A stretch of 64,000 nucleotides of DNA from Pseudobutyrivibrio sp. MD2005 (GTDB taxonomy: Bacteria; Bacillota; Clostridia; Lachnospirales; Lachnospiraceae), in contig NZ_JHXE01000012.1 in assembly GCF_000621865.1 (NCBI RefSeq), positions 1 to 64,000 of the forward strand, in the 5' to 3' direction. Numbering within the stretch: position 1 is the first letter of the stretch; each line of letters starts with the position of its first letter. Under the pieces are notes generated by a model that searched no databases, was not told where the DNA came from, and was given only the letters and a program-made list of their open reading frames with translations. The translations under genes were made by a program, and so were the position numbers. This document shows positions 1-64,000 of this stretch, piece after piece.

Positions 1-67
1 TTTACTAAAAAAAGGTTTTTGTTTCGTCTTAGAAACTAAATGAATTTCAAGGATACATGTCATTCAT

Positions 68-115
68 AAACTTTTCGAAGAAAAGTTTGTGTTAAGTAAC
101 AAGCTTGCTTGTTAC
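68..115 (-). repeat. Two adjacent perfect hairpins in the putative rRNA leader
   Basis: AAACTTTTC (68-76) pairs perfectly with GAAAAGTTT (80-88) around a 3-base loop, and GTAACAAGC (96-104) pairs perfectly with GCTTGTTAC (107-115) around TT. They lie downstream of the two strong minus-strand promoters, so they would be part of the leader RNA, possibly as processing or antitermination structures. Confidence 0.5.
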
Positions 116-200
116 CATAAAAACTTGTATTAATTCAAGGTTTGTTTCACTGTTCAGTTATCAATCTTCGCTTTGTTGTTGCCTCAGCAGCAACTCGTTT

Positions 201-229
201 ATATTATCACGATGTCAGCTTCTTGTCAA
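201..229 (-). promoter_or_regulatory. Promoter P2 of a tandem rRNA-type pair, reading out of the left edge
   Basis: On the minus strand a perfect -35 TTGACA (224-229) is followed after 17 bp by TAATAT (201-206). A boxA-like stretch lies downstream (around 145-170, minus TTGATAACTGAACAGTG), similar to the CTTTGAAAACTGAACA sequences of Firmicute rRNA leaders. No part of 16S rRNA is inside the window, so the identity of the driven operon is an inference. Confidence 0.6.
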
Positions 230-335
230 CAACTTTTTTCTTTTATTTTGAAACTTTTCAGGATTTTAAAATTGTTTATACAATTTTCTCAATTCCTTAT
301 TATGTTTCCGCACCTCGTTCCCTCAGTGCTCGATT

Positions 336-364
336 ATAATATCACCTAAAATGCGCCATGTCAA
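336..364 (-). promoter_or_regulatory. Promoter P1 of the same tandem pair
   Basis: Minus-strand TTGACA (359-364), 17 bp spacer, TATTAT (336-341). It lies 135 bp upstream of the second promoter. Two consensus-like promoters in series are typical of rRNA operons of Firmicutes. The radA stop is only about 120 bp upstream, so the pair starts a new unit after radA. Confidence 0.6.
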
Positions 365-396
365 CAGATATTCTGTGAATCTTTTAAAGTAAATCT

Positions 397-426
397 ATTC
401 ACTGCTGCCACGGCAATTGTGTGAAT
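397..426 (-). terminator. Possible weak terminator after radA
   Basis: ATTCAC (397-402) and GTGAAT (421-426) enclose an inner TGCC/GGCA stem. The tail on the minus strand is AT-rich but lacks a solid T-run. It sits between the radA stop (488) and the P1 promoter (364), where a transcription end is expected. The rest of 365-487 shows nothing else recognisable. Confidence 0.3.
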
Positions 427-487
427 TGTACCAATTATTTTTGCAATTTCATTTTAGCCTCTATATTTAGTTACTGGTTAATAATAT

Positions 488-1873
488 TTAGCGAGATATC
501 GCATCCACTGCTTCTTTCACATTGGAAACCCCTATTACTTTTATACCAGATATACTACTCACTGCAGGCAAATTAGATGCAGGAATAATAGCCTTTTTAA
601 ATCCTAGCTTTTTTGCTTCACTAACTCTTTGTTCAGCCATCGAAACTGAACGCACTTCCCCTGATAGACCTATCTCTCCAAATACAATAGTACCTGCATC
701 AACCGGAATATCTTTTTCGCTAGAATATACAGCCATCGCTATAGCTAAATCAATTGCTGGCTCATTAATTCTTATACCACCTGCAATATTCACATATATA
801 TCTGAACGACCAAGGAATATACCACATGATTTATTGGCCTTTAAATCTCTCATTCTTTCCAATACAGCAACTAACAGATTTACTCTGTTGTAATCACAGC
901 CCGTTGCCATTCTACGTGGAATTTCAAATGCTGTCTTGCTAACAAGTGATTGAATTTCAACTAATATAGGACGTGTCCCTTCCATAGAACATGTAACAAC
1001 GGAACCTGTCGCATTTTCTGGTCTACCATCAAGCATCATAGCAGACGGATTTTTAACCTGCTCCAAGCCTATATCTCTCATTTCAAAAACGCCAATTTCA
1101 TTTGTAGAGCCAAAACGATTCTTAACCCCACGCAATATTCTATATGAAGCATGTCTATCACCTTCGAAGTATAAAACAGTATCTACCATATGTTCTAACA
1201 CTCTTGGACCTGCGACAGTACCTTCTTTTGTAACATGTCCAACAATGAATACCGCTATACCCTTCCCTTTTGCAATTTGCATCAATACAGATGTTGATTC
1301 TCTAACCTGTGATACCGACCCAGGTGCAGAACCGACTGTTTCATTAAACATCGTCTGAATAGAGTCAATTATTAGAACTGTTGGCATCTCTCGTTCCACA
1401 ACAGCTCTAATAGTATCCAAACTAGTTTCACACAGTAAATCCAGTTTATCATTAAAATCACCTATTCTATCAGCCCTAATTTTAATTTGCTGAAGTGATT
1501 CCTCTCCTGATACGTACATAACGTTAGTACCTGATTTACATAATTGTTGACATGTTTGAAGTAACAGTGTTGATTTACCTATACCAGGATCTCCACCTAC
1601 TAAAACCATCGATCCAGGTACAATTCCGCCGCCCAAAACTCTATCAAATTCTTCAATGTTAGTAGATATTCTCTGCTCATTAGAAGCTTTCACGTCTATA
1701 AGCTTAGTAGGCTTTATATCAGACACCTTGGCCCTTGTTTTTACAGTAGTTTTATCTATAGTTTCTTCTACTAAGGTGTTCCACGCGCCACATGCAGGAC
1801 ACTGTCCTGACCATTTTGAGCTTTCATTACCACATTCCTGACAAAAAAACACTGAAACCTTTTTATTCGCCAT
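488..1873 (-). CDS. radA: DNA repair protein RadA
   Basis: RadA (Sms) is a RecA-like, DnaB-type ATPase that drives branch migration of recombination intermediates in the cytoplasm. The protein of 461 residues has the N-terminal four-Cys zinc finger (C11, C14, C25, C28), a Walker A GGDPGIGKST at 93-102, the RadA-specific KNRFG motif near 255, and a C-terminal Lon-protease-like domain, all at the usual family length. The open frame extends 20 codons upstream to 1933, but that extension lies across a perfect terminator hairpin (1892-1923), and the ATG at 1873 has an AAGGAG site about 7 bases upstream, so 1873 is taken as the start. The next gene upstream ends at 1946. Confidence 0.95.
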   Translation of the reverse strand: MANKKVSVFFCQECGNESSKWSGQCPACGAWNTLVEETIDKTTVKTRAKVSDIKPTKLIDVKASNEQRISTNIEEFDRVLGGGIVPGSMVLVGGDPGIGKSTLLLQTCQQLCKSGTNVMYVSGEESLQQIKIRADRIGDFNDKLDLLCETSLDTIRAVVEREMPTVLIIDSIQTMFNETVGSAPGSVSQVRESTSVLMQIAKGKGIAVFIVGHVTKEGTVAGPRVLEHMVDTVLYFEGDRHASYRILRGVKNRFGSTNEIGVFEMRDIGLEQVKNPSAMMLDGRPENATGSVVTCSMEGTRPILVEIQSLVSKTAFEIPRRMATGCDYNRVNLLVAVLERMRDLKANKSCGIFLGRSDIYVNIAGGIRINEPAIDLAIAMAVYSSEKDIPVDAGTIVFGEIGLSGEVRSVSMAEQRVSEAKKLGFKKAIIPASNLPAVSSISGIKVIGVSNVKEAVDAISR

Positions 1874-1887
1874 TATTTTCTCCTTAT

Positions 1888-1923
1888 AGATAAAAATCTT
1901 CCCAATGTAAATTGGGAAGATTT
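1888..1923 (-). terminator. Rho-independent terminator between the 137-aa gene and radA
   Basis: A perfect 13-bp stem (AAATCTTCCCAAT, 1894-1906, with ATTGGGAAGATTT, 1911-1923) with loop GTAA is followed on the minus strand by TTTTTAT. It ends transcription of the gene at 1946-2359. It also contradicts the upstream-extended radA start, because that frame would be read through this stem. Confidence 0.85.
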
Positions 1924-1945
1924 CGTCGTTCATAATAAAATAATA

Positions 1946-2359
1946 TTAAACTTTTTTAACTTCAACTAAAACCGCTACGCCTGGGTCTAATTCAACTGAC
2001 AAATTAAGCTTTCCACCAAGATTTGTCTTCATCTGTCCTGCCTTTGTACCAGCAACTGTAATATCATAATCAGTCTCTGGTTCAAGCTCAAGAGTAATCA
2101 TTGCATCCTCTTTTCCCTCAACTGTGAAAGAAACTGAATCTGCGCTACAATTGAATTTTTCTACTGCCGTTCCTGGCACAGACTCATAAACGAACATCCC
2201 ATTTCTCTCAAGTTTTGTGATATCTGAGAATGTCTTTACCTTGTACAAGTCCCCGTCGTGTTTGTAGTCCTCAAGCTTCTTCTTAGCAGATAAGGTGTAA
2301 TCGCCAAAGCTGATGGTTCCGTCTGCTTCACTGCGAATCAACTCACTAATCACAGCCAT
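1946..2359 (-). CDS. Conserved small protein of Lachnospiraceae, function unknown
   Basis: A protein of 137 residues with no signal peptide or membrane segment, rich in beta-forming and acidic residues. It ends in a repeated pattern of short strands (ITLELEPETDYDITV, LNLSVELDPGVAVLVEV) that suggests an Ig-like or beta-sandwich fold. From memory, close relatives are common in Lachnospiraceae and are often automatically labelled endosialidase; no glycosidase motif is visible here, so that label is not used. The ATG is preceded by AGGAGG at good spacing. It has its own sigma-A promoter (2408-2436) and its own terminator, so it is a single-gene unit between clpC and radA, probably well expressed. 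Confidence 0.75.
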   Translation of the reverse strand: MAVISELIRSEADGTISFGDYTLSAKKKLEDYKHDGDLYKVKTFSDITKLERNGMFVYESVPGTAVEKFNCSADSVSFTVEGKEDAMITLELEPETDYDITVAGTKAGQMKTNLGGKLNLSVELDPGVAVLVEVKKV

Positions 2360-2407
2360 CTTAAATTCCTCCTATAGTTACTGCACGTTGCAGAATGTCT
2401 TACCCCG

Positions 2408-2436
2408 ATTATAACAAAGGAATTTCATTTTCACAA
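2408..2436 (-). promoter_or_regulatory. Sigma-A promoter of the 137-aa gene
   Basis: Minus-strand TTGTGA (2431-2436), 17 bp spacer, perfect TATAAT (2408-2413). It lies in the gap between the clpC stop and the 137-aa gene, so that gene is transcribed independently of clpC. Confidence 0.7.
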
Positions 2437-2457
2437 TAAAAGTAAAAATAAATTTAC

Positions 2458-4893
2458 TTATTTTTCAAAAACGATTACATCCTTTTTAACCTTTGCTTTT
2501 ACAGTATCAGAAGATTTGATTTTACCAGCTAAAATATCTTCTGCCATCACATCTTCCAGAGCTGTTTGTATCTTGCGTCTGATTGGTCTAGCACCATACT
2601 TAGGATCAAATGATTTTTCAACAATCCATGTCTTAACAGATGCCGTGATTGTAACTGTAATATCCATCTGTTCCTTACATCTTGCAGCAAACTGCTTAAC
2701 CTGAAGTGCCGCAATTTCCTTCATATCATCTTTATTTAGCGCTCTGAATACAATAGTCTCATCTATACGATTTAAGAACTCAGGCTTAAAGATTCGCTTA
2801 ACCTCTTCCATAACGCCATTCTTCATAAACTCGTAATCTTTGCTTGCATCCTCTTTTGAGGCAAAACCAAGCTTTTTAGGCTCTATTATAGCCTGAGCTC
2901 CAGCATTACTTGTCATTATAATAATTGTGTTTTTAAAATCAACTTTACGGCCCTGCGAATCTGTTACATGTCCATCATCCAAAATCTGAAGCATTACATT
3001 GAAAACATCAGGATGAGCCTTCTCAATTTCATCAAAAAGAATAACAGAATATGGGTTTCTTCTTACTTTTTCTGAAAGCTGTCCGCCTTCATCATATCCT
3101 ACATATCCTGGAGGCGAACCAATCATTTTAGATACAGAGTGCTTTTCCATGTATTCACTCATATCAACTCGGATCATTGAATTCTCGTTACCAAAGACAG
3201 CCTCCGCTAAAGCTTTAGATATTTCTGTTTTACCAACACCTGTAGGACCCAAGAATAAGAACGAGCCGATTGGTCTTCCCTTTTCTTTTAAACCAACACG
3301 ACCTCTACGTACTGCTCTAGCAACAGCAGATACCGCTTCTTCCTGTCCAATAACACGCTTGTGTAAAATACTTTCTATTTTTCTAAGACGTACAGATTCC
3401 TGCTCTGTAAGCTTTGCTACAGGTATCTTAGTCCAAAGTGCAACAACAGCAGCTACATCATTTTCAGTTAGCACTGTAGGCTTATTGTTTGCTCTACGTC
3501 TAAGGCGTTTTTCCTCAGCCTCTTTTTTAGCAATAAGCTCATCCTTGTCCTTTTTGATAGAACTAGCAAGTGCTATATCACCTGCAATGATTGCATCTTC
3601 CATATCTTGAGATAATTGCGCAATCTTCTTTTCTAAATCATCATCCTTTGTAACTACTTTAACTGTCTTAAGCTTAATTGCAGCTGCAGCTTCATCCATA
3701 AGGTCAATAGCCTTATCTGGTAAAAATCTATCTGCAATATATCTCTCTGATAAGTTAACACAAGCTTCTATAGCTTCATCAGGAATAGTAATTCCATGAT
3801 GAGACTCATAGAGCTGTCTAACGCCTTTAAGAATTTCTATTGTCTCTTCTGTTGTAGGCTCTTCAACCATAACTGGCTGGAAACGTCTCTCGAGAGCCGC
3901 ATCCTTTTCTACGTATTTACGATATTCAGTGATAGTTGTGGCACCTAAAATCTGGATTTCTCCTCTAGCCATTGCTGGCTTAAGGATGTTGGATGCATCG
4001 ATTGCTCCCTCTGCTCCACCGGCTCCAATAAGGGTGTGAATCTCGTCGATAAATAAAAGTATATTGCCTTCAGCTATTACCTCTGCTATTACCTTCTTGA
4101 TTCGCTCTTCAAATTCACCACGATACTTTGAGCCAGCAACCATTCCTGATAAATCTAATGATAGAACTCTCAAATCTTTAACAGAATCAGGAACATTACC
4201 ATCAACAATACGTTCTGCCAAGCCCTCTACTATGGCTGTTTTGCCAACACCCGGCTCACCTATAAGACATGGATTATTCTTTCCACGTCTAGAAAGAATC
4301 TGGATAACACGCTGAATTTCAGATTCGCGTCCAACAATAGGATCAAGCTCACCTTCTTCAGCTAGTTCTGTTAAATCCCTTGAAAACTGTTCTAAATAAG
4401 ATGTCTCATTACGCTTTCTGCCACTGTTTATAGCTTGCATTTCTTCCTTGTAGACAGTTCCCTCTGCCCCCATTCCAGCAACAAGCTCAGAGAAAAGCTT
4501 ATGTGGGTTAATATCAAGCGAGTTTAAAAGTCTTGCACCTGAACAATCCTGCATTCTAATCATAGCTAAGAGCAAATGCTCTGTTCCTATTGTTTTAGAA
4601 TTGCACTTTTCAGCTTCTTCTAGCGCATGGTCTAAAAGCTGTTCCATCTTAGGTGTGTAGCCGTCACGATCCTGAATAGCTATCTCTCCACCTGGAGATA
4701 TTAATTCCTCAACAAGCTTTAACAATGCTTCCTTACTAACACCGTTAGAATTCAAAACTTTGGCAGCAAGAGAGTTTTCCTGATCAATAATAGAAATCAG
4801 CAAATGCTCCGTTCCAACATAGCTATGCTTTAAAGATTTTGAAAGCTTTGATGCGCCTGTAATTGCGCGTTTTGCCTGCTTAGAATATTCCAT
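2458..4893 (-). CDS. clpC: ATP-dependent Clp protease ATP-binding subunit ClpC
   Basis: A class I Hsp100 unfoldase that feeds substrates to ClpP. Its 811 residues show two N-terminal Clp-N repeats (about 1-145), a first AAA+ module with Walker A GEPGVGKT near 210, a middle region at about 420-460 resembling a UVR/coiled-coil segment, a second AAA+ module with GPTGVGKT near 550, and a Clp D2-small domain at the end. This is the normal ClpC length. It starts at ATG with AAAGGAG upstream, 15 bp after the stop of the surface protein gene 4909-6372, and no promoter fits between them, so the two are probably co-transcribed. The usual ctsR-mcsA-mcsB neighbours are not here, and no CtsR heptad repeat was seen upstream. 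Confidence 0.95.
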
Positions 4894-4908
4894 ATTCTTC
4901 TGCTCCTT

Positions 4909-6372
4909 TTATAGATCATTTAAATCCATCATGTTTAAACTAGAAGCTCTTCTAGCTTCATATGATTCTGATTCATAACGAGATCTCGATGTATCATCCT
5001 CATCCTCTATCTCGTCATCATATTCATCATCCTCTTCGTATTCCTCTTCTTCCTCATCGTCGTCATCATCTGCATCACGATCTCTGAGAGAGAACACAAT
5101 TGAACGAGGTGTTTTCTTTGCAGGCTTAATTGGAGCCTTTGCAAAAACATCTCCATCAAAATCGTCGTCATCACCACGACCTCTGATTGCCTTATTAATA
5201 ATGATAAATAATAATACTACACATAGGATAATTAGTCCCATGATTATCTTTCTGTATAAGCCAAGCTTCTGAATATAAACTCCACTGTCAGAACCGGCTG
5301 CACCACTTTCTCCGTCGCCTGAAGTAGTGTCTACTGAAGATGATGAGAGTGCAGACTCATCGAATCTTGAAACAGTCTTGTACTCTGAATCATATACATA
5401 CCAGCCTGTTGCGCCATCCTGATTTGTTCCATATACATAATAGAAAGCAGAATCACCTGTAGTGTAAGCTGTAGCTGTGCCGCCTGTCACTTCAAGGCTA
5501 GTAGCTGTAAATGCTGATGAAGGGCCAGAGCCATTATCTGAAATAATGACGTAACTATCTTTTGAGCCAAGCATTAAAAACTCTGAAACAGTGCCAGCCT
5601 CAGCATCATAAAGATAGAACACACCTGAACCAGATGTATTGTCTGCTGGCTTTAAATATAATAAAGTAATTGTTCCATTTGAAGGCTCGCTATAAGTACT
5701 TGAACCAATTTTTACAGTAGTCTTAGAAAATCCTGATGGCATTTCAGAATCAGAATATCTTTCAGAAACTACATATGCTGTACCATTAATATCAAAACCA
5801 CCATCTGAATTGAGAGAACCTACTACTCCACTCGCAGATGTAACAGCTGCTGGCTGAGCGCCATCTGTTTCTGTGTTTTCTGTTTCATCTGTCTCAGTCT
5901 CAACATCTACTTCTGCATCATCTTCTTTAACAACTGTCTCTTCTTCATTGTTTGCTGTTTCAGTTGTTTCTGTTGTAGTCTGAGTACTAGCTGAAGAGCT
6001 AGAACCGCCAATACTAAGAGTGGTGCTACTTCCAGAATTAGCAGATGAAGATACTATAATAGAAGCTGTTCCTGCTGATGAAGCTTTAAAAACAATATCA
6101 GCTGATTTACCAGAGAACGAAACTGAATTACCTTCAGCGCTGGCAGATGATGCACTACAGCTGATGTAATTAAGCATACTTGATGTGTATTTAACTGTGA
6201 TAGTACCACTTTCTGTGCCCGACACAGATACTGTAACCGAATCCCCCACCGCAGGAGAACTCTTTGAAACCGTGATAGTGGTAGTACCTTGTGCAAAAGC
6301 CACAATATTAAACGCAAAAACTAAAACCGCAATAATAACCGCATTGAAAAACCTTCTATAACATTTACTCAT
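4909..6372 (-). CDS. Membrane-anchored extracellular protein with a cohesin/Ig-like domain and a poly-acidic cytoplasmic tail
   Basis: A protein of 487 residues of unknown function. Residues 1-28 form a signal peptide ending in AFA-Q. Residues about 30-120 are a Ser/Thr-rich beta domain resembling cohesin or bacterial Ig-like modules. A Thr/Glu-rich linker and a second extracellular region (about 180-350) follow. A single membrane helix (IIMGLIILCVVLLFIII) comes at about 370, then a basic stop and a cytoplasmic tail with long runs of Asp and Glu. The frame opens at 6432, but the ATG at 6372 has AAGGAAGG upstream and begins a proper signal peptide. A consensus promoter at 6460-6488 gives a leader of about 80 nt. 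clpC follows 15 bp downstream, an unusual partner for a surface protein. Confidence 0.75.
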   Translation of the reverse strand: MSKCYRRFFNAVIIAVLVFAFNIVAFAQGTTTITVSKSSPAVGDSVTVSVSGTESGTITVKYTSSMLNYISCSASSASAEGNSVSFSGKSADIVFKASSAGTASIIVSSSANSGSSTTLSIGGSSSSASTQTTTETTETANNEEETVVKEDDAEVDVETETDETENTETDGAQPAAVTSASGVVGSLNSDGGFDINGTAYVVSERYSDSEMPSGFSKTTVKIGSSTYSEPSNGTITLLYLKPADNTSGSGVFYLYDAEAGTVSEFLMLGSKDSYVIISDNGSGPSSAFTATSLEVTGGTATAYTTGDSAFYYVYGTNQDGATGWYVYDSEYKTVSRFDESALSSSSVDTTSGDGESGAAGSDSGVYIQKLGLYRKIIMGLIILCVVLLFIIINKAIRGRGDDDDFDGDVFAKAPIKPAKKTPRSIVFSLRDRDADDDDDEEEEEYEEDDEYDDEIEDEDDTSRSRYESESYEARRASSLNMMDLNDL

Positions 6373-6459
6373 AACAATTACCTTCCTTAAAAGCCGGTGT
6401 GCCCATAGCCACAATAACTTGTAAAAGGCCAATGTGACACACTATATATAGATACTTTA

Positions 6460-6488
6460 ATTATAGGTAACCCACAATACTTAGTCAA
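6460..6488 (-). promoter_or_regulatory. Sigma-A promoter for the surface protein-clpC transcript
   Basis: Minus-strand TTGACT (6483-6488), 17 bp spacer, perfect TATAAT (6460-6465). The -35 box overlaps the stop codon of the 64-aa gene. Transcription would start near 6453, leaving about 80 nt of leader that contains GGCC/GGCT-type complementary blocks but no riboswitch class I can recognise. Confidence 0.7.
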
Positions 6489-6679
6489 CAATTTCTACAA
6501 AGTAATATAAGCCAAACAATCCCTGAAACCCCTGAATATGAGCCGATTATGCTCGCAAGATTGTTATGTGAAATTTGTATGTTAAGGATGAATAATATAA
6601 CAAATATAATGCAAATGGTAACAAGCTGTGATATTACTGCAAGTGAAACTATCATGTCTTTGTCTAATCTTCTCTTCAT
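6485..6679 (-). CDS. Small membrane protein, 64 aa, unknown function
   Basis: Two hydrophobic helices (about 10-33 and 42-60) follow a basic N-terminus (MKRRLDKD); the protein ends in LCRNC. The ATG has a perfect AGGAGG site about 9 bases upstream and a promoter with an internal palindrome (6723-6750), which argues that this short frame is real. No family is recognised. It could be a regulatory peptide of a membrane complex or a stand-alone small membrane protein; the sequence does not decide. Confidence 0.6.
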   Translation of the reverse strand: MKRRLDKDMIVSLAVISQLVTICIIFVILFILNIQISHNNLASIIGSYSGVSGIVWLILLCRNC

Positions 6680-6722
6680 AAATAAGTACCTCCTGTGTTA
6701 TCGATGAGATAATTCTAGCAGG

Positions 6723-6750
6723 ATTATATGTACCTATTTATGTACTTCAA
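6723..6750 (-). promoter_or_regulatory. Promoter of the 64-aa gene with a palindrome in the spacer
   Basis: Minus-strand TTGAAG (6745-6750), 16 bp, TATAAT (6723-6728). The spacer is almost entirely a near-perfect palindrome, GTACCTATTTATGTAC on the plus strand at 6730-6745 (one mismatch pair). Such a placement is typical of a repressor or MerR-type activator site, so the small gene is probably regulated. Confidence 0.55.
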
Positions 6751-6788
6751 AGAAGATGGTGAAGATGGTGAAGGCGAAATTTTGAATT

Positions 6789-6828
6789 AAAAAAGCTACG
6801 TGCAATACATCTGTATCGCACATAGCCT
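6789..6828 (-). terminator. Terminator of the VanX/L,D-transpeptidase gene
   Basis: GCTACGTGC (6795-6803) pairs with GCACATAGC (6818-6826) with one wobble position, with additional pairing inside, and a minus-strand T-run follows at 6789-6794. It lies 25 bp after the stop of the gene at 6852. Confidence 0.8.
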
Positions 6829-6851
6829 TTTAATAAGGTGGAAATTCGTGT

Positions 6852-8258
6852 TTAGAATCCTCCACCAAGATTTTCCAGTGTATCAATTACCACTGTACAA
6901 TCTGGTTTTACATTTTGCATAACAACCTTCATTTGGTCTTCAGGTATAGCTACACAGCCACCAGTATATGGCTTGTTAGGTCCTGTACAATGTAAGAATA
7001 TAGCTGAACCAAGCCCTGGAACACCTTCCTCATTGTAGCTGATATTTAAGCAATATTGATACTGACGAGTATACTCAATAAGATGCTCACTATTTTGGGT
7101 ATCAAGATTTGGATAATCATTAATATTAACCATCTTATTGTACTGCATTCCTGGGTTTACATCACCTGACCAATACTGTTCATTACCGACCTGAATATAA
7201 GGTATGGCACAGCCAGGATCTTTTGCAATTCCAAAGGCCGCATTAAATCTATAGGTTCCAACAGGTGTCTTCCCATCCCCTTCTACCGTCTTTCCAAGGC
7301 CATTTTTACCTATAAAACCAGGAGTGCTCATAATCTGATACCACTTGCCATCAGAACCCTTTTCATTCAAGGATACCCATGCTGTAGTTCCTTCATAATT
7401 TGCAACAACAAGCATTTGAGTAGAAGTCTTCGCTTGTGGCAACTTTGTAATCCAATCAGGAGAATTGCCAAGCATAGTAGTGGTTGAAGTGGTGGCACCT
7501 TCAGTATTTGTAGACGAAACTACTGATTTCGTTGAAACTGGGAATGTAAAATATGTATCTTTATATGGTTCATTCTTCAATGTGAAATGCCACCATTCCT
7601 CTGGAAGCGGATTAAATCCATGGCGAACCATAACATCTCTAAGAAGCATTCTATTTGCATACTGCTCTGCTGTAATGCCAGTATAATCAGGATGGCTCAG
7701 TTCACCAAAATAATCAAAGGTTCCTCCCATATCTACTTCTTTTTCTGTAGTCATATCAAAAAGAGTCAAATCTACAGTGCTACCCCTGCTATGACCTGAA
7801 TGTTCGGCAATATAACCTTGTGGGAATAAAACTGTTTTATCTAACTCAGGATAAAAATATTGCTTCATTCGCACATCATTTTCATCTAAAGCCCAGTTCA
7901 TAAAATTGGTAACTGCCATCTGAGGACGATATGCATCGTATATCTTTAGTCGATATCCTTTTTGCATAAGTTCGTCACTGGCACCTTTTAAAGCTACTGC
8001 TGCCTCTTTTGTAAGAAGTGCCACCGGCTCCTCGTACCCAGCAATTCTGTCGCCAACAAAATTATAAGTAGAATAATATCTAATCTCTTGAATAGCATCA
8101 GGCACAACATCACTAAGTAATACAAAATCAGACGAATCCGCAGACAGCTTGACATCATCGTTTTTAGCACAAGCCTTTAGCATATTCAAATCAAATATAC
8201 ATAAAGTAAGCGCCGTAATAATTAATACAGTCGTAATTCTTTGAAATACTTTTTTCAA
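6852..8258 (-). CDS. Secreted D-Ala-D-Ala dipeptidase (VanX-like) fused to an L,D-transpeptidase-type domain
   Basis: A 468-residue envelope protein with a signal peptide or N-terminal anchor (about 1-31). Residues about 45-235 are an M15D D-Ala-D-Ala dipeptidase: YDAYRP, the zinc motif SGHSRGSTVDL (His and Asp ligands) and EEWWHF (catalytic Glu and His ligand). A Ser/Thr linker follows, then residues about 275-468 match YkuD/YafK-type L,D-transpeptidases, with FLHCTG and the catalytic TGGCVAI motif. Both domains act on peptidoglycan stem peptides, so the fusion may trim D-Ala-D-Ala termini and exchange or cross-link stems. The start is TTG, with GGAGGGGAG at correct spacing. There are no vanH/vanA-type neighbours, so a housekeeping wall role is more likely than glycopeptide resistance. 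Confidence 0.85.
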   Translation of the reverse strand: MKKVFQRITTVLIITALTLCIFDLNMLKACAKNDDVKLSADSSDFVLLSDVVPDAIQEIRYYSTYNFVGDRIAGYEEPVALLTKEAAVALKGASDELMQKGYRLKIYDAYRPQMAVTNFMNWALDENDVRMKQYFYPELDKTVLFPQGYIAEHSGHSRGSTVDLTLFDMTTEKEVDMGGTFDYFGELSHPDYTGITAEQYANRMLLRDVMVRHGFNPLPEEWWHFTLKNEPYKDTYFTFPVSTKSVVSSTNTEGATTSTTTMLGNSPDWITKLPQAKTSTQMLVVANYEGTTAWVSLNEKGSDGKWYQIMSTPGFIGKNGLGKTVEGDGKTPVGTYRFNAAFGIAKDPGCAIPYIQVGNEQYWSGDVNPGMQYNKMVNINDYPNLDTQNSEHLIEYTRQYQYCLNISYNEEGVPGLGSAIFLHCTGPNKPYTGGCVAIPEDQMKVVMQNVKPDCTVVIDTLENLGGGF

Positions 8259-8367
8259 AGTCTCCCCTCCTTTGCTTTGTTAATTATTTCAGTAATAAAA
8301 ATTTTACCTCAAATTAATAAATAATGGGGAAATATCGCAAAAAGTTCATAGACTATTGTTTTTTCAT

Positions 8368-8409
8368 CAAAAAAGAGCCCCTTACAATAAAATACATTGT
8401 AAGGAGCTC
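8368..8409 (-). terminator. Terminator after the purine permease
   Basis: GAGCCCCTTACAAT (8375-8388) pairs with ATTGTAAGGAGCTC (8396-8409) with one mismatch, followed on the minus strand by TTTTTTG. It closes the pyrG-permease unit. Confidence 0.85.
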
Positions 8410-8435
8410 GCATATCATCAACCACCTGAGTGATA

Positions 8436-9863
8436 TTAAACTGCTAAGAAGAATTTAACTAAGAATAATGCTGCAATTACATATGTAAGAGCTGAAACTT
8501 CTTTAGCTTTTCCTGTAAATACCTTGATGAATGTGTATGAAATCATTGCAAGTCCGATACCGTGTCCGATTGAACCAGAGATAGGCATTGCAATAAGCAT
8601 GATTGTAACAGGTACACAAACTGAAAGATCATCAAAGTTAACCTTCTTAAGACCAGTCATCATAAGAATACCAACATAAATAAGTGCTGATGATGTAGCT
8701 GCTGCTGGAATAATAGCAGCGATAGGTGCGAAGAAAATACATACAAGGAATGCAATACCGCATGTAAATGCTGTAAGACCTGTACGTCCACCTGCCTCAA
8801 CACCAGAAGCTGATTCAATAAATGTTGTAACTGTAGATGTTCCAGTAAATGAACCTACGATTGTACCAACTGAATCTGAAAGAAGTGCTTCTTTCATATT
8901 TGGCATATTACCTTCTCTATCTACCATGCCGGCACGAGAAGCTGTACCAACAAGTGTACCGATTGTATCAAACATATCAATAACGCAGAATGTGATTACA
9001 AGTGTAATCGCTGTAAACCATCCCATTTTAGCAAGTCCGCTAATGTTAAACTTGAAAAGTGTTGTTTCAGCCATATCACCGAAAGCTGGAACAAAAGATG
9101 CATGTGCAAGTGATGCAAATGGATTGTTGCCAAGAATAAATGCATCGCCAGCCCAATAAAGAACTGAAGCTGCAAGCATACCAAGGATAACAGCACCCTT
9201 AACACCCTTCTGTGCAAGAGTAACAATTACGAATAATCCAACAAACATAGTAACTGCAGAAAGAACCATAACTGGATAAGCATCTGTCATTACTTCCTTA
9301 GCATGACTAGCTGTTAATGATCCAAAGAAGTCCTTCATTACAAAATACTGTGTACCATTTGAATCTGCAATATATACATTAGAACCAAATCCAATGTTAA
9401 GAAGCATCAAACCGATAGCTGGCGAGATACCAAGACGAATTCCAAGCGGAATAGCATCAACGATCTTTTCTCTGACATTTAAAAGAGAAAGGATGAAGAA
9501 TACAACACCTTCAATGAAGATGATGCAAAGCATTGCCTGGAATGACGCAACATAACCCATTCCTTTTACAGCAACAAGTTCACCGATAACAACTGCCATG
9601 AATGAGTTAAGACCCATTCCTGGAGCAAGGCAAAATGGCTTATTAGCCAAAAATGCCATAACAAAAAGTGCAACTGCTGATGAAAGACAAGTAGCAAGGA
9701 ACACACCATTCCAAAGAGCCTGTCCTCCCTGTCCATAATTTGTGAGGATGTTCGGATTCAAGGCAATAATGTAAGCCATTGTCATGAATGTGGTGAGTCC
9801 AGCAAGAATCTCTGTTTTTACAGAGGTGTTGTTGGCACTGAGTGCGAATGTCTTTTCTAACAT
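8436..9863 (-). CDS. NCS2-family hypoxanthine/guanine permease (AzgA/PbuG type)
   Basis: A proton-coupled nucleobase transporter of the cytoplasmic membrane. Its 475 residues give about 12-14 membrane segments. Typical AzgA-branch motifs are the N-terminal EILAGLTTFMTMAYIIALNP, the substrate-site block CLAPGMGLNSFMA near 75, and the second repeat VIDMFDTIGTLVGTASRAGM near 295. These favour purine bases (adenine, guanine, hypoxanthine) over uracil or xanthine. The ATG has AAGGAG upstream. It begins 35 bp after pyrG and ends at a strong terminator, so it is read with CTP synthase, linking purine salvage to pyrimidine nucleotide supply. No purine riboswitch is seen in the short gap. Confidence 0.9.
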   Translation of the reverse strand: MLEKTFALSANNTSVKTEILAGLTTFMTMAYIIALNPNILTNYGQGGQALWNGVFLATCLSSAVALFVMAFLANKPFCLAPGMGLNSFMAVVIGELVAVKGMGYVASFQAMLCIIFIEGVVFFILSLLNVREKIVDAIPLGIRLGISPAIGLMLLNIGFGSNVYIADSNGTQYFVMKDFFGSLTASHAKEVMTDAYPVMVLSAVTMFVGLFVIVTLAQKGVKGAVILGMLAASVLYWAGDAFILGNNPFASLAHASFVPAFGDMAETTLFKFNISGLAKMGWFTAITLVITFCVIDMFDTIGTLVGTASRAGMVDREGNMPNMKEALLSDSVGTIVGSFTGTSTVTTFIESASGVEAGGRTGLTAFTCGIAFLVCIFFAPIAAIIPAAATSSALIYVGILMMTGLKKVNFDDLSVCVPVTIMLIAMPISGSIGHGIGLAMISYTFIKVFTGKAKEVSALTYVIAALFLVKFFLAV

Positions 9864-9898
9864 AATACTCTCCTTTTATATAAAACTTTAATTGGAAC

Positions 9899-11491
9899 CT
9901 AGTTTAATGAAGCCTTAATGAAAGCAGCAAACAGTGGGTGTGGCTTATTAGGACGACTCTTAAATTCTGGATGGAACTGAACACCAACGTGGAATTTATT
10001 TGATGAAACTTCGACAGCCTCAACAACCTCATCGTTAGGTGATGTACCAGAAATAGTAAGTCCTTTTTCTGTCATGAGCTCACGGTATGAGTTATTAAAT
10101 TCAAATCTATGTCTATGACGCTCTGAAATGTTGTCTGAACCATACGCTTCATGAAGCTTTGTGTCTGGTCTGATAGCACATGGATATGCACCAAGACGCA
10201 TAGTACCGCCCTTTCTGAGAACAGCCATCTGCTCTTCCATAAGGTCGATTACACAGTTCTTTCCTGTGCTATTAAACTCTCTAGAGTTAGCATCTTCAAG
10301 ACCGCAAACATTCCTAGCAAACTCGATAGCAGCAACCTGCATACCAAGACAAATACCAAGATATGGAATATCATTTTCACGTGCAAACTGGCAAGCAGCA
10401 ATCTTACCCTCTACACCTCTATCACCAAATCCGCCTGGGACAAGGATTCCATCACAAGCACCAAGCTTTTCTTTAACGTTATCTTTTGTGATTTCTTCAG
10501 AATCAACCCATTCAATTTCAACGTGAGCATCATTAGCATAACCGCCATGATAAAGAGCTTCACGAACTGAAAGATATGCATCATGAAGAGCAACATACTT
10601 ACCAACAATAGCAATCTTTGTTGTCTTCTTAAGACCCTTGATAGTCTCAACCATCTTCTCCCACTCTTCAATCTTTGGAGTAGGATTATCAAGGCCAAGT
10701 TCACGGCAAACAACATCGTCTAAGCCGTATTTATGCATCATGAGTGGAGCTTCGTATAAGCAATCTAATGTATCATTTTCAATTACGCAATCTTTCTTAA
10801 CATTGCAGAAAAGAGAAATCTTATCTTTGATTGATTGCTCAAGTGGATGATCCACACGGCAAACAATGATATTTGGAGCGATTCCAAGTGACTGAAGCTC
10901 CTTAACTGAATGCTGTGTTGGCTTTGACTTGTGCTCTTCAGAACCTGAAAGCCAAGGAACGAGTGTAACGTGGATAAATAAGCAGTTCTCACGTCCCTTT
11001 TCAAGAGATACCTGACGAATAGCCTCAAGGAATGGCTGTGACTCAATATCACCTGTTGTTCCACCGATTTCTGTAATAAGTACATCGCAATCTGATGTCT
11101 CTGCGCCCATATAAATGAAACGCTTGATTTCTTCTGTTATATGAGGAATGACCTGTACTGTCTGTCCTAAATACTCGCCTTTTCTCTCGCGGTTAAGGAC
11201 ATTCCAGTAAACCTTACCAGATGTAAGATTAGAGTATTTATTAAGGCTCTCATCGATGAAACGCTCATAATGTCCAAGATCAAGATCTGTTTCCGCTCCA
11301 TCGTCAGTAACAAATACTTCACCATGCTGGTATGGGCTCATAGTACCTGGATCAACATTCATGTATGGATCCAACTTCTGTGAAGCCACCTTATAACCTC
11401 TCATCTTAAGTAATCGTCCAAGGGACGCTGCTGTAATACCTTTTCCTAAGCCAGATACTACACCACCAGTAACAAATACATGCTTTGTCAT
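9899..11491 (-). CDS. pyrG: CTP synthase
   Basis: Makes CTP from UTP, ATP and glutamine in the cytoplasm. The 530 residues have the N-terminal synthetase domain ([20 protein letters not shown] near 8-27; [19 protein letters not shown]), the [13 protein letters not shown] segment, and a C-terminal class I glutamine amidotransferase domain with the nucleophile elbow LGICLGMQ and the HPEF end motif. Length and start are standard. It is first in a unit with the purine permease. The leader carries a strong hairpin with a U-rich tail (11522-11578) and a second palindrome (11594-11620), while the only upstream gene is divergent. This suggests transcription attenuation, as known for pyrG of other Firmicutes. 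Confidence 0.97.
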
Positions 11492-11521
11492 GCTCTACTC
11501 CTTTGTTTTTAATTTTGGCAT

Positions 11522-11578
11522 AAAATAAAAATAGCGTTTTTTTTTTTGAAGATTTACTCCTCAAAACCAAAAAACGCT
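11522..11578 (-). promoter_or_regulatory. Attenuator-like terminator in the pyrG leader
   Basis: On the minus strand AGCGTTTTTT (11569-11578) pairs with AAAAAACGCT (11533-11542), and an inner stem TTTTGAGGA/TCTTCAAAA pairs fully with one G-U. The stem is followed by ATTTTTATTTTAT and then the pyrG ribosome binding site. The gene upstream is on the opposite strand, so there is no upstream transcript to end; a terminator here would act on pyrG itself. A run of 11 T (11537-11547, plus strand) lies inside the stem. Confidence 0.65.
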
Positions 11579-11593
11579 CAATTACTACGAAAG

Positions 11594-11620
11594 TTTACAA
11601 CATCAAATATGATTTGTAAA
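11594..11620 (-). promoter_or_regulatory. Palindrome upstream of the pyrG attenuator
   Basis: TTTACAA-C-ATCA pairs with TGATTTGTAAA around AATA: 11 paired bases with one bulge. It is either an operator between pyrG and the divergent activase-like gene or a second leader hairpin that competes with the terminator stem. Confidence 0.45.
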
Positions 11621-11775
11621 GTATAAAATATAACTATTTTTCTTTTGGCTATACCTACAACTTTTCGGTCATTTATAACAAATTTAATATTTTGTTTATT
11701 GTATATTTTGCAATCTCCATTTATAATACGTCATGTTGTGAATTCTATATATTAATAAGAAAGAATACATTGGTT

Positions 11776-14700
11776 ATGGAAAAAGAATTATTTAAATTAG
11801 GAATCGACATCGGCTCTACGACCGTTAAAATAGCAGTTCTCGATGACGATAACAATCTATTATTTTCTGATTATCAGAGGCACTTTGCCAACATTCAGCA
11901 AACTCTTACTGATTTATTAACACAGGCAAAGTCTTCACTGGGTAAAATTCAAGTACGTCCAATGATTACTGGCTCAGGTGGACTTACTTTAGCAAAACAT
12001 CTTGGTGTAGAGTTCGTGCAGGAGGTTATAGCGGTATCCACTGCCCTTACTCATTATGCACCTAAGACAGACGTTGCCATCGAGCTTGGCGGCGAGGATG
12101 CCAAGATTATCTATTTCGAGAATGGTAACGTTGAACAACGTATGAATGGTATTTGTGCCGGTGGTACAGGTTCATTTATTGATCAGATGGCTTCTCTATT
12201 ACAGACTGACGCCACTGGTCTTAATACATATGCAAAAGATTACAAAGCAATTTATCCAATCGCCGCTAGATGTGGTGTATTTGCAAAGACAGATATTCAG
12301 CCATTAATTAATGAAGGTGCATCTAAAGAAGATTTATCAGCATCTATCTTCCAGGCTGTTGTAAATCAAACAATATCTGGTCTTGCTTGTGGTAAGCCTA
12401 TTCGCGGACACGTTGCATTCCTCGGCGGTCCTCTTCACTTTTTGGATCAGCTTAGAGAAGCATTTATCCGCACTCTCAAATTAGATGATGAGCATGCTAT
12501 TCTTTTGGACAATTCTCATCTTTTTGCAGCCATAGGTTCTGCCCTTAATTCTAAGGAAGATCAAAACGTTCCTATGGATAACCTTATCGACAAGCTATCA
12601 GAAGGCATTAAGATGGATTTCGAAGTAGCTCGTCTTGAACCTTTATTCGAAGGGGAAGATGATTTTAGAGCTTTCAAAAATAGACATGCCAAAGCAGAAG
12701 TTAAAAAGGGTGATTTAGCAAACTATCATGGCAATGTTTACCTTGGTATCGATGCTGGTTCTACTACTACTAAGCTTGCTGTTGTAGGCGATGATGGTAC
12801 ACTGCTTTATTCTTTCTACTCAAGCAATAACGGTAGTCCACTTGCTACATCCCTAAAGGCTCTCAAAGAGATTTACTCTATCATGCCTGAAGATACTCAT
12901 ATCGTTCATTCATGTTCTACCGGTTATGGAGAGGCTTTACTTAAGGCCGCACTTCAGCTTGATGATGGCGAAGTAGAAACAATCGCTCACTATTATGCCG
13001 CTGCTTTCTTTAATCCTGAAGTAGACTGCATACTTGATATCGGTGGTCAGGACATGAAATGCATCCGCATCAAGAACGGTGTAGTTGATAGCGTTCAGCT
13101 TAATGAAGCATGTTCTTCTGGTTGTGGTTCATTTATTGAGACTTTCGCTAAATCCCTTGATTTTACTGTTCAGGATTTTGCTGAAGAAGCGCTTTTTGCC
13201 ATGAACCCTATCGATCTTGGAACACGTTGTACAGTATTCATGAACTCAAAGGTTAAGCAGGCTCAGAAGGAAGGCGCCAGTGTTGCTGATATTTCTTCAG
13301 GTCTTGCATATTCAGTTATTAAGAACGCTCTTTTCAAGGTTATTAAGCTTTCTGATGCCTCAGAGCTTGGAAAGAATATCGTTGTTCAGGGTGGTACATT
13401 CTACAATGATGCTGTTCTTCGTTCACTTGAAAAGGTTGCAGGTGTTAACGTAGTTCGTCCTGATATTGCAGGTATCATGGGTGCTTTCGGTTGTGCCCTT
13501 ATTGCTAAGGAGCGCTACGAAGAAAACCCTACCACTACTACTTTAGGCATTGAAGAAATAAACAATCTTACATTTGATACAAAGCTTACACGTTGTCAGG
13601 GATGTGTAAACCACTGCTTACTTACAATCAACAGATTCTCAGGTGGTCGTTCATTTATCACTGGTAACAGATGTGAAAAAGGTGCTGGTGGAGTTAAAAA
13701 TAAAGAAAACATCCCTAACCTTTACGAATATAAATACAAGAGATTATTTGACTATGAGCCACTTTCTGAAGAAGAAGCCACACGTGGTACTGTAGGAATT
13801 CCTCGTGTACTTAACCTTTATGAAAATTACCCATATTGGGCTACATTCTTTAAAAAGTTAGGATTTAGAGTAGTTTTATCTCCTCGTTCTAACCGTAAGG
13901 TATATGAACTTGGAATAGAATCTATTCCATCTGAGTCTGAGTGTTACCCTGCAAAAATGGCCCACGGTCACGTACAGTGGTTAATCAACGAAGGCAATGT
14001 TGATTTCATCTATTACCCTTGTATCCCATACGAGAGAGATGAATTCCCTGATTCAAACAATCATTACAACTGTCCTATCGTTACTTCATATGCAGAAAAT
14101 ATTAAAAATAACGTGGATGAGATTACAACTGGAAAGGTTCGCTTCCTCAATCCATTTATGGCATTCTCGTCAGAAGAGATATTAACAACTCAGCTTGAAA
14201 AGGTATTCAAAGACGAATTTGATATACCAGCTGCAGAGGTAAAGGCAGCTGCACATGAAGCCTGGCTTGAGCAAGAGCATTTCAGAAATGATATGTATGC
14301 CAAGGGAGCAGAAGTTCTTAAATATTTGGAGGATACAGGAAAGCACGGTATCGTACTTGCAGGTCGCCCTTATCATGTAGATCCTGAAATTAACCACGGT
14401 ATACCAGAGCTTATAAACAGCTACGGCATCGCTGTTCTTACTGAGGATTCAATCTCTAACCTTGGCGAACTAGAGCGTCCTCTTATTGTTATGGATCAGT
14501 GGATGTTCCACTCACGTATGTATGCCGCAGCAAATTACGTAAAGAAGCATGATAACCTGGATTTAATTCAGCTCAACTCATTCGGTTGTGGTTTGGATGC
14601 TGTTACAACTGACCAGGTTGCAGATATCCTTACAGGCTCAGGCAAGATTTACACATGCCTTAAGATTGATGAGGTTAACAACCTTGGTGCCGCTAGAATC

Positions 14701-16032
14701 AGAGTTCGCTCTCTTCTTGCTGCCCTTAGAGTTAAAAAGAAGAAAAAACAGGAAAGAGAAATCGTTCCTGCTAGTTACAAACGTATCGTATTTACGGAGG
14801 ACATGAAGAAGAATTTCACAATTCTTTGTCCACAGATGTCTCCTATCCACTTTGATTTAATCGAGCCTGCATTTAATGCTGCCGGTTACAATTTGGTTAT
14901 TCCAGACATCCCAACTCGTACTTGCATTGATGTAGGTCTTAAGTATGTAAACAATGATGCATGCTACCCTTCACTTATGGTAATCGGACAGCTTATGGCT
15001 GCCATAGATACCGGAGAATTTGATATGAGCCGTACAGCTCTTCTTATATCTCAGACTGGTGGTGGTTGCCGTGCTTCAAACTACATTGGATTTATTAGAC
15101 GTGCCCTCGCAAAAGCCGGCTATCCTGATGTTCCAGTTATTTCAATGAACCTTAACGGATTTGAGCCAAACCCTGGATTCAAGCTTACACCAAGCCTTAT
15201 CCAGCACGGTTTATATGCTCTTACATTCGGAGATATTCTTCTTCGTTGTGTATATAGAGTTCGTCCTTATGAGGCTGTTGAAGGTTCTACAAATCAGCTT
15301 CATGATAAATGGAAAAAGCAGATTATTGAATTTGTATCAAACACAAAGGTTCTTTCTCATAGTAAGTTCAAGAGAATGTGCCGTGAAATGATTCGTGATT
15401 TCGATAATCTACCAATTATCGAAGGTCTTAAAAAACCACGTGTTGGTATTGTAGGTGAAATCCTTGTTAAGTTCCTTCCAGCAGCTAATAATCAGCTTGC
15501 TGAATTGCTTGAGCAGGAAGGTGCCGAGGCTGTCGTTCCAGATTTAACAGACTTCCTTCTTTACAGTTTCTATAATGCAAACTTCAAAGAAGAAAACCTT
15601 GGTGCAAGCCGCAAGACAAAAATGTTCTGTAATTTAGGAATTAAGTTCTTTGAGTGGTTAAGAAGTGCTGCCAGAGATGAATTTAATAAATCAAAGAGAT
15701 TTACTGCACCTGCATACATTACAGATACAGCAAAGAATGCAAAGGAAATTGTTTCAATTGGTAACCAGACTGGCGAAGGTTGGTTCCTTACAGGAGAAAT
15801 GCTAGAGCTTATTGAATCTGGCGCCAGCAATATCGTATGTATTCAGCCATTTGGATGCTTACCAAACCACGTAGTCGGTAAGGGTGTTATTAAGCGAATT
15901 CGTCACGAACATCCAGAAGCAAATATCGTAGCTATTGATTACGATCCAGGTGCTTCAGAAGTTAACCAGCTTAACAGAATCAAGCTTATGTTATCGACTG
16001 CAAATAAAAATCTCAATAAAAAAGAGGCCTAA
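11776..16032 (+). CDS. Two-ATPase 2-hydroxyacyl-CoA dehydratase activase-type protein with DUF2229 and HgdB-like regions
   Basis: A 1418-residue cytoplasmic protein. Two ASKHA ATPase domains of the BcrA/BadF/HgdC family come first: [15 protein letters not shown] near 8 with [11 protein letters not shown], and [15 protein letters not shown] near 321 with [13 protein letters not shown] cysteine-rich DUF2229 region follows ([11 protein letters not shown] near 605, NRCEKG), then a C-terminal region from about 1010 resembling dehydratase B subunits. Family members use ATP to push one electron through Fe-S clusters into a dehydratase or similar enzyme. The frame begins at 11692, but ATG 11776 starts the conserved domain; its ribosome site is weak. 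No separate dehydratase subunits are near, so the substrate is unknown. The stop codon lies in the loop of the terminator. Confidence 0.85.
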
Positions 16033-16044
16033 GGCCTCTTTTTT
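16020..16044. terminator. Bidirectional terminator containing the activase stop codon
   Basis: AAAGAGGCC-TAA-GGCCTCTTT: a perfect stem whose 3-base loop is the stop codon of the plus-strand gene (16030-16032), flanked by A-runs and T-runs on both sides. It can end both this gene and the convergent glucosidase gene, which stops at 16060. Confidence 0.85.
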
Positions 16045-16059
16045 CATTATCAAAATCTG

Positions 16060-17694
16060 TTAAATATTAGATGCTACAATCCTAAATTCGTATGGCTTTA
16101 AGTAGGATTTCTCCCATTTACTCTCTGGGTAATTACCAAAGATTATGTTATCACCATAGAACTCTACAGCTTTTGTAAAGCCTGTCAGATTACAATAGAT
16201 ATACAAGCGTTCATCTTTGGATTCTCTAGTAAAAATATACACATCATTAGGTGATGCTACTCTTCTATAATTTCCTTCAGCAAGTGCCTGAGAATTCTTT
16301 CTAAACTCAATCATCTTTTTATAGAAGTTTAGAATACTATTTTCATCAGCACTCTCATCTTGTACATTGATGTATGATTTATTAGCATTAATTTTGATCC
16401 AAGGCTCTCCAGTAGTAAATCCTGCCCCCTCAGATGAATCCCATTGCACAGGTGTACGAGCATTGTCTCGCGTAGTTTGAAGAATAAGCTTACGTCTAAC
16501 GGAGTGTACAAATAATAAGCGTTTCATCGCTTGATTGATATTGTATGACTCTATATCCTTTATATCTCTTAACCCTCTGAAATCGGCATTTGTCATGCCA
16601 ATTTCTTCACCTTCATAAATAAAAGGAACGCCTCTAAGAGAAAGGTTTAGGCCGCATAGCAGCTTAGCGCTCTTTTCCCAGTATTTCCCTGTATTACCAA
16701 AATGATTAACAGAACGGATTTGATCATGATTCTCAAAGTAATTTGCAGGAACCTCTAATGCTTCCTGCCACTTATCAAGAATTCTTATAAGCTTACATGG
16801 TCTATATTTTTTCTTGAACCACTTGATTCCTCTGCTGTCAACATCCATGTGCTCAAAGAAGAATACCGCATCTAATTCCTTACGATTTTCATCGCTAAGT
16901 AGTTTTGCATCGTCAGGAGTAACCATTACTGTCTCACCAACAATAAAAGTCTTGTATTTGCTCCAAACCTCTGAATTAAATCTTTGAATCAACTCGTGAC
17001 AGCCTTCTGTATTAAGATAATGCTCCCTTCCAGTAAGACTAAAACGTTTTATACCATTTTCAAGTGATTCTTTATAAATGATGTTGATTACATCACATCG
17101 GAATCCAGCCACTCCTTTATCAAGCCAGAATCGCATGATATCTGTGATTTCTTCGTAAACATCAGGGTTATGCCAGTTTAAATCAGGCTGCCTCTTGCTA
17201 AATAAATGAAGATAATAATCTCCAGATTCTGTTTTAGTCCAAGCCTTTCCTCCAAAAAATGAGCCCCAATTGTTTGGAGCGCCATGGCCTTTACCTTCTC
17301 TAAAGTAATAATAGTCTCTATATTTAGGGTCACCAGCAAGGGCCTTTTGAAACCACTCATGATGATCAGATGTGTGATTTATAACAAGGTCCATGATAAT
17401 CTTTATTCCGAGGCGCTTAGCACGACTAATAAGTCGTTCCATATCCTCCATTGTTCCGAAGTCTGGATTTATGTCCTTATAATCAGAAATGTCATAGCCG
17501 TTATCATACCCAGGACTCGAGTACACTGGACTTAACCATATAGCGTCTACGCCTAAATCTTTTAGATAATGAAGCTTAGATATGATACCACCGATATCCC
17601 CAATACCATCTCCATTGCTATCGCAAAATGAGCGTGGATAAATTTGGTATATCACCGCGTTTTTCCACCACTTTTTCGTGCTAGAAGTAGCCAT
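16060..17694 (-). CDS. GH13 alpha-glucosidase (oligo-1,6-glucosidase type)
   Basis: A cytoplasmic glycoside hydrolase of 544 residues releasing glucose from short alpha-glucans such as isomalto- or malto-oligosaccharides. GH13 regions are all present: DLVINHTSD (region I), GFRCDVIN with the nucleophile Asp (region II), IVGETV with the acid Glu (region III) and ENHDQIRS with the third Asp (region IV), plus the N-terminal KNAVIYQIYPRSF block. Val in DLVINH and the QPDLNW segment fit the alpha-glucosidase subgroup. The frame opens at 17730 without a ribosome site; ATG 17694 follows GGGGGA and is preferred. It stands alone between convergent and htpG units. The nearby sugar ABC operon may supply substrate, but this is an inference. 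Confidence 0.9.
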   Translation of the reverse strand: MATSSTKKWWKNAVIYQIYPRSFCDSNGDGIGDIGGIISKLHYLKDLGVDAIWLSPVYSSPGYDNGYDISDYKDINPDFGTMEDMERLISRAKRLGIKIIMDLVINHTSDHHEWFQKALAGDPKYRDYYYFREGKGHGAPNNWGSFFGGKAWTKTESGDYYLHLFSKRQPDLNWHNPDVYEEITDIMRFWLDKGVAGFRCDVINIIYKESLENGIKRFSLTGREHYLNTEGCHELIQRFNSEVWSKYKTFIVGETVMVTPDDAKLLSDENRKELDAVFFFEHMDVDSRGIKWFKKKYRPCKLIRILDKWQEALEVPANYFENHDQIRSVNHFGNTGKYWEKSAKLLCGLNLSLRGVPFIYEGEEIGMTNADFRGLRDIKDIESYNINQAMKRLLFVHSVRRKLILQTTRDNARTPVQWDSSEGAGFTTGEPWIKINANKSYINVQDESADENSILNFYKKMIEFRKNSQALAEGNYRRVASPNDVYIFTRESKDERLYIYCNLTGFTKAVEFYGDNIIFGNYPESKWEKSYLKPYEFRIVASNI

Positions 17695-17824
17695 AACCGT
17701 CCCCCATTTTCTAGTGTCTAAATCAATCATAGCTGATTAAACATATATTTTCAATAATTTATTCACAATTTAATCACATGGCAACAATTAATAAATACAA
17801 TTCAAAAACAATAGCTTAAATATA

Positions 17825-17854
17825 CAAAAAACGGCAGACTCCTCCGTCTGCCGT
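17825..17854 (-). terminator. Terminator of htpG
   Basis: ACGGCAGAC (17831-17839) and GTCTGCCGT (17846-17854) form a perfect 9-bp stem with a 6-base loop; TTTTTTGTAT follows on the minus strand. It lies 58 bp after the htpG stop. Nothing else is seen in 17731-17824. Confidence 0.9.
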
Positions 17855-17912
17855 TATATATTTATGATTATTTTGCATCATATTATTATTTATAACAATA
17901 TACTCTCTGTGA

Positions 17913-19991
17913 TTATTTTGCCAATAACATCATAATCTTATTAGATCTAGCTACAAATTCTGTCATAGCCTCTGGTGACAATGGTGCATTAGCAATCTTA
18001 GCTAAATCATAAAGCTGAGCCGCAAATATAGGTGCGTTTTCTGCATCCTTATTGTTGAGGATATACTGTACCAAATCGTTATTTGCATTAAGCACAAGTG
18101 TCTCAGATGCTGAACCAAACATTCCCATATCCATTCCGCCCATAGCATACATTTTCATCATATCCTGCATACGGCGGCTTTCCTCTGAAACAGTAAGCAT
18201 TGAAGAAAGATCCTTGTTCTTGAACTTCTCAACCTTTACATCAAGACCTTCGTTATTAAGTGCTTTTCTAAATACCTCTGTAAGTGTATCAGTCTCTGCC
18301 TTAAGCTCATCCTCAGATGTTTCTTCTACCATTGAATCAGTAACATCTGCATCTATACGACAGAACTTGTAATTTTCGTTACGCTGCTCAAGCTGTGTAA
18401 TGAATGAGGTATCGATAGCATGATCAAGAATAACTGCATTCATACCTTGCTCTTTGAACATGGCTACATACTGTCCCTGCTGATTCATATCAGTTACATA
18501 GTAAACAGTCTTACGTGTATCTTCTGGCTCCTTAGATGCATCGGTGTCTTTATTTTCATCAACTACCTCAGCCTCTACCTTCTCACCATTTTCATCTGTA
18601 GCCTTCTCCTCTTCCTTGACAAGAAGCTCTGGAAGAGTAATGTACTTGTCGTTAATATCCTTGAATAAGATGTAATCGTTCATCTTATCGCAGAACTTGT
18701 TATCCTTTAAGCAACCAAACTTGATGAATGGAGCGATATCGTCCCAGTATTTTTCGTAAGATTCCTTTTCTGTCTTACACATTCCAGTAAGCTTATCAGC
18801 AACCTTCTTTGTAATGTACTCAGAAATCTTTGTAACAAATCCATCATTCTGAAGAGCAGAACGCGAAACGTTAAGTGGTAAATCAGGACAATCAATAACA
18901 CCCTTAAGAAGCATTAAGAACTCTGGGATAACTTCCTTGATATTATCTGCAATAAATACCTGATTGTTATATAGCTTGATTGTACCTTCGATTGAATCGT
19001 ACTCAGTATTAATCTTAGGGAAGTATAAAATACCCTTGAGATTGAATGGATAATCCATGTTAAGGTGAATCCAGAATAAAGGCTCTTTATAATCGTGGAA
19101 TACATCACGATAAAATGCTTTGTAATCTTCTTCTGAGCATTCTGAAGGATTCTTTGTCCAAAGTGGATGTGTCTCGTTAAGTGGAACAGGACGCTTTACA
19201 ATCTTAAGCTTATCCTTAGCTGGTGATACTTCTACCTGCTCTTTTGTACCATCTTCTTTTTCTTTCTCTTCGAATTTAGCTTCCTCATGAATCTCTTCGA
19301 TTACTTTATCTGTGTCGCGCTTATCGGCAGCATCGATTGTCTCGTATTCCTCTGGAGCATCCTTCTTTGAAAGATAAATCTCAGTAGGCATGAATGAACA
19401 ATACTTTTCAATGACCTCACGTGCTCTGTATTCATTAGCAAACTCTAAGCAATCCTCATTTAAGAAAAGTGTGATTTTGGTACCGACCTGATTCCAGTCG
19501 CCATCACCCATCTCAAACTCTGTGCCGCCATCACATTCCCAGTGAACAGCTGTAGCGCCATCTTTATATGATAATGTATCGATATGAACTTCATCCGCTA
19601 CCATAAATGCTGAATAAAAACCGAGACCAAAATGTCCAATAATCTGATCTGAATCAGCCTTATCCTTGTACTTCTCAAGGAAATCTGTAGCACCTGAGAA
19701 AGCGATTTGATTGATGTATTCATCTACCTCTTCAGATGTCATTCCAAGACCATTATCGATGAATGTAAGTGTTTTGTCCTCTGGGCTAACGATAACCTGA
19801 ACCTTAGCCTTATAATCAAGTGGAAGTGAATACTCACCCATCATATCTAACTTTTTGAGCTTTGTAATAGCATCGCAACCATTTGAAATAAGCTCTCTAT
19901 AAAAAATATCGTGATCACTGTATAACCATTTTTTAATTACTGGAAAAATGTTCTCACTTGTAATTGATAAACTACCCTTTTTGTTTCCCAT
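17913..19991 (-). CDS. htpG: Molecular chaperone HtpG (Hsp90)
   Basis: A cytoplasmic Hsp90 ATPase of 692 residues. It has the GHKL ATP site: ELISNGCDAITK near 35, DNGLGMT near 90, and GHFGLGFYSAFMVAD. The middle domain has the usual Arg region (LNVSRSALQ) and a C-terminal dimerisation domain follows. It is longer than the about 620-630 residues of enterobacterial HtpG because of two acidic/lysine-rich inserts, one before VKRPVPLNETHPLW and one before KTVYYVTD, recalling the charged linker of eukaryotic Hsp90. ATG 19991 with AAGGAG is chosen over a TTG at 20012. A strong promoter and a perfect CIRCE lie upstream, so HrcA control is expected. Confidence 0.95.
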   Translation of the reverse strand: MGNKKGSLSITSENIFPVIKKWLYSDHDIFYRELISNGCDAITKLKKLDMMGEYSLPLDYKAKVQVIVSPEDKTLTFIDNGLGMTSEEVDEYINQIAFSGATDFLEKYKDKADSDQIIGHFGLGFYSAFMVADEVHIDTLSYKDGATAVHWECDGGTEFEMGDGDWNQVGTKITLFLNEDCLEFANEYRAREVIEKYCSFMPTEIYLSKKDAPEEYETIDAADKRDTDKVIEEIHEEAKFEEKEKEDGTKEQVEVSPAKDKLKIVKRPVPLNETHPLWTKNPSECSEEDYKAFYRDVFHDYKEPLFWIHLNMDYPFNLKGILYFPKINTEYDSIEGTIKLYNNQVFIADNIKEVIPEFLMLLKGVIDCPDLPLNVSRSALQNDGFVTKISEYITKKVADKLTGMCKTEKESYEKYWDDIAPFIKFGCLKDNKFCDKMNDYILFKDINDKYITLPELLVKEEEKATDENGEKVEAEVVDENKDTDASKEPEDTRKTVYYVTDMNQQGQYVAMFKEQGMNAVILDHAIDTSFITQLEQRNENYKFCRIDADVTDSMVEETSEDELKAETDTLTEVFRKALNNEGLDVKVEKFKNKDLSSMLTVSEESRRMQDMMKMYAMGGMDMGMFGSASETLVLNANNDLVQYILNNKDAENAPIFAAQLYDLAKIANAPLSPEAMTEFVARSNKIMMLLAK

Positions 19992-20029
19992 TATTACGTC
20001 ACTCCTTTGCAATAAATCTCACTTAAATA

Positions 20030-20058
20030 ATGATAATACTGCATTTTCTCAAAGTCAA
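20030..20058 (-). promoter_or_regulatory. Sigma-A promoter of htpG
   Basis: Minus-strand TTGACT (20053-20058), 17 bp, TATCAT (20030-20035). The CIRCE lies only 7 bp upstream of the -35 box. Confidence 0.75.
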
Positions 20059-20065
20059 TAAAAAA

Positions 20066-20092
20066 TTAGCACTCATTTTAAATGAGTGCTAA
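20066..20092 (-). promoter_or_regulatory. CIRCE element (HrcA operator), also a terminator stem
   Basis: Perfect consensus TTAGCACTC (20066-20074), nine bases, GAGTGCTAA (20084-20092). HrcA binds this inverted repeat to repress heat-shock genes. On the minus strand the repeat is followed directly by TTTTTTATT, so the same sequence makes a rho-independent terminator for the thioesterase gene, whose stop is 7 bp away. Confidence 0.93.
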
Positions 20093-20099
20093 TAAGTCA

Positions 20100-20504
20100 T
20101 TATTTTTCCGATACACAGTAATAATCAAAGGTGCCTTTGCTGACTAATTCACCAGCTTCATCCACAACATCTACATCCACAATGCAGAATTTACGAGTAC
20201 GCTTAATAACGTGTCCCTTAGCTGTAATTCTTCCAGATTTTGCCCCTTTTAAGAAGTAATAGTTAGACTGTTGAGTAACATACTCTCTTCCATCTGCGCG
20301 AGATGAATATCCTGCACATGTGTCAGCAAGAGCAAAATGCGCACCTCCATGAGCTACTCCAAGCACATTTAAAGTCTCTGGAACAATATCAATATGTGCT
20401 GTAGCACCTGTTAATTCTATGTCATCTAAAACTATATGGTTGTACTTTACAAACTCATTTGCCTCTAATGAATGGCTTAGCATATCCATTAATTCTTTAC
20501 TCAT
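20100..20504 (-). CDS. PaaI-family hotdog thioesterase
   Basis: A 134-residue single hotdog-fold protein, probably hydrolysing acyl-CoA thioesters; the substrate is not evident. The active-site block VAHGGAHFALADTCAG has the HGG turn and the downstream Asp typical of PaaI/YbdB thioesterases. The C-terminal strands (ITAKGHVIKRTRKFCIVDVDV) fit the family. The frame begins at 20537, but ATG 20504 has GAGAGG upstream and gives the normal family length. It is a short unit ended by the CIRCE/terminator. Phenylacetate-pathway genes are absent, so a general housekeeping thioesterase is most likely. Confidence 0.85.
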   Translation of the reverse strand: MSKELMDMLSHSLEANEFVKYNHIVLDDIELTGATAHIDIVPETLNVLGVAHGGAHFALADTCAGYSSRADGREYVTQQSNYYFLKGAKSGRITAKGHVIKRTRKFCIVDVDVVDEAGELVSKGTFDYYCVSEK

Positions 20505-20554
20505 TTTATATCCTCTCTTCAATAAAACACTAGACATATTATATCAAAATAGCG

Positions 20555-20584
20555 TAAAAAAAGGACAACCGTTTTGGTTGTCCT
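20555..20584 (-). terminator. Terminator of the sugar ABC-lacI operon
   Basis: AGGACAACC (20562-20570) and GGTTGTCCT (20576-20584) form a perfect 9-bp stem with loop GTTTT, followed on the minus strand by TTTTTTTAC. It lies 7 bp after the lacI-type stop. A TATAAT (minus, about 20539-20544) immediately downstream may be the thioesterase -10 box. Confidence 0.88.
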
Positions 20585-20591
20585 AAATCCC

Positions 20592-21569
20592 TTATGTACT
20601 CTCCCTTTTCACAAGTGATACAGGTAGAAGTGTGCGCTTTGGTACTGTTTTCCCCTCTGATGCCGAAATGACCATGTCAACTGCGGCTGACGCCATTTCT
20701 TTTATAGGTTGATGGATAGTTGAAATAGGTGGATTAGTGATTTGGGAAATCATAACGTCATCAAATCCAACTAGCTTAATATCCTCTGGAACCTTTTTTC
20801 CAAGCTTTGAACACACTTGCAACACTTGTGAAGCTATAAGGTCAGAACTGGCAAAGACGCCGTCTATTTCATCATCCAGTCCTAACGCATCCTCAAGTAA
20901 ATCATGATAATCCAAACTGTTGTATTGTCCAATATTGGTCTCTACAACTTTGTAATAAATTCCGTTCTTTTCACAGACCTCTTTAAATCCCAATGTTCTG
21001 TCATCGGCTGGCATTGAATTCTCCGTTACACCGCTGACATTTAATAATCTTTTACAGCCCCTGTCAATTAGATGCATAGCAGCAAGCTCCCCTCCTTGCT
21101 TGTTATCACACTCTATTGCCGCTGTACCGTTCTCCACAAAACGCTCTACTGTAACAAGTGGAATTTTGCTATCTGTAAATTCCTGCACTGCAACACTTGC
21201 TGAAAAAAGAATTATCCCAGCAACTCGGTTGCTTGTGCACATATCAAGATACTCTTTTTCTTTATTATCTCTCCCCTTTGAATTATAAAGAATAATTTTA
21301 TATCCTTTTTTACTTGCAGCGTTTTCAATATTACTAATCATCTCCGCAAAATACGGATGTCTAATATGTGGGACAATGACACCAATTGTATTTGTAGACT
21401 TCTTTGATAGAGAGCGAGCAACTTCGTTTGGTGTGTAATTAAGCTTGTCCATCGCTGCAAAAACTTTTGCTCGAGTTGCATCACTAATATAACCCCTATT
21501 ATTAAGAACTCTGGAAACAGTAGTGACGGTTAAGCCACACTCTGCCGCCACATCCTTTAATGTAGCCAT
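20592..21569 (-). CDS. LacI-family transcriptional regulator of the sugar ABC operon
   Basis: A 325-residue DNA-binding repressor. The helix-turn-helix (TLKDVAAECGLTVTTVSRVL, 3-22) and hinge (TPNEVARSLSKKST) are followed by a periplasmic-binding-protein-like sugar domain (TIGVIVPHIRHPYFAEMI; SSDLIASQVLQVC; VKLVGFDDVMISQITNPPIS). ATG 21569 with AAGGAGGG is preferred over the extended frame to 21650. It is the last gene of the transport operon, 16 bp after the second permease, and a LacI-type palindrome overlaps the -35 box of that operon. It therefore very likely represses the operon including itself and is released by the imported sugar or its phosphate. Confidence 0.92.
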   Translation of the reverse strand: MATLKDVAAECGLTVTTVSRVLNNRGYISDATRAKVFAAMDKLNYTPNEVARSLSKKSTNTIGVIVPHIRHPYFAEMISNIENAASKKGYKIILYNSKGRDNKEKEYLDMCTSNRVAGIILFSASVAVQEFTDSKIPLVTVERFVENGTAAIECDNKQGGELAAMHLIDRGCKRLLNVSGVTENSMPADDRTLGFKEVCEKNGIYYKVVETNIGQYNSLDYHDLLEDALGLDDEIDGVFASSDLIASQVLQVCSKLGKKVPEDIKLVGFDDVMISQITNPPISTIHQPIKEMASAAVDMVISASEGKTVPKRTLLPVSLVKREST

Positions 21570-21585
21570 TAGGTCCCTCCTTAAA

Positions 21586-22440
21586 TTATTTAACAGCGCC
21601 AGCTGTGATACCTTCAACGATATATCTCTGTAAGAAGAGGTATAGAACAAGGATTGGAAGCATCGCTAAAAGAAGTGCCGCCATGATAAGTCCTGTATCT
21701 GTTGAATATGTACCGTAGAATACCTTTGTAGCAATAGGAATAGTGTATAATTCCTTACGACCTAATACAAGTGATGGAAGTAAGTAATCATTCCAGAATG
21801 CCATTGCATCAATGATTGCTACTGTAGCAATAGTAGGCTTCAATATCGGAAATACGATTTGAGAGAAAATCTGCCATTTGTTACATCCATCAATTGTAGC
21901 TGCTTCTTCAAGAGAAATAGGTACATTGGTGTGGATACTTCCATGGAACATAAATGTTGCCATAGAAAGTGAGAATCCAATGTGCATGAATATCAATGTA
22001 ATTCTATGATTCAAAATACCAAAAATTCCACCATAAAGAGAAACAAGTGGTACCATGAGAACCTGGAATGGAATAACCATTGAAGCAATCATAGTAACGA
22101 ATAAAATCTTGTTTGCTTTCCAATTATTTCTAACAATAAGATATGCTGTCATAGACGACAAGATGATAGTTCCTATTGTTGAAAAAATTGTTACGACTAA
22201 TGAGTTTCCAAATGATCTAAAGAAGTTCATCTTCTTGATAGCATTTGGGAAGTTCTCAAGTGTAAAGCCATGTCTACCAATCAAAGCTAAAGGATTAGCT
22301 GTGATATCTGACTTTACTTTAAATACATTCATAATAACCATAATGAAAGGGAATACAAATGCAATAAATAATATCGTAAGTACGATAATCATAAGGGCAT
22401 GTTTTATTTTTTTGTTGCGTGCTGCCTTTTCGTTTTCCAT
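21586..22440 (-). CDS. Sugar ABC transporter permease (MalG/CUT1 type)
   Basis: A 284-residue inner-membrane permease with six predicted helices. The EAA loop that contacts the ATPase is EEAATIDGCNKWQIFSQIVFP near 195, and the C-terminus (LQRYIVEGITAGAVK) is the hallmark of CUT1 family MalG-like proteins. The ATG overlaps the stop of the first permease by one base (TAATG), so translation is coupled. No ATP-binding gene is in the operon; CUT1 systems of Firmicutes commonly share an MsmX-like ATPase encoded elsewhere. The substrate is probably a di- or oligosaccharide. Confidence 0.93.
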   Translation of the reverse strand: MENEKAARNKKIKHALMIIVLTILFIAFVFPFIMVIMNVFKVKSDITANPLALIGRHGFTLENFPNAIKKMNFFRSFGNSLVVTIFSTIGTIILSSMTAYLIVRNNWKANKILFVTMIASMVIPFQVLMVPLVSLYGGIFGILNHRITLIFMHIGFSLSMATFMFHGSIHTNVPISLEEAATIDGCNKWQIFSQIVFPILKPTIATVAIIDAMAFWNDYLLPSLVLGRKELYTIPIATKVFYGTYSTDTGLIMAALLLAMLPILVLYLFLQRYIVEGITAGAVK

Positions 22441-23318
22441 TATGCCTGTACCTCCCCTTTCTTACCAACGTATACCTGTAATCCACCAATTACTGCACAA
22501 ATGATGAATAAGATTAATGCCTCTGCCTGGCCAGTACCATAGTTCTTATTAATGAACGCCTGATTGTACACGTGCATAGCTGCAAGTGCTGAACTACCAT
22601 ATGGATCACCGTTTGTGAGTGAAAGGTTAACATCGTAAACCATGAAGCATCTGGTAATTGTAAGGAACAAACATTGAACGAATGATGCTGTCATAAGAGG
22701 TATAGATATGTGAATGATTGACTGTGAACCTGTACAGCCATCAATTTTAGCCGCCTCAATAACATCTTCTGAAACGCTCATAAATCCAGCAACATAGATA
22801 AGCATCATGTAACCTGCATACTGCCAAACTGAAACAATAATCAATGCTGCGATTGCACCACTTTCAGTTGCAAGAAGTGATTTAGCGTTTCCACTTGAAA
22901 TAGTACTTGCAAGCTCAACAAGAGCTTTGTTAAATACGAACTTCCAAACATAACCTAATACGATACCACCAATTAAGTTTGGAACAAAGAAACCTGCTCT
23001 GAAAAAGTTCTGTCCTTTAATACCGCTTGTTACCATGTATGCAATGATAAAAGCTACTGCATTGACAAGGATAACTGCTATTGCAGAATAAATAAATGTT
23101 CTACCGAGTGATACCCAGTAACCTGAATCCGCAAATGCGTTAACATAATTCTCAACGCCTACGAATGGTTTTACACGTGAGACACCGTCCCAGCTAGTAA
23201 ATGTAAGATATAAACCATAAATAAAAGGTATGATTACCACACAAGCAAAAATCACTGTTGAAACGCCTGCAAAGAGCAAATACTGCTTTAATTTATAGCT
23301 CATGGTATTTGTTTTCAT
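22440..23318 (-). CDS. Sugar ABC transporter permease (MalF/CUT1 type)
   Basis: A 292-residue membrane permease with six helices, starting YLLFAGVSTVIFACVVIIPFIYGLYLTFTSWDG, the common MalF/UgpA beginning. The EAA loop is SVSEDVIEAAKIDGCTGSQSI near 200. The frame opens at 23366, but ATG 23318 has AAGGGA upstream, and the extra codons would cross the hairpin at 23341-23365, so 23318 is chosen. It follows the binding protein gene after 214 bp of structured intergenic sequence, which may lower its expression relative to the binding protein, as in other binding-protein operons. Confidence 0.92.
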   Translation of the reverse strand: MKTNTMSYKLKQYLLFAGVSTVIFACVVIIPFIYGLYLTFTSWDGVSRVKPFVGVENYVNAFADSGYWVSLGRTFIYSAIAVILVNAVAFIIAYMVTSGIKGQNFFRAGFFVPNLIGGIVLGYVWKFVFNKALVELASTISSGNAKSLLATESGAIAALIIVSVWQYAGYMMLIYVAGFMSVSEDVIEAAKIDGCTGSQSIIHISIPLMTASFVQCLFLTITRCFMVYDVNLSLTNGDPYGSSALAAMHVYNQAFINKNYGTGQAEALILFIICAVIGGLQVYVGKKGEVQA

Positions 23319-23340
23319 ATTGATTTCCCTTCTAATAAAT

Positions 23341-23365
23341 TGGGCCCTGAGAGTCTCAAGGCCCA
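23341..23365 (-). repeat. Hairpin between binding protein and permease genes
   Basis: TGGGCC-C-TGAGA pairs with TCTCA-A-GGCCCA with a single C/A mismatch. The minus-strand tail is only weakly T-rich, so it would be a leaky terminator or an mRNA-end stabiliser placed before the permease genes. Confidence 0.6.
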
Positions 23366-23380
23366 TATTATGATATTCAG

Positions 23381-23490
23381 TGTAGTTCGCCCTATTTATG
23401 GGCTCACAAGATGTAGACTCGCCATTTAAGATGCCTTCGTCTAATGTAGTTCGCCCTATTTATAATCAGCTTCGCTGATGAGGGCTCACA
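23381..23490 (-). repeat. Two copies of a 28-bp intergenic element, one carrying an inserted hairpin
   Basis: Plus-strand TGTAGTTCGCCCTATTTAT occurs at 23381-23399 and 23445-23463, each followed by GGGCTCACA (23400-23408; 23482-23490). In the second copy the two parts are split by a small hairpin, ATCAGC-TTC-GCTGAT. Within each copy GCCC and GGGC can pair, so both are hairpins in RNA. They lie between the binding lipoprotein and the permeases. Confidence 0.6.
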
Positions 23491-23532
23491 GCATAATTTT
23501 TACTCGCTTACAGCTTCGCAAAAAATATGCAT

Positions 23533-24819
23533 TTAATGTTCAATTGGTGTTGCAGACTTGAAGTATGTTTCTACTTCCTTAACTAATTCGTCTCTGCTCA
23601 TAGCCTCATCTAAGTACTTCTGCATAATCTCCTGACCTACAACTGTCATGTGATCATCTGGTAAGTAGTTGTAGTTAGGGATAAGCTTTCCAGCATCAGC
23701 GTAAGACTTAACTGATAATGAAAGTGGGTCAAGTGCTGAAGCATCAATGTTATCAAATGCAGGAACAAGTGCGCACTGCTCTGTTAAGAATGCATTTCCT
23801 TCGGGATCACTTACAAGCCAATTTAAGAAATCAAGAGCTGCCTGTCTCTGCTCATCTGAAGTAGCGTCTGAGCTATCTACGAAGATGTACTTAGAACCGC
23901 CACCTACAAGCTTTGTATTTGTATCATCAGATGTATTCTCTGGTACTGGCATAATTCCCATGTTCTCTGTGTAATCGTACTGGTTGATTACTGACCAATC
24001 CCAGTTACCACCAAACATGAATGCGATTTCGCCTTCAGCAAGCTTCATTGATGTCTCTTCACGATCTGCGTTAGCTGCTGAGCCCTTAGCATAGTTGTAA
24101 GCGATTAATGTATCAAATGTATCCATAAGTTCGTTGAACTTTTCATTGCTTCCAAGATCAGCCTCACCTGCAAGTAATGAGTTTACGAATGCATCTGGAT
24201 CTTCCTGCTGCTCGTATACTTCTGCGAAGTAGTGAGCTCCAAGTGACCAATACTCAGAAAGAACACCAACTGGCTGTTCCATTCCGCCTGCCTTAAGCTC
24301 ATCTAAAAGAGCCTTGAAATCATCAAGTGTTGCTACAGATGATGGATCAAATGTCTCACCTGTGATAGCTTCGATTGCATCTGCGTTGTAAAGAACACCT
24401 CTTGCCTCAACACAGAATGGGAAACCAGCAAGCTTATCGTTTACTGTAATACCAAGGTTTGTATGGCTAACCCAATCTTCATTTGAAAGATCGTAAGCAT
24501 AATCATCAGCAAGTGAATAAATATCCTTTGCATCTACCATTGTAAGTGTGTATGGATCATTAGATGCATACTTTGTTGCTACCTGAGAAGCAACAGTTGT
24601 GTCTGTGTCAGCGTTGTATACTTCAACGTGAACTCCTGTAGCATCCTCATAAGCCTCAGCCATTTCCTCGAACTGAGTCTGAATCTCAGTCTTAGAATTT
24701 AAAATTGTGATTGAAACCCCTGAACCAGAACCGTTAGAATCTGATCCGCCATTGCCGCATGCTACAAATGATGCTGACATAGTAGCTACCACTAAAAGTG
24801 ATAATAACTTCTTCTTCAT
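23533..24819 (-). CDS. Sugar ABC transporter substrate-binding lipoprotein (CUT1)
   Basis: A 428-residue extracellular lipoprotein. The signal peptide ends in a lipobox, SFVAC (Cys21), followed by a Gly/Ser linker. The body has the features of family 1 extracellular solute-binding proteins: ITILNSKTEIQTQFEEMAEAYEDATGVHVEVYN at the start, and a GEIAFMFGGNWDWSVI segment near 270. ATG has AGGAGG upstream. First gene of the operon, driven by a consensus promoter overlapped by a LacI-type operator. A binding-pocket preference cannot be read from the sequence alone; oligosaccharides are usual for this family in gut and rumen Lachnospiraceae. Confidence 0.93.
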   Translation of the reverse strand: MKKKLLSLLVVATMSASFVACGNGGSDSNGSGSGVSITILNSKTEIQTQFEEMAEAYEDATGVHVEVYNADTDTTVASQVATKYASNDPYTLTMVDAKDIYSLADDYAYDLSNEDWVSHTNLGITVNDKLAGFPFCVEARGVLYNADAIEAITGETFDPSSVATLDDFKALLDELKAGGMEQPVGVLSEYWSLGAHYFAEVYEQQEDPDAFVNSLLAGEADLGSNEKFNELMDTFDTLIAYNYAKGSAANADREETSMKLAEGEIAFMFGGNWDWSVINQYDYTENMGIMPVPENTSDDTNTKLVGGGSKYIFVDSSDATSDEQRQAALDFLNWLVSDPEGNAFLTEQCALVPAFDNIDASALDPLSLSVKSYADAGKLIPNYNYLPDDHMTVVGQEIMQKYLDEAMSRDELVKEVETYFKSATPIEH

Positions 24820-24864
24820 TACAATTAACCCTCCTTCAATAGGTTGTGTGTTGTTTATGTGAAG

Positions 24865-24893
24865 ATAATAGCATTGGCTATATGGTATGTCAA
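24865..24893 (-). promoter_or_regulatory. Promoter of the sugar ABC-lacI operon
   Basis: Perfect minus-strand -35 TTGACA (24888-24893), 17 bp spacer, TATTAT (24865-24870). The -35 box is inside the palindromic operator, so binding there would block RNA polymerase. Confidence 0.85.
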
Positions 24894-24906
24894 TCGGTTG
24901 ACATAC
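24885..24906. promoter_or_regulatory. LacI-family operator
   Basis: Perfect 9-bp arms GTATGTCAA (24885-24893) and TTGACATAC (24898-24906) around TCGG, with the central CG usual for LacI-family sites. It overlaps the -35 box of the operon that encodes a LacI-type regulator. Confidence 0.85.
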
Positions 24907-25027
24907 ATTTTAGGCCCCAAAATGCTCATTTTGTTAGAATGAGTTAATTTCTAGTTGTCATTTTTGTGCACTTTTTACATAATATCATCTCTCATTCAAA
25001 TTCTAAGAATGTTATTTAATGTTAAAC

Positions 25028-25038
25028 GTATGACATAC
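25028..25038. promoter_or_regulatory. Possible second half-site for the LacI-type regulator
   Basis: GTATGACATAC is a perfect 5+1+5 palindrome sharing GACATAC with the main operator about 130 bp away. It may be an auxiliary site for looping or a chance match. The rest of 24907-25049 shows nothing recognisable. Confidence 0.3.
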
Positions 25039-25049
25039 CATAAAGAAAA

Positions 25050-25084
25050 AAATAAAAAAAGCGTTATCGCATATACGATAACGC
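25050..25084 (-). terminator. Terminator of the histone-like gene
   Basis: GCGTTATCG (25061-25069) and CGATAACGC (25076-25084) form a perfect stem with a 6-base loop; the minus strand continues TTTTTTTATTTTTTTC. Confidence 0.9.
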
Positions 25085-25117
25085 AAACAGTTCCAACAAA
25101 ATACTACTAATTTAATT

Positions 25118-25561
25118 TTAAAGATCTACAGAGCCTACGCGGTCCTTATTAGCAACATAATAAATCTTGCGCTCTTCTGGCTTGATGTAGATATTGATTT
25201 CCTCAAGAGTCTCTTTCTTGTAATCCTTCTTGAACTGAGCCTGAGCTTTCTTTAAGCACTCAGCCTCTGTGAACTCACGATCCTGATACTGAACAACTGC
25301 TGTTGTTACTACAGCCTTCTTAGCCTTAGCTACTGTCTTCTTAACAGCCTTTGTAGCTGTCTTCTTTACTGTCTCAGCCTTCTTTGTAGCTGTAGCCTTA
25401 GCCTTTGTAGCTGTCTTCTTTGCTGTTGTAGCTTCCTTCTTAACTTCTGTTACGGCTTTCTTTGTAGCCTCTGTTGCATTAGCCGCTGCAACCTTTACTG
25501 TACTAGCAGCTGATGCAGCTGACTTCTTTACGTCATCAACTGTTACTTTTGTTGTTACCAT
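25118..25561 (-). CDS. Histone H1-like Lys/Ala-rich protein with a DUF6465-type C-terminus
   Basis: A 147-residue protein. Residues about 10-90 are made of Ala, Lys, Thr and Val in KKA/TATKKA repeats, like the C-terminal tail of histone H1 or bacterial HU-tail proteins, and should bind DNA or RNA non-specifically. Residues about 90-147 form a small folded domain (VVQYQDREFTEAECLKKAQ...NIYIKPEERKIYYVANKDRVGSVDL) that I recall as DUF6465, frequent in Lachnospiraceae. ATG has AGGAGGG; a strong terminator follows. It is a single-gene unit and probably abundant. A role in nucleoid packing is likely but not shown by the sequence. Confidence 0.8.
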   Translation of the reverse strand: MVTTKVTVDDVKKSAASAASTVKVAAANATEATKKAVTEVKKEATTAKKTATKAKATATKKAETVKKTATKAVKKTVAKAKKAVVTTAVVQYQDREFTEAECLKKAQAQFKKDYKKETLEEINIYIKPEERKIYYVANKDRVGSVDL

Positions 25562-25716
25562 TTTTTCACCCTCCTATATGAGCAAAACATTATTATTTTT
25601 TTATTAAGGTATATTATAGTCATTTACATTTGCAATTGCTAGTATTTACCCCTAATTTTCTACCAAATAACTAATAAAATTATAATAATCTTCACTTTTT
25701 CGTATAAATTGCGTAA

Positions 25717-26706
25717 CTATTGTAAATATTCATTCAGTGTAGCAAATAGTTTGTCGTTTGTAAGTTCCGACACATCCTCAGGAAAATCTATACCATTCCA
25801 CAATTTAGTATTCATATCTGAAAAATTTCTATTCTCTATATCTGAAACAATATCGTCTAAAACTTGCTTACGACGATTCTCAATAATTACTTCTTTATTG
25901 GCTTCTGACAGCTCCTCATTATACTTGTCCAAGCACTGGAAAAAATAATATCCACCGTCTGCTGCAACAGCTGTACTTACTTCATCTGTATCTAGATTAA
26001 ATACAACCTCGTCAACTTCTTCAGGGTATTCTCCTCTTCCAAAAGTCACCTGGTAAGAATCCAATTCTGTGTATGTAGATGCAAGTCTCTCGAATGTGTA
26101 TCCATAATCAATCATTCCCTGAATCTCTTGAGCCTTTGATTCATCAGATACAAATAACACGAAAGCTTCCATAACTCGTGCTTCATCTTCTGAAACTTCT
26201 TCATCAACTGAATCCATTAATTCCTGATATACCTTTGAAGCTAATGCATAGTGCTCATATATTTTCTCTATGTCGCCCTTCTTTGCACCAGTGAATGATT
26301 TTTCTGCTGAGTTCAATGATTTGTAATACTCAGCTGCTGCATCTTCACATGCCTTTTTTTCAGCATCAGAAAGTTCAATTTCATTTTCCTCGGCATATAG
26401 ATTTAATACATAAACACGTGTAAGATGTTCCATTGTCAAATCTTTAATCGAACTTGTCATGGTGCTGACATCGTAATCATCAGACCAAAGATTAACTCCA
26501 TTAACAGAGCCATAGATATTTTTTTCATTTAAAAGATAAACAAGCGCCTCTTTCTTTGAGCACTTCATATCTCCGATTTTAAATACAGTGCTATGACCAC
26601 TTGGCGCACCAAAGTACACTTCCTTATCGTTTATTGTACATGCCGACATGGTGAGGCATAAGCATATCGTAAATACGAATGCAGTAATTCTTTTTATAAA
26701 CTTCAT
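25717..26706 (-). CDS. PrsA/SurA-like peptidyl-prolyl isomerase lipoprotein
   Basis: A 329-residue extracellular lipoprotein; the signal peptide ends in LTMSAC (Cys at about 23). A SurA-type N-terminal helical region is followed at about 180-265 by a parvulin (PPIC) domain: EAFVLFVSDESKAQEIQGMI, FERLASTYTE, FGRGEYPEEVDEVVFNL and GGYYFFQCLDKY. This domain catalyses proline isomerisation during folding of exported proteins, though the sequence is divergent and the active site cannot be confirmed. The ATG follows GAGGGTT, 1 bp after the small gene 26708, and closes the addB-addA unit. It could act mainly as a chaperone. Confidence 0.8.
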   Translation of the reverse strand: MKFIKRITAFVFTICLCLTMSACTINDKEVYFGAPSGHSTVFKIGDMKCSKKEALVYLLNEKNIYGSVNGVNLWSDDYDVSTMTSSIKDLTMEHLTRVYVLNLYAEENEIELSDAEKKACEDAAAEYYKSLNSAEKSFTGAKKGDIEKIYEHYALASKVYQELMDSVDEEVSEDEARVMEAFVLFVSDESKAQEIQGMIDYGYTFERLASTYTELDSYQVTFGRGEYPEEVDEVVFNLDTDEVSTAVAADGGYYFFQCLDKYNEELSEANKEVIIENRRKQVLDDIVSDIENRNFSDMNTKLWNGIDFPEDVSELTNDKLFATLNEYLQ

Positions 26707-26707
26707 A

Positions 26708-26962
26708 TTAACCCTCTACAACAAGATATCTTCCATCACTTAAAGGAAAAACTTCCTCTGCAGATAGAATTTCATTCTCAGACATACCCGTTGTATCCAT
26801 TCCATCCTCAAGATATGCCATAACTTCTTTTTTATTTTTGCAGACAACTGCACATACATCCTCTAAGAACTCTGCAGCTTCGTCATAGTTCTCAGCTACC
26901 TTTTCAGGAAAAAGCTGAAGCTGTTTATCCAAAAAAGTTTCGACTACTAATTTGTCGTACAT
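26708..26962 (-). CDS. Conserved 84-aa protein downstream of addA
   Basis: A small acidic soluble protein (MYDKLVVETFLDKQLQLFPE...SAEEVFPLSDGRYLVVEG) with no membrane segment. Its ATG has GAGGAG upstream and overlaps the addA stop by 16 bp, and the following lipoprotein gene begins 1 bp later, so translation is coupled. Relatives are, from memory, widespread in Lachnospiraceae and sometimes labelled glyoxalase; no metal-binding pattern of that family is visible, so the function is left open. Confidence 0.65.
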   Translation of the reverse strand: MYDKLVVETFLDKQLQLFPEKVAENYDEAAEFLEDVCAVVCKNKKEVMAYLEDGMDTTGMSENEILSAEEVFPLSDGRYLVVEG

Positions 26963-29900
26963 ATTGAAATACTCCTCTCTAATGCAAACGAATAAATTAA
27001 CACTTCTTTAACTGGTTGCTCGTATGCTTTTTCAATTGCAGATTTATACAACTGCAATTGCTTTTCATATCTTAACACTAACTCATCTTCTTCGTCCACT
27101 CTATCTGTCTTATAATCCAAAAGAACTATTCCATCATCTTCTTCCCAAAATACATCAATGATTCCCTGAACAAGAATCAGTTCATCTGATGCATCCGAAT
27201 CTGCAAACAAGTCCTCTGCATCTGAGCCAAAGACAAAAGGCTTTTCTTTATAAAGACGATTCTTTAAAGCCGCCATGCGCATACGATTTGCGGAATCATC
27301 CTTCAAAAATGTTTTTAATTTATTGATACTAATTCTTTCAAACTCATCCTCTGATAAACACTTGATTTGATTCATATATTTAAGTTGTTCATCAAAAGAG
27401 TCTATAATATCCTCTCTAGCAAAATCATAGCATTCCAAAAACCTATGCATTGCAGTTCCATATAGTGCTCCAGCCGGGACATTGGCATTTTTTGTTTCTT
27501 CTTCAGATGCCCCTCTCATAAATATTGGAATGTATCGTTCATCCTCGTTAAATATGAATGCAGGTGCAGCATCTTCATTAAATGCAAAAGCCTTTTCCAT
27601 CTGCTGATGCTTGATTTCAGAAACCGAGTACTTGCTTTTATATGCGCTGTCTTTAATACCATCATATTCATAAGATAAGATATTTGATATCGCATTTTCG
27701 GAATTCATTTCATCTTTTGAAATCATATCCTTTATGATTATTTTAGCCTGCTCTTTTGATATGGTTTCTTGGATTTCACTTATAAATAAATCTTCGCAAT
27801 TTATCAATTTCCTTTTATAGTTGTAGCCGGTAATATTCAAAGCTCTAACTATCAACTCCAAACTCGAAGAAGCCTTTAGCTTTGTGTAAGTGTCAAGGGT
27901 GGCATCAAACTCCTCTAACTTTTGTATGACACTCTTGCTACTAGACGGCTTTACTGTCGATGTAATGATAAGCTTATCTACCGCTCTGGTAAGTGCAACA
28001 TACAGTATTCTTAAATACTCTCCTCTGGCCTCTGCCTGGACTCTGGACTTTACTATATTATAAAGAGGTGTTTTATATGAAAGTCGTGTAGCTGGATTGC
28101 GATAATTCATAGCAAGTCCCAGCTTGTCATCATAACAATAATATCCCCCTTCGGATTTTATGCCTCTGCCACAGCCTGCAACGAAAACAACCGGGAACTC
28201 AAGTCCCTTGCTCTTGTGAATAGTCATAATTCTAACTGCTTCATCATTTTCGGTTACAATCTTAGCCAAGCCTAAATCTTCATCGTATGTCTTAAGTCCT
28301 TCTATATATGAGACAAATCTGGATAAACCCTTAAAGCTGGTATTTTCAAATCTTATGGCTTCATCGATAAGCTTATCTAAATTAGCCGACGCCATCTTTC
28401 CATTAGGAAGCGCTCTTGTGTATACGTCAAATCCAGTTTCTTTTAAAATATGCTGAAGCATTTCATGAATCGGAGTATCAATAGCCTCATCTCTAAACTG
28501 ATTTAATACTTCAAGGAATGCTTCCACATCTTTTGCATGAAACTCATTTTGATATTCCAGAATGCAGTCGTAAAATGAAATCTTTGGATTAGTAGCTCTG
28601 ATTTCTGCCAATCTTTCTGACGAAAATCCAAACATAGGAGAATGAAGCGCTGCAACTATTGGAATATCATTAAATGGATTGTCGATTGTTTGAAGCATGG
28701 CAAGCACTGTTTCTATCTCTTCTCTATCGAAGAACCCAGTTTCCTCCGCAACATAGGCCGGAATACCGCAATCCTTTAACACAGAAATATATTTATCTGC
28801 ATGATCTTTCGTGCCTCGCATCAAGATAACAATATCCGAAAGCCCCATTTTTCTTTGAGCTCTTCCATCATCACCTTTACAGCTAACTTCAAATTGTTCT
28901 GCAACAAGCTCCTTTATTCTCTTTGCTATTACAAGAGCTTCCAGAGAATCTGCATCATCAATATTCAACTCACTCATTGCATCTTTATCCTCTGATGCAA
29001 TAAGCATCTCGGCAATATAATCCTCTTTATTTCCTTTAAAGGAATCATCCCCAAGCTTTAAAGCAGCCCTTTCGTCATAGGTAACACCACCTACATCCAT
29101 CTGCATTAGCGGTTCAAATACTTTATTGCAAAATTCCAGAACTTCAAATCTACTACGGAAATTTTTATCCAAATCAATGCGAATAGAATCCCCTTCTGTT
29201 GTCATTGGATACGAATCCAGCTTATCAATAAAAAGCTTTGGACTAGCCTGTCTAAAAGCATAAATAGACTGCTTTACATCACCTACTGTGAAATAATCTC
29301 GCCCATTTGTGATAGCTGTTAGTATCTGCTCCTGTAGTTCGTTGGAATCCTGATACTCATCAACCATTACCTCTTTAAAATGATTGGAAAGCTCAATGGC
29401 AACAGGACGTTTTTCGTGGGCCTCAGAATCCTTGTCCCTGAGTATTTCAAGTGCCATATGCTCAATATCATTGAAATCAAAAATATTGCGTTGCTTCTTT
29501 TCCAAAAGAAGCGCTTCGGAATACGCCTTTGCAAACTTCAGTAATGCTTCTGCCTGCCTTTTAACAAATGAAATATCCCTTACCATACTCTCTAGATTTA
29601 CAGAGTAATATGATTCCTGAAGAGATCTTGTTATTTCTTTATATAATGCGCGCAGTGCTCTTGCTCGTTTTATATCATCATCATTCAGTACTGTTCCCTT
29701 TGTACCAAGCCTTGCCGCAAAGCTTGTATTATTGATAGCTTCATACTTATCCACATAACTTGATGCTTCAAAAATGCGTTTCAACAATGCAAGCTCATGA
29801 GACAGCTGTGTGGCATCATCGCTTTTACAATCTCCATTATATAAAGATATGAATCGCTCTAATTGAGCTATAGGCTTTTCCAGAAAAGTATCAGTCAGTT

Positions 29901-30546
29901 TAACAATTTCTTTTGCAAGCTCAGAATCTGCCAGCGCTTCAACAGTATCGATATCATACAGTTTAAGAGCATTGTCATACCACTCGTCGAGCCAAGCATA
30001 GCTTTGAGCCTTCTTGTGAAGCTCATGCACCATATCCTTTAATGTGGAAATATTTCTTCCACTTATATAAGCATCTGCCAGAAGCTTAAAATCCTCATCT
30101 GGGTTTTCAAGTTTGGATGACAAAAGATCGTTGAACACATTATCATCCAACATTTTCAACTCACCAGTCTGACCGATTCTAAAGGAAGGATCCATATCAA
30201 TTTCATAAAAGTAGTTTTTAACAATCCAATTGCAAAAACTATCAATGGTACGGATATGAGCGCTATGAATAAGTGTGGCCTGGGTACGGATTCTGGCACT
30301 GCTGCTATTTGATAGGATTGCTTTTTCTATAGCTTGACGAATCCTGTCCTTCATCTCTGCCGCTGCTGCATTTGTGAAGGTAACCACCAGGATTTGATCT
30401 ACATCTATTCCATTTTTCTCATCCAGTATTTCAGATATAATTCGCTCTACCAATACAAAAGTCTTGCCGCTGCCTGCTGCAGCGCTAACAAGCATATTTT
30501 TACCTCTTGTATTTTTTACAAGCTCCTGTTCCTTAGTCAGTGCCAC
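26947..30546 (-). CDS. addA: AddA, helicase-nuclease subunit of AddAB
   Basis: The AddAB complex resects double-strand breaks and loads RecA at Chi sites. This 1199-residue subunit has the UvrD-like helicase: Walker A SAAAGSGKTFVLVERI near 17-32, DEYQDSN (motif II), NFRSR, and ALTRAVDKLIITST (motif VI). At the C-terminus a RecB-type nuclease domain carries LVQGIIDVFWEEDDGIVLLDYKTDR with the metal-binding Asp residues and the Lys of the QxDK-like motif. The start is GTG with GGAGAGG and overlaps the addB stop by 14 bp, showing coupling. Length is typical. Both subunits are intact, so an active recombination nuclease is expected. Confidence 0.96.
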   Translation of the reverse strand: MALTKEQELVKNTRGKNMLVSAAAGSGKTFVLVERIISEILDEKNGIDVDQILVVTFTNAAAAEMKDRIRQAIEKAILSNSSSARIRTQATLIHSAHIRTIDSFCNWIVKNYFYEIDMDPSFRIGQTGELKMLDDNVFNDLLSSKLENPDEDFKLLADAYISGRNISTLKDMVHELHKKAQSYAWLDEWYDNALKLYDIDTVEALADSELAKEIVKLTDTFLEKPIAQLERFISLYNGDCKSDDATQLSHELALLKRIFEASSYVDKYEAINNTSFAARLGTKGTVLNDDDIKRARALRALYKEITRSLQESYYSVNLESMVRDISFVKRQAEALLKFAKAYSEALLLEKKQRNIFDFNDIEHMALEILRDKDSEAHEKRPVAIELSNHFKEVMVDEYQDSNELQEQILTAITNGRDYFTVGDVKQSIYAFRQASPKLFIDKLDSYPMTTEGDSIRIDLDKNFRSRFEVLEFCNKVFEPLMQMDVGGVTYDERAALKLGDDSFKGNKEDYIAEMLIASEDKDAMSELNIDDADSLEALVIAKRIKELVAEQFEVSCKGDDGRAQRKMGLSDIVILMRGTKDHADKYISVLKDCGIPAYVAEETGFFDREEIETVLAMLQTIDNPFNDIPIVAALHSPMFGFSSERLAEIRATNPKISFYDCILEYQNEFHAKDVEAFLEVLNQFRDEAIDTPIHEMLQHILKETGFDVYTRALPNGKMASANLDKLIDEAIRFENTSFKGLSRFVSYIEGLKTYDEDLGLAKIVTENDEAVRIMTIHKSKGLEFPVVFVAGCGRGIKSEGGYYCYDDKLGLAMNYRNPATRLSYKTPLYNIVKSRVQAEARGEYLRILYVALTRAVDKLIITSTVKPSSSKSVIQKLEEFDATLDTYTKLKASSSLELIVRALNITGYNYKRKLINCEDLFISEIQETISKEQAKIIIKDMISKDEMNSENAISNILSYEYDGIKDSAYKSKYSVSEIKHQQMEKAFAFNEDAAPAFIFNEDERYIPIFMRGASEEETKNANVPAGALYGTAMHRFLECYDFAREDIIDSFDEQLKYMNQIKCLSEDEFERISINKLKTFLKDDSANRMRMAALKNRLYKEKPFVFGSDAEDLFADSDASDELILVQGIIDVFWEEDDGIVLLDYKTDRVDEEDELVLRYEKQLQLYKSAIEKAYEQPVKEVLIYSFALERSISICTTN

Positions 30547-33500
30547 TGGTATCCTCTCCTAATTCCTTTTTCATTAATTCTATTATTTCCGAATTGTCTT
30601 TTGCCTTCGCCAAATCCCTGGCATTAAACCCAGCTTCATTTTCGTTGAAGTGACATATGCTACTGTAATTACAATATCTGCAGGCATCGATGTGTGTCCC
30701 TAAACGGGCAGGTGATGGTTCAAACTCGCCTTCAATTATTCTTTCAGCCGTCTTCGATGCAGATAGCATAGAGTAATCTATTACTGTTTGCATATCCTGC
30801 CTGCTAACAGCATTTGTTTTGGCAGATAAATCTCCTCCTGCCTTTATTCCATAAGGTACAATTGATGATTCTTTAGTCTGACCATCTCCCAGTCCTACCG
30901 TAGAATCATTAGCCCTTAAATCATCTTCCTCAAGAGATAAAAGACCTTCCATTTTGTTCTGCTTTACTCGCTCTTCTTCGGCACTCTTGCTATCTGCCGA
31001 AGTCTCTAAAAACTTATTTGCAAGTTCATAATAAAGCATTGCAGAAGGATGAAATGCTGTATTTGGATATTTTTCTTTTAGCTTGTCTATTACAACACCC
31101 ATATATATTGGAAGCTGTAAAGATAATCCATAATAGCATTCACTTAATTCAAGCTTATGACCGCTTGATTTGTAATCTATGATTCTAACAGCCTTATCAT
31201 CTGATGCCGTTAAATCGATTCTATCAACCTTTCCCTTGAGATTTGCAAGCTGCTCATCTGTTTCTAATGAATATATCTTTGAAGTTATTTCTTCTTCAAA
31301 CATCTCCGGCTCAAACTCACCTCTTGAAACCTGCAGAGTGATTACCTGAACCACATATCTTAATGTGTCCTTCATACTCTCCACGATGTATCTTTGAGTG
31401 TAATCCTCCAAGGTGGCTACCTTTGCCATGCTTTCAAACGTCTGGGAAATTGCAACATCAATATACTTTTCCCGCTCGGCTTCTGTAACCTCTCTAAAGG
31501 TCTTGCCATCCTCCTTTAAAGCCTGCGAATATCTCTCAATGGCCTCATGATAGAAGTTGCCCATGTCGATACTTGAAAGCTCGAACTGTTCTCGTTCTTT
31601 AAGCTTTAAGACATATGTAAGGAAATATTTGTAGCTGCATTCGTTGTATAACTCGAACTTAGATATTGAGCCTGATATTATCTCATCTTCATTTAATGCC
31701 TCATTTACAGCAAGCATTACATCCTGAGAAAAGCTTTCCTTTTTGTGCTCGTAAAATGCACCTTCTATCAAAAGATTAAGTGCTTCTTCCTCATTCTTCT
31801 TTGCCCAAGCTATAAGCTGGCTAAGCAGCCTGTGTTCTTCTGCTGATAAGGCGTCAAACCCAAATGTTACAGCCTTGTTCAAAAGCTCTGTCAAATAAGT
31901 AAGACAGCTTGTTTTTGATAGCATCTTATCCTCTGGTGAAAACTCAATAATTTCGTTTAATGTAAGACCTGGGAATAATTTTTTAATTGTATCAATTAAA
32001 TATGATGGATTAACACCTTTTCCCTCGCCATCTACTCGTGGCATTGTAATATAAAGCCTTTCATTTGGCTTTGTGAGCATTAAATATAGATAAAAGCGCT
32101 GTCTAAATGATTTTTGCCTGTCACTAGGTGCAAGTTCAAAGCCTAATGCTAAAAGCTGTTCTCGTTCTAACTGAGACAAAATACCACCATTTTCGACTTT
32201 TTTAGGAATTGAATCGTCTGAAGCTCCCATACAAAACAGCACCTTTATATTGGATAATCTGGTACGTTCAATATCTCCCAAAATCACACTATCATTTGCA
32301 GGTGGGATGACACCAATTGAAGCTGCAGATAATCCTGCTTCATATATGTCATGGAATTCCTTTAACGCCATAGGTTCATCGCCCAAAATGCCTACCAACT
32401 TGTCAAAAATATCCATAATGACCTGGTAAACCTGGCTGTACTCCTTCGCTCTGACAGTCTCATTTTTATCTTCATACATTTGGCCGCGTTGTTTGAGCTT
32501 GCCTTCAAAATCAAAAGTAACCATAAAATTATATAAAGCCACTGCAATGATTCGTACATTCAGATTTTTGTCTGAAAGCTGCTTATCCAATTCCATAAAT
32601 GGCTTTATGATGGATTCTCTGATTTGATTTACCTTTAGCAAATCTTCATCCTCAGAAAACTGATTAGAACGGATGGCAAATGGATGGAAATACTTTTTCT
32701 TGCCTCTTATACCGGTAGAAATCAGGTAGTTTTCCAAAAAATCTATGTCCTCCACTGGAATATCAACCATTCCAGATCTGAGGAATCTAAACACATCTTC
32801 TCTTCTAAAATCTCTTTCAAAAATGTCAAATACCGCTGCCAAAGCTTCAGACATAGGTGAAAACAAGATTTCTGTTTTGGCATCAATGAAGTAAGGTATG
32901 TTGTACTCAAAAAATATCTCTGCCGCCAAATAGCGATATGTTTCTAGATTTGGTGTAACAACAGCAATGTCCTTATAGTGCATTCCCTGTCTCACCAAAC
33001 GATTAATCTGGATGGCCGTATAACGCAGCTCATCTCGTATGCTTCGACAGCTAGTGAGCACTATTGAATCTTTAGCATCGTCCCCTTCATAAGCCTTGCA
33101 ATTGTCGCGAAAGATATTTCTTTCCAAGTGACTCAATACACTATTATTTGATAACCAACCGTTATCTGCTGAAATCATCATTATCGGATTGATTTCAACC
33201 TGCTTGCGCTTTGCAAGCTTATTCAGCTTTAATGCAAATTCTGAAGACATGGAAAATAAAGCATCCTCTCCCTTATCCTCCAGAAGGGATGCTTCTTCAT
33301 CAGCTGTTATGGTTACAGCAACCTCGTCACATATATCAAGCATGTGCTCCACAAGTTGATACTGAATTGGGGTAAATCCTGTAAATCCATCTAAAACTAC
33401 CGTAGAATTCTGTACAATCTTAGAATCATCTAATAGCTCATTAAGTGTAGACAGAATTGACTCTGTGGTAACATATTTTCCATTAATAAAGTCCAAAAAA

Positions 33501-33994
33501 GCCTCGTATAAAACTAACAAATCCGAGGCTTTTCTCCTGAAACTTTCAGACATTGCAGGGCTGGCAATCATCTCTTTTAATTTATCAGCTGTTATATTAT
33601 ACTGAGTCATTTCGGAGATAAGTGACTTCACCTGCGTTATATAGCTAATTTTAGTTATATTCTTACTTAAGGTTTTGAGTTCTTTTAGATGATTATTAAT
33701 TATCTTTCGTACAACAAGTGATTTTCCGGTATCATCAAGTACTGCATTTACACCTGCTGCAAGCTCCTCAAATACTCTATATGCCAATCTATTAAAGGAC
33801 AAAACATCTATGTTCATAATGCACTTGTTTGGATGCATCTGAACCAGCAAACGCTGAGTAGACATTGTGTACTGTTCAGGAACTATGATAAGAAAATTCT
33901 TATCCTTATTTTCAATTGATTCTTTTATTATCCTTGAATAAAGGGTAGTGGATTTACCACTACCCGAACTACCAACTACTATTGATAATGCCAT
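30533..33994 (-). CDS. addB: AddB, nuclease subunit of AddAB with an Fe-S cluster
   Basis: 1153 residues. The N-terminal inactivated-helicase part begins with IVVGSSGSGKSTTLYSRI (Walker A). The C-terminal nuclease domain contains IDLTASDDKAVRIIDYKSSG, and the four cluster cysteines are one in NECSYKYF (about 800) and three in CRYCNYSSIC near the end, as in the AddB Fe-S nuclease fold. The Chi-scanning role belongs to this subunit. The ATG follows GAGGT. A cloverleaf-like intergenic element (34014-34096) lies just upstream, between it and the amidohydrolase gene; transcription may still continue through. Confidence 0.95.
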   Translation of the reverse strand: MALSIVVGSSGSGKSTTLYSRIIKESIENKDKNFLIIVPEQYTMSTQRLLVQMHPNKCIMNIDVLSFNRLAYRVFEELAAGVNAVLDDTGKSLVVRKIINNHLKELKTLSKNITKISYITQVKSLISEMTQYNITADKLKEMIASPAMSESFRRKASDLLVLYEAFLDFINGKYVTTESILSTLNELLDDSKIVQNSTVVLDGFTGFTPIQYQLVEHMLDICDEVAVTITADEEASLLEDKGEDALFSMSSEFALKLNKLAKRKQVEINPIMMISADNGWLSNNSVLSHLERNIFRDNCKAYEGDDAKDSIVLTSCRSIRDELRYTAIQINRLVRQGMHYKDIAVVTPNLETYRYLAAEIFFEYNIPYFIDAKTEILFSPMSEALAAVFDIFERDFRREDVFRFLRSGMVDIPVEDIDFLENYLISTGIRGKKKYFHPFAIRSNQFSEDEDLLKVNQIRESIIKPFMELDKQLSDKNLNVRIIAVALYNFMVTFDFEGKLKQRGQMYEDKNETVRAKEYSQVYQVIMDIFDKLVGILGDEPMALKEFHDIYEAGLSAASIGVIPPANDSVILGDIERTRLSNIKVLFCMGASDDSIPKKVENGGILSQLEREQLLALGFELAPSDRQKSFRQRFYLYLMLTKPNERLYITMPRVDGEGKGVNPSYLIDTIKKLFPGLTLNEIIEFSPEDKMLSKTSCLTYLTELLNKAVTFGFDALSAEEHRLLSQLIAWAKKNEEEALNLLIEGAFYEHKKESFSQDVMLAVNEALNEDEIISGSISKFELYNECSYKYFLTYVLKLKEREQFELSSIDMGNFYHEAIERYSQALKEDGKTFREVTEAEREKYIDVAISQTFESMAKVATLEDYTQRYIVESMKDTLRYVVQVITLQVSRGEFEPEMFEEEITSKIYSLETDEQLANLKGKVDRIDLTASDDKAVRIIDYKSSGHKLELSECYYGLSLQLPIYMGVVIDKLKEKYPNTAFHPSAMLYYELANKFLETSADSKSAEEERVKQNKMEGLLSLEEDDLRANDSTVGLGDGQTKESSIVPYGIKAGGDLSAKTNAVSRQDMQTVIDYSMLSASKTAERIIEGEFEPSPARLGTHIDACRYCNYSSICHFNENEAGFNARDLAKAKDNSEIIELMKKELGEDTSGTD

Positions 33995-34013
33995 TTATAC
34001 CTCATGTAATCCG

Positions 34014-34096
34014 CTCGTTACGGCTACAAGCATTATCTTACTTTGCTTCGCATGGAAAGCTTCGCTTGAGTAAGAAATTAGCTTGATGCCTACGAG
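34014..34096 (-). other. Cloverleaf-like structured intergenic element
   Basis: On the minus strand GCTCGT...ACGAGC, GGC/GCC and CAAGC/GCTTG form a long closing stem with small internal loops; inside, TCTTACT pairs with AGTAAGA and encloses two mini-hairpins of the very stable GCGAAGC kind. It occupies nearly the whole gap between the amidohydrolase and addB genes. It resembles no RNA class I know and lacks the T-run of a terminator. Confidence 0.5.
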
Positions 34097-34114
34097 CTCA
34101 TTTAATTAGTTTAA

Positions 34115-35662
34115 TTACTGCGGGAACATGCCTCGAAGCATGGTAGCCATTGAGCCTGTTCTTGATCGCTGATATGGTTTGCCTTTAAGATAAAGCTCTG
34201 CAACATTTAACTTGCATAACTCATTAACAGGAACCTCGTATGGGTTGCCGTCAAGCACTACTAAATCGCAACTCTTTCCCATTTCAAGAGTTCCTCGCTC
34301 TTTTTCATCAAACAATGATAATGCTCCATTATATGTAGCCATTCTAAGAGCTTCATACACAGAAACTGATTCATCAACATTTTTATTGTTGCAAGCATCG
34401 TGTATCCACATAATCGGATTTGGATCAGTGGCTGGTGCATCAGAATTGAAACAAACCTTTATGCCTGCATCAGTAATTGTGCGAAGTGGATTAACAAAAC
34501 TATAGCGCTCTTCTGAGAGCATATTCTTGATAAACTCATCAACGCCATCAATATGAGATAGCAATGATGGCATCGCCGAAATCATAATGTTGTATTTGCT
34601 ACATATCTTTAAGCTTCGCTTGGTAGGCAATGAACCATGCAATATGATATGTCTGTGGTCATATCTTGGGTAATCCTCAAGAGCCATAGCTATAGCATTG
34701 ACTGCTTGTTCAAAAGCAGCATCACCAACTGCATGCAACGCAATCTGGTATCCTGCCCTATTGGCATTTACACAGAACTTTTGAACATCCACATCATCAT
34801 AGTATGAAACACCCTTATGTGATGCATTTGAATATGAATCTATAAGAGAAGCATCCTGATTAGAAAATGTTCCATCGAGATTTGCAAATACAACTCGATT
34901 CATGTCTTTTTTTGCAATCTTATCTACATTGGAACATTGATAAGCAACCCTTATCTGCATTCCGTTATCAAGTCCTTTGGCAACAGAACGCTCCATATCA
35001 AAATCATAATCACGTATAAATCCTAATCCACTTGCCGAGCAGATAAGACCAATACCCTTGCTAGCCAAAAAGTCTGTAGTTTCCACCATTGAGTCTATAA
35101 CCTTTTTGGTAGACAGGCCATGAGAAACGAATTCGCAGGCAGTTGTAAATGCCTCCTGTCTTAGCTCACCTGTCTCAGGGTTAAAGCCTCTGAGATTTTC
35201 AATTTTGGATTTAACCGTTTCGATAAACATGCTATTAGCAACACCAGAATGAGCGTCATGCTTGATTATCAGTGCAGGCTTATCTGGACAGGCCTTATCC
35301 ATCTGCTCTCTTAATAACAGATATCCTTCTGAAACAGAAAACTCTGTGGCACCAAATCCTACTATTATGTTTTCTCTGGTATTTTCAGCATAATCTTTAA
35401 GCTGCTCTAATATTTTAGAATTAGAATCTGTATCATTGATAGGAAACAGCTTATGCAAGATGGAAAAACCAGAATAATGCGTATGGGTATCTACAAATGC
35501 CGGCAACGCCACATTGTTCCCCAATTCTATTGGAGGAACAACCTCGTACTGGGTTGGAAGGGTATCACCAATATAGGCGATTCTTCCTTCCCTCTCAACT
35601 AAGTAATTTGCTATAGTATTATTCTCATCGCATGTGATAATAGTACCATGAAAAACCTGCAT
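34115..35662 (-). CDS. YtcJ-like amidohydrolase
   Basis: A 515-residue metal-dependent hydrolase of the amidohydrolase superfamily, type 3. Metal ligands are visible in order: DTHTHYSG near 58, KHDAHSG near 140, LHAVGD near 305, HRHIILHGS near 330 and FNSDAP near 420. The substrate of this branch is mostly unknown; members hydrolyse amide or urea-type bonds of varied compounds. The ATG has GGGAGGT upstream and starts 25 bp after pfp. No transport or pathway genes nearby hint at a substrate. The assignment to the superfamily is secure, the reaction is not. Confidence 0.85.
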   Translation of the reverse strand: MQVFHGTIITCDENNTIANYLVEREGRIAYIGDTLPTQYEVVPPIELGNNVALPAFVDTHTHYSGFSILHKLFPINDTDSNSKILEQLKDYAENTRENIIVGFGATEFSVSEGYLLLREQMDKACPDKPALIIKHDAHSGVANSMFIETVKSKIENLRGFNPETGELRQEAFTTACEFVSHGLSTKKVIDSMVETTDFLASKGIGLICSASGLGFIRDYDFDMERSVAKGLDNGMQIRVAYQCSNVDKIAKKDMNRVVFANLDGTFSNQDASLIDSYSNASHKGVSYYDDVDVQKFCVNANRAGYQIALHAVGDAAFEQAVNAIAMALEDYPRYDHRHIILHGSLPTKRSLKICSKYNIMISAMPSLLSHIDGVDEFIKNMLSEERYSFVNPLRTITDAGIKVCFNSDAPATDPNPIMWIHDACNNKNVDESVSVYEALRMATYNGALSLFDEKERGTLEMGKSCDLVVLDGNPYEVPVNELCKLNVAELYLKGKPYQRSRTGSMATMLRGMFPQ

Positions 35663-35687
35663 ATCCTACCTCCCAATACAAATAGTA

Positions 35688-36932
35688 TTACTTTGCTTTT
35701 TTAACAGGTCTGCAAATGTGACGTGGAATACCATCTACCATGATTGGAGCCACATCGCCCTGAATCAATGGCTTAGCATAGGTAATGAAAGCCTCTGTCA
35801 CATATGTACCATCATGTGTAATCCAATTTCTGGGAACAAGCTTTTCATCATTAGCAATCTTGTGCACATCCTTAACCTCTGTACCGCACTGGTAAGGGTC
35901 ATCAGAATGGCGAGTAAGAGTAACCATCTTACCTGTATCACCTTCGTCGGCTGCAAGCACAGCTGCACCACCTACCTGATATGCTTCAAGGATATCGATA
36001 CGAGATGCTAAATGAGAGCCTGCACGTTGAAGTGTTGAAAGCTCAATAGCTCTTGTCTTACATCCAAGTTCACGACCAATATAATTGCAAAGATATGATG
36101 CTGTACCAGTCAGCTGCTTATGGTTAAATGCATCTACGAATTCTACGTTGCTTCCAAGCTCACAAACATATTTGCCATCTTTAGTGTGAATACCTTCAGA
36201 AACACAGATAACAACTGAATGCTGCTGCTTTAACAGCTTTTCAACTCTCTCTTTGAATTTTTCAACATCAAATGGAACCTCTGGTAAATAAATCAAATCT
36301 GGGCCTTCACAATCTTCTCCCTTTGCAAGGATTGAAGCGCCTGTGAGCCATCCTGCATTACGTCCCATAATTTCAACGATAGTAACAAGTCCCTTGTCAT
36401 ACTCAAGACAGTGGCCATCTCTGATAATTTCCTTTACAGATGTACCGATGTATTTAGCTGCACTACCAAAACCTGGTGTATGATCTGTAAGAGCTAAATC
36501 GTTATCGATAGTCTTAGGGCATCCTATAAATCTAATTTGTGAACCTGTGATAATTGCATAATCTGAAAGCTTTTTGATGGTATCCATAGAATCATTACCA
36601 CCTATGTAAATCAAAGCTTCGATTTCGAGCTTGTTAAGAATAGCGAAGATTTTCTCGTACGTCTCCATATCCTCGTGGATTTCAGGAAGCTTGAATCGGC
36701 ATGAGCCTAAATAAGCTGCTGGTGTACGTTTAAGAAGTTCTACATCCAAATCATTCTTGATAAAATCGGAAAGGTCAATGTAGTCCTCTTCCATAAGTCC
36801 TTTGATACCATGAAGCATTCCATAAATCTTTCCTGCCCCACGATCCTTTGCTGTCCTAATAACTCCTGCCAAAGAAGAGTTGATTGCGGCGGTCGGTCCG
36901 CCTGATTGTCCCACAATTACGTTTCCAGTCAT
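35688..36932 (-). CDS. pfp: Diphosphate-dependent 6-phosphofructokinase
   Basis: Phosphorylates fructose 6-phosphate in glycolysis, 414 residues. Donor choice is read from two positions: GGNDSMDT, where Asp replaces the Gly of ATP-type enzymes (E. coli Gly104), and PKTIDND, where Lys replaces Gly124. Both are signatures of the PPi-using form. The catalytic TIDND block and MGRNAGWLT substrate loop are intact. Start ATG 36932 is preferred to a GTG one codon upstream because of spacing to GGGAGG. It sits between a small membrane protein gene and the amidohydrolase in a minus-strand series. A second, ATP-type enzyme may exist elsewhere. Confidence 0.93.
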   Translation of the reverse strand: MTGNVIVGQSGGPTAAINSSLAGVIRTAKDRGAGKIYGMLHGIKGLMEEDYIDLSDFIKNDLDVELLKRTPAAYLGSCRFKLPEIHEDMETYEKIFAILNKLEIEALIYIGGNDSMDTIKKLSDYAIITGSQIRFIGCPKTIDNDLALTDHTPGFGSAAKYIGTSVKEIIRDGHCLEYDKGLVTIVEIMGRNAGWLTGASILAKGEDCEGPDLIYLPEVPFDVEKFKERVEKLLKQQHSVVICVSEGIHTKDGKYVCELGSNVEFVDAFNHKQLTGTASYLCNYIGRELGCKTRAIELSTLQRAGSHLASRIDILEAYQVGGAAVLAADEGDTGKMVTLTRHSDDPYQCGTEVKDVHKIANDEKLVPRNWITHDGTYVTEAFITYAKPLIQGDVAPIMVDGIPRHICRPVKKAK

Positions 36933-36964
36933 CACTACTACCTCCCAATTTTTAAAATCTTTAA

Positions 36965-37225
36965 TTAGTCATCTCTAGGGTCGTCTCTAAAGAAGCTAGC
37001 TATAATATCACATATACACCATATGCCCCCGCCTACGGTAGATGCGATAAAAATCTTAAAAATATTGATAATTAGAATACTGGCTGTAAGAGTACTAGCG
37101 GTAAAACCAGTAACTAACCAATATACAGGCCTGGCAAACAACCAATATCCTCCTACGTACAGCCCCAAAACTGTACCGAGGATGCTAAAAAGATACGCCA
37201 ATGCCCTTTTTGCATTTCTTCTCAT
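36965..37225 (-). CDS. Small membrane protein, 86 aa, unknown
   Basis: A basic N-terminus (MRRNAKR) and two hydrophobic stretches (about 8-30 and 38-76), ending in a charged tail (FFRDDPRDD). The ATG has GGGAG upstream. It sits 25 bp from the PAP2 gene and 29 bp from pfp in an apparent operon, so it is likely expressed with them. No family recognised. Confidence 0.6.
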   Translation of the reverse strand: MRRNAKRALAYLFSILGTVLGLYVGGYWLFARPVYWLVTGFTASTLTASILIINIFKIFIASTVGGGIWCICDIIASFFRDDPRDD

Positions 37226-37250
37226 ATATGACTCCCTATTTAATATCTAC

Positions 37251-37784
37251 TTAAAATGGTAGCATAAGAGACCCAAAAACGCCACACAAAATCCCATAAC
37301 ATACAATTGAAATGATTGCAGCCATTGCAAATCCAGCGATAACATCTTTGATAAAATGAACACCGCCAACTACTCTAATTACCGCAAGTGCCACACCGGC
37401 CACTGAAATCAATGCACCTAAAGGGATAGATGTTTGCATAATAGTGAATGAAACGATAAATATAGAAAAAACATGTCTGCTAGGGAAGCTTTTTCCCTTT
37501 GTATCCTTTACAAGAACAGGGACAAAATCATATACCTCGTATGGTCTTGGTGAACTGACAAGTTTTCTGTATATGCTGACTATGGTAAACGAAACAAAAG
37601 GGACAATCACGCTTCTATACAAGAGAAGCCCTCCATCCCTCTCAATGCAAAATAATCCATAGATAAGATATGAAATATAGAAAATAACTGTAATATAAGT
37701 AATGGCCTTGTCAAGCAAATTGATTACTTTAACAAGACCATTATTATTTTTAATACGTTCTGAAAGCGCTTTATAAGCTATCAT
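37251..37784 (-). CDS. PAP2-family membrane phosphatase
   Basis: A 177-residue integral membrane protein with about five or six helices and the three PAP2 motifs: KLVSSPRPYE (motif 1, Lys and Arg-Pro), PSRHVFS (motif 2, the usual PSGH with Gly to Arg, catalytic His kept) and RVVGGVHFIKDVIAG (motif 3, Arg, nucleophile His, Asp). Likely substrates are lipid phosphates such as undecaprenyl diphosphate or phosphatidate. The gene begins 3 bp after carD. The Gly to Arg change in motif 2 is known in some family branches, so activity is still expected. Confidence 0.85.
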   Translation of the reverse strand: MIAYKALSERIKNNNGLVKVINLLDKAITYITVIFYISYLIYGLFCIERDGGLLLYRSVIVPFVSFTIVSIYRKLVSSPRPYEVYDFVPVLVKDTKGKSFPSRHVFSIFIVSFTIMQTSIPLGALISVAGVALAVIRVVGGVHFIKDVIAGFAMAAIISIVCYGILCGVFGSLMLPF

Positions 37785-37787
37785 GTG

Positions 37788-38321
37788 TTATGCACCTATT
37801 AATAATGTATTGTCTGAATGAGATTTAACTGCTTCCTCAAATGTATGCTGTGCATAAGAAACATCTTTGCCCAAAGCAAATGCCATTTCTTCGTATAGCT
37901 TTCTTCCAGCAAGATTAAGGATTTTCTCATCCATCGCCATAACTTTCTTGCCGGCAGCTAAACGGCTCCATTTTCTGATAAGCACTGTCTTTACCACACG
38001 TGCCATAGCCTCTGGAGTGAATTCAGCCATAACCTCTTTGATTTTTTCCTGAAGAGCCCTCTCGTTTGGCTCCTGGATACACTCAATGTCGTCAATATTG
38101 TCAAGAATTCTAGTAATAGCCTCTACTTCTGCTACCGGACGTAGCCTTACTGTAGAGCCAACAATTGGAGTAAATACCTTTGCCCCTGCCTTAAATACAG
38201 GCGCCATACAGTAGTAAGTCTTGCGAGAACCTTTGCCCATAAGCTCCATGTCATCGATATCTTCTATCTGACATACACCACTACCCTCATGAACTAAATA
38301 ATCGCCTACTTGATATTCCAT
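37788..38321 (-). CDS. CarD/CdnL-type RNA polymerase-binding regulator
   Basis: A 177-residue protein. The N-terminal RNA polymerase-interacting (TRCF-RID-like) domain reads YQVGDYLVHEGSGVCQIEDI, and the helical C-terminal domain (about 75-165: ...VLIRKWSRLAAGKKVMAMDEKILNLAGRKLYEEMAFALGK) fits CarD proteins that stabilise open promoter complexes, notably at rRNA promoters. ATG has AAGGATGG upstream, and an extended -10 promoter lies at 38414-38422. It is the first gene of a long minus-strand series including PAP2 and pfp. Confidence 0.88.
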   Translation of the reverse strand: MEYQVGDYLVHEGSGVCQIEDIDDMELMGKGSRKTYYCMAPVFKAGAKVFTPIVGSTVRLRPVAEVEAITRILDNIDDIECIQEPNERALQEKIKEVMAEFTPEAMARVVKTVLIRKWSRLAAGKKVMAMDEKILNLAGRKLYEEMAFALGKDVSYAQHTFEEAVKSHSDNTLLIGA

Positions 38322-38413
38322 TTTTCACCATCCTTCTAAAACATAACAACCGGTACCTCCACAACTCTATTCCCCTAAATCTAAATTGCGTATTCATCAC
38401 GCTGTATGGTTAT

Positions 38414-38422
38414 ATTATATCA
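38414..38422 (-). promoter_or_regulatory. Extended -10 promoter of the carD-type gene
   Basis: Minus-strand TGATATAAT: perfect TATAAT (38414-38419) with the upstream TG of an extended -10. No good -35 box is seen at 16-18 bp, which fits this promoter type. The leader of about 85 nt shows no recognised element. Confidence 0.5.
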
Positions 38423-38544
38423 CGAAAAATGGCTTAAATACACAGAAAATTCACATTCGTTAATAATTCCTACTAAAAATTAAAATAGAATTATCTTTTT
38501 TGTAAAAAATGTCCTATATTCTGAAAATTAAATTTGCCTTTACA

Positions 38545-38574
38545 TTAAGAAAGAGTTTTGCAATGCAAAACTCT
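38545..38574 (-). terminator. Terminator of rnpB
   Basis: AGAGTTTTGCA (38552-38562) and TGCAAAACTCT (38564-38574) form an 11-bp perfect stem around one A; the minus strand continues TTTCTTAATG. It lies 20 bp after the 3' end of the RNase P RNA. Confidence 0.8.
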
Positions 38575-38593
38575 AACATAATAATTTTATTAA

Positions 38594-38938
38594 ATGGGTT
38601 AGACTGTGAGCCGGGTTATGTCTTTTAAAGTAGTCATCTATCTAGGACCATTGTCGCCAATGGCCTCAAGCGTTCAACCTAGCGCTGGCGGGCCGCGTAC
38701 GCGCTGTTTAGAACTTGCTTCGGATGGGGTTTACATGGCTATCATTGTTACCAATGATACGGTGGTCTCTTACACCGCCTTTCCACCCTTACTAATTTCA
38801 CCTTTTAGCGGTTTCTTTCTGTTGCACTATCCTTGGAGTTGCCTCCACCAGCCGTTAGCTGGCATCCTTGCCCTATGAAGCCCGGACTTTCCTCTCCCCT
38901 ATCATTACAATAAGGCAGCGACTACTCATCTAGCCCAT
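38594..38938 (-). ncRNA. rnpB: RNase P RNA, type A
   Basis: The catalytic RNA of RNase P, which matures tRNA 5' ends. On the minus strand it has GAGGAAAGTCCGGGCTTC (P4 5' strand), the ACAGAAAGAAACCGC segment, AGTAAGGGTGGAAAGGCGG, GTAAGAGACCACCG (type A P13/P14 region) and the P4 3' strand ACATAACCCGGCT. The ends were set by P1 pairing of ATGGGCTAGA (to 38938) with TCTAACCCAT (from 38594), one mismatch. About 345 nt, normal size. It lies 6 bp after the nucleoside kinase gene and has its own terminator. Confidence 0.95.
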
Positions 38939-38944
38939 AAATAA

Positions 38945-40609
38945 TTAAAGTATGCAACTTCCTCCTATAAATTCACGAACCAGAGAATTATTAGGAATAT
39001 AATCTGGTGCCATAGGAATAAAGTAATCTAATAGTTTAATAAGTCTTTTTGCCTCAGGATACATAGGATGATCTGGCTCTATGGCATAAAGCTGAGGCGC
39101 GACATATAATTTTAGCACAGCCATCTCGTAAATTAAAGCCGTGTTGAACAAATAATCTGCTTTTTCCTGGAATGGGAAGATGTATTTTTCTTCTCCTCTT
39201 CTAACTGAATCCCACATAGCAATGGTCTCAGCCGCAGATGTGGCACGTGTTCTTGAATCGCGGACAATTCTTCGAATCAATCTTCCATCTGTTGTTGATA
39301 GAGGATTGTGTTCATCGATAGAAAGCTGTGTTAATGCTGACAAATAAATCTTGTATTTGCTTTCTGCTGGAAGAGCAGAGCTCATTCTATCGTTCAGTCC
39401 GTGGATACCCTCAATAACAAGAATATCATTTTTGCCTAATTGCATGTAATGATCATTGTATTCGCGCTTGCCTGTCTTGAAGTTGAAGTTAGGCAGGAGC
39501 ACTCTTTCTCCTTTGAGGAGCTTAACCATGCATTCATTGAAATATGGAACATCAAGGCCTTCAATTGACTCAAAATCCTTTTCGCCATATTCATCTATAG
39601 GCATTTGATCACGGTTCAAGTAAAAATCATCAAGTGGTACTGGATGTGGAACACATCCCAAAGCTCTAAGCTGTGCTGAAAGCTTATGAGAAAATGTAGT
39701 TTTGCCAGATGAAGATGGACCTGCCATCATGACAAATTTAACATCCTTTCTATCAACAATAGTACGAGCTAATTCACCAATGTTTCGCTCCATAATAGCT
39801 TCTTGGGATAAAACAATATCTTTTATCCTGCCTGTAGTTATCGCTTCATTTAAAGCACCAACTGTAGGCACTCCCATTGTTTTTCCAAAACGTGAAGCAG
39901 CCTGCTGAACCGAGAAAAGCTTCATAGGGCGTGTGAATTCAGCTACTTTTCTTGTGTCCCCTGTAAGCTTGTTGGCATTAGGGAACATAAGCATAATTCC
40001 ATTTTCAAATTTCAGTAAATCAAAATATCCCAAACAGCCAGTTGATGGAACCATGTATCCGTAAAAATAATCTTTACAGCCATCTAAGTTGTAAATATTG
40101 ATGCTTGAGCTGTTGCGATACTTCAAGAGCTGTTCCTTGTTTATCATATTAAACTCATGGAACATCTCTCTAGCCTGACTGGTTTTGATTGAATATTTTT
40201 CAAGAGGAATATCCTTTTCAACAAGATTATGCATAACCTTTTTCAATTCCTCTATCTTTTCTTCTGTGATTTCCTCAACACCATCAAATGTACAGAAATC
40301 TCCCTGTCCAAGAGAATGTTCTACTCTTAAGTAGGCATGTTCAGGGTGTGGATAAACCTGCATAAGAGCCCTTTGTAAAAGAAATACAACGCTTCTTCTG
40401 TAAGCTCTTCTTCCATCTTTATCCGCTGTAGTCAAAAACTGAATTTCGGCATCTTCATTTACAGTCTTACCTAATTCTGTAAGACTTCCATTATACTTAG
40501 CAAGAACAATGTCGTCCTTGTAATCATCCTTATGAAGTGCAGCAATCTCAATTAAGCTTGTGCCATCTTTATAAGTCTCTTCTTTTCCGTTAATGATTAC
40601 TTTAGCCAT
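38945..40609 (-). CDS. Nucleoside kinase with N-terminal TGS domain (uridine kinase-like)
   Basis: A 554-residue protein. Residues 1-60 are a TGS domain (VIINGKEETYKDGTSLIEIAA); a middle region resembles the threonyl-tRNA synthetase editing/SAD-like domain (HPEHAYLRVEHSLGQG). From about 285 there is a phosphoribulokinase/uridine kinase domain with Walker A MAGPSSSGKTTFSHKL and DDFYLNRDQMP. The enzyme probably phosphorylates uridine/cytidine, but the exact nucleoside is not determined by sequence. ATG with GGAGGGG, 2 bp after trmK, in the rpoD cluster. rnpB follows at once. Confidence 0.85.
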   Translation of the reverse strand: MAKVIINGKEETYKDGTSLIEIAALHKDDYKDDIVLAKYNGSLTELGKTVNEDAEIQFLTTADKDGRRAYRRSVVFLLQRALMQVYPHPEHAYLRVEHSLGQGDFCTFDGVEEITEEKIEELKKVMHNLVEKDIPLEKYSIKTSQAREMFHEFNMINKEQLLKYRNSSSINIYNLDGCKDYFYGYMVPSTGCLGYFDLLKFENGIMLMFPNANKLTGDTRKVAEFTRPMKLFSVQQAASRFGKTMGVPTVGALNEAITTGRIKDIVLSQEAIMERNIGELARTIVDRKDVKFVMMAGPSSSGKTTFSHKLSAQLRALGCVPHPVPLDDFYLNRDQMPIDEYGEKDFESIEGLDVPYFNECMVKLLKGERVLLPNFNFKTGKREYNDHYMQLGKNDILVIEGIHGLNDRMSSALPAESKYKIYLSALTQLSIDEHNPLSTTDGRLIRRIVRDSRTRATSAAETIAMWDSVRRGEEKYIFPFQEKADYLFNTALIYEMAVLKLYVAPQLYAIEPDHPMYPEAKRLIKLLDYFIPMAPDYIPNNSLVREFIGGSCIL

Positions 40610-40611
40610 GG

Positions 40612-41328
40612 CTACCCCTCCATTTCTCCGGTAAGATTATCGATGATTGAAAGATTTTCCTTAAGCTCATCGATTCTTTTTTGTATAGGTGAACCCTCTG
40701 CTATATTCTTTTGCAAGCTTAGCTTATCTAGAATTGATAAGTATTCATTTTTGTTCTTTTCAAGAAGACGCTTGAATAATGGCAATTTCTTTTTAATGAT
40801 AACTGGGCCATACATCAATTCAGCTGCCGATAAAACAGCCGATGAATCAGGTGTATAGCAAACCTTTATAATCGGATAGATTTTACCTTCTTCAATGCAA
40901 AGCTCTTCATCCAAAATTGAAAAATGATTACGCACTAAGAACTCTCTTAGCTTATCGTATTCAGATTGTGGCTCTAGTATAAGTGTTTTGGCACTTTTAG
41001 CCACTTCAATGCCTGCATCAAGTATTCTAGTAATAAGGGCGCCGCCCATACCACAAATACATATGGTGTCAGCTTCAGATACCGCAAGCTTTTTAAGACC
41101 ATCTGACAATCTAAAATCTACTTTGTCTAACAATCCATAAAGCTCAACGTTTTCCTTAGCTGAATTAAGAGGGCCTTTGTTGACATCCATCGCAATAGCA
41201 TGTGATGCTACGGCACCTTCTAAAAGTGCTATAGCAAGATAACCATGGTCACATCCTACATCGCAAATGACATCGCACTCAGGCACCATTCCATATATAA
41301 TTTGTAATCTTTCCGATAATTTTACCAT
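40612..41328 (-). CDS. trmK: tRNA (adenine-22-N1)-methyltransferase TrmK
   Basis: A 238-residue SAM-dependent enzyme that methylates N1 of A22 in tRNA, typically serine and leucine tRNAs. The SAM motif VICDVGCDHGYLAIALL is near 20, AMDVNKGPLNSAKENVELYG follows, and the catalytic-loop motif TICICGMGGALITRIL is near 85; a coiled helical C-terminus completes the family pattern. The ribosome site is weak. It lies 19 bp after rpoD, the usual Firmicute neighbourhood. Confidence 0.92.
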   Translation of the reverse strand: MVKLSERLQIIYGMVPECDVICDVGCDHGYLAIALLEGAVASHAIAMDVNKGPLNSAKENVELYGLLDKVDFRLSDGLKKLAVSEADTICICGMGGALITRILDAGIEVAKSAKTLILEPQSEYDKLREFLVRNHFSILDEELCIEEGKIYPIIKVCYTPDSSAVLSAAELMYGPVIIKKKLPLFKRLLEKNKNEYLSILDKLSLQKNIAEGSPIQKRIDELKENLSIIDNLTGEMEG

Positions 41329-41347
41329 TTATTTATGTCGATTCTGT

Positions 41348-42748
41348 TTATTGATCTAAGTAATCCTTTAATTTTCTGCTTCGGCTTGGGTGACGAAGCT
41401 TTCTAAGAGCCTTGGCCTCAATCTGACGAATACGCTCACGAGTAACGTTAAACTCCTTACCAACCTCTTCAAGTGTACGAGCCTTACCATCCTCAAGACC
41501 AAATCTAAGGATAAGTACACGCTGCTCACGCTCTGTAAGAGTATCAAGCACTTCGTGAAGCTGTTCCTTCAAAAGTGTGAATGTAGCAGCCTCTGCTGGT
41601 ACTGGAACGTTCTCATCTGGAAGGAAGTCTCCCAAATGGCTATCTTCCTCTTCACCGATAGGTGTTTCAAGAGAAACTGGTTCCTGAGAAATCTTGAGAA
41701 TCTCATGTACTCTATCAACTGTGATTCCCATAGCCTCTGCGATTTCCTCTGGAGTCGGTTCGCGGCCATACTCCTGTAGTAACTGTCTAGAAACTCTGAT
41801 AAGTTTGTTGATTGTTTCTACCATATGTACAGGAATTCTGATTGTACGAGCCTGATCGGCAATAGCACGTGTGATAGCCTGGCGAATCCACCATGTAGCA
41901 TATGTAGAGAACTTGTATCCCTTGTGATAATCGAACTTTTCTACAGCCTTCATAAGACCAAGGTTACCTTCCTGAATCAAATCAAGGAAAAGCATACCAC
42001 GTCCTACATAACGCTTAGCAATAGAAACAACAAGACGAAGGTTTGCCTCAGCAAGCTTATTCTTAGCTACCTGATCTCCATCTTCCATACGCTGAGCAAG
42101 CTCAACCTCTTCTTCTGCTGAAAGAAGTGGCACCTTACCGATTTCCTTAAGGTACATTCTAACAGGATCTTCAATGCTGACTGAATCAGGCACTGACATA
42201 TCGATATCTTCGATATCCTCGTCATCGCTAGCGAGAAGTAAAGCATCAGATGGACCTGATGAGAAGTTTACATCAATTCCCTTCTTATCAAGGTGTGTAA
42301 GGATACGCTCCATCTGCTTAGCATCGATTTTGTAATCCTTTAAGAACTCTGTGATTTCATAATCTTCAATGATGCTCTTCTGTGATTTTGCAATCTTAAC
42401 AAGCTCTGCAACCTTTGAATCAAGCTCATCACTTCCAAATGAATCTTCATCATCTGTATCATCATCGTCTTCATCTTCATCAATAGATGTCTTAGCACCT
42501 ACTGATGCTAAAAACTCATCTACATCATCATCGTCTTCAGTCTCATCAATGTTGTCGAAGTCGTGCTCATTAAACTCAAGATCTTCTGCTGTGATTTCCT
42601 CAATGTCGCCAAAATCAACATCTTTGTCATCTGCATCAGACTCATCAGCTTCCTCGAGAGAATCTTCCTCAGCCTCTGCTAAAAATGCTTCAGCTGCAGC
42701 ATTTAAATCTCCATTCTCAATTAACTCGTCAACCTTCTTTTTTGCCAT
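41348..42748 (-). CDS. rpoD: Primary sigma factor RpoD (SigA)
   Basis: The housekeeping sigma factor. 466 residues: a long acidic N-terminal region (about 25-115, runs of Asp/Glu such as [12 protein letters not shown]) in place of sigma region 1.1; region 1.2/2.1 ([25 protein letters not shown]); regions 2.3-2.4 ([22 protein letters not shown]); region 3 ([13 protein letters not shown]); and region 4.2 ([32 protein letters not shown]). The acidic leader is longer than in Bacillus SigA (about 370 residues). AAAGGA precedes the ATG; 12 bp after dnaG. Part of the dgt-dnaG-rpoD unit. Confidence 0.97.
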
Positions 42749-42760
42749 TTTGTTTCCTTT

Positions 42761-44530
42761 CTATATTGAAATTTCAATGCGCTCTAATTTTTGAAGTTTT
42801 ACCTTACCTTCACGCAAAGTTTTCAAATCTGTTCCATTATTCTTCGCCATCTGCAAAGAATTTTTCTTTATCCTTATCAAAGTCTCTTTTAGAGCTTTGC
42901 TCAGATCTGTGTTGTCAGTGAGTTCGCCAACAGTTGTGTTGAACAGGGCTGCAACAGTGTTGCGTTCCTCTTCTTCCATAAACATATCAACTATTCTGGC
43001 GGTATCAACTTTTTGCTCCTTTTCAAGGCTATCAAAAACCTCAAAAGCAACCTTTTTATATACACCGTCTTCAAAATCATCTGGACTAACGTAATCCTTG
43101 ATTTTGCGGTAAATATCAGTTTGTTCAACAAGCCAGGTTAGAAGTAGCCTCTGGGACATCTTCATTCCATCATCCTTAGGCTTTTGCACGCTTTTCCTAG
43201 CTTCTGAAGCCGCATTGCTGCTTTTGACTGTAATGCCAGACTGTCCAAGCTCTATGATGTATTTGCCAAGAGCATCTCTCGGAATATTGAACTTGGCCGC
43301 AACTGCTTCAGTGTAGTTTTCTCGCTCCAGCTGAGTTGGAAACTCTGTAACAATCCTCCTGGCAACTTCCTTTTGGAAGTCAGACCTTTTTTCAGGATCT
43401 GTCAAATCATAGTTCTTTTCCAACATTCTGATTTGATACATAAAACTATTTTCAGCATTTTGAATACGCTTTTCGTATTCATCTGCACCAAGAGCTTTTA
43501 TAAACTCATCCGGATCCTTGTATGGTGTCATATTTATGACCTTGCAGGAAATGCCTGCATTTTTAAGAATCGGAATAGCACGAAGTGCCGCTTTTTGACC
43601 AGCACCATCTGAATCATAGCTAAGATAGACATCCTTTTGATATCGCTTTAGCATGCCGGCATGCCCTTCTGTGAGTGCCGTACCCAAGGAAGCCAAGGCG
43701 TTGTCAAAGCCTGCCTGATGCAGTGATATAACATCCATATAGCCTTCGCACAATATAAAATATTCTCTTCTTGTGGAGCGAGCTAAATAAAGTCCAAAAA
43801 GAGTTCTTGATTTGTTGAAAATCTCTGTCTCCGGAGAATTTAGATATTTAGGCTCTCCATCCCCCATTACTCTTCCACCAAAGGCAACAACCTTGCCATT
43901 GGCATCTGCAATAGGAAACATTGCTCTGTTCCAGAATTTATCATGACCACCACGTTTTTCATCGATGGTGATAAGACCGCAGTCCTTAAGTATATTATCA
44001 TCGTAGCCCTTGCCACGAAGATATTTGTATAAAGAATCAGAATATCTGTTAGTACACCCTAAACCAAATTTGTTTAGCGTATCCGAAGAAAGCTCTCTCT
44101 TCTTAAAATAAGCCATTGCATTTTCGCCTTCAGGTGAACGAAGCATTTTGAAATAGTAGGCAGCCGCTTCTTTATTAATCTGAAATAATCGACTGCGTCT
44201 GTCAGCCTGCTGTCTTTCCTGATAGGTAAGCTCCCTATGAGGAAGCGTAACGCCGCATCTAGGAGCCAGCTCCTCAAGTGCTTCCTTAAAGGTCATGTTT
44301 TCGTATGCCATTAAAAAGCTAAAAACATTTCCACCCTTTCCACATCCGAAGCAGTAATACATCTGCTTCTGTGGGCTTACAGAAAATGAGCCTGTCTTTT
44401 CATTATGAAAGGGGCATAATCCAAAATACTGGCTGCCCTTTTTTTGTAAATTAACATATCTGGAAATAACATCCACTATGTCCGTCTTGGAGCGGACCTC
44501 TTCGATGATTTCCTCTGAATAATAAGGCAT
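42761..44530 (-). CDS. dnaG: DNA primase DnaG
   Basis: Synthesises RNA primers at replication forks. 589 residues: CHC2 zinc finger (CPFHNEKTGSF...YYCFGCGKGG, about 40-66), the primase core (FKEALEELAPRCGV onward), a Toprim domain (FILCEGYMDVISLHQAG, near 260; YLSYDSDGAGQKAA) and a C-terminal DnaB-interaction region (about 450-589). Length is normal. It lies between dgt and rpoD with gaps of 15 and 12 bp, giving the macromolecular synthesis operon arrangement. Confidence 0.97.
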   Translation of the reverse strand: MPYYSEEIIEEVRSKTDIVDVISRYVNLQKKGSQYFGLCPFHNEKTGSFSVSPQKQMYYCFGCGKGGNVFSFLMAYENMTFKEALEELAPRCGVTLPHRELTYQERQQADRRSRLFQINKEAAAYYFKMLRSPEGENAMAYFKKRELSSDTLNKFGLGCTNRYSDSLYKYLRGKGYDDNILKDCGLITIDEKRGGHDKFWNRAMFPIADANGKVVAFGGRVMGDGEPKYLNSPETEIFNKSRTLFGLYLARSTRREYFILCEGYMDVISLHQAGFDNALASLGTALTEGHAGMLKRYQKDVYLSYDSDGAGQKAALRAIPILKNAGISCKVINMTPYKDPDEFIKALGADEYEKRIQNAENSFMYQIRMLEKNYDLTDPEKRSDFQKEVARRIVTEFPTQLERENYTEAVAAKFNIPRDALGKYIIELGQSGITVKSSNAASEARKSVQKPKDDGMKMSQRLLLTWLVEQTDIYRKIKDYVSPDDFEDGVYKKVAFEVFDSLEKEQKVDTARIVDMFMEEEERNTVAALFNTTVGELTDNTDLSKALKETLIRIKKNSLQMAKNNGTDLKTLREGKVKLQKLERIEISI

Positions 44531-44545
44531 TTATTCTCCCTTGTA

Positions 44546-45562
44546 TTAGAATCCGTCTACGACCCATGCCTTAGGCATAAAGTATTCATTAAACTTGGTA
44601 ATGCAATACTGATCGGTCATTCCGGAAATATAGTCGCATATAATTCTTTCCTGGCTGGTGCCTTCATCTTCCATGGCGCGATATCTTTCTGGCAGCTCTG
44701 TAAAATGATCAGTGTAATATTCATACAATTCTCTAATCATTCTCTTAGCTTTTACTTCTTCCACCTTTGCCACAGAATCCTTATATACATTTGCAAACAT
44801 AAATTTGCGCAGTTCTGACATAGCCTCCTCGATTTCAGGAGACATTTTGATTATTGGGCTATCAGTGCTTTCAATGATAACGTCATGAATCAATGTGTCC
44901 AAACGAACTGCTGATGTCATACCAAGAGTCTTTCTGATTTCGAGAGGAATATCCTCCTCCGTAAGAATATGCGCTCTGATGGCATCATCAATATCACTGT
45001 TTACATAAGCGATTTTATCAGATAACCTGACAATCTGACCTTCTGGAGTGGATGGATGACCGCTAGTCTGATGATTACGAATTCCATCCCTAACCTCCCA
45101 TGTAAGATTAAGGCCTTGACCACCCTTTTCAAGCTTTTCTACTATGCGGACACTTTGCTCAGAATGCACAAACCCAGTAGAGCACATCTCATTAAGCTGC
45201 GCTTCTCCTGCATGTCCAAAAGGTGTGTGCCCTAAATCGTGTCCCAGAGCTATAGCTTCTACCAAATCTTCATTGAGTCTAAGAGCCTTTGCAATAGTTC
45301 TAGCATTCTGTGAAACTTCTAATGTGTGAGATAATCGCGTTCTATAGTGATCACCCTGAGGAGTAAGAAATACTTGTGTTTTATTCTTCAGACGGCGAAA
45401 AGCCTTACTGTGAAGAATTCTGTCCCTATCCCTCTGAAATAGAGGTCTGATATCACATTGTGCCTCGTCCTTTTCACGTCCACGTGAATTTTCATTGAGT
45501 GTGGCATAAGGGCTAAGTGTTTCCCTCTCCATCTGCTCAATCATTTCTCGTATTGTGCTCAT
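44546..45562 (-). CDS. dgt: Deoxyguanosinetriphosphate triphosphohydrolase-like protein (Dgt)
   Basis: A 338-residue HD-domain phosphohydrolase of the dGTPase type, which removes triphosphate from dNTPs. The core is RRLKNKTQVFLTPQGDHYRTRLSHTLEVSQ, then GHDLGHTPFGHAGE (HD motif) and LSDKIAYVNSDIDDA. ATG 45562 with GGGAGG is preferred to the frame start at 45583. The nearby order dgt-dnaG-rpoD is conserved in many Clostridia. A 22-bp palindrome lies 54 bp upstream. Confidence 0.93.
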   Translation of the reverse strand: MSTIREMIEQMERETLSPYATLNENSRGREKDEAQCDIRPLFQRDRDRILHSKAFRRLKNKTQVFLTPQGDHYRTRLSHTLEVSQNARTIAKALRLNEDLVEAIALGHDLGHTPFGHAGEAQLNEMCSTGFVHSEQSVRIVEKLEKGGQGLNLTWEVRDGIRNHQTSGHPSTPEGQIVRLSDKIAYVNSDIDDAIRAHILTEEDIPLEIRKTLGMTSAVRLDTLIHDVIIESTDSPIIKMSPEIEEAMSELRKFMFANVYKDSVAKVEEVKAKRMIRELYEYYTDHFTELPERYRAMEDEGTSQERIICDYISGMTDQYCITKFNEYFMPKAWVVDGF

Positions 45563-45615
45563 TTTTGCCTCCCTCATTAGCATTAATCGAGACTCCTATA
45601 AGACATATTACGAGA

Positions 45616-45637
45616 AAAAAAAGGATATCCTTTTTTT
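45616..45637. repeat. Perfect 22-bp palindrome upstream of dgt
   Basis: Seven A, GGATATCC, seven T: fully self-complementary with no spacer. It lies in the dgt leader, between the tRNA terminator and the gene. It could be a weak bidirectional terminator or a protein site. Confidence 0.4.
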
Positions 45638-45691
45638 ATAAAGATATTTTTTTATTTTATTAACCTTTGATTGATATCTTCTGCCCTATAA

Positions 45692-45725
45692 AACAAAAAA
45701 GAGCTGAGACACTTGCCTCAGCTCT
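45692..45725 (-). terminator. Terminator of tRNA-Leu(AAG)
   Basis: AGAGCTGAG (45700-45708) and CTCAGCTCT (45717-45725) form a perfect stem; the minus strand continues TTTTTTGTTTT. Confidence 0.9.
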
Positions 45726-45732
45726 TTGTTAA

Positions 45733-45817
45733 TGCGGAAGATGGGACTTGAACCCACACGATCGCAATGATCACAAGATCCTTAGTCTTGCTCGTCTGCC
45801 AGTTCCGACACTTCCGC
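45733..45817 (-). tRNA. tRNA-Leu (anticodon AAG)
   Basis: 85 nt class II tRNA. Acceptor GCGGAAG pairs with CTTCCGC, the discriminator is A, and the long variable arm TGATCATTGCGATCG is typical of leucine tRNAs. Anticodon stem CAAGA/TCTTG with loop CTAAGGA gives anticodon AAG, reading CUU (and more if A34 is modified to inosine). CCA is not encoded. It has its own promoter and terminator. Confidence 0.92.
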
Positions 45818-45856
45818 ATGTCTTTCGATTGATTACTCTCTCGCGACGACTCGTAT

Positions 45857-45885
45857 ATAATAGCATCCATATACCCATACGTCAA
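45857..45885 (-). promoter_or_regulatory. Promoter of tRNA-Leu(AAG)
   Basis: Minus-strand TTGACG (45880-45885), 17 bp spacer, TATTAT (45857-45862). Start expected near 45850, about 33 nt before the mature tRNA. It makes the tRNA independent of the upstream hairpin-repeat RNA. Confidence 0.75.
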
Positions 45886-45976
45886 CACTTTTTCTCAAAT
45901 TAAAGTGTCGTATTTTTACACGCTAAATCAGAATATTCTGACACAATCATGTTTCTGTCCATTATAGCTATTGAAG

Positions 45977-46288
45977 GTAAACATAACAAACGGACGACAC
46001 CAATTCGAAATCACCTGATTCCTAACTGGTGCCGCCCCTTAATATCGATCCCAATGGTCTATACCTCTCAGTCTCTTTTATTTTTATAACTTCAAATTTG
46101 TCGCGTGTAAAATCTTAATTCTCTGGTGGACTATACCTCCATTCACTAGATTTTAAATAATTACTAAACTTACTTGTCTGGTGGTCCGTACCTCCAATTC
46201 CTAAATTTCATCGATTACAAAAAATTGAATTTAATTCTCTGGTGGTCTATACCTCCCTTTCTAAAAAAATATTTTTCTGTCATTTGAT
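45977..46288 (-). ncRNA. Candidate non-coding RNA with four repeated hairpins
   Basis: No protein frame of note is seen. On the minus strand a promoter (46295-46322) predicts a start near 46288. Four copies of a short hairpin follow (see repeat entry), then a 14-bp stem made of GGGCGGCACCAGTT and AATTGGTGTCGTCC (46024-46037 with 45992-46005). That stem is fully paired only in minus-strand RNA, where four positions are G-U. Its tail GTTTGTTATGTTTACC could serve as a U-rich termination tract. The result is an RNA of about 310 nt with its own start and end, lying between two tRNA-Leu genes. It matches no RNA family I know. The remainder, 46323-46460, holds only AT-rich sequence. Confidence 0.5.
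46053..46256 (-). repeat. Four hairpin repeats, consensus GGAGGTATAGACCACC
   Basis: Minus-strand copies are at 46256-46241 (GGAGGTATAGACCACC), 46195-46180 (GGAGGTACGGACCACC), 46140-46125 (GGAGGTATAGTCCACC) and 46068-46053 (AGAGGTATAGACCATT). Each forms GG-A-GGT, a four-base loop, ACC-A-CC with a conserved A/A mismatch; the fourth keeps the outer pairs by G-U and A-U changes. Three copies are followed by CAGAGAATTAA or a close variant. Spacing is 61, 55 and 72 bp. Confidence 0.7.
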
Positions 46289-46294
46289 AAGTCT

Positions 46295-46322
46295 ATTATA
46301 TCGTGATACCAATAAATTGCAA
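46295..46322 (-). promoter_or_regulatory. Promoter of the hairpin-repeat RNA
   Basis: Minus-strand TTGCAA (46317-46322), 16 bp, perfect TATAAT (46295-46300). An overlapping TTGACT at 46322-46327 would give a 21 bp spacer and is less likely. Confidence 0.6.
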
Positions 46323-46460
46323 GTCAATTAATGAATATATTTTATTTTTGTCAGATATTTCAATGTTCGGTTAAATGTTTTGTGAATAATTTAGTATTGA
46401 ATTTTAAGTAAGGCCTCACGGTTTAAGGATAATAGTAATAATACCCAAAAAACAACCCCC

Positions 46461-46489
46461 TTGACTTAAAAGTAGAAATTCTATAGAAT
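46461..46489 (+). promoter_or_regulatory. Promoter of tRNA-Leu(CAG)
   Basis: TTGACT (46461-46466), 17 bp, TAGAAT (46484-46489); start expected about 5 nt before the mature tRNA. Confidence 0.75.
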
Positions 46490-46500
46490 ACTTTATGCGC

Positions 46501-46584
46501 GCAGAAGTGGCGGAATTGGCAGACGCGCAGGCTTCAGGTGCCTGTGGTAGCAATATCGTGTGGGTTCAAGTCCCATCTTCTGCA
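46501..46584 (+). tRNA. tRNA-Leu (anticodon CAG)
   Basis: 84 nt class II tRNA. Acceptor GCAGAAG pairs with CTTCTGC, discriminator A; D-loop AATTGGCAG; anticodon stem CAGGC/GCCTG with loop TTCAGGT gives CAG, reading CUG; long variable arm; GTTCAAG T-loop. The variable arm to T-arm segment (AT..CGTGTGGGTTCAAGTCCCATCTTC) is very like that of the AAG tRNA nearby, suggesting duplication. CCA is not encoded. Confidence 0.94.
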
Positions 46585-46605
46585 TATTTTCATTTCATTA
46601 ATCAA

Positions 46606-46643
46606 ACACCCGGATGGCTCACAGCCTCCGGGTGTTCATTTTT
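46606..46643. terminator. Terminator between tRNA-Leu(CAG) and dtd
   Basis: ACACCCGGA (46606-46614) and TCCGGGTGT (46627-46635), with inner GGCT/AGCC, followed on the plus strand by TCATTTTT. The minus-strand side is also AT-rich and overlaps the end of dtd, so it may serve both directions. Confidence 0.85.
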
Positions 46644-47088
46644 AGCATATTTCTGCCGAATCCAGCACGATGGTAAATGGCCCATCATTTTGCAATGATA
46701 CTTTCATATCTGCACCAAACTCTCCAGTTTCTACATGGAATTGTTCCCTGCATTTTTCAATAATGTATTCATACATTTCATTAGCCATATCAGGAGCACC
46801 TGCCTCTATAAAAGATGGGCGATATCCTTTTTTGCAATTAGCATAAAGGGTGAACTGCGAAATTAACAACAGCTCTCCTCCTACATCTGTTAATGATAAA
46901 TTGATCTTATCATTCTCATCATCAAAAATACGAAGCCCTAATAGCTTTTTTACCATTTTATCTGCAATTTCTTTTGTGTCTGAATCGCATACTCCTATCA
47001 ATACTAAAAAGCCCTTGCCAATCTTACCAATTACATTTCCATCAACCGCAACTGACGCCTCATTTACTCTTTGAATTACAAATTTCAT
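46642..47088 (-). CDS. dtd: D-aminoacyl-tRNA deacylase
   Basis: Removes D-amino acids (and glycine from tRNA-Ala) wrongly attached to tRNA. 148 residues, full length: [17 protein letters not shown] start, the active-site SQFTLYAN near 80 and the C-terminal cross-subunit motif [11 protein letters not shown] (usual NxGPxT). ATG follows TAGGAGA; 10 bp after cobI. In Firmicutes it often follows relA; here relA is absent and dtd ends an operon with the lone cobI, a SpoU methyltransferase and a DUF815 gene. Confidence 0.95.
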
Positions 47089-47098
47089 ACATCTTCTC

Positions 47099-47794
47099 CT
47101 ATTTTTCTTTTATAATTATCGTCATCATATATTTAGAATCATCTGGAATGGTCATAGCACTTGTAAATATCTCTTCGGTTTCCATTCCACAATCAATTAC
47201 AGCATTAACGCTAATCTTGCCAGCTTCTTCTAAAGGGATAAGCTTTTCTTTTATCTCTGAAATATATTTTCCACTTTTCATGATGATTTTGGTTCCGGGC
47301 AGCTTTAATTCATCTTCGATATTTCCTTGGCCTGATATGATATGAATGTTTTCTTCTGCCTCGCTAAGCACTATACCTGCGGATGCAGCTGAGCCGCAAA
47401 AGGAAGTGATTCCATTTATTATCTCTACCTCTATCCCATCTTTTTTGGCCAGCTTCATAATGTATCCAAAGGTAGAATACACTGTTGGATCACCTATTGT
47501 TAGAAAAGCCAGATTATATCCATCCAGCACCAGCTGTTTGTATTTATTATAGAATTCCTCATGGATTTCCTTTAGGTGATCTTCATCCCTTGTCATTTCA
47601 AAATCCATGCTAATTGTCTTCTTATATTTTATTTCAGGAACAACAGGAAGCGTAATTTGATACGCCCTGCACTTATCCTTATCAGCTCTTGGTAAGCATA
47701 TTACATCTGCTTCTTTTATAGCCTTTACAGCCTTAAGCGTGAGCATTTCCGGGTCTCCAGGGCCCACACCTATACCAAGCAAAACACCTGCCAT
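47099..47794 (-). CDS. cobI/cbiL: Precorrin-2/cobalt-factor-2 C20-methyltransferase
   Basis: A 231-residue tetrapyrrole methyltransferase using SAM at C20 of the corrin precursor in vitamin B12 synthesis. The family start [22 protein letters not shown], the [19 protein letters not shown] block (about 95-113) and [16 protein letters not shown] (near 125) place it in the CobI/CbiL branch. It is the only cobalamin gene in the window, within an operon of unrelated housekeeping genes; the rest of the pathway would have to be elsewhere or the gene is a remnant. ATG has GGAGGAT upstream. No cobalamin riboswitch was seen. Confidence 0.88.
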
Positions 47795-47814
47795 ATAGCA
47801 TCCTCCATAAAAAT

Positions 47815-48624
47815 TTATTTACATAACTCCCAAAAGGTTACGGCACTGGCTGCTGCAACATTAAGAGAATCCACACCATGATGCATGGGAATAATAGTAA
47901 CAAAATCACTTGCATCAATAGTCTCCTGCTTTATCCCTGTACTTTCCGTACCAAAGATAACAGCGAGCTTCTCCTGCTTTTTTAAAACAGGATCGGCTAA
48001 AGATATAGCATTATCCTTAAGTGCCATAGATACCACTTTAAATCCATTACTTTTAAGGGTAGTCACGTAATCAGACCCTTTATCAAAATATGTCCATGGA
48101 ACCTGAAAAACTGTGCCCATAGCTACTCTGGCAGCCCTTCTATAAAATGGGTCTGAGCTATCGTGAGTCAATATGATTCCATCCACCCCAAGAGCTGCTG
48201 CAGATCTAAAAATTGCCCCTACGTTTGTGGGATTCATAACATCTTCTAGAATAGCAATTCGCCTTGATTCTTTGAGCAAATCTGTGACCGCTGGAAGACT
48301 TGGGCGCATGCAGGCAGCCAGCACTCCTCTTGTCAAGTTAAAGCCTGTGATTTTGTTTATAACACTTAGCTCTGCGGTAAATATCTCTACATCATCAGAA
48401 ATATCAGCCAGCAAATCCTGGACCACATCTGTCTCATATGCTTTTTCCTCTACCAAAAAACATAAAGGTGTAGCACCGCGAGAAAGAGCTCTTTTTATCA
48501 CCTCTGGAGTCTCAGCGATGAAAATGCCACCATTGGGTTCAAAATAATGATATAGCTGAGCCTCATTATATTTTGTGAAGATGTCTAGTCGCTCATCTTC
48601 CAAATTTTGTACTTTTATTACCAT
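47815..48624 (-). CDS. SpoU (TrmH)-family RNA 2'-O-methyltransferase
   Basis: A 269-residue SPOUT methyltransferase. The three motifs are ILEDVMNPTNVGAIFRSAAALG (motif 1), LAVIFGTESTGI (motif 2) and TIIPMHHGVDSLNVAAASAV (motif 3), which form the SAM knot. The N-terminal part (about 1-110) is a substrate-binding domain as in RlmB/TsnR-like members, so a 23S rRNA or tRNA target is likely but not certain. The ribosome site is far (AAAGGA about 16 bases away), so expression may rely on coupling to the DUF815 gene 21 bp upstream. Confidence 0.85.
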   Translation of the reverse strand: MVIKVQNLEDERLDIFTKYNEAQLYHYFEPNGGIFIAETPEVIKRALSRGATPLCFLVEEKAYETDVVQDLLADISDDVEIFTAELSVINKITGFNLTRGVLAACMRPSLPAVTDLLKESRRIAILEDVMNPTNVGAIFRSAAALGVDGIILTHDSSDPFYRRAARVAMGTVFQVPWTYFDKGSDYVTTLKSNGFKVVSMALKDNAISLADPVLKKQEKLAVIFGTESTGIKQETIDASDFVTIIPMHHGVDSLNVAAASAVTFWELCK

Positions 48625-48645
48625 TAACCGACTAACAATTCCTTT

Positions 48646-49953
48646 CTACTCTTTAGTCCCCAATAAATGATAAATGAACTGCTGGGCCGTTCGACCAGAA
48701 AGACCTCCCTGCTCCATTTCCCAGATCTTAGCCTTTGCAATAATCTCTTCCTCTGGCATAGTGATACCAGCACGGGCAGCAAGCCCCAAAACAATTTCAA
48801 TATATTCCTTTTGCATTGGCTTTGAGTAACTGATCGTTACACCAAATCTATGAACTAAAGAAAGCTTTTCTTCTACGGTATCAGAGTGATGTCTGTCATC
48901 TGTATTTGCCTGATCATTTCTATCGTTCCATGTCTCTTTAATAAGATGACGGCGATTTGATGTTGCATAAATCAAGATATTATCAGGCTTAGTCTCTACG
49001 CCACCTTCAATGACAGCTTTAAGGAACTTGTACTCAATCTCATGCTCTTCAAAAGATAAATCATCCATGTAGATGATGTACTTATAATTTCTGTTTTTGA
49101 TGCTGGCAATAATCTTAGATAGATATCTAAACTGATGCTTGTAAATCTCTATCATTCTAAGGCCACTGTCATAATATTGATTAACAATAGCTTTGATACT
49201 GGTAGATTTACCAGTACCGCTATCACCAAAGAGTAGCACATTATTAGCTTTCTTGCCCTGAACAAAGCTTTCTGTGTTTGCGATAAGCTGCTGCTTTTGA
49301 TATTCGTAACCGATAAGATCATCAAGAACAACTTCATCCATATTGTTGATTGGGACAAACTGAATATCGTTAACCCCTACCTCTTCTATACGGAATGCCT
49401 TATTAAGACCGAACATACCTACACCATAGGCCTTATAGAAATTCGTAATTACGGTAAAGAATTCCTTTTCATCTGAAGCTGCTTCTAATTCCTTAGAAAG
49501 CTTTCTAACCTTTTCACTTACGTTTCTGTTGTACATCTGCTGATTCTTGCGAACAGAATTGTAATTCGTAAATACGGAGAAGACCTCTATTCCCAATTCC
49601 TTTTCCAAAGCTGAAAAATCGTAATCAAACAGCTCTTTTAGGATTCTAAAATCATTTTCAACTAGATGATTAACAGAACCTGGCTTAACTTCTGTTTTTT
49701 CTGTAACCAGCGAAAATGGATTCTCATTGGTAATAATATAGAAAGCAAGATAATTATGCCAAAGATTGTCATCAAAACCATAATCTGTGGCGAGCATTAA
49801 AAGGCGCTTAGAAATGGCATTGACTTCCCTTGTTGTCTCTCGCTTGTTGTAATCACCTGATTCCACCTTATCAATAGCTCGTCCCAACTGATACAAAATG
49901 CTGTCTTCTGTTAAATCGCCATACATTAAAAGTCTTGAAATCTTATCGTACAT
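48646..49953 (-). CDS. DUF815 AAA+ ATPase
   Basis: A 435-residue cytoplasmic protein. The C-terminal AAA+ module shows VLLFGDSGTGKSTSIKAI (Walker A, near 245), YIIYMDDLSFEEHE (Walker B), ILIYATSNRRHLI (sensor 1) and a GLSGRTAQQFIYHLL end, the pattern of DUF815. The N-terminal 200 residues are helical and unassigned. It is conserved and its function is not known; AAA-dependent remodelling of some complex is an inference. First gene of the dtd operon; the start has a purine-rich site. Confidence 0.88.
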   Translation of the reverse strand: MYDKISRLLMYGDLTEDSILYQLGRAIDKVESGDYNKRETTREVNAISKRLLMLATDYGFDDNLWHNYLAFYIITNENPFSLVTEKTEVKPGSVNHLVENDFRILKELFDYDFSALEKELGIEVFSVFTNYNSVRKNQQMYNRNVSEKVRKLSKELEAASDEKEFFTVITNFYKAYGVGMFGLNKAFRIEEVGVNDIQFVPINNMDEVVLDDLIGYEYQKQQLIANTESFVQGKKANNVLLFGDSGTGKSTSIKAIVNQYYDSGLRMIEIYKHQFRYLSKIIASIKNRNYKYIIYMDDLSFEEHEIEYKFLKAVIEGGVETKPDNILIYATSNRRHLIKETWNDRNDQANTDDRHHSDTVEEKLSLVHRFGVTISYSKPMQKEYIEIVLGLAARAGITMPEEEIIAKAKIWEMEQGGLSGRTAQQFIYHLLGTKE

Positions 49954-50088
49954 AATCTATCCTCTCTTTTTCTTTTTATTACATTGTATACTTTTTTAGG
50001 TATTTTCCAATAAAAAAATGGTTGGAAGTGTTTATTAATGGCTAATCCTGTTCTCTTTTATAATCCCCCACCCTACCATCCACACTTA

Positions 50089-50116
50089 TTGACAAATCCA
50101 ACGAGAACACCATAAT
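50089..50116 (+). promoter_or_regulatory. Promoter of nudC
   Basis: TTGACA (50089-50094), 16 bp, CATAAT (50111-50116). The spacing and -10 box are acceptable. Between here and the divergent DUF815 gene, 49954-50088, nothing else is seen. Confidence 0.6.
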
Positions 50117-50148
50117 ACATATTAAAGATTACAATATTAGAGGTGCCT

Positions 50149-50991
50149 ATGATTCAAGATATATATCCTAAAAAACTAAATAACAGCTACAATCCTGCAG
50201 CTAAAGTAAATGACAATTCTCTTATAGTAGTCCATGACGCTGGAAAGTTTTTGCTTAAAATAGACGAAGATAATGCAACCATAGCATTTCCTACCGTTAA
50301 AGATTTAAAAGACTACAATAATTATATTTATCTATTCCAAGTATCTGGTGAGGAATTCTTCTACGCTCCTGATTTTGATAAAGAAAAAGATGTTATTCCT
50401 GATGGATTCGATTTTTACACTATGAAGCAGCTTAGAAATTATTACCTCAATCCAAAGCATTATGTGTTTGCAAGCTATACTGCTATTCAACTAATTGATT
50501 GGTACGAAGCTAATAGATTCTGTGGAAAGTGTGGAAATAAAAATGAGCTTTCTAAAACAGAAAGAGCTTTAGTGTGCCCTAGCTGTGGGCATGTGAGATA
50601 TCCAAGAATTAATCCTGCTGTTATTGTTGGTGTGAGAAATGGTGACAAGCTTCTTCTTACCAAATACCGCACAGGCTTTGCACACAATGCGCTTGTTGCA
50701 GGCTTTACGGAAATCGGAGAAACAATAGAAGAAACTGTTGAGCGTGAGGTTCTGGAAGAGACCGGCCTTCATGTAAAAAATATTACATACTATAAGTCTC
50801 AACCTTGGGGTATTGCCAGTGATATACTAATGGGATTTTACTGTGATGTAGATGGAGATGACACCATCAGCATGGATGAGAGCGAGCTTAAATATGCCCA
50901 GTGGGTATCTCGCGAAGATATAGAACTTCAGCCCCTGGAATACAGCCTTACTAATGAAATGATGAAGCAATTTAAAGATGGAATAAAATAA
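50149..50991 (+). CDS. nudC: NAD(+) diphosphatase / RNA deNADing enzyme NudC
   Basis: Splits NADH or NAD into NMN(H) and AMP, and can remove NAD caps from RNA. 280 residues: a zinc ribbon (CGKCG...CPSCG, about 125-147), INPAVIVGV, and the Nudix box GFTEIGETIEETVEREVLEE, a GX5EX7REUXEE pattern. Downstream SQPWGIASDILMGF matches the SQPWPFPxS motif that distinguishes NADH pyrophosphatases. A GTG at 50143 lies inside the ribosome site, so ATG 50149 is used. A single-gene plus-strand unit ending at a shared terminator. Confidence 0.92.
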   Translation: MIQDIYPKKLNNSYNPAAKVNDNSLIVVHDAGKFLLKIDEDNATIAFPTVKDLKDYNNYIYLFQVSGEEFFYAPDFDKEKDVIPDGFDFYTMKQLRNYYLNPKHYVFASYTAIQLIDWYEANRFCGKCGNKNELSKTERALVCPSCGHVRYPRINPAVIVGVRNGDKLLLTKYRTGFAHNALVAGFTEIGETIEETVEREVLEETGLHVKNITYYKSQPWGIASDILMGFYCDVDGDDTISMDESELKYAQWVSREDIELQPLEYSLTNEMMKQFKDGIK

Positions 50992-51024
50992 AGCCTCGCG
51001 AGCTAAGCTCGCAAGGCTCTTTTT
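50992..51024. terminator. Bidirectional terminator between nudC and the HAD gene
   Basis: AGCCT-C-GCGAGC (50992-51003) and GCTCGC-A-AGGCT (51007-51018), loop TAA, with CTTTTT on the plus side and a T-run from the A-rich side on the minus strand. It serves the two convergent genes. Confidence 0.88.
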
Positions 51025-51823
51025 ATTCCTCTGGAAACATTTCCTCTAAAACCTGATAAACACCCTTATCACCCCAGGATGGGCAAATGTTATTAGCGTG
51101 TTCCTTAACAGCATCTGGAGCAGTCTCAACAGCATAACTGTGCACAGCAGTGTCTAGCATACCTGTATCGTTATTATTATCTCCGAAAACCATTGTTTCC
51201 TCTGGGGAAATGTCAAAAAGCTTTTGGATAAATCCCAGGGCAGCTCCCTTATCAACTGATTTATCCATCATATCAATCCAGTCTTCTCCGGCCATTGTAG
51301 CCTTTACCTTATCCTTCCACTCAGGGATGAGTTTAGTCTCACCAAGCTGACGGATTGAAGGCCTATGGAATGCCGATACTTTGATAATCTGCTTTCCTTC
51401 TTTAAGCACATCATTTACAACCTCAACATGGTTTCTATAGCCTTCGGTGAGAAGCTTTACAAAGTTTTCTTCATTACCTGGCTCTATGTATGTAACGCCA
51501 GGGCCTTCCCATATTACATTACAATCAGGAGTCTCTCTAAGCTCAGCCGTAAGTTTTTCTACATAGGCAGAATTCATCTCTGTAACATGTATGTCGACTC
51601 CACGGCACTTAACATGAGCACCGTTGCTGGCAATAAAAATCAAATCATCTTTGATTTCCTCAAACATTCTCTCAATACTTGTAGACTGTCTGCCGCTGGC
51701 AATACATACAATTATATCTTTTTCACGAAGCTTTTTAACCTTCTCAATAAATTCAGGATAGATTTCAGGAGAACCATCCTTTACAAGTGTTCCATCAACA
51801 TCAGTTGCTATTAATTTAATCAT
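51023..51823 (-). CDS. Cof-type HAD phosphatase
   Basis: A 266-residue haloacid-dehalogenase-superfamily phosphatase with a C2-type cap. Motif I is ATDVDGTLV near 7, motif II IASGR near 41, motif III a Lys in SVDKGAALGF, and motif IV VFGDNNNDTGML. Likely substrates are sugar phosphates or flavin/nucleotide phosphates, broad in this family. ATG 51823 has AAGAAGGT upstream and starts motif I at the usual place; the frame to 51844 is ignored. It shares the terminator with nudC. Confidence 0.9.
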   Translation of the reverse strand: MIKLIATDVDGTLVKDGSPEIYPEFIEKVKKLREKDIIVCIASGRQSTSIERMFEEIKDDLIFIASNGAHVKCRGVDIHVTEMNSAYVEKLTAELRETPDCNVIWEGPGVTYIEPGNEENFVKLLTEGYRNHVEVVNDVLKEGKQIIKVSAFHRPSIRQLGETKLIPEWKDKVKATMAGEDWIDMMDKSVDKGAALGFIQKLFDISPEETMVFGDNNNDTGMLDTAVHSYAVETAPDAVKEHANNICPSWGDKGVYQVLEEMFPEE

Positions 51824-51901
51824 ATTAACCTTCTTTATATACAATAATAAAAATCAATTCTCCATCATTGTATCATCTTATTGAAAGGTTTCAATGATTT
51901 T

Positions 51902-53092
51902 TTATAATGCCAAATCCACATGGGCCACCGTGGCTGCTGCACCAGTACTTTCTTTAAGATAGATACCAGTCTTTCTAAGGACTGCATCGGTATTTCCATC
52001 CATGTCTTTATAAGAAAATTCTGTATCTATATTTCCAAGATAAATTGCACCTACATCTGCCTCTTTAAGATTTAGTAGCTTATCATTGCCATTTTCATCC
52101 TTTGTCCAAACCTTTAGCTTGGAATAAACAGAATCATTTTCATCTATCCAGCCGTTTTTATCCTCATCGTAGGATGCCAAATCTTTAAAGCCATCTCCTG
52201 ATTTTGTTCCAAACAGCTCAGAGCCATCATTGATTTTTCCATCATCATTTTTATCTAAGGCTAGAAATCCACTTCCCTTGCCTACAAATGATATTTCATC
52301 CTCTTTTCCATCAGAATCAATATCAAACAAAAACTTCTGATCTGAGATAGATGTTGCATTTGTATCCATATTTATTACTAGTGGATCTGTAAGAACTCTA
52401 GTGTATGTTTCTTCCGATAAAGTGTCTATCTTTTGAGAGAGACTTCGCCCAAGAGTAACTTCTACATTAAAGTTTAAGGTTCTACCATCAGAGGTCTGAA
52501 CAGCGCCTGTGCTCTTAAACGCGGTATTCTCATATTCAAGATGGGTACCCGAGGTGGCTGTGATTTTCTCCCATACCTGCACCCTAGAAGGATTTACAGA
52601 TGAAGCCAAATTCAAAGTGTTTTGCTTTACCCCATTGACACTAAATGCGACTTGATTTTCCGGACAATTTCCAATTATTTTGTTTTGCCAATCCTTAAAT
52701 GATTGCATTTGCTCTAGATTTCTTAAATCGGATATACTTCGCTTTCCAGTCAGAAATTCTAGCATGCGCTTAAGAAGCCGAATTTCCAGGTCCTCGTATT
52801 CCCATGATGTCATGGCCTCATTAGCTTCTTTTGCACGATTTGCCTGTTCTGCAAGATTTTTGAAAGCATTTTGCATGTTCCTCTGCTGCTGTTCCTTTTT
52901 TGATTTTTCTTCATCTTTTTGAAGTTGCTCAAGTGATTCCCTGTAGGATTTTTCTCCCTCTTCTGATAACTTCATGATAGCGCCAACCGTATCCACATTC
53001 GCTTGACGTTCAACTGTTACAGATTCAAGGTGGGAGTAAGAATAAGAATTGTGGGTAGATGCCATGTTTACATGGCTGTTTTCAATCTTCAT
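51902..53092 (-). CDS. EF-hand-type calcium-binding protein, no signal peptide, sigma-28-type promoter
   Basis: A 396-residue protein of unknown role. It begins without a signal peptide, has a Glu/Lys/Gln-rich coiled coil (about 45-100), a middle beta region, and from about 250 two calcium-binding stretches: FDIDSDGKEDEI, LDKNDDGKINDGSELF and YDEDKNGWIDENDSVYSKLKVW. The last block is common in secreted bacterial proteins. ATG has AAAGGAG. Upstream lies TTAA-15 bp-GCCGATAA, a flagellar sigma-28-type promoter, so the gene may belong to the motility regulon; export by a flagellar or other non-Sec route is an inference. Confidence 0.75.
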   Translation of the reverse strand: MKIENSHVNMASTHNSYSYSHLESVTVERQANVDTVGAIMKLSEEGEKSYRESLEQLQKDEEKSKKEQQQRNMQNAFKNLAEQANRAKEANEAMTSWEYEDLEIRLLKRMLEFLTGKRSISDLRNLEQMQSFKDWQNKIIGNCPENQVAFSVNGVKQNTLNLASSVNPSRVQVWEKITATSGTHLEYENTAFKSTGAVQTSDGRTLNFNVEVTLGRSLSQKIDTLSEETYTRVLTDPLVINMDTNATSISDQKFLFDIDSDGKEDEISFVGKGSGFLALDKNDDGKINDGSELFGTKSGDGFKDLASYDEDKNGWIDENDSVYSKLKVWTKDENGNDKLLNLKEADVGAIYLGNIDTEFSYKDMDGNTDAVLRKTGIYLKESTGAAATVAHVDLAL

Positions 53093-53179
53093 AGCGGACT
53101 CCTTTCCACAAACAAAGAAAATAAAAATGTGCCAAACGCGAAGACCTTCGCACTTCCCTATGCCTAGTCTTCGTATTAT

Positions 53180-53206
53180 TTATCGGCGAAAATTTTTAAA
53201 AATTAA
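53180..53206 (-). promoter_or_regulatory. Sigma-28 (SigD/FliA)-type promoter
   Basis: Minus-strand TTAA (53203-53206), 15 bp, GCCGATAA (53180-53187). The -10 box is the exact SigD consensus; the -35 matches three of four bases. It drives the EF-hand gene. A GCGAAG/CTTCGC hairpin (53139-53152) lies in the leader. Confidence 0.7.
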
Positions 53207-53215
53207 TATAGAACG

Positions 53216-53246
53216 TAAAAAACAGTAGACTATACAAGCCTACTGT
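53216..53246 (-). terminator. Terminator of the Dabb gene
   Basis: ACAGTAG (53222-53228) and CTACTGT (53240-53246), followed on the minus strand by TTTTTTACG. It lies directly before the sigma-28-type promoter. Confidence 0.8.
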
Positions 53247-53268
53247 CATATAACGGGATCATTGATGA

Positions 53269-53571
53269 TTATAGTTCAAATTCAACGTGTGCTGTAGTAT
53301 CTACAAATGGTACAACAACATCTTTTGTAACCTCTAAACGAAGCTCATGTTGCTTGTACGCCTTTACAGCATCCTCTGTGTCGAATATAGCTTCCATAGC
53401 CACATCTCCATTTGACGAGCTAAAACAATCAGTGTGAACCTCAATGCTCTGAACTCCTGGTATCTGTCCGTTGAGAGCCTCCAGTCTATTTTTCATATTA
53501 GACTTGATTGTCTCAAGGTTTGGGCCGAAGCACTTATCCTGCAATGTCCAGATGATGATATGTTTTACCAT
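53269..53571 (-). CDS. Dabb (stress-responsive alpha/beta barrel) protein
   Basis: A 100-residue ferredoxin-like dimeric barrel protein. Features are MVKHIIIWTLQDK at the start (with the His of the family), GVQSIEVHTDCFSSSNGDVAMEAIFDTEDAVKAYKQHELRLEV, and VDTTAHVEFEL at the end, which match the Dabb domain. Such proteins are linked to stress or act as small enzymes; the role here is unknown. ATG follows GGAGAG; a terminator follows and no clear promoter was found upstream. Confidence 0.82.
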   Translation of the reverse strand: MVKHIIIWTLQDKCFGPNLETIKSNMKNRLEALNGQIPGVQSIEVHTDCFSSSNGDVAMEAIFDTEDAVKAYKQHELRLEVTKDVVVPFVDTTAHVEFEL

Positions 53572-53679
53572 TACGTATTACTCTCCAATTTCTTTCTCTA
53601 ACGGGTACTAGTTTAACACTTTTAGTCAATGAGTTCCACAACAGATTATCTACCATGTAAATAAATACATTCTTTTCGA

Positions 53680-53714
53680 CAAAAAAATGAGCGATGCCTA
53701 ATGCACCGCTCATT
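53680..53714 (-). terminator. Terminator of the FIST-MCP unit
   Basis: AATGAGCGATGC (53686-53697) and GCACCGCTCATT (53703-53714), stem with one G-U, followed by a T-run on the minus strand. Confidence 0.88.
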
Positions 53715-53728
53715 TTATAAATCATTAT

Positions 53729-54691
53729 TTAGAGATTGGTAAGTGGGTCAATCTGCTCAAGAACATTATTCATATCCTCAAACATGAATCCCTTCTTAGT
53801 AATCTTAACCTTGATGCTTTCGATATCGTCAGAAACAGTATCAAAGTATCTCTGAGAATCCTCAATATTATCAGAAATAGTATTGATAGATGTCTCGCAG
53901 TTTTTAAATACATCAGCCATCTGGATACTCTGATCTGTAACCTCATCAGCAACAGTCTTAATCTGGCCCACAACCTCCTGTGTCTCAACAACCTTATCAT
54001 GAGATGCCTCGATAGCTTCTTTTGTGTGATCTACCGATTCAACAAGTCGATTGTTGTTCTCGTCAAGAGTCTTCATACTATCAAAGATTGAAGTAACTAC
54101 GCTCTGAATCTCTGTTGAAAGATTTGTTACTTCATCAGCAACAACGGCGAAACCTCTACCTGCCTCACCGGCACGAGCTGCCTCGATTGATGCGTTAAGA
54201 GCCAAAAGATTTGTCTGCTTAGCGAAGCCACCAATCTGCTCAACCTTTTCTCTGATTTCATCAAAGCTTGCCTGGAATGCTTCAAATACCTTCTCTACTT
54301 CTGCAATAGTATCAGAAACAGCACTTGAACTCTTATCTACGTTTTCCATACCTTCATGAGATTCATCTGCTGTGGTAACAAGCTTTTTAACAATCTCATC
54401 AAAGGCCTGTGTGATTTCTTCGATTGTTCTGAACTCTGCCTTAAATTCATTTACAGATTCAGATACGCTACTATACTTATCTTCAACTACTGCAAATGAA
54501 TCACTAATTGTCTCAATACCACGAATGGTATCAGCCTCTTCTTCCTGAAGCTTGTTTTTCTGCTCAATAGAAAATCTTCCGACTTCTTTGATGGCTTTAA
54601 GTTTATCTTTTAAGTCTGCAGTCTTTTCAATCTTCTGTACTGGCTCAACAACCTGTTCTTCTTTTTTATTCTTTCTACTAAAAAGTCCCAT
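53729..54691 (-). CDS. Soluble methyl-accepting chemotaxis protein
   Basis: A 320-residue cytoplasmic chemoreceptor with no membrane segment. A short N-terminus (Lys-rich, FSRKNKKEE) leads into long coiled coils with methylatable Glu/Gln residues. The signalling tip [36 protein letters not shown] near 150-185 contacts CheA/CheW. There is no sensory domain of its own. The gene for a FIST-domain protein lies 17 bp upstream in the same unit, so FIST probably provides the sensor as a separate subunit. ATG with AGGAGGG. Confidence 0.95.
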
Positions 54692-54708
54692 AATCCCCTC
54701 CTGCTATT

Positions 54709-55803
54709 CTATTCAAACACCGCGCATACCATTGTCTGATTTACATGCTGTTTCTTATACTGCTCTCCACCACCAACAATTCCGACATGAGGTCCAACAC
54801 TCTTCATTGCTGATAAAAAGTCTGTCATATAATTTTGCTGATTGAATAGCAAGTGTCTGTAGATACAATTTACTGAGAAGATAAATGAAATCCTGTTGTT
54901 CTCATCCTTTATCTTTCTTCTTGTATCATTGCCAATAGAATCATAATCCTTCAGCTCTAGGATTTGAATCGAATCGTTCTCATTAATTCTCTTGTAGTTA
55001 ATCAATGAGCCATTATTTCCGATTGCATATGGGCTACTGATAAATATCTCATCGCCAATTACACGACCAAGGGGACTGACGAGGATGTTATCAACAAGTT
55101 CTCCTCTGCTAACACCTGCATCCTCGCAATAAACATCTGCTGCAGGTCTGCCGTCAAGTGTAATAAGCTCCTTGTTTGCAAGATTTACTTTTGTAGCAAT
55201 GTGTGTTTTGCTGCACTCCATTGGTCCAAAAATATTCTCTGAATATGTTCTAATCTTTCCAGACTTATTTTTAATTAAAGCATAGCAACATGCATCTGGG
55301 TAAAGTACACCGTTTAGCATTGCATAAGCAGTAGCACCAGCTGGATATCCAAAGATTGTTCCACCAACAATTGGAATTCTTGCTCTTTCTAGCGCAACAT
55401 TCATTGTTGTTACGAGTCGCTCTTCATCATTTGTGCAGAACTCCATGCAAATAGTGTTGCTATCTCCTGCCTGAATCTTTGACACCCTTTGCTCCAAAGC
55501 TGCAATATCTGCTAAAGGTGCTGTAGAAAGATTTCTAATGATTCCAACTTCTGCAGCAACATCACTACCAAACGAAAGTAATATCATTCTCTTATCAGAT
55601 GACTCTGTATCATAGTACGATGTAGTACTAGTTCCTATAAATGGAACATCTGGAAACTTGCCAGATATTACTTCTGATGCCTCTTTCAAATGTTCATACG
55701 AACAGAGCAATACTAATAACGACGGATTGCTTGCTTTTGCCAAAACTTCTGAAACAGCTGAATTGCAGTCTGACTTCATTGAAGTACCTATTGATATTTG
55801 CAT
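54709..55803 (-). CDS. FIST-domain sensory protein
   Basis: A 364-residue cytoplasmic protein made of FIST N and FIST C domains, a ligand-binding module that has been linked to amino-acid sensing. Visible pieces are ISIGTSMKSDCNSAVSEVLAKA, FPDVPFIGTSTTSYYD (FIST N), IPIVGGTIFGYPAGATAYAMLNGVLYPDACCYALI and SFIFSVNCIYRHLLFNQQ (FIST C). The frame extends to 55869 but ATG 55803 with AAGGAG is preferred. The soluble chemoreceptor follows by 17 bp, giving a two-gene receptor unit. A ligand cannot be named from sequence. Confidence 0.9.
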   Translation of the reverse strand: MQISIGTSMKSDCNSAVSEVLAKASNPSLLVLLCSYEHLKEASEVISGKFPDVPFIGTSTTSYYDTESSDKRMILLSFGSDVAAEVGIIRNLSTAPLADIAALEQRVSKIQAGDSNTICMEFCTNDEERLVTTMNVALERARIPIVGGTIFGYPAGATAYAMLNGVLYPDACCYALIKNKSGKIRTYSENIFGPMECSKTHIATKVNLANKELITLDGRPAADVYCEDAGVSRGELVDNILVSPLGRVIGDEIFISSPYAIGNNGSLINYKRINENDSIQILELKDYDSIGNDTRRKIKDENNRISFIFSVNCIYRHLLFNQQNYMTDFLSAMKSVGPHVGIVGGGEQYKKQHVNQTMVCAVFE

Positions 55804-55918
55804 ATTAACTCCTTCCATATTTGAAATAATAACTTGCAAGGAAGATATTACTTTTCCCCAAATTAACACTCTAGATGCAGTATACTACTATATTATGGAA
55901 AAAATGTGTCATAACTTA

Positions 55919-58912
55919 TTATTTTTTCTGTATTTTATTATTTTTTTTGTTAATTGCCACAAACATTAGTATTATGATAGCCACGAGTATAATTCCACAA
56001 ATCACCCATTTGAGTATAGAAAGCTTAGCAAATGTTTCTATTGCAAATGTGCCTTCAAGGCCATTCATCTCACACTGGGCATAGCTTCCAGCTATTTCCA
56101 CTTTCTTAGATACCCATTTTCCATCAACATATTGGTAGATGTTAAGTCCACCCACATCTCCAACAAAAAATCTTATCTCTGAAACCGGGTCTTCTTCTAA
56201 TGAGACATCTTGCAAACTTACGTCATAGCATTTAATAACACTATCATCCCTTGTAGGATATGGCTTATCAATCTCTGTGTTCTCCTTAACTGTCAGCGAA
56301 GAAACTTCATAATAAACACCTTGCGCCAGAGCAAATGGTTTATTATCAAGTAGCATGTCGGATGCCAATACTGTAACATCGTCAGCATCTTCAGCAACTA
56401 AAAACATGTTGCCTGTAATTGTATCGCTATAGACGCCGTTCCATACAAGATGCATGTTTTTCTCTGTTTCAAGATCCGGATATTCCAACTTATCGATGGA
56501 AGTACCATAATCCATTTTCTGGGTCTTAACCAGCTTATAGTCGCTATTATAATAATATACGTTCAGTTCATTAAAATGGTCAGCTACAGCTGAGCTTAAA
56601 AGCTTATCATATGAAATAACCTCTGCGATGCCGTTATAGCTTACGTTATTAATTCCGCCTAAACTATCATTTGCATAATAATTATTGAAGATACTGTTCA
56701 TCATATTGCTATGAGCAGTTGTGACATCTTCAACGGAATCACTGATAACATCGCCTATTACTTCACCGCCCCAGTTGGCATCTTCTTTTATTTGGGTAAA
56801 GGTGTAACAATTTCTAAGTTTTTTAGCAGCTCCAGCTATACCGCCAACGTAATTCAAGCCCTCGAGATCAGATGCGCTATAGCAATCACTTACAGTTCCC
56901 TTGGAGTATCCTACTATACCACCTATATAGTTGCCCTCTTCGGAAATAATTCTGTTCTTGCCCTCGCAGTTTCTAATCAAGCCTAAGCTGGAGTTTCCTA
57001 CAATGCCGCCTGCATTTTCCTTTCTTAGCTCGATAATTCCATTACTATAGGAATCTTCAAGTACGGCTAAGGTTACATATTTATTGCCATCTACTTTGCC
57101 ATATCCATCGTTGGCATCTGTTCCCTCTACTGCTATCGCCCCAGCAACACCTCCAACATTTCTATCTCCATTAACGTAGCCTTTGTTATAGCAGTTCTTA
57201 ATTCTTGATGCATCTTCATTTTCAGCATCAATTGCAGAATAGTCCTCGATAATGTCCTCGCCATTGGCAATTCGCTTCATATTATCAACCTGCTCTTCAG
57301 CAAGACTAGTAATATCAGCAAGTTTATCGTTAATAGCATTAATGTCTTTTGTGATAATAGCTCTATTCTTTGACATGCTATCACTCATATCTACTAACGA
57401 AGAAGACATATCATCTGTCACTGTATTAACTCTATCATCTGCTTTTTCAGTAACATCGTTAATGTTGTTAATCTCGCTTTGCGCCTTTGAATCAAGTTGC
57501 CCTTTAACTTCGTTTCCAACCCATGATGTGTCATACTCTCCTATAGTAGTCTGGGCTCTGTTTACATCAGAATCAAGGTTTTCTATTCTGGAAATGACTG
57601 TATTATAATCAAGGTTTGCTATATCTTCGGCTTTTTCTTCTTTGATTTGATCAATATCTTTTTCCGACAGTTTACCTTGAAGCTTCTTTATAGAATCTGA
57701 CGCATTATCAATTCTACTCTTTGTCTTGTCGACCTCATCGTTGATAGAGTTTGTCATATGATCAGATATAGCATTTATATCTGATGACATCTGGTCTCCA
57801 TTTTTCTGAACGTCATCTGCTGCATCTCGTATTGAATTCTCAGCATCCTGGCTGGCTGCAGCTGTATCGTCGGAGAGCTGTCTGGAAAGATGCTCCAAAT
57901 CGTGGATATAAGTTACTAAATCTTCACCTGTTTCCACAATTGTCGGCTCAAACTGACCTGCTATTCCACCGACATCCTGCTTTCCATACACCTTTCCATT
58001 ATTGGTGCAGGAATCGATTTTACTGCAGAATCTACCGGCAATTCCTCCCACGTTTTTACCTGCATGCTGATAGCCAACAGTACCGTTATTGGTACAATTA
58101 GAAATTGGCCCAACGCTGTAGCCAGCAACTCCACCGATATCTACACCAACCTCCAAGCTATCGTAAACGGTTTGTACAATGCTTTCCAAATCAAATGTAG
58201 TCACCGAAGAATCTTCAAGCTCTAGCCATCTGCTATCGGAGTTAATATTACCATTATTTGTACAGCCAGTAATTGAGCCTCTATTTTCTCCAGCAATTCC
58301 AGCCACAAGCTTCAGACTGTAAACATCCGCTTCATTAGTGCAATTTTCAATCAAGCCAACTCCGCCATTGTATCCTGCGATTCCACCAGAATTGCCTGTA
58401 CCTGTCACTATACCCTTTGCTGTACAATTTCTTATAGTTCCAGCATTCGTGCCTGCTAACACACCGATGTAGTTATTCTTGTCTAAGGAATAGATTGTTC
58501 CATCAATAGTAAGATTCTCAACTACAGCTCCTTCTTCAATATATCCAAAGAAACCGATTGCGCCACTGGACTGATTAATATTGAATCCAGATACAGTGTA
58601 TCCGTTTCCATTAAACACTCCTGAGAAGGAATCTATACCTGTAAAGTCGTCTATTCCTTCCAGATTAATGTCACTGTCCAAAACAACAGAATACTCCTGG
58701 GAGCCACTTCCAACACGGCAGGCATCCGCAAATTTCATAAGCTCTTCCGCAGTTGAAATATGAAGAGCGTTGTCCAATGCTTCTTCAGTAGCCTCTTCTC
58801 CTTCTGCTGCTTCCTCTTCCTTCGCGGCATAAGCTGTATCAATCATAGAAAATGACATAATGGAAGATGCCATAACAAGTGCTAAAAATCTTGTAAATCT
58901 CTTATTTTTCAC
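55919..58912 (-). CDS. GLUG-repeat surface protein with inserted coiled coil, coupled to an MMPL transporter
   Basis: About 997 residues. An N-terminal signal peptide (RFLALVMASSIMSFSM...AYA) is followed by GLUG-type repeats (GGIAGYN, GGVAGYS, VGGIAGQF, about 120-310 and 610-720). Between them is a long coiled coil (about 320-560). A beta-rich C-terminal half follows, and a single membrane helix (ILKWVICGIILVAIIILMFVAI) precedes a basic tail. It would be anchored with the bulk outside. Start is uncertain: the ATG at 58918 is only two bases from GGGAGG, while the GTG at 58912 is at the best distance, so 58912 is given. Both overlap the MMPL stop by 11-17 bp, showing coupling. The role is unknown; it may be a partner of the exporter. 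Confidence 0.8.
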   Translation of the reverse strand: MKNKRFTRFLALVMASSIMSFSMIDTAYAAKEEEAAEGEEATEEALDNALHISTAEELMKFADACRVGSGSQEYSVVLDSDINLEGIDDFTGIDSFSGVFNGNGYTVSGFNINQSSGAIGFFGYIEEGAVVENLTIDGTIYSLDKNNYIGVLAGTNAGTIRNCTAKGIVTGTGNSGGIAGYNGGVGLIENCTNEADVYSLKLVAGIAGENRGSITGCTNNGNINSDSRWLELEDSSVTTFDLESIVQTVYDSLEVGVDIGGVAGYSVGPISNCTNNGTVGYQHAGKNVGGIAGRFCSKIDSCTNNGKVYGKQDVGGIAGQFEPTIVETGEDLVTYIHDLEHLSRQLSDDTAAASQDAENSIRDAADDVQKNGDQMSSDINAISDHMTNSINDEVDKTKSRIDNASDSIKKLQGKLSEKDIDQIKEEKAEDIANLDYNTVISRIENLDSDVNRAQTTIGEYDTSWVGNEVKGQLDSKAQSEINNINDVTEKADDRVNTVTDDMSSSLVDMSDSMSKNRAIITKDINAINDKLADITSLAEEQVDNMKRIANGEDIIEDYSAIDAENEDASRIKNCYNKGYVNGDRNVGGVAGAIAVEGTDANDGYGKVDGNKYVTLAVLEDSYSNGIIELRKENAGGIVGNSSLGLIRNCEGKNRIISEEGNYIGGIVGYSKGTVSDCYSASDLEGLNYVGGIAGAAKKLRNCYTFTQIKEDANWGGEVIGDVISDSVEDVTTAHSNMMNSIFNNYYANDSLGGINNVSYNGIAEVISYDKLLSSAVADHFNELNVYYYNSDYKLVKTQKMDYGTSIDKLEYPDLETEKNMHLVWNGVYSDTITGNMFLVAEDADDVTVLASDMLLDNKPFALAQGVYYEVSSLTVKENTEIDKPYPTRDDSVIKCYDVSLQDVSLEEDPVSEIRFFVGDVGGLNIYQYVDGKWVSKKVEIAGSYAQCEMNGLEGTFAIETFAKLSILKWVICGIILVAIIILMFVAINKKNNKIQKK

Positions 58913-61451
58913 GGTCATCACCTCCCATTACAGTGTATGCCTCAATTATTTTGTCCACCTGCTCGTCTGTAAATTGAGGTAATGCAGTGTTTTTGTTTTT
59001 AGCGTAACTATCATCGCCCTTGTTGCTAACCCTAAGATCTACTTCGCCAATGATTGTTCCACGCATAAATCCTATGACATCACCTTCAATATGGCCTCGT
59101 ACAAATCCGTCCACTCGATTTAATCCAATATCTTTAAGATTCTCACCGCTGAGCTGAACGTTCATATCGAATGATGTTTTTTCAATCAGTTTATCTCCAA
59201 ATAGAAGAATCTGTGGCAGTGCAAACATTACTACGAAGATAGAAATAATTGTTCCTCGACCAAGGCAAACACCGATACCAGCAATACAAGGCTCACTGGT
59301 AAGCTGTCCAATCAGAATACCTGCCATTGCAAGCATTGTTCCTGATGTAACGATTGTTGGGAAAGCATAGTTCATAGTATCAATTATGGCATCCCTAGGA
59401 GACATGGTCTTCTTTACTTCCTGCCATCTACTTGAAACAACTATGGCATAATCAATATTTGCACCCATCTGAATAGAACTTACAATCAAATATCCCATGA
59501 AGAAAAGATTTGTGCTTGTTAAATATGGGAATGAGAAGTTAATCCAGATACAGCCTTCGATGATTAATATCAAAAGCACTGGCATACCAGCTGATTTAAA
59601 GGTAAATAGCAAAACTACCAAAACCGCCAACATCGAAACCACATTAACTACTGTGTTATCTCTATCGAATGTTGCTTTCAAATCTTTCTGGCTGGTAGAT
59701 TCACCCGCAACAACAATGTTTGCTTCATCACCATAATAATTTTTTGCAATAGAATGTAGCTCATCAAGGAATGCAAATGTCTCATCACCTTCCTCTGGAA
59801 GAGTCAAAAAAATAAGCATTCTGTCGTAATTTGTTCCTTGAAGCTGATTTCTAGCTATATCAATCTTTGTATATGCGTCTTCAACAGTCTTAGCCTGATC
59901 ATCGTCCAATGTTATATATTCATCCTCTATCTCACTATGAAGGAATGTAAACATATCAATGAATGGAACTCGATAATCTGTGATGCCACTAATGAGTCTT
60001 CCATAGTTCTCGTCATCGATTGCATAAGCAGAATAAAGCAGTTCACCAACCTCGGTATCTATACCAATCATTTCAGAGAATTCTCTGGCATTAAGCTTTT
60101 CGGTAAGCATACGGCCGTTCATAGCTTCAGTATTTGCAAGACCAGTTGTGTACTGCACTTCGTCTCTTGAATCCAGATATTCAAGTAAATCAGCTTCTTT
60201 TTCATAATCGCCTGATGGCACATTAAGGGCAACCATTGTAGGAGAGCTAAAAGTATCATCAATCAGTTCATTGATTACGTCCTGCTCGCTTTTTGTTGCT
60301 GTCTCAAGTGTTGAATATCCATATACATAAGGACATTTTGATGAATAAAAATATCCAAATCCAATCAGATACAGGAATATGATTGGCACAATATATCTTG
60401 TTTTGTATGCGAACTTTCCAACAAACGGAATACTTGGTACAAAGCTCCTATGCTTTGTCTTCTTCATTGCTCTTGCAAAAAACATAATAAGACCAGGCAT
60501 AAGCAAAAATACCGACATCAAGCTTAGCAAAATAGCTTTTATAAGTACCACAGCCATATCAGGTCCTATGCCATACTGCATGAAACTCATGGCCATAAGA
60601 CCACCAATTGTAGTTAAGCTGGAAGCTGATATTTCAGGTATAGCCTTACTTAACGCTAAAATATCTGCCCTTCTGTAATTGGTTCTCTCTTTTAATTCAT
60701 TTTTATATTTATTAAGGAAAATAACAGCATAATCTACCGATAGTGCCAGCTGAAGCACTATTGTTACACTATCTGATACGAATGAAATTGTTCCGAACAT
60801 GAAATTGGTACCTTTAGCAAGAATAGCTGAAGATAAAAAGGTTATTACCAATACCGGAATCTCAGCGTAAGCATCGCTGGTAAATAGCAATACTAAAAAT
60901 ACAATTATTGCAACATACACTGTAATGGATTGCATTTCAACAGCGATTGTTTCGCTTTCCTGGTCGCCTAGTGTTGTTGACACATAGTAATCGTAGCCCT
61001 CAAATTCCCCCTCAAGTTTGCTAAGTGCATCCAGGCTCCTATCGTCATCTTCTTCATATATAAACGTGACTGTTAGTAACGCACTAAAATCATTAAAATG
61101 GTCGGTGGTGTTATCAAACTGCACCATGGCAACATAGTCTAATGCTGAAATATCATCTACCAAATCTTCCGCCATATCGTAGGTGATATTTTGAACCATT
61201 ACCTTGCAAGAGCCATAGGTTATGTATTCTTCCTCCATCAAATCCAGACCTATGCTTGTCTCAGAAGTATCTGGTAAATATGCAGATAATGAATTTTCTA
61301 CTCCTACCCAATTAGCTGCTATAGCAGAAAATATAGCTCCAAGAGAAAACAATAGAACAAACAGATTTCTCTTATCAACGATAAAAGTCGCAATTTTCAC
61401 CATGAAATTTTCATTCTGTTCTTCTACAATCATTTCCTTATTTTTTGACAT
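58902..61451 (-). CDS. MMPL/RND-family transporter
   Basis: An 849-residue membrane exporter of the RND superfamily, MMPL branch. It has about 12 helices in two halves (VYVAIIVFLVLLFTS..., LQLALSVDYAVIFLNKY...; VVNVVSMLAVLVVLLF..., MGANIDYAIVVSSRW), each with the paired D-Y/A motif of the proton relay, and two large external loops. The C-terminus (VRGHIEGDVIGFMRGTIIGEVDLRV) is polar and cytoplasmic. ATG 61451 with AAGGAGG is chosen over the frame start at 61493. Lipid or peptide export is common for the branch; here the following surface protein is the only hint of partner or cargo. No TetR-type regulator is near. Confidence 0.9.
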   Translation of the reverse strand: MSKNKEMIVEEQNENFMVKIATFIVDKRNLFVLLFSLGAIFSAIAANWVGVENSLSAYLPDTSETSIGLDLMEEEYITYGSCKVMVQNITYDMAEDLVDDISALDYVAMVQFDNTTDHFNDFSALLTVTFIYEEDDDRSLDALSKLEGEFEGYDYYVSTTLGDQESETIAVEMQSITVYVAIIVFLVLLFTSDAYAEIPVLVITFLSSAILAKGTNFMFGTISFVSDSVTIVLQLALSVDYAVIFLNKYKNELKERTNYRRADILALSKAIPEISASSLTTIGGLMAMSFMQYGIGPDMAVVLIKAILLSLMSVFLLMPGLIMFFARAMKKTKHRSFVPSIPFVGKFAYKTRYIVPIIFLYLIGFGYFYSSKCPYVYGYSTLETATKSEQDVINELIDDTFSSPTMVALNVPSGDYEKEADLLEYLDSRDEVQYTTGLANTEAMNGRMLTEKLNAREFSEMIGIDTEVGELLYSAYAIDDENYGRLISGITDYRVPFIDMFTFLHSEIEDEYITLDDDQAKTVEDAYTKIDIARNQLQGTNYDRMLIFLTLPEEGDETFAFLDELHSIAKNYYGDEANIVVAGESTSQKDLKATFDRDNTVVNVVSMLAVLVVLLFTFKSAGMPVLLILIIEGCIWINFSFPYLTSTNLFFMGYLIVSSIQMGANIDYAIVVSSRWQEVKKTMSPRDAIIDTMNYAFPTIVTSGTMLAMAGILIGQLTSEPCIAGIGVCLGRGTIISIFVVMFALPQILLFGDKLIEKTSFDMNVQLSGENLKDIGLNRVDGFVRGHIEGDVIGFMRGTIIGEVDLRVSNKGDDSYAKNKNTALPQFTDEQVDKIIEAYTVMGGDDREK

Positions 61452-61606
61452 TGATGCCTCCTTAATCCCCGTATAAGGATATTTGTCTCTCAAAAGAATA
61501 TATCGATAATTTTAGTATAGCACTTTAGGATTTAAATCAAATATTACAATCTGGCCCCTTTGTACTACAACCGATTACAATGATAGCTGTCCTGTAAATT
61601 AATGCA

Positions 61607-61642
61607 TAAAAAAATCACCTCGTATACTAACAAGGTGATTTT
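61607..61642 (-). terminator. Terminator of the NSS-AlkD-DUF1275 unit
   Basis: AAAATCACCT (61611-61620) and AGGTGATTTT (61633-61642), followed on the minus strand by TTTTTTTATG. Confidence 0.88.
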
Positions 61643-61646
61643 ATCT

Positions 61647-62303
61647 TTATATATGTCGTTTGAACATCATTACAAATGCTACCAGCAAAATGGCACTGCT
61701 TCCAAGTATACTTCTGATTCCAAGTATATTAGATACCACGCCTCCAATTCCTGCTCCAATAGCAAAAATTAAAATAATGCCATAGTAATGTAATGCTTTA
61801 TCTAATGCTTCTGCTTTTCGATTTCGAATAAAGTTAGAAAGGTTATCCGTGCCACTTCTAAGATTGCCAATACACATTGTACTTGCATATGGGTATCCGT
61901 TAACCTTTCTAAAGGTCTGCACCTGCATTGCACAGGACATAGAAACTAATGCATTGGCAAGCATATTTAAATTATCTGGGATAAAGGCAACGGCAGCCAG
62001 TACTATAATCTCTATTAGTAGAATCATCTGCCGCCAGTGTAATTTCTCAGAACTCTTGCAAAAATATCCAAATTGCTCCGAGATTATGACTCCTATGGCA
62101 AAAGCAACTATAGGCATTAAATAATGTAAAGCTTTTAGCCAATCTCCCATCATAAAGTGCTGGCTCATAAGAACTATATTGCCAGTCTGTGCATTTGCAA
62201 AAACATTACCTCTAATATTGTAGGTGTATGCATCCTGAAACCCGCCTGATAAAGAGATAATAGCTGATAGTAAAAATGATTCTGATGTCTGTCTCTTTTT
62301 CAT
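61647..62303 (-). CDS. DUF1275 (YoaK-family) membrane protein
   Basis: A 218-residue integral membrane protein with about six helices. Family motifs are GGFQDAYTYNIRGNVFANAQTGNIVLMS near 20-47 and the second-half GNLRSGTDNLSNF. The family is common in bacteria and of unknown function; transport of small molecules is assumed. It starts 1 bp after the AlkD-type gene without a clear ribosome site, so it depends on coupling. Confidence 0.88.
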   Translation of the reverse strand: MKKRQTSESFLLSAIISLSGGFQDAYTYNIRGNVFANAQTGNIVLMSQHFMMGDWLKALHYLMPIVAFAIGVIISEQFGYFCKSSEKLHWRQMILLIEIIVLAAVAFIPDNLNMLANALVSMSCAMQVQTFRKVNGYPYASTMCIGNLRSGTDNLSNFIRNRKAEALDKALHYYGIILIFAIGAGIGGVVSNILGIRSILGSSAILLVAFVMMFKRHI

Positions 62304-62304
62304 G

Positions 62305-62997
62305 TTATGACTGCTTTCGTTTAAGTGATTTTAAATACTCTTTGTGTTCATCGGTTACTCTAAAGCTTTCAACCGATTTTTGGATTGTCTTATTGTGTGT
62401 CCACACATCAAGAGCATCATTTTCAATATAGCTGATAGCATCAGCATATTGCTTAGCAAGCGCAGTAGCGAAATACCAGGCAATTGCCATATTGATATAG
62501 TACTCATCAGATTTTACCGATGCCACAAGCTCAAGATATTTCTTATCAAAATCATCATCTAAAAACTGGGACATCAATGTGACTATAGCAAATCGCACCG
62601 TATAGGTATCATCAGAACGAATCCATTCTTCTATTTTTGATACAAGCTTGTCTCGATTCTTTTTGAAGGATTTCGGTGACATTTGATCACAAGTGGCCCA
62701 ATTATCTATATAAGGAAGAAACTGTTCCAGCCTTGCGATACATTCATCGTAATCCTTAATCTCTGAAATGATAAAAGCGTGAATCTGATTCTCATCAAAG
62801 TACTGATGTGGCAAAGCATCTAAAAACTCCGCCACATCCCCTCTCTTACAGTAACCTTTCGCAAGCTTTCTAAGGACTGGAGTCCTGACACCTATGGCCG
62901 ATTTCTCCGCTATAGTAGGTGTAAGCTTGCTTTGAAAGTCTCTGTATTTAATATCCTGATTTGAAAATAAATCTGCTCTAATATCTTCTACTATCAT
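62305..62997 (-). CDS. AlkD-like DNA alkylation repair family protein
   Basis: A 230-residue all-helical protein of the HEAT-repeat-like DNA glycosylase family (PF08713). Features include IGVRTPVLRKLAKGY near 35, DENQIHAFIISEIKDYDECIARLEQFLPYIDNWATCDQMSPKSFKK with the Trp-Asp surroundings of the active cleft (about 70-115), and WYFATALAKQYADAISYI. Relatives excise alkylated purines, but many members are uncharacterised. It begins 2 bp after the NSS transporter gene; the three genes form one unit. Confidence 0.85.
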   Translation of the reverse strand: MIVEDIRADLFSNQDIKYRDFQSKLTPTIAEKSAIGVRTPVLRKLAKGYCKRGDVAEFLDALPHQYFDENQIHAFIISEIKDYDECIARLEQFLPYIDNWATCDQMSPKSFKKNRDKLVSKIEEWIRSDDTYTVRFAIVTLMSQFLDDDFDKKYLELVASVKSDEYYINMAIAWYFATALAKQYADAISYIENDALDVWTHNKTIQKSVESFRVTDEHKEYLKSLKRKQS

Positions 62998-62999
62998 AT

Positions 63000-64000
63000 T
63001 TACATTGAAATGATTCCAAACACGTTAAGTATAGCACTAACTAAAATAATAACAACAAATGCTGGGCATAAAAATCTAATCATGAATCTAAAGATTGCTT
63101 TTCTTCTAAATGGATGGTCGCCCTGCTCTACCTCTGCCTCAAGAGTTGCAATAGTCATATACTTTACAACTAAAATGCATGTTGCAAATGCTGCTATAGG
63201 CATCATTACTGAGTTTGTAATAAAATCAAAAAAGTCTAAGAACTGCATTCCTATGATTTTTATATTGGCAAGTGGTCCATTACCAAGAGATGATAAGCTA
63301 CCAAGGATAATCATAATTACAGCCATGATGTTTACACCAAACTTACGGCTCCAACCAAATTCATCTGAGAATGTAGATACAGCACTCTCTGTCAAAGCGA
63401 TAGCACTTGTAACTGCTGCAAATAAAACTAAAGCAAAGAATAAAATACCAATTACTCTACCAAATCCCATGCTTGCAAATATCTTTGGCATTGTAATAAA
63501 CATAAGTGATGGTCCAGCATTAAGTGTGCCCTGGTCTCCGCCTGAGAAAGCAAAAACAGCTGGAATAATCATAAGGCTGGCAAGAATAGCAATCGCTGTA
63601 TCGAAAATCTCTACCTGCTCTGTAGATTCCTCAATACTAACTTCTCTCTTAACATAAGAGCCAAATGTAATTAAAATACCCATGGCAATTGATAGTGAAT
63701 AAAACATCTGACCCATGGCAGTAACAATTGTCATAATAGAGAAGTTCTTAAAGTTAGGTATAAATAAATACTTAACACCAGCAAGTGCGCCTGGTCGTGT
63801 AACTGAGTAAATACAAATTACTACAGCCAGAACAACTAATATAGGCATAACAAATTTGGATACTCTCTCAATTCCGTTTTCAACACCCATATAAATAACT
63901 ACAAGTACAAGTATTGCAAATACGATAAACCAAAGCTCTGTTTCAGCACCGTTTGTGATGAATTCACCAAAGAATGTGTCACTGGCAATGGCTTTAACAT
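63000..64000 (-). CDS. NSS-family sodium-dependent transporter, 3' part only
   Basis: The reading frame stays open to the right edge (translation ...DTFFGEFITNGAETELWFIV...), so the ATG at 63890 is internal and the first part lies outside. About 332 residues are visible, covering roughly transmembrane helices 5-12 of a neurotransmitter:sodium symporter: IYMGVENGIERVSKFVMPILVV, FYSLSIAMGILITFGSYVKR, VFAFSGGDQGTLNAGPSLMF and FFALVLFAAVTSAIALTESAVS. Bacterial members such as LeuT or Tyt1 import amino acids with sodium. It is the first visible gene of the unit with the AlkD and DUF1275 genes. Confidence 0.9.
   Translation of the reverse strand, partial: VKAIASDTFFGEFITNGAETELWFIVFAILVLVVIYMGVENGIERVSKFVMPILVVLAVVICIYSVTRPGALAGVKYLFIPNFKNFSIMTIVTAMGQMFYSLSIAMGILITFGSYVKREVSIEESTEQVEIFDTAIAILASLMIIPAVFAFSGGDQGTLNAGPSLMFITMPKIFASMGFGRVIGILFFALVLFAAVTSAIALTESAVSTFSDEFGWSRKFGVNIMAVIMIILGSLSSLGNGPLANIKIIGMQFLDFFDFITNSVMMPIAAFATCILVVKYMTIATLEAEVEQGDHPFRRKAIFRFMIRFLCPAFVVIILVSAILNVFGIISM

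Follow-up and report, generated by a model that had tools for sequence, protein, structure and literature searches.

The locus between two tRNA-Leu genes in the DNA analyzed here, a stretch of 64,000 nucleotides from Pseudobutyrivibrio sp. MD2005 that is referred to throughout as the window, raises the question of what is transcribed from it and to what end. A first-pass annotation had placed there a candidate for a new minus-strand RNA gene, composed of four repeated hairpins and possibly acting as an anti-Shine-Dalgarno decoy, a protein-binding sponge, or a tRNA-linked regulator. The gene itself is supported both by its conservation in the genus and the family and by the absence of an Rfam match at gathering scores. 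Its description and its role have been revised as outlined below.

The RNA gene in the window

The gene extends over positions 45977 to 46288 on the minus strand (~310 nt), its start near 46288 being placed from the -10 box. The proposed promoter, TTGCAA-16-TATAAT, was confirmed at 46322-46295. The -35 box, TTGCAA, occupies 46317-46322 and the -10 box, TATAAT, 46295-46300, both on the minus strand and separated by a spacer of 16 nt. Among 23 aligned loci of the genus the -10 box is unchanged, and TTGCAA is found in 22, the remaining locus (L016) having TTGAAA. Upstream of the promoter, at 46349-46383 on the minus strand, lies an element (ACAAAACATTTAACCGAACATTGAAATATCTGACA) that by eye is conserved in the genus loci and is a possible regulator site. 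AACAT occurs twice in this element, about one helical turn apart, and a search for a second genomic copy of its CGAACATTGAAATATCTGACA portion revealed none within three mismatches. At some distance, an RNase P RNA of class A (Rfam RF00010) is located at 38591-38937 of the window.

The four repeats, all on the minus strand, are positioned at 46241-46256, 46180-46195, 46125-46140, and 46053-46068, and the spacings of 61, 55, and 72 first given for them hold for these sequence repeats. The repeat core, GAGGTAYRGWCCAYY, occurs as four mismatch-free copies in the 3.09 Mb genome, all of them within this RNA, and no further such copy that might represent a target was found elsewhere in that genome. 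One copy with a single mismatch lies on another contig; the reversed-pattern control yielded seven at one mismatch or fewer.

Each of the first three repeats forms part of a start-less module (46231-46256, 46170-46195, and 46115-46140, minus strand). In modules 1 and 3, GAGG is followed by 9 nt and then by CCA GAG AAT TAA, and in module 2 by 9 nt and CCA GAC AAG TAA, with the stop codons located at 46233-46231, 46117-46115, and 46172-46170, respectively. The last module (46053-46068, minus strand) consists of the putative Shine-Dalgarno sequence GAGG at 46067-46064 and its spacer, and it overlaps the start codon of a micro-ORF at 46022-46054 on the same strand. This frame, which was overlooked when the locus was said to contain no protein frame, begins with UUG, encompasses 10 codons (MGSILRGGTS), and closes with TAG at 46024-46022.

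The intrinsic terminator stem-loop, at 45992-46037 on the minus strand, overlaps the end of the micro-ORF and is accompanied by a T-rich tail at 45975-45991. Its stem is formed by 14 bp, an A/G mismatch, and a further 6 bp. The G-U pairs of the stem are possible only in the minus-strand RNA, in keeping with the earlier observation that the 14-bp portion is perfect only there, and the fold z-score is -3.87 for the minus strand versus -0.74 for the plus strand. The stem also covaries in the genus. Indeed, in 23 loci (21 distinct) four pairs have changed on both sides, which was equaled in none of 500 shuffles; one of the five covariation measures, that of further pair types, did not rise above the shuffles (188/500).

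Distribution and genomic neighbors

A blastn search of 24 other genomes from the genus located the RNA in 22, with E-values of 2.5e-16 or lower. Relatives were also searched with covariance models, as the first-pass annotation had suggested. The first of these, R1, covers the last repeat and the terminator and was trained on the genus of the window only. It identified the RNA in 26 of 29 genomes of that genus and, mostly through weak matches, in 28 of 397 genomes of the family. The second, R2, covers the 3' end of the RNA, was built from 28 sequences, and identified the RNA in 254 of the 397 family genomes at E ≤ 0.05 (220 of 334 genera), a count that becomes 135 at E ≤ 1e-6 and 109 at E ≤ 1e-8. 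The named matches point to the Lachnospiraceae as the family searched. Most of the R1 family loci, when read individually, share a common plan in which the promoter, the first repeat, a linker that evolves fast, the last repeat, and the terminator follow one another. The 23 genus loci have from one to three upstream repeats in addition to the last one. Of 73 distant RNAs, 68 have within the preceding 600 nt a promoter-like TTGnnn-15..18-TAnnnT followed by a unit, the pattern being a permissive one.

An exact DNA pattern searched over named genomes gave 38 stretches, 23 of which are titled Lachnospiraceae; other genomes bearing it include those of Lacrimispora saccharolytica, Hominifimenecus microfluidus, Mordavella massiliensis, and an Eisenbergiella. 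Matches in Anaerotignum (L177), Glaciecola (L181), a Thiosymbion (L191), and Methylomicrobium (L192), with ORFs of 220, 3, 9, and 2 codons, respectively, were taken as chance. A class-wide search returned 62 of 391 genomes at E ≤ 0.01. Twelve of these belong to the family, and the 50 matches outside it are weak (E of 1.6e-5 or worse). Twenty loci of this search (L135-L154) were read, 19 from outside the family and one, L147, from within it. Locus L141 contains the motif and a five-codon ORF but neither an upstream module nor a visible terminator and was treated as a chance match, as were L148 (six codons), L139 (four), L144 (two), and L152 (none closed).

Some loci depart from the simple arrangement. 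Two copies of the RNA are found in tandem in L109 and L157 and in divergent orientation in L186 and L188. In a genus designated g223 (L128, L129, L131, and L133), the form of the RNA is divergent, with an additional stretch common to these loci (GGUGGCUUAAGCUUCACC...) preceding the last module, and may represent a subfamily. By eye, a ACAACUGAAUA stretch recurs ~40 nt before the last module in many of the distant RNAs, and a GUAC...GUACAAAG hairpin likewise recurs in many of them.

At the gathering cut-offs of Rfam 15 the RNA was unmatched in the window and in 36 relative loci, the matches elsewhere in these stretches being confined to tRNA, RNase P RNA, and a group II intron. At E ≤ 5 the window gave three chance-level matches, far below the cut-offs. 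The 6S RNA model was unmatched at the RNA loci of the window and the 36 relatives, and Clostridium phytofermentans has a separate, Rfam-predicted 6S RNA according to an excerpt of PMC5171806. An unnamed non-coding RNA beside cphy2658, whose start site according to that paper was the strongest in C. phytofermentans on both cellulose and corn stover, is possibly a sighting of the present RNA family. Literature searches returned no description of this RNA; the supplements of PMC8040213 list, as excerpted, thousands of candidate RNAs and may include it.

The genomic surroundings of the RNA vary. In the genus, tRNA-Leu(CAG) lies on either side of it, is more than 1 kb away in L011 and L020, and was not found in L023, where a search for any tRNA was negative. 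Among the relative loci a tRNA was present within the fetched stretch in only three of 36. A tRNA-Leu neighbor is a local trait of the genus rather than a property of the RNA, and with side and distance changing in this manner the proposal of a tRNA-linked regulator was abandoned. The next downstream ORF is on the same strand in 10 of the 23 genus loci and on the opposite strand in 11, with none seen in two; the corresponding numbers for the 73 distant RNAs are 51, 20, and two. The 71 distant downstream proteins form 41 clusters. The largest cluster holds 20, all encoded on the same strand (18 distinct proteins), and was assigned by Pfam to glycoside hydrolase family 3 (GH3) in five of five tested. 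Neighbors of the GH3 type are found, for example, downstream of L039, L100, L160, L174, L185, and L187. With respect to upstream ORFs, eight of 67 fall into one cluster, the one tested member of which is an amino acid kinase with ACT domains (aspartokinase-like). In the window, the RNA is followed, on the same strand, by a tRNA gene that, as judged by eye, has a promoter-like TTGACG...TATTAT of its own. Neither the genus nor the distant RNAs revealed a constant position ahead of a conserved gene or pathway, such as would mark a riboswitch or a leader attenuator. A role in cis is possible in part of the family; it does not fit the genus.

Shine-Dalgarno-like modules and the micro-ORF

According to the first-pass annotation, the repeats are hairpins whose outer pairs have changed in the fourth copy with retention of pairing. 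Their own fold is weak, with means of -1.2 to -3.5 kcal/mol, and the inner GG/CC pairs are invariant among the 21 distinct genus last units. Beyond the genus, outer pairing often breaks down, a G facing an A in 24 of 68 upstream units and in 16 of 60 last units, and no compensating outer pairs were seen there. The change in the fourth copy is thus not a general one, and a conserved hairpin was rejected as the defining structure beyond the genus.

The most constant parts of the repeat, in the 73 distant RNAs as well as in the genus, are GAGG and CCA, with GAGG and CC belonging to the expression by which the units were collected. The core GAGG...CCA looks like an extended Shine-Dalgarno module complementary to the 3' end of 16S rRNA. 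GAGG is read as a Shine-Dalgarno sequence because a start codon usually sits 9 nt beyond it in the last repeat, and this same spacing makes the anti-Shine-Dalgarno idea the best favored of the three roles originally proposed. The 16S tail, CGGCTGGATCACCTCCTTTCT, was read in two genomes of the genus; the 16S end was absent from the genome of the window and from 26 other genus genomes searched, rRNA presumably being missing from the assemblies. The tail is complementary to GAGGU and UCCA of the repeats and also to an AGAAAG-like stretch that precedes GAGGU in several of 12 units. Upstream units with GGACC have a mismatch to the 16S A at that place.

Calculated duplexes between the repeats and the 16S tail were compared with those of units in which GAGG was kept and the arms were shuffled. 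The mean energies are -22.5 versus -15.7 kcal/mol for the upstream repeats of the genus, -19.9 versus -14.8 kcal/mol for the distant upstream units, -17.4 versus -14.1 kcal/mol for the distant last units, and -15.3 versus -14.0 kcal/mol for the last unit of the genus. When the 5' flank of the tail was shuffled, duplexes as strong were obtained in 0, two, and one of 200 cases for the first three sets, respectively, and in 62 of 200 for the last unit of the genus, which was no better than shuffled tails; all units are related by descent, and these counts are not probabilities. Since shuffled flanks rarely match the real energies, pairing beyond the Shine-Dalgarno core is supported in three of the four sets, the gain over shuffled flanks being less than 1 kcal/mol in both distant sets. 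As excerpted from PMC13009471, the extended Shine-Dalgarno sequence of Staphylococcus aureus similarly continues its pairing with 16S rRNA past the core, in the direction of the start codon. There it is a feature of mRNAs, whereas here it would be a repeated module of an RNA gene.

The micro-ORF was followed at the last repeat of the distant RNAs. In 68 distinct distant units, the last GAGG is separated from the start codon by 9 nt in 57 and by 8-11 nt in the rest. The start codon is TTG in 52 and ATG in 16, and the frame comprises five codons in 50, six in 13, seven in two, nine in one, and 11 in two. Not counted among the 68 are five of the 73 distant RNAs that the ORF expression failed to match, their frames by eye being of 5, 5, 7, 7, and 5 codons; two genus matches of the expression that fell outside the last unit were set aside. 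For the hold-out, 59 further R2 loci were employed. A few-codon ORF with a Shine-Dalgarno sequence and a start at working distance, as in a minigene, was present at the 58 of these that fit the expression, and the one misfit has a spacer of 13 nt and, by eye, five codons. The 57 distinct hold-out units have five codons in 49, six in seven, and eight in one; spacers of 9 nt (31), 8 nt (13), 10 nt (6), and 11 nt (7); ATG (43), TTG (13), and GTG (1) as start codons; and TAG (29), TAA (24), and TGA (4) as stops. In the other two frames after the last GAGG the stop positions are scattered in the 68 distant units and the hold-out alike.

When pooled, exactly five codons are found in 100 of 126 distinct units, a figure to be read with the fact that the R2 training sequences had TAG-like letters before the terminator, which biases that model toward five-codon matches. 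Two other collections are free of this bias. The loci found with R1, whose training genus has mostly 10-codon ORFs, have five or six codons in 23 of 26 and seven in one, with two misfits. The DNA-pattern loci (35 of 39 matches, the four chance ones excluded) have five or six codons in 29 of 35, the lengths being five (21), six (8), seven (2), nine (1), and 11 (3). Across the 126 pooled units the start codons are TTG in 66, ATG in 59, and GTG in one. The 100 five-codon units end with TAG (50), TAA (37), or TGA (13); codon 2 is GAT or GAC in 82 of them, and codon 5 is GTT, GTC, or GTA in 55. The consensus peptide of the family is M-D-(S or E)-I-V. In the genus the frame adopts the 10-codon form in 22 of 23 loci, with five codons in L023, and the encoded peptide differs from that of the family. 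The micro-ORF ends at or inside the terminator stem and, in the window, inside it.

The upstream repeats display the same Shine-Dalgarno sequence and spacing with the proline codon CCN at the position of the start codon, the CC being fixed by the unit-collecting expression, and then usually two codons and a stop. The stop follows three codons in 29 of 41 distant upstream units and two codons in four, and in the genus an in-frame stop follows three codons in 41 of 43 distinct units. In the hold-out, a stop falls within four codons in 33 of 41 upstream units, compared with 9 and 15 units for the two alternative frames. Variation is greatest at the third positions of codons 1 and 3, and codon 3 is mostly ACN, except in the genus. 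The 75 nt preceding the unit contain no ATG, GTG, or TTG in the same frame for 35 of 44 distant units, the number for the genus being only 27 of 50. Because the third positions vary, the stop is kept in frame, and an ordinary in-frame start is often absent, the upstream modules might be translated from a non-start codon, with an extended Shine-Dalgarno sequence placing CCN in the P site and the ribosome reading CCN-RAR-ACN-stop; this we regard as a long shot. Loci L038 and L109 have an extra middle unit in which GAGG, CCA, and ATG are followed by two codons only and then a stop.

Proposed role and alternatives

We tentatively propose, with a confidence somewhat short of even, that this is a stand-alone RNA gene of the Lachnospiraceae whose product engages ribosomes, titrating or cycling 30S subunits and running a minigene at its 3' end. 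The basis of the proposal is sequence, namely the conservation of the RNA gene, the Shine-Dalgarno-like modules, the micro-ORF frame, the terminator, and the lack of a fixed neighbor. The abundance of the RNA, which the promoters alone suggest, its binding of 30S subunits in the cell, and its effect on translation are inferred. The RNA would be transcribed from a close-to-consensus promoter, and each repeat would serve as an extended Shine-Dalgarno module (often a purine stretch, GAGGU, and ..UCCA) pairing with the 16S 3' tail. The upstream modules would bind 30S subunits with CCN in place of a start codon, such that the anti-Shine-Dalgarno sequence would be occupied without normal initiation. 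In the last module, UUG or AUG would drive the micro-ORF, usually of five codons. Because translation of this frame would stop at the terminator stem or within it, the ribosome there would be expected to compete with the terminator. The net effect would be a titration or cycling of 30S subunits that damps translation initiation. The coding-like pattern that follows CCN in the upstream modules is not accounted for by simple 30S capture.

A module near the 5' end could, in addition, shield the RNA from 5' exonuclease in the manner of the STAB-SD of the Bacillus cry3A mRNA, which, in an excerpt of PMC4113751, blocks RNase J1. The first GAGG unit lies within 90 nt of the inferred RNA start in 42 of 64 RNAs, a position that might also suit such a role; of the upstream units, 35 of 44 distant ones but only 27 of 50 in the genus are without an in-frame start codon in the 75 nt before them. 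The resemblance would lie in a Shine-Dalgarno-like sequence close to the 5' end that can pair with 16S rRNA and does not direct translation. Unlike the STAB-SD described there, the present modules belong to a separate RNA gene, are several in number, follow a spacer-CCN-stop pattern, and end with one that has an ORF. The micro-ORF resembles minigenes and the two-codon mini-ORFs of PMC8708949 in having few codons and its own Shine-Dalgarno sequence. The mini-ORF in the excerpt of that report is a cis element of a toxin mRNA, whereas the frame observed here is at the 3' end of a stand-alone RNA and is family-wide.

Several other readings were weighed against the proposed engagement of ribosomes. 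The codon-level constraint on M-D and V, with synonymous GAT/GAC and GTT/GTC/GTA and a stop codon that is free to vary, would be expected if the product were the peptide fMet-Asp-(Ser/Glu)-Ile-Val (10 residues in the genus), which would target the ribosome or an enzyme or serve as a signal, with the RNA as its long mRNA. We consider this unlikely, though deserving of attention: the peptide of the window's genus is mostly MGSxxRGGxS, positions 3 and 4 vary widely, and the long upstream part with its extra modules would be superfluous. The frame might also serve in cis, a ribosome on the micro-ORF blocking the overlapping terminator and thereby permitting transcription to enter the next gene. 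Local folds of 128 RNAs, in which the first stem of at least four pairs starts no more than 22 nt ahead of the stop codon's end and no more than 1 nt beyond it, are consistent with such a leader, as is the same-strand orientation of the next ORF in 51 of 71 distant cases, 20 of which belong to the GH3 cluster. The opposite-strand neighbors in 11 of 23 genus loci, the promoter-like sequence of the tRNA gene downstream in the window, and the scatter of the 71 distant proteins over 41 clusters argue against it, and it is judged unlikely.

A trans-acting RNA of the RNAIII or csRNA kind, the repeats of which pair with mRNA targets, would likewise be a stand-alone gene with an invariant repeat core and fast-evolving linkers. 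The core, however, is Shine-Dalgarno-like rather than anti-Shine-Dalgarno and would not pair with ribosome binding sites, and hfq (PF17209) was matched in none of 80 RNA-positive family genomes, the control search being positive in five of 14 named genomes. An Hfq-bound small RNA or an Hfq sponge was rejected on the latter count. Gram-positive pairing RNAs often manage without Hfq, and base-pairing with mRNAs is viewed as distinctly unlikely. The dual-function RNAs SgrS and RNAIII resemble the present RNA in that a regulatory-looking RNA also carries an ORF; they differ from it in that here the ORF has about five codons and reaches the terminator, start-less Shine-Dalgarno modules are repeated, and no mRNA targets are known. 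The repeated motif in variable copy number, the linkers, and the gene's own promoter and terminator are features shared with sponges of the CsrB/RsmZ type, and at least two copies per RNA in many members, with an invariant core, would suit a protein recognizing GAGG-N6-CCA in the fashion of CsrB and CsrA. A csrA gene is present in 28 of 29 genus genomes and scored over the cut-off in 208 of 397 family genomes. Among the 109 genomes with a strong RNA match (E ≤ 1e-8), 64 have csrA and 45 do not, the remaining genomes being divided 144 to 144 (Fisher p = 0.14), a comparison in which R2-negative genomes may hold diverged copies of the RNA and only the 45 RNA-positive genomes without csrA are firm. 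Forty of these 45 are at least 90% complete. The GGA content of the 73 RNAs, 6.44 per 215 nt versus 5.69 in dinucleotide shuffles, is hardly above expectation. With neither csrA association nor GGA enrichment, the CsrA-like sponge of the first-pass annotation was rejected. The motif is moreover that of a Shine-Dalgarno sequence, and its last copy precedes an ORF with a start codon at near-fixed spacing, which better suits ribosomes than a protein; a sponge for an RNA-binding protein is deemed highly unlikely.

What appears to be new about this RNA is its architecture, in which several start-less Shine-Dalgarno-like modules are combined with a five-codon frame at the terminator, the function assigned to it being putative. 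If the proposal that it engages ribosomes is right, the Lachnospiraceae, which are prominent in the human gut and rumen, carry an RNA that is absent from Rfam 15, works via the anti-Shine-Dalgarno sequence of the ribosome, and contains an unusually short conserved ORF. It would then be a natural example of a 30S-titrating RNA in bacteria without an hfq match (0/80). Gene finders would normally pass over frames of five codons, and the micro-ORF demonstrates that comparison can reveal a conserved frame this short. The start-less modules pose a question of their own with regard to translation initiation. Were they indeed translated from CCN, an RNA spread over the Lachnospiraceae would initiate translation independently of a start codon or would use such initiation to trap ribosomes.
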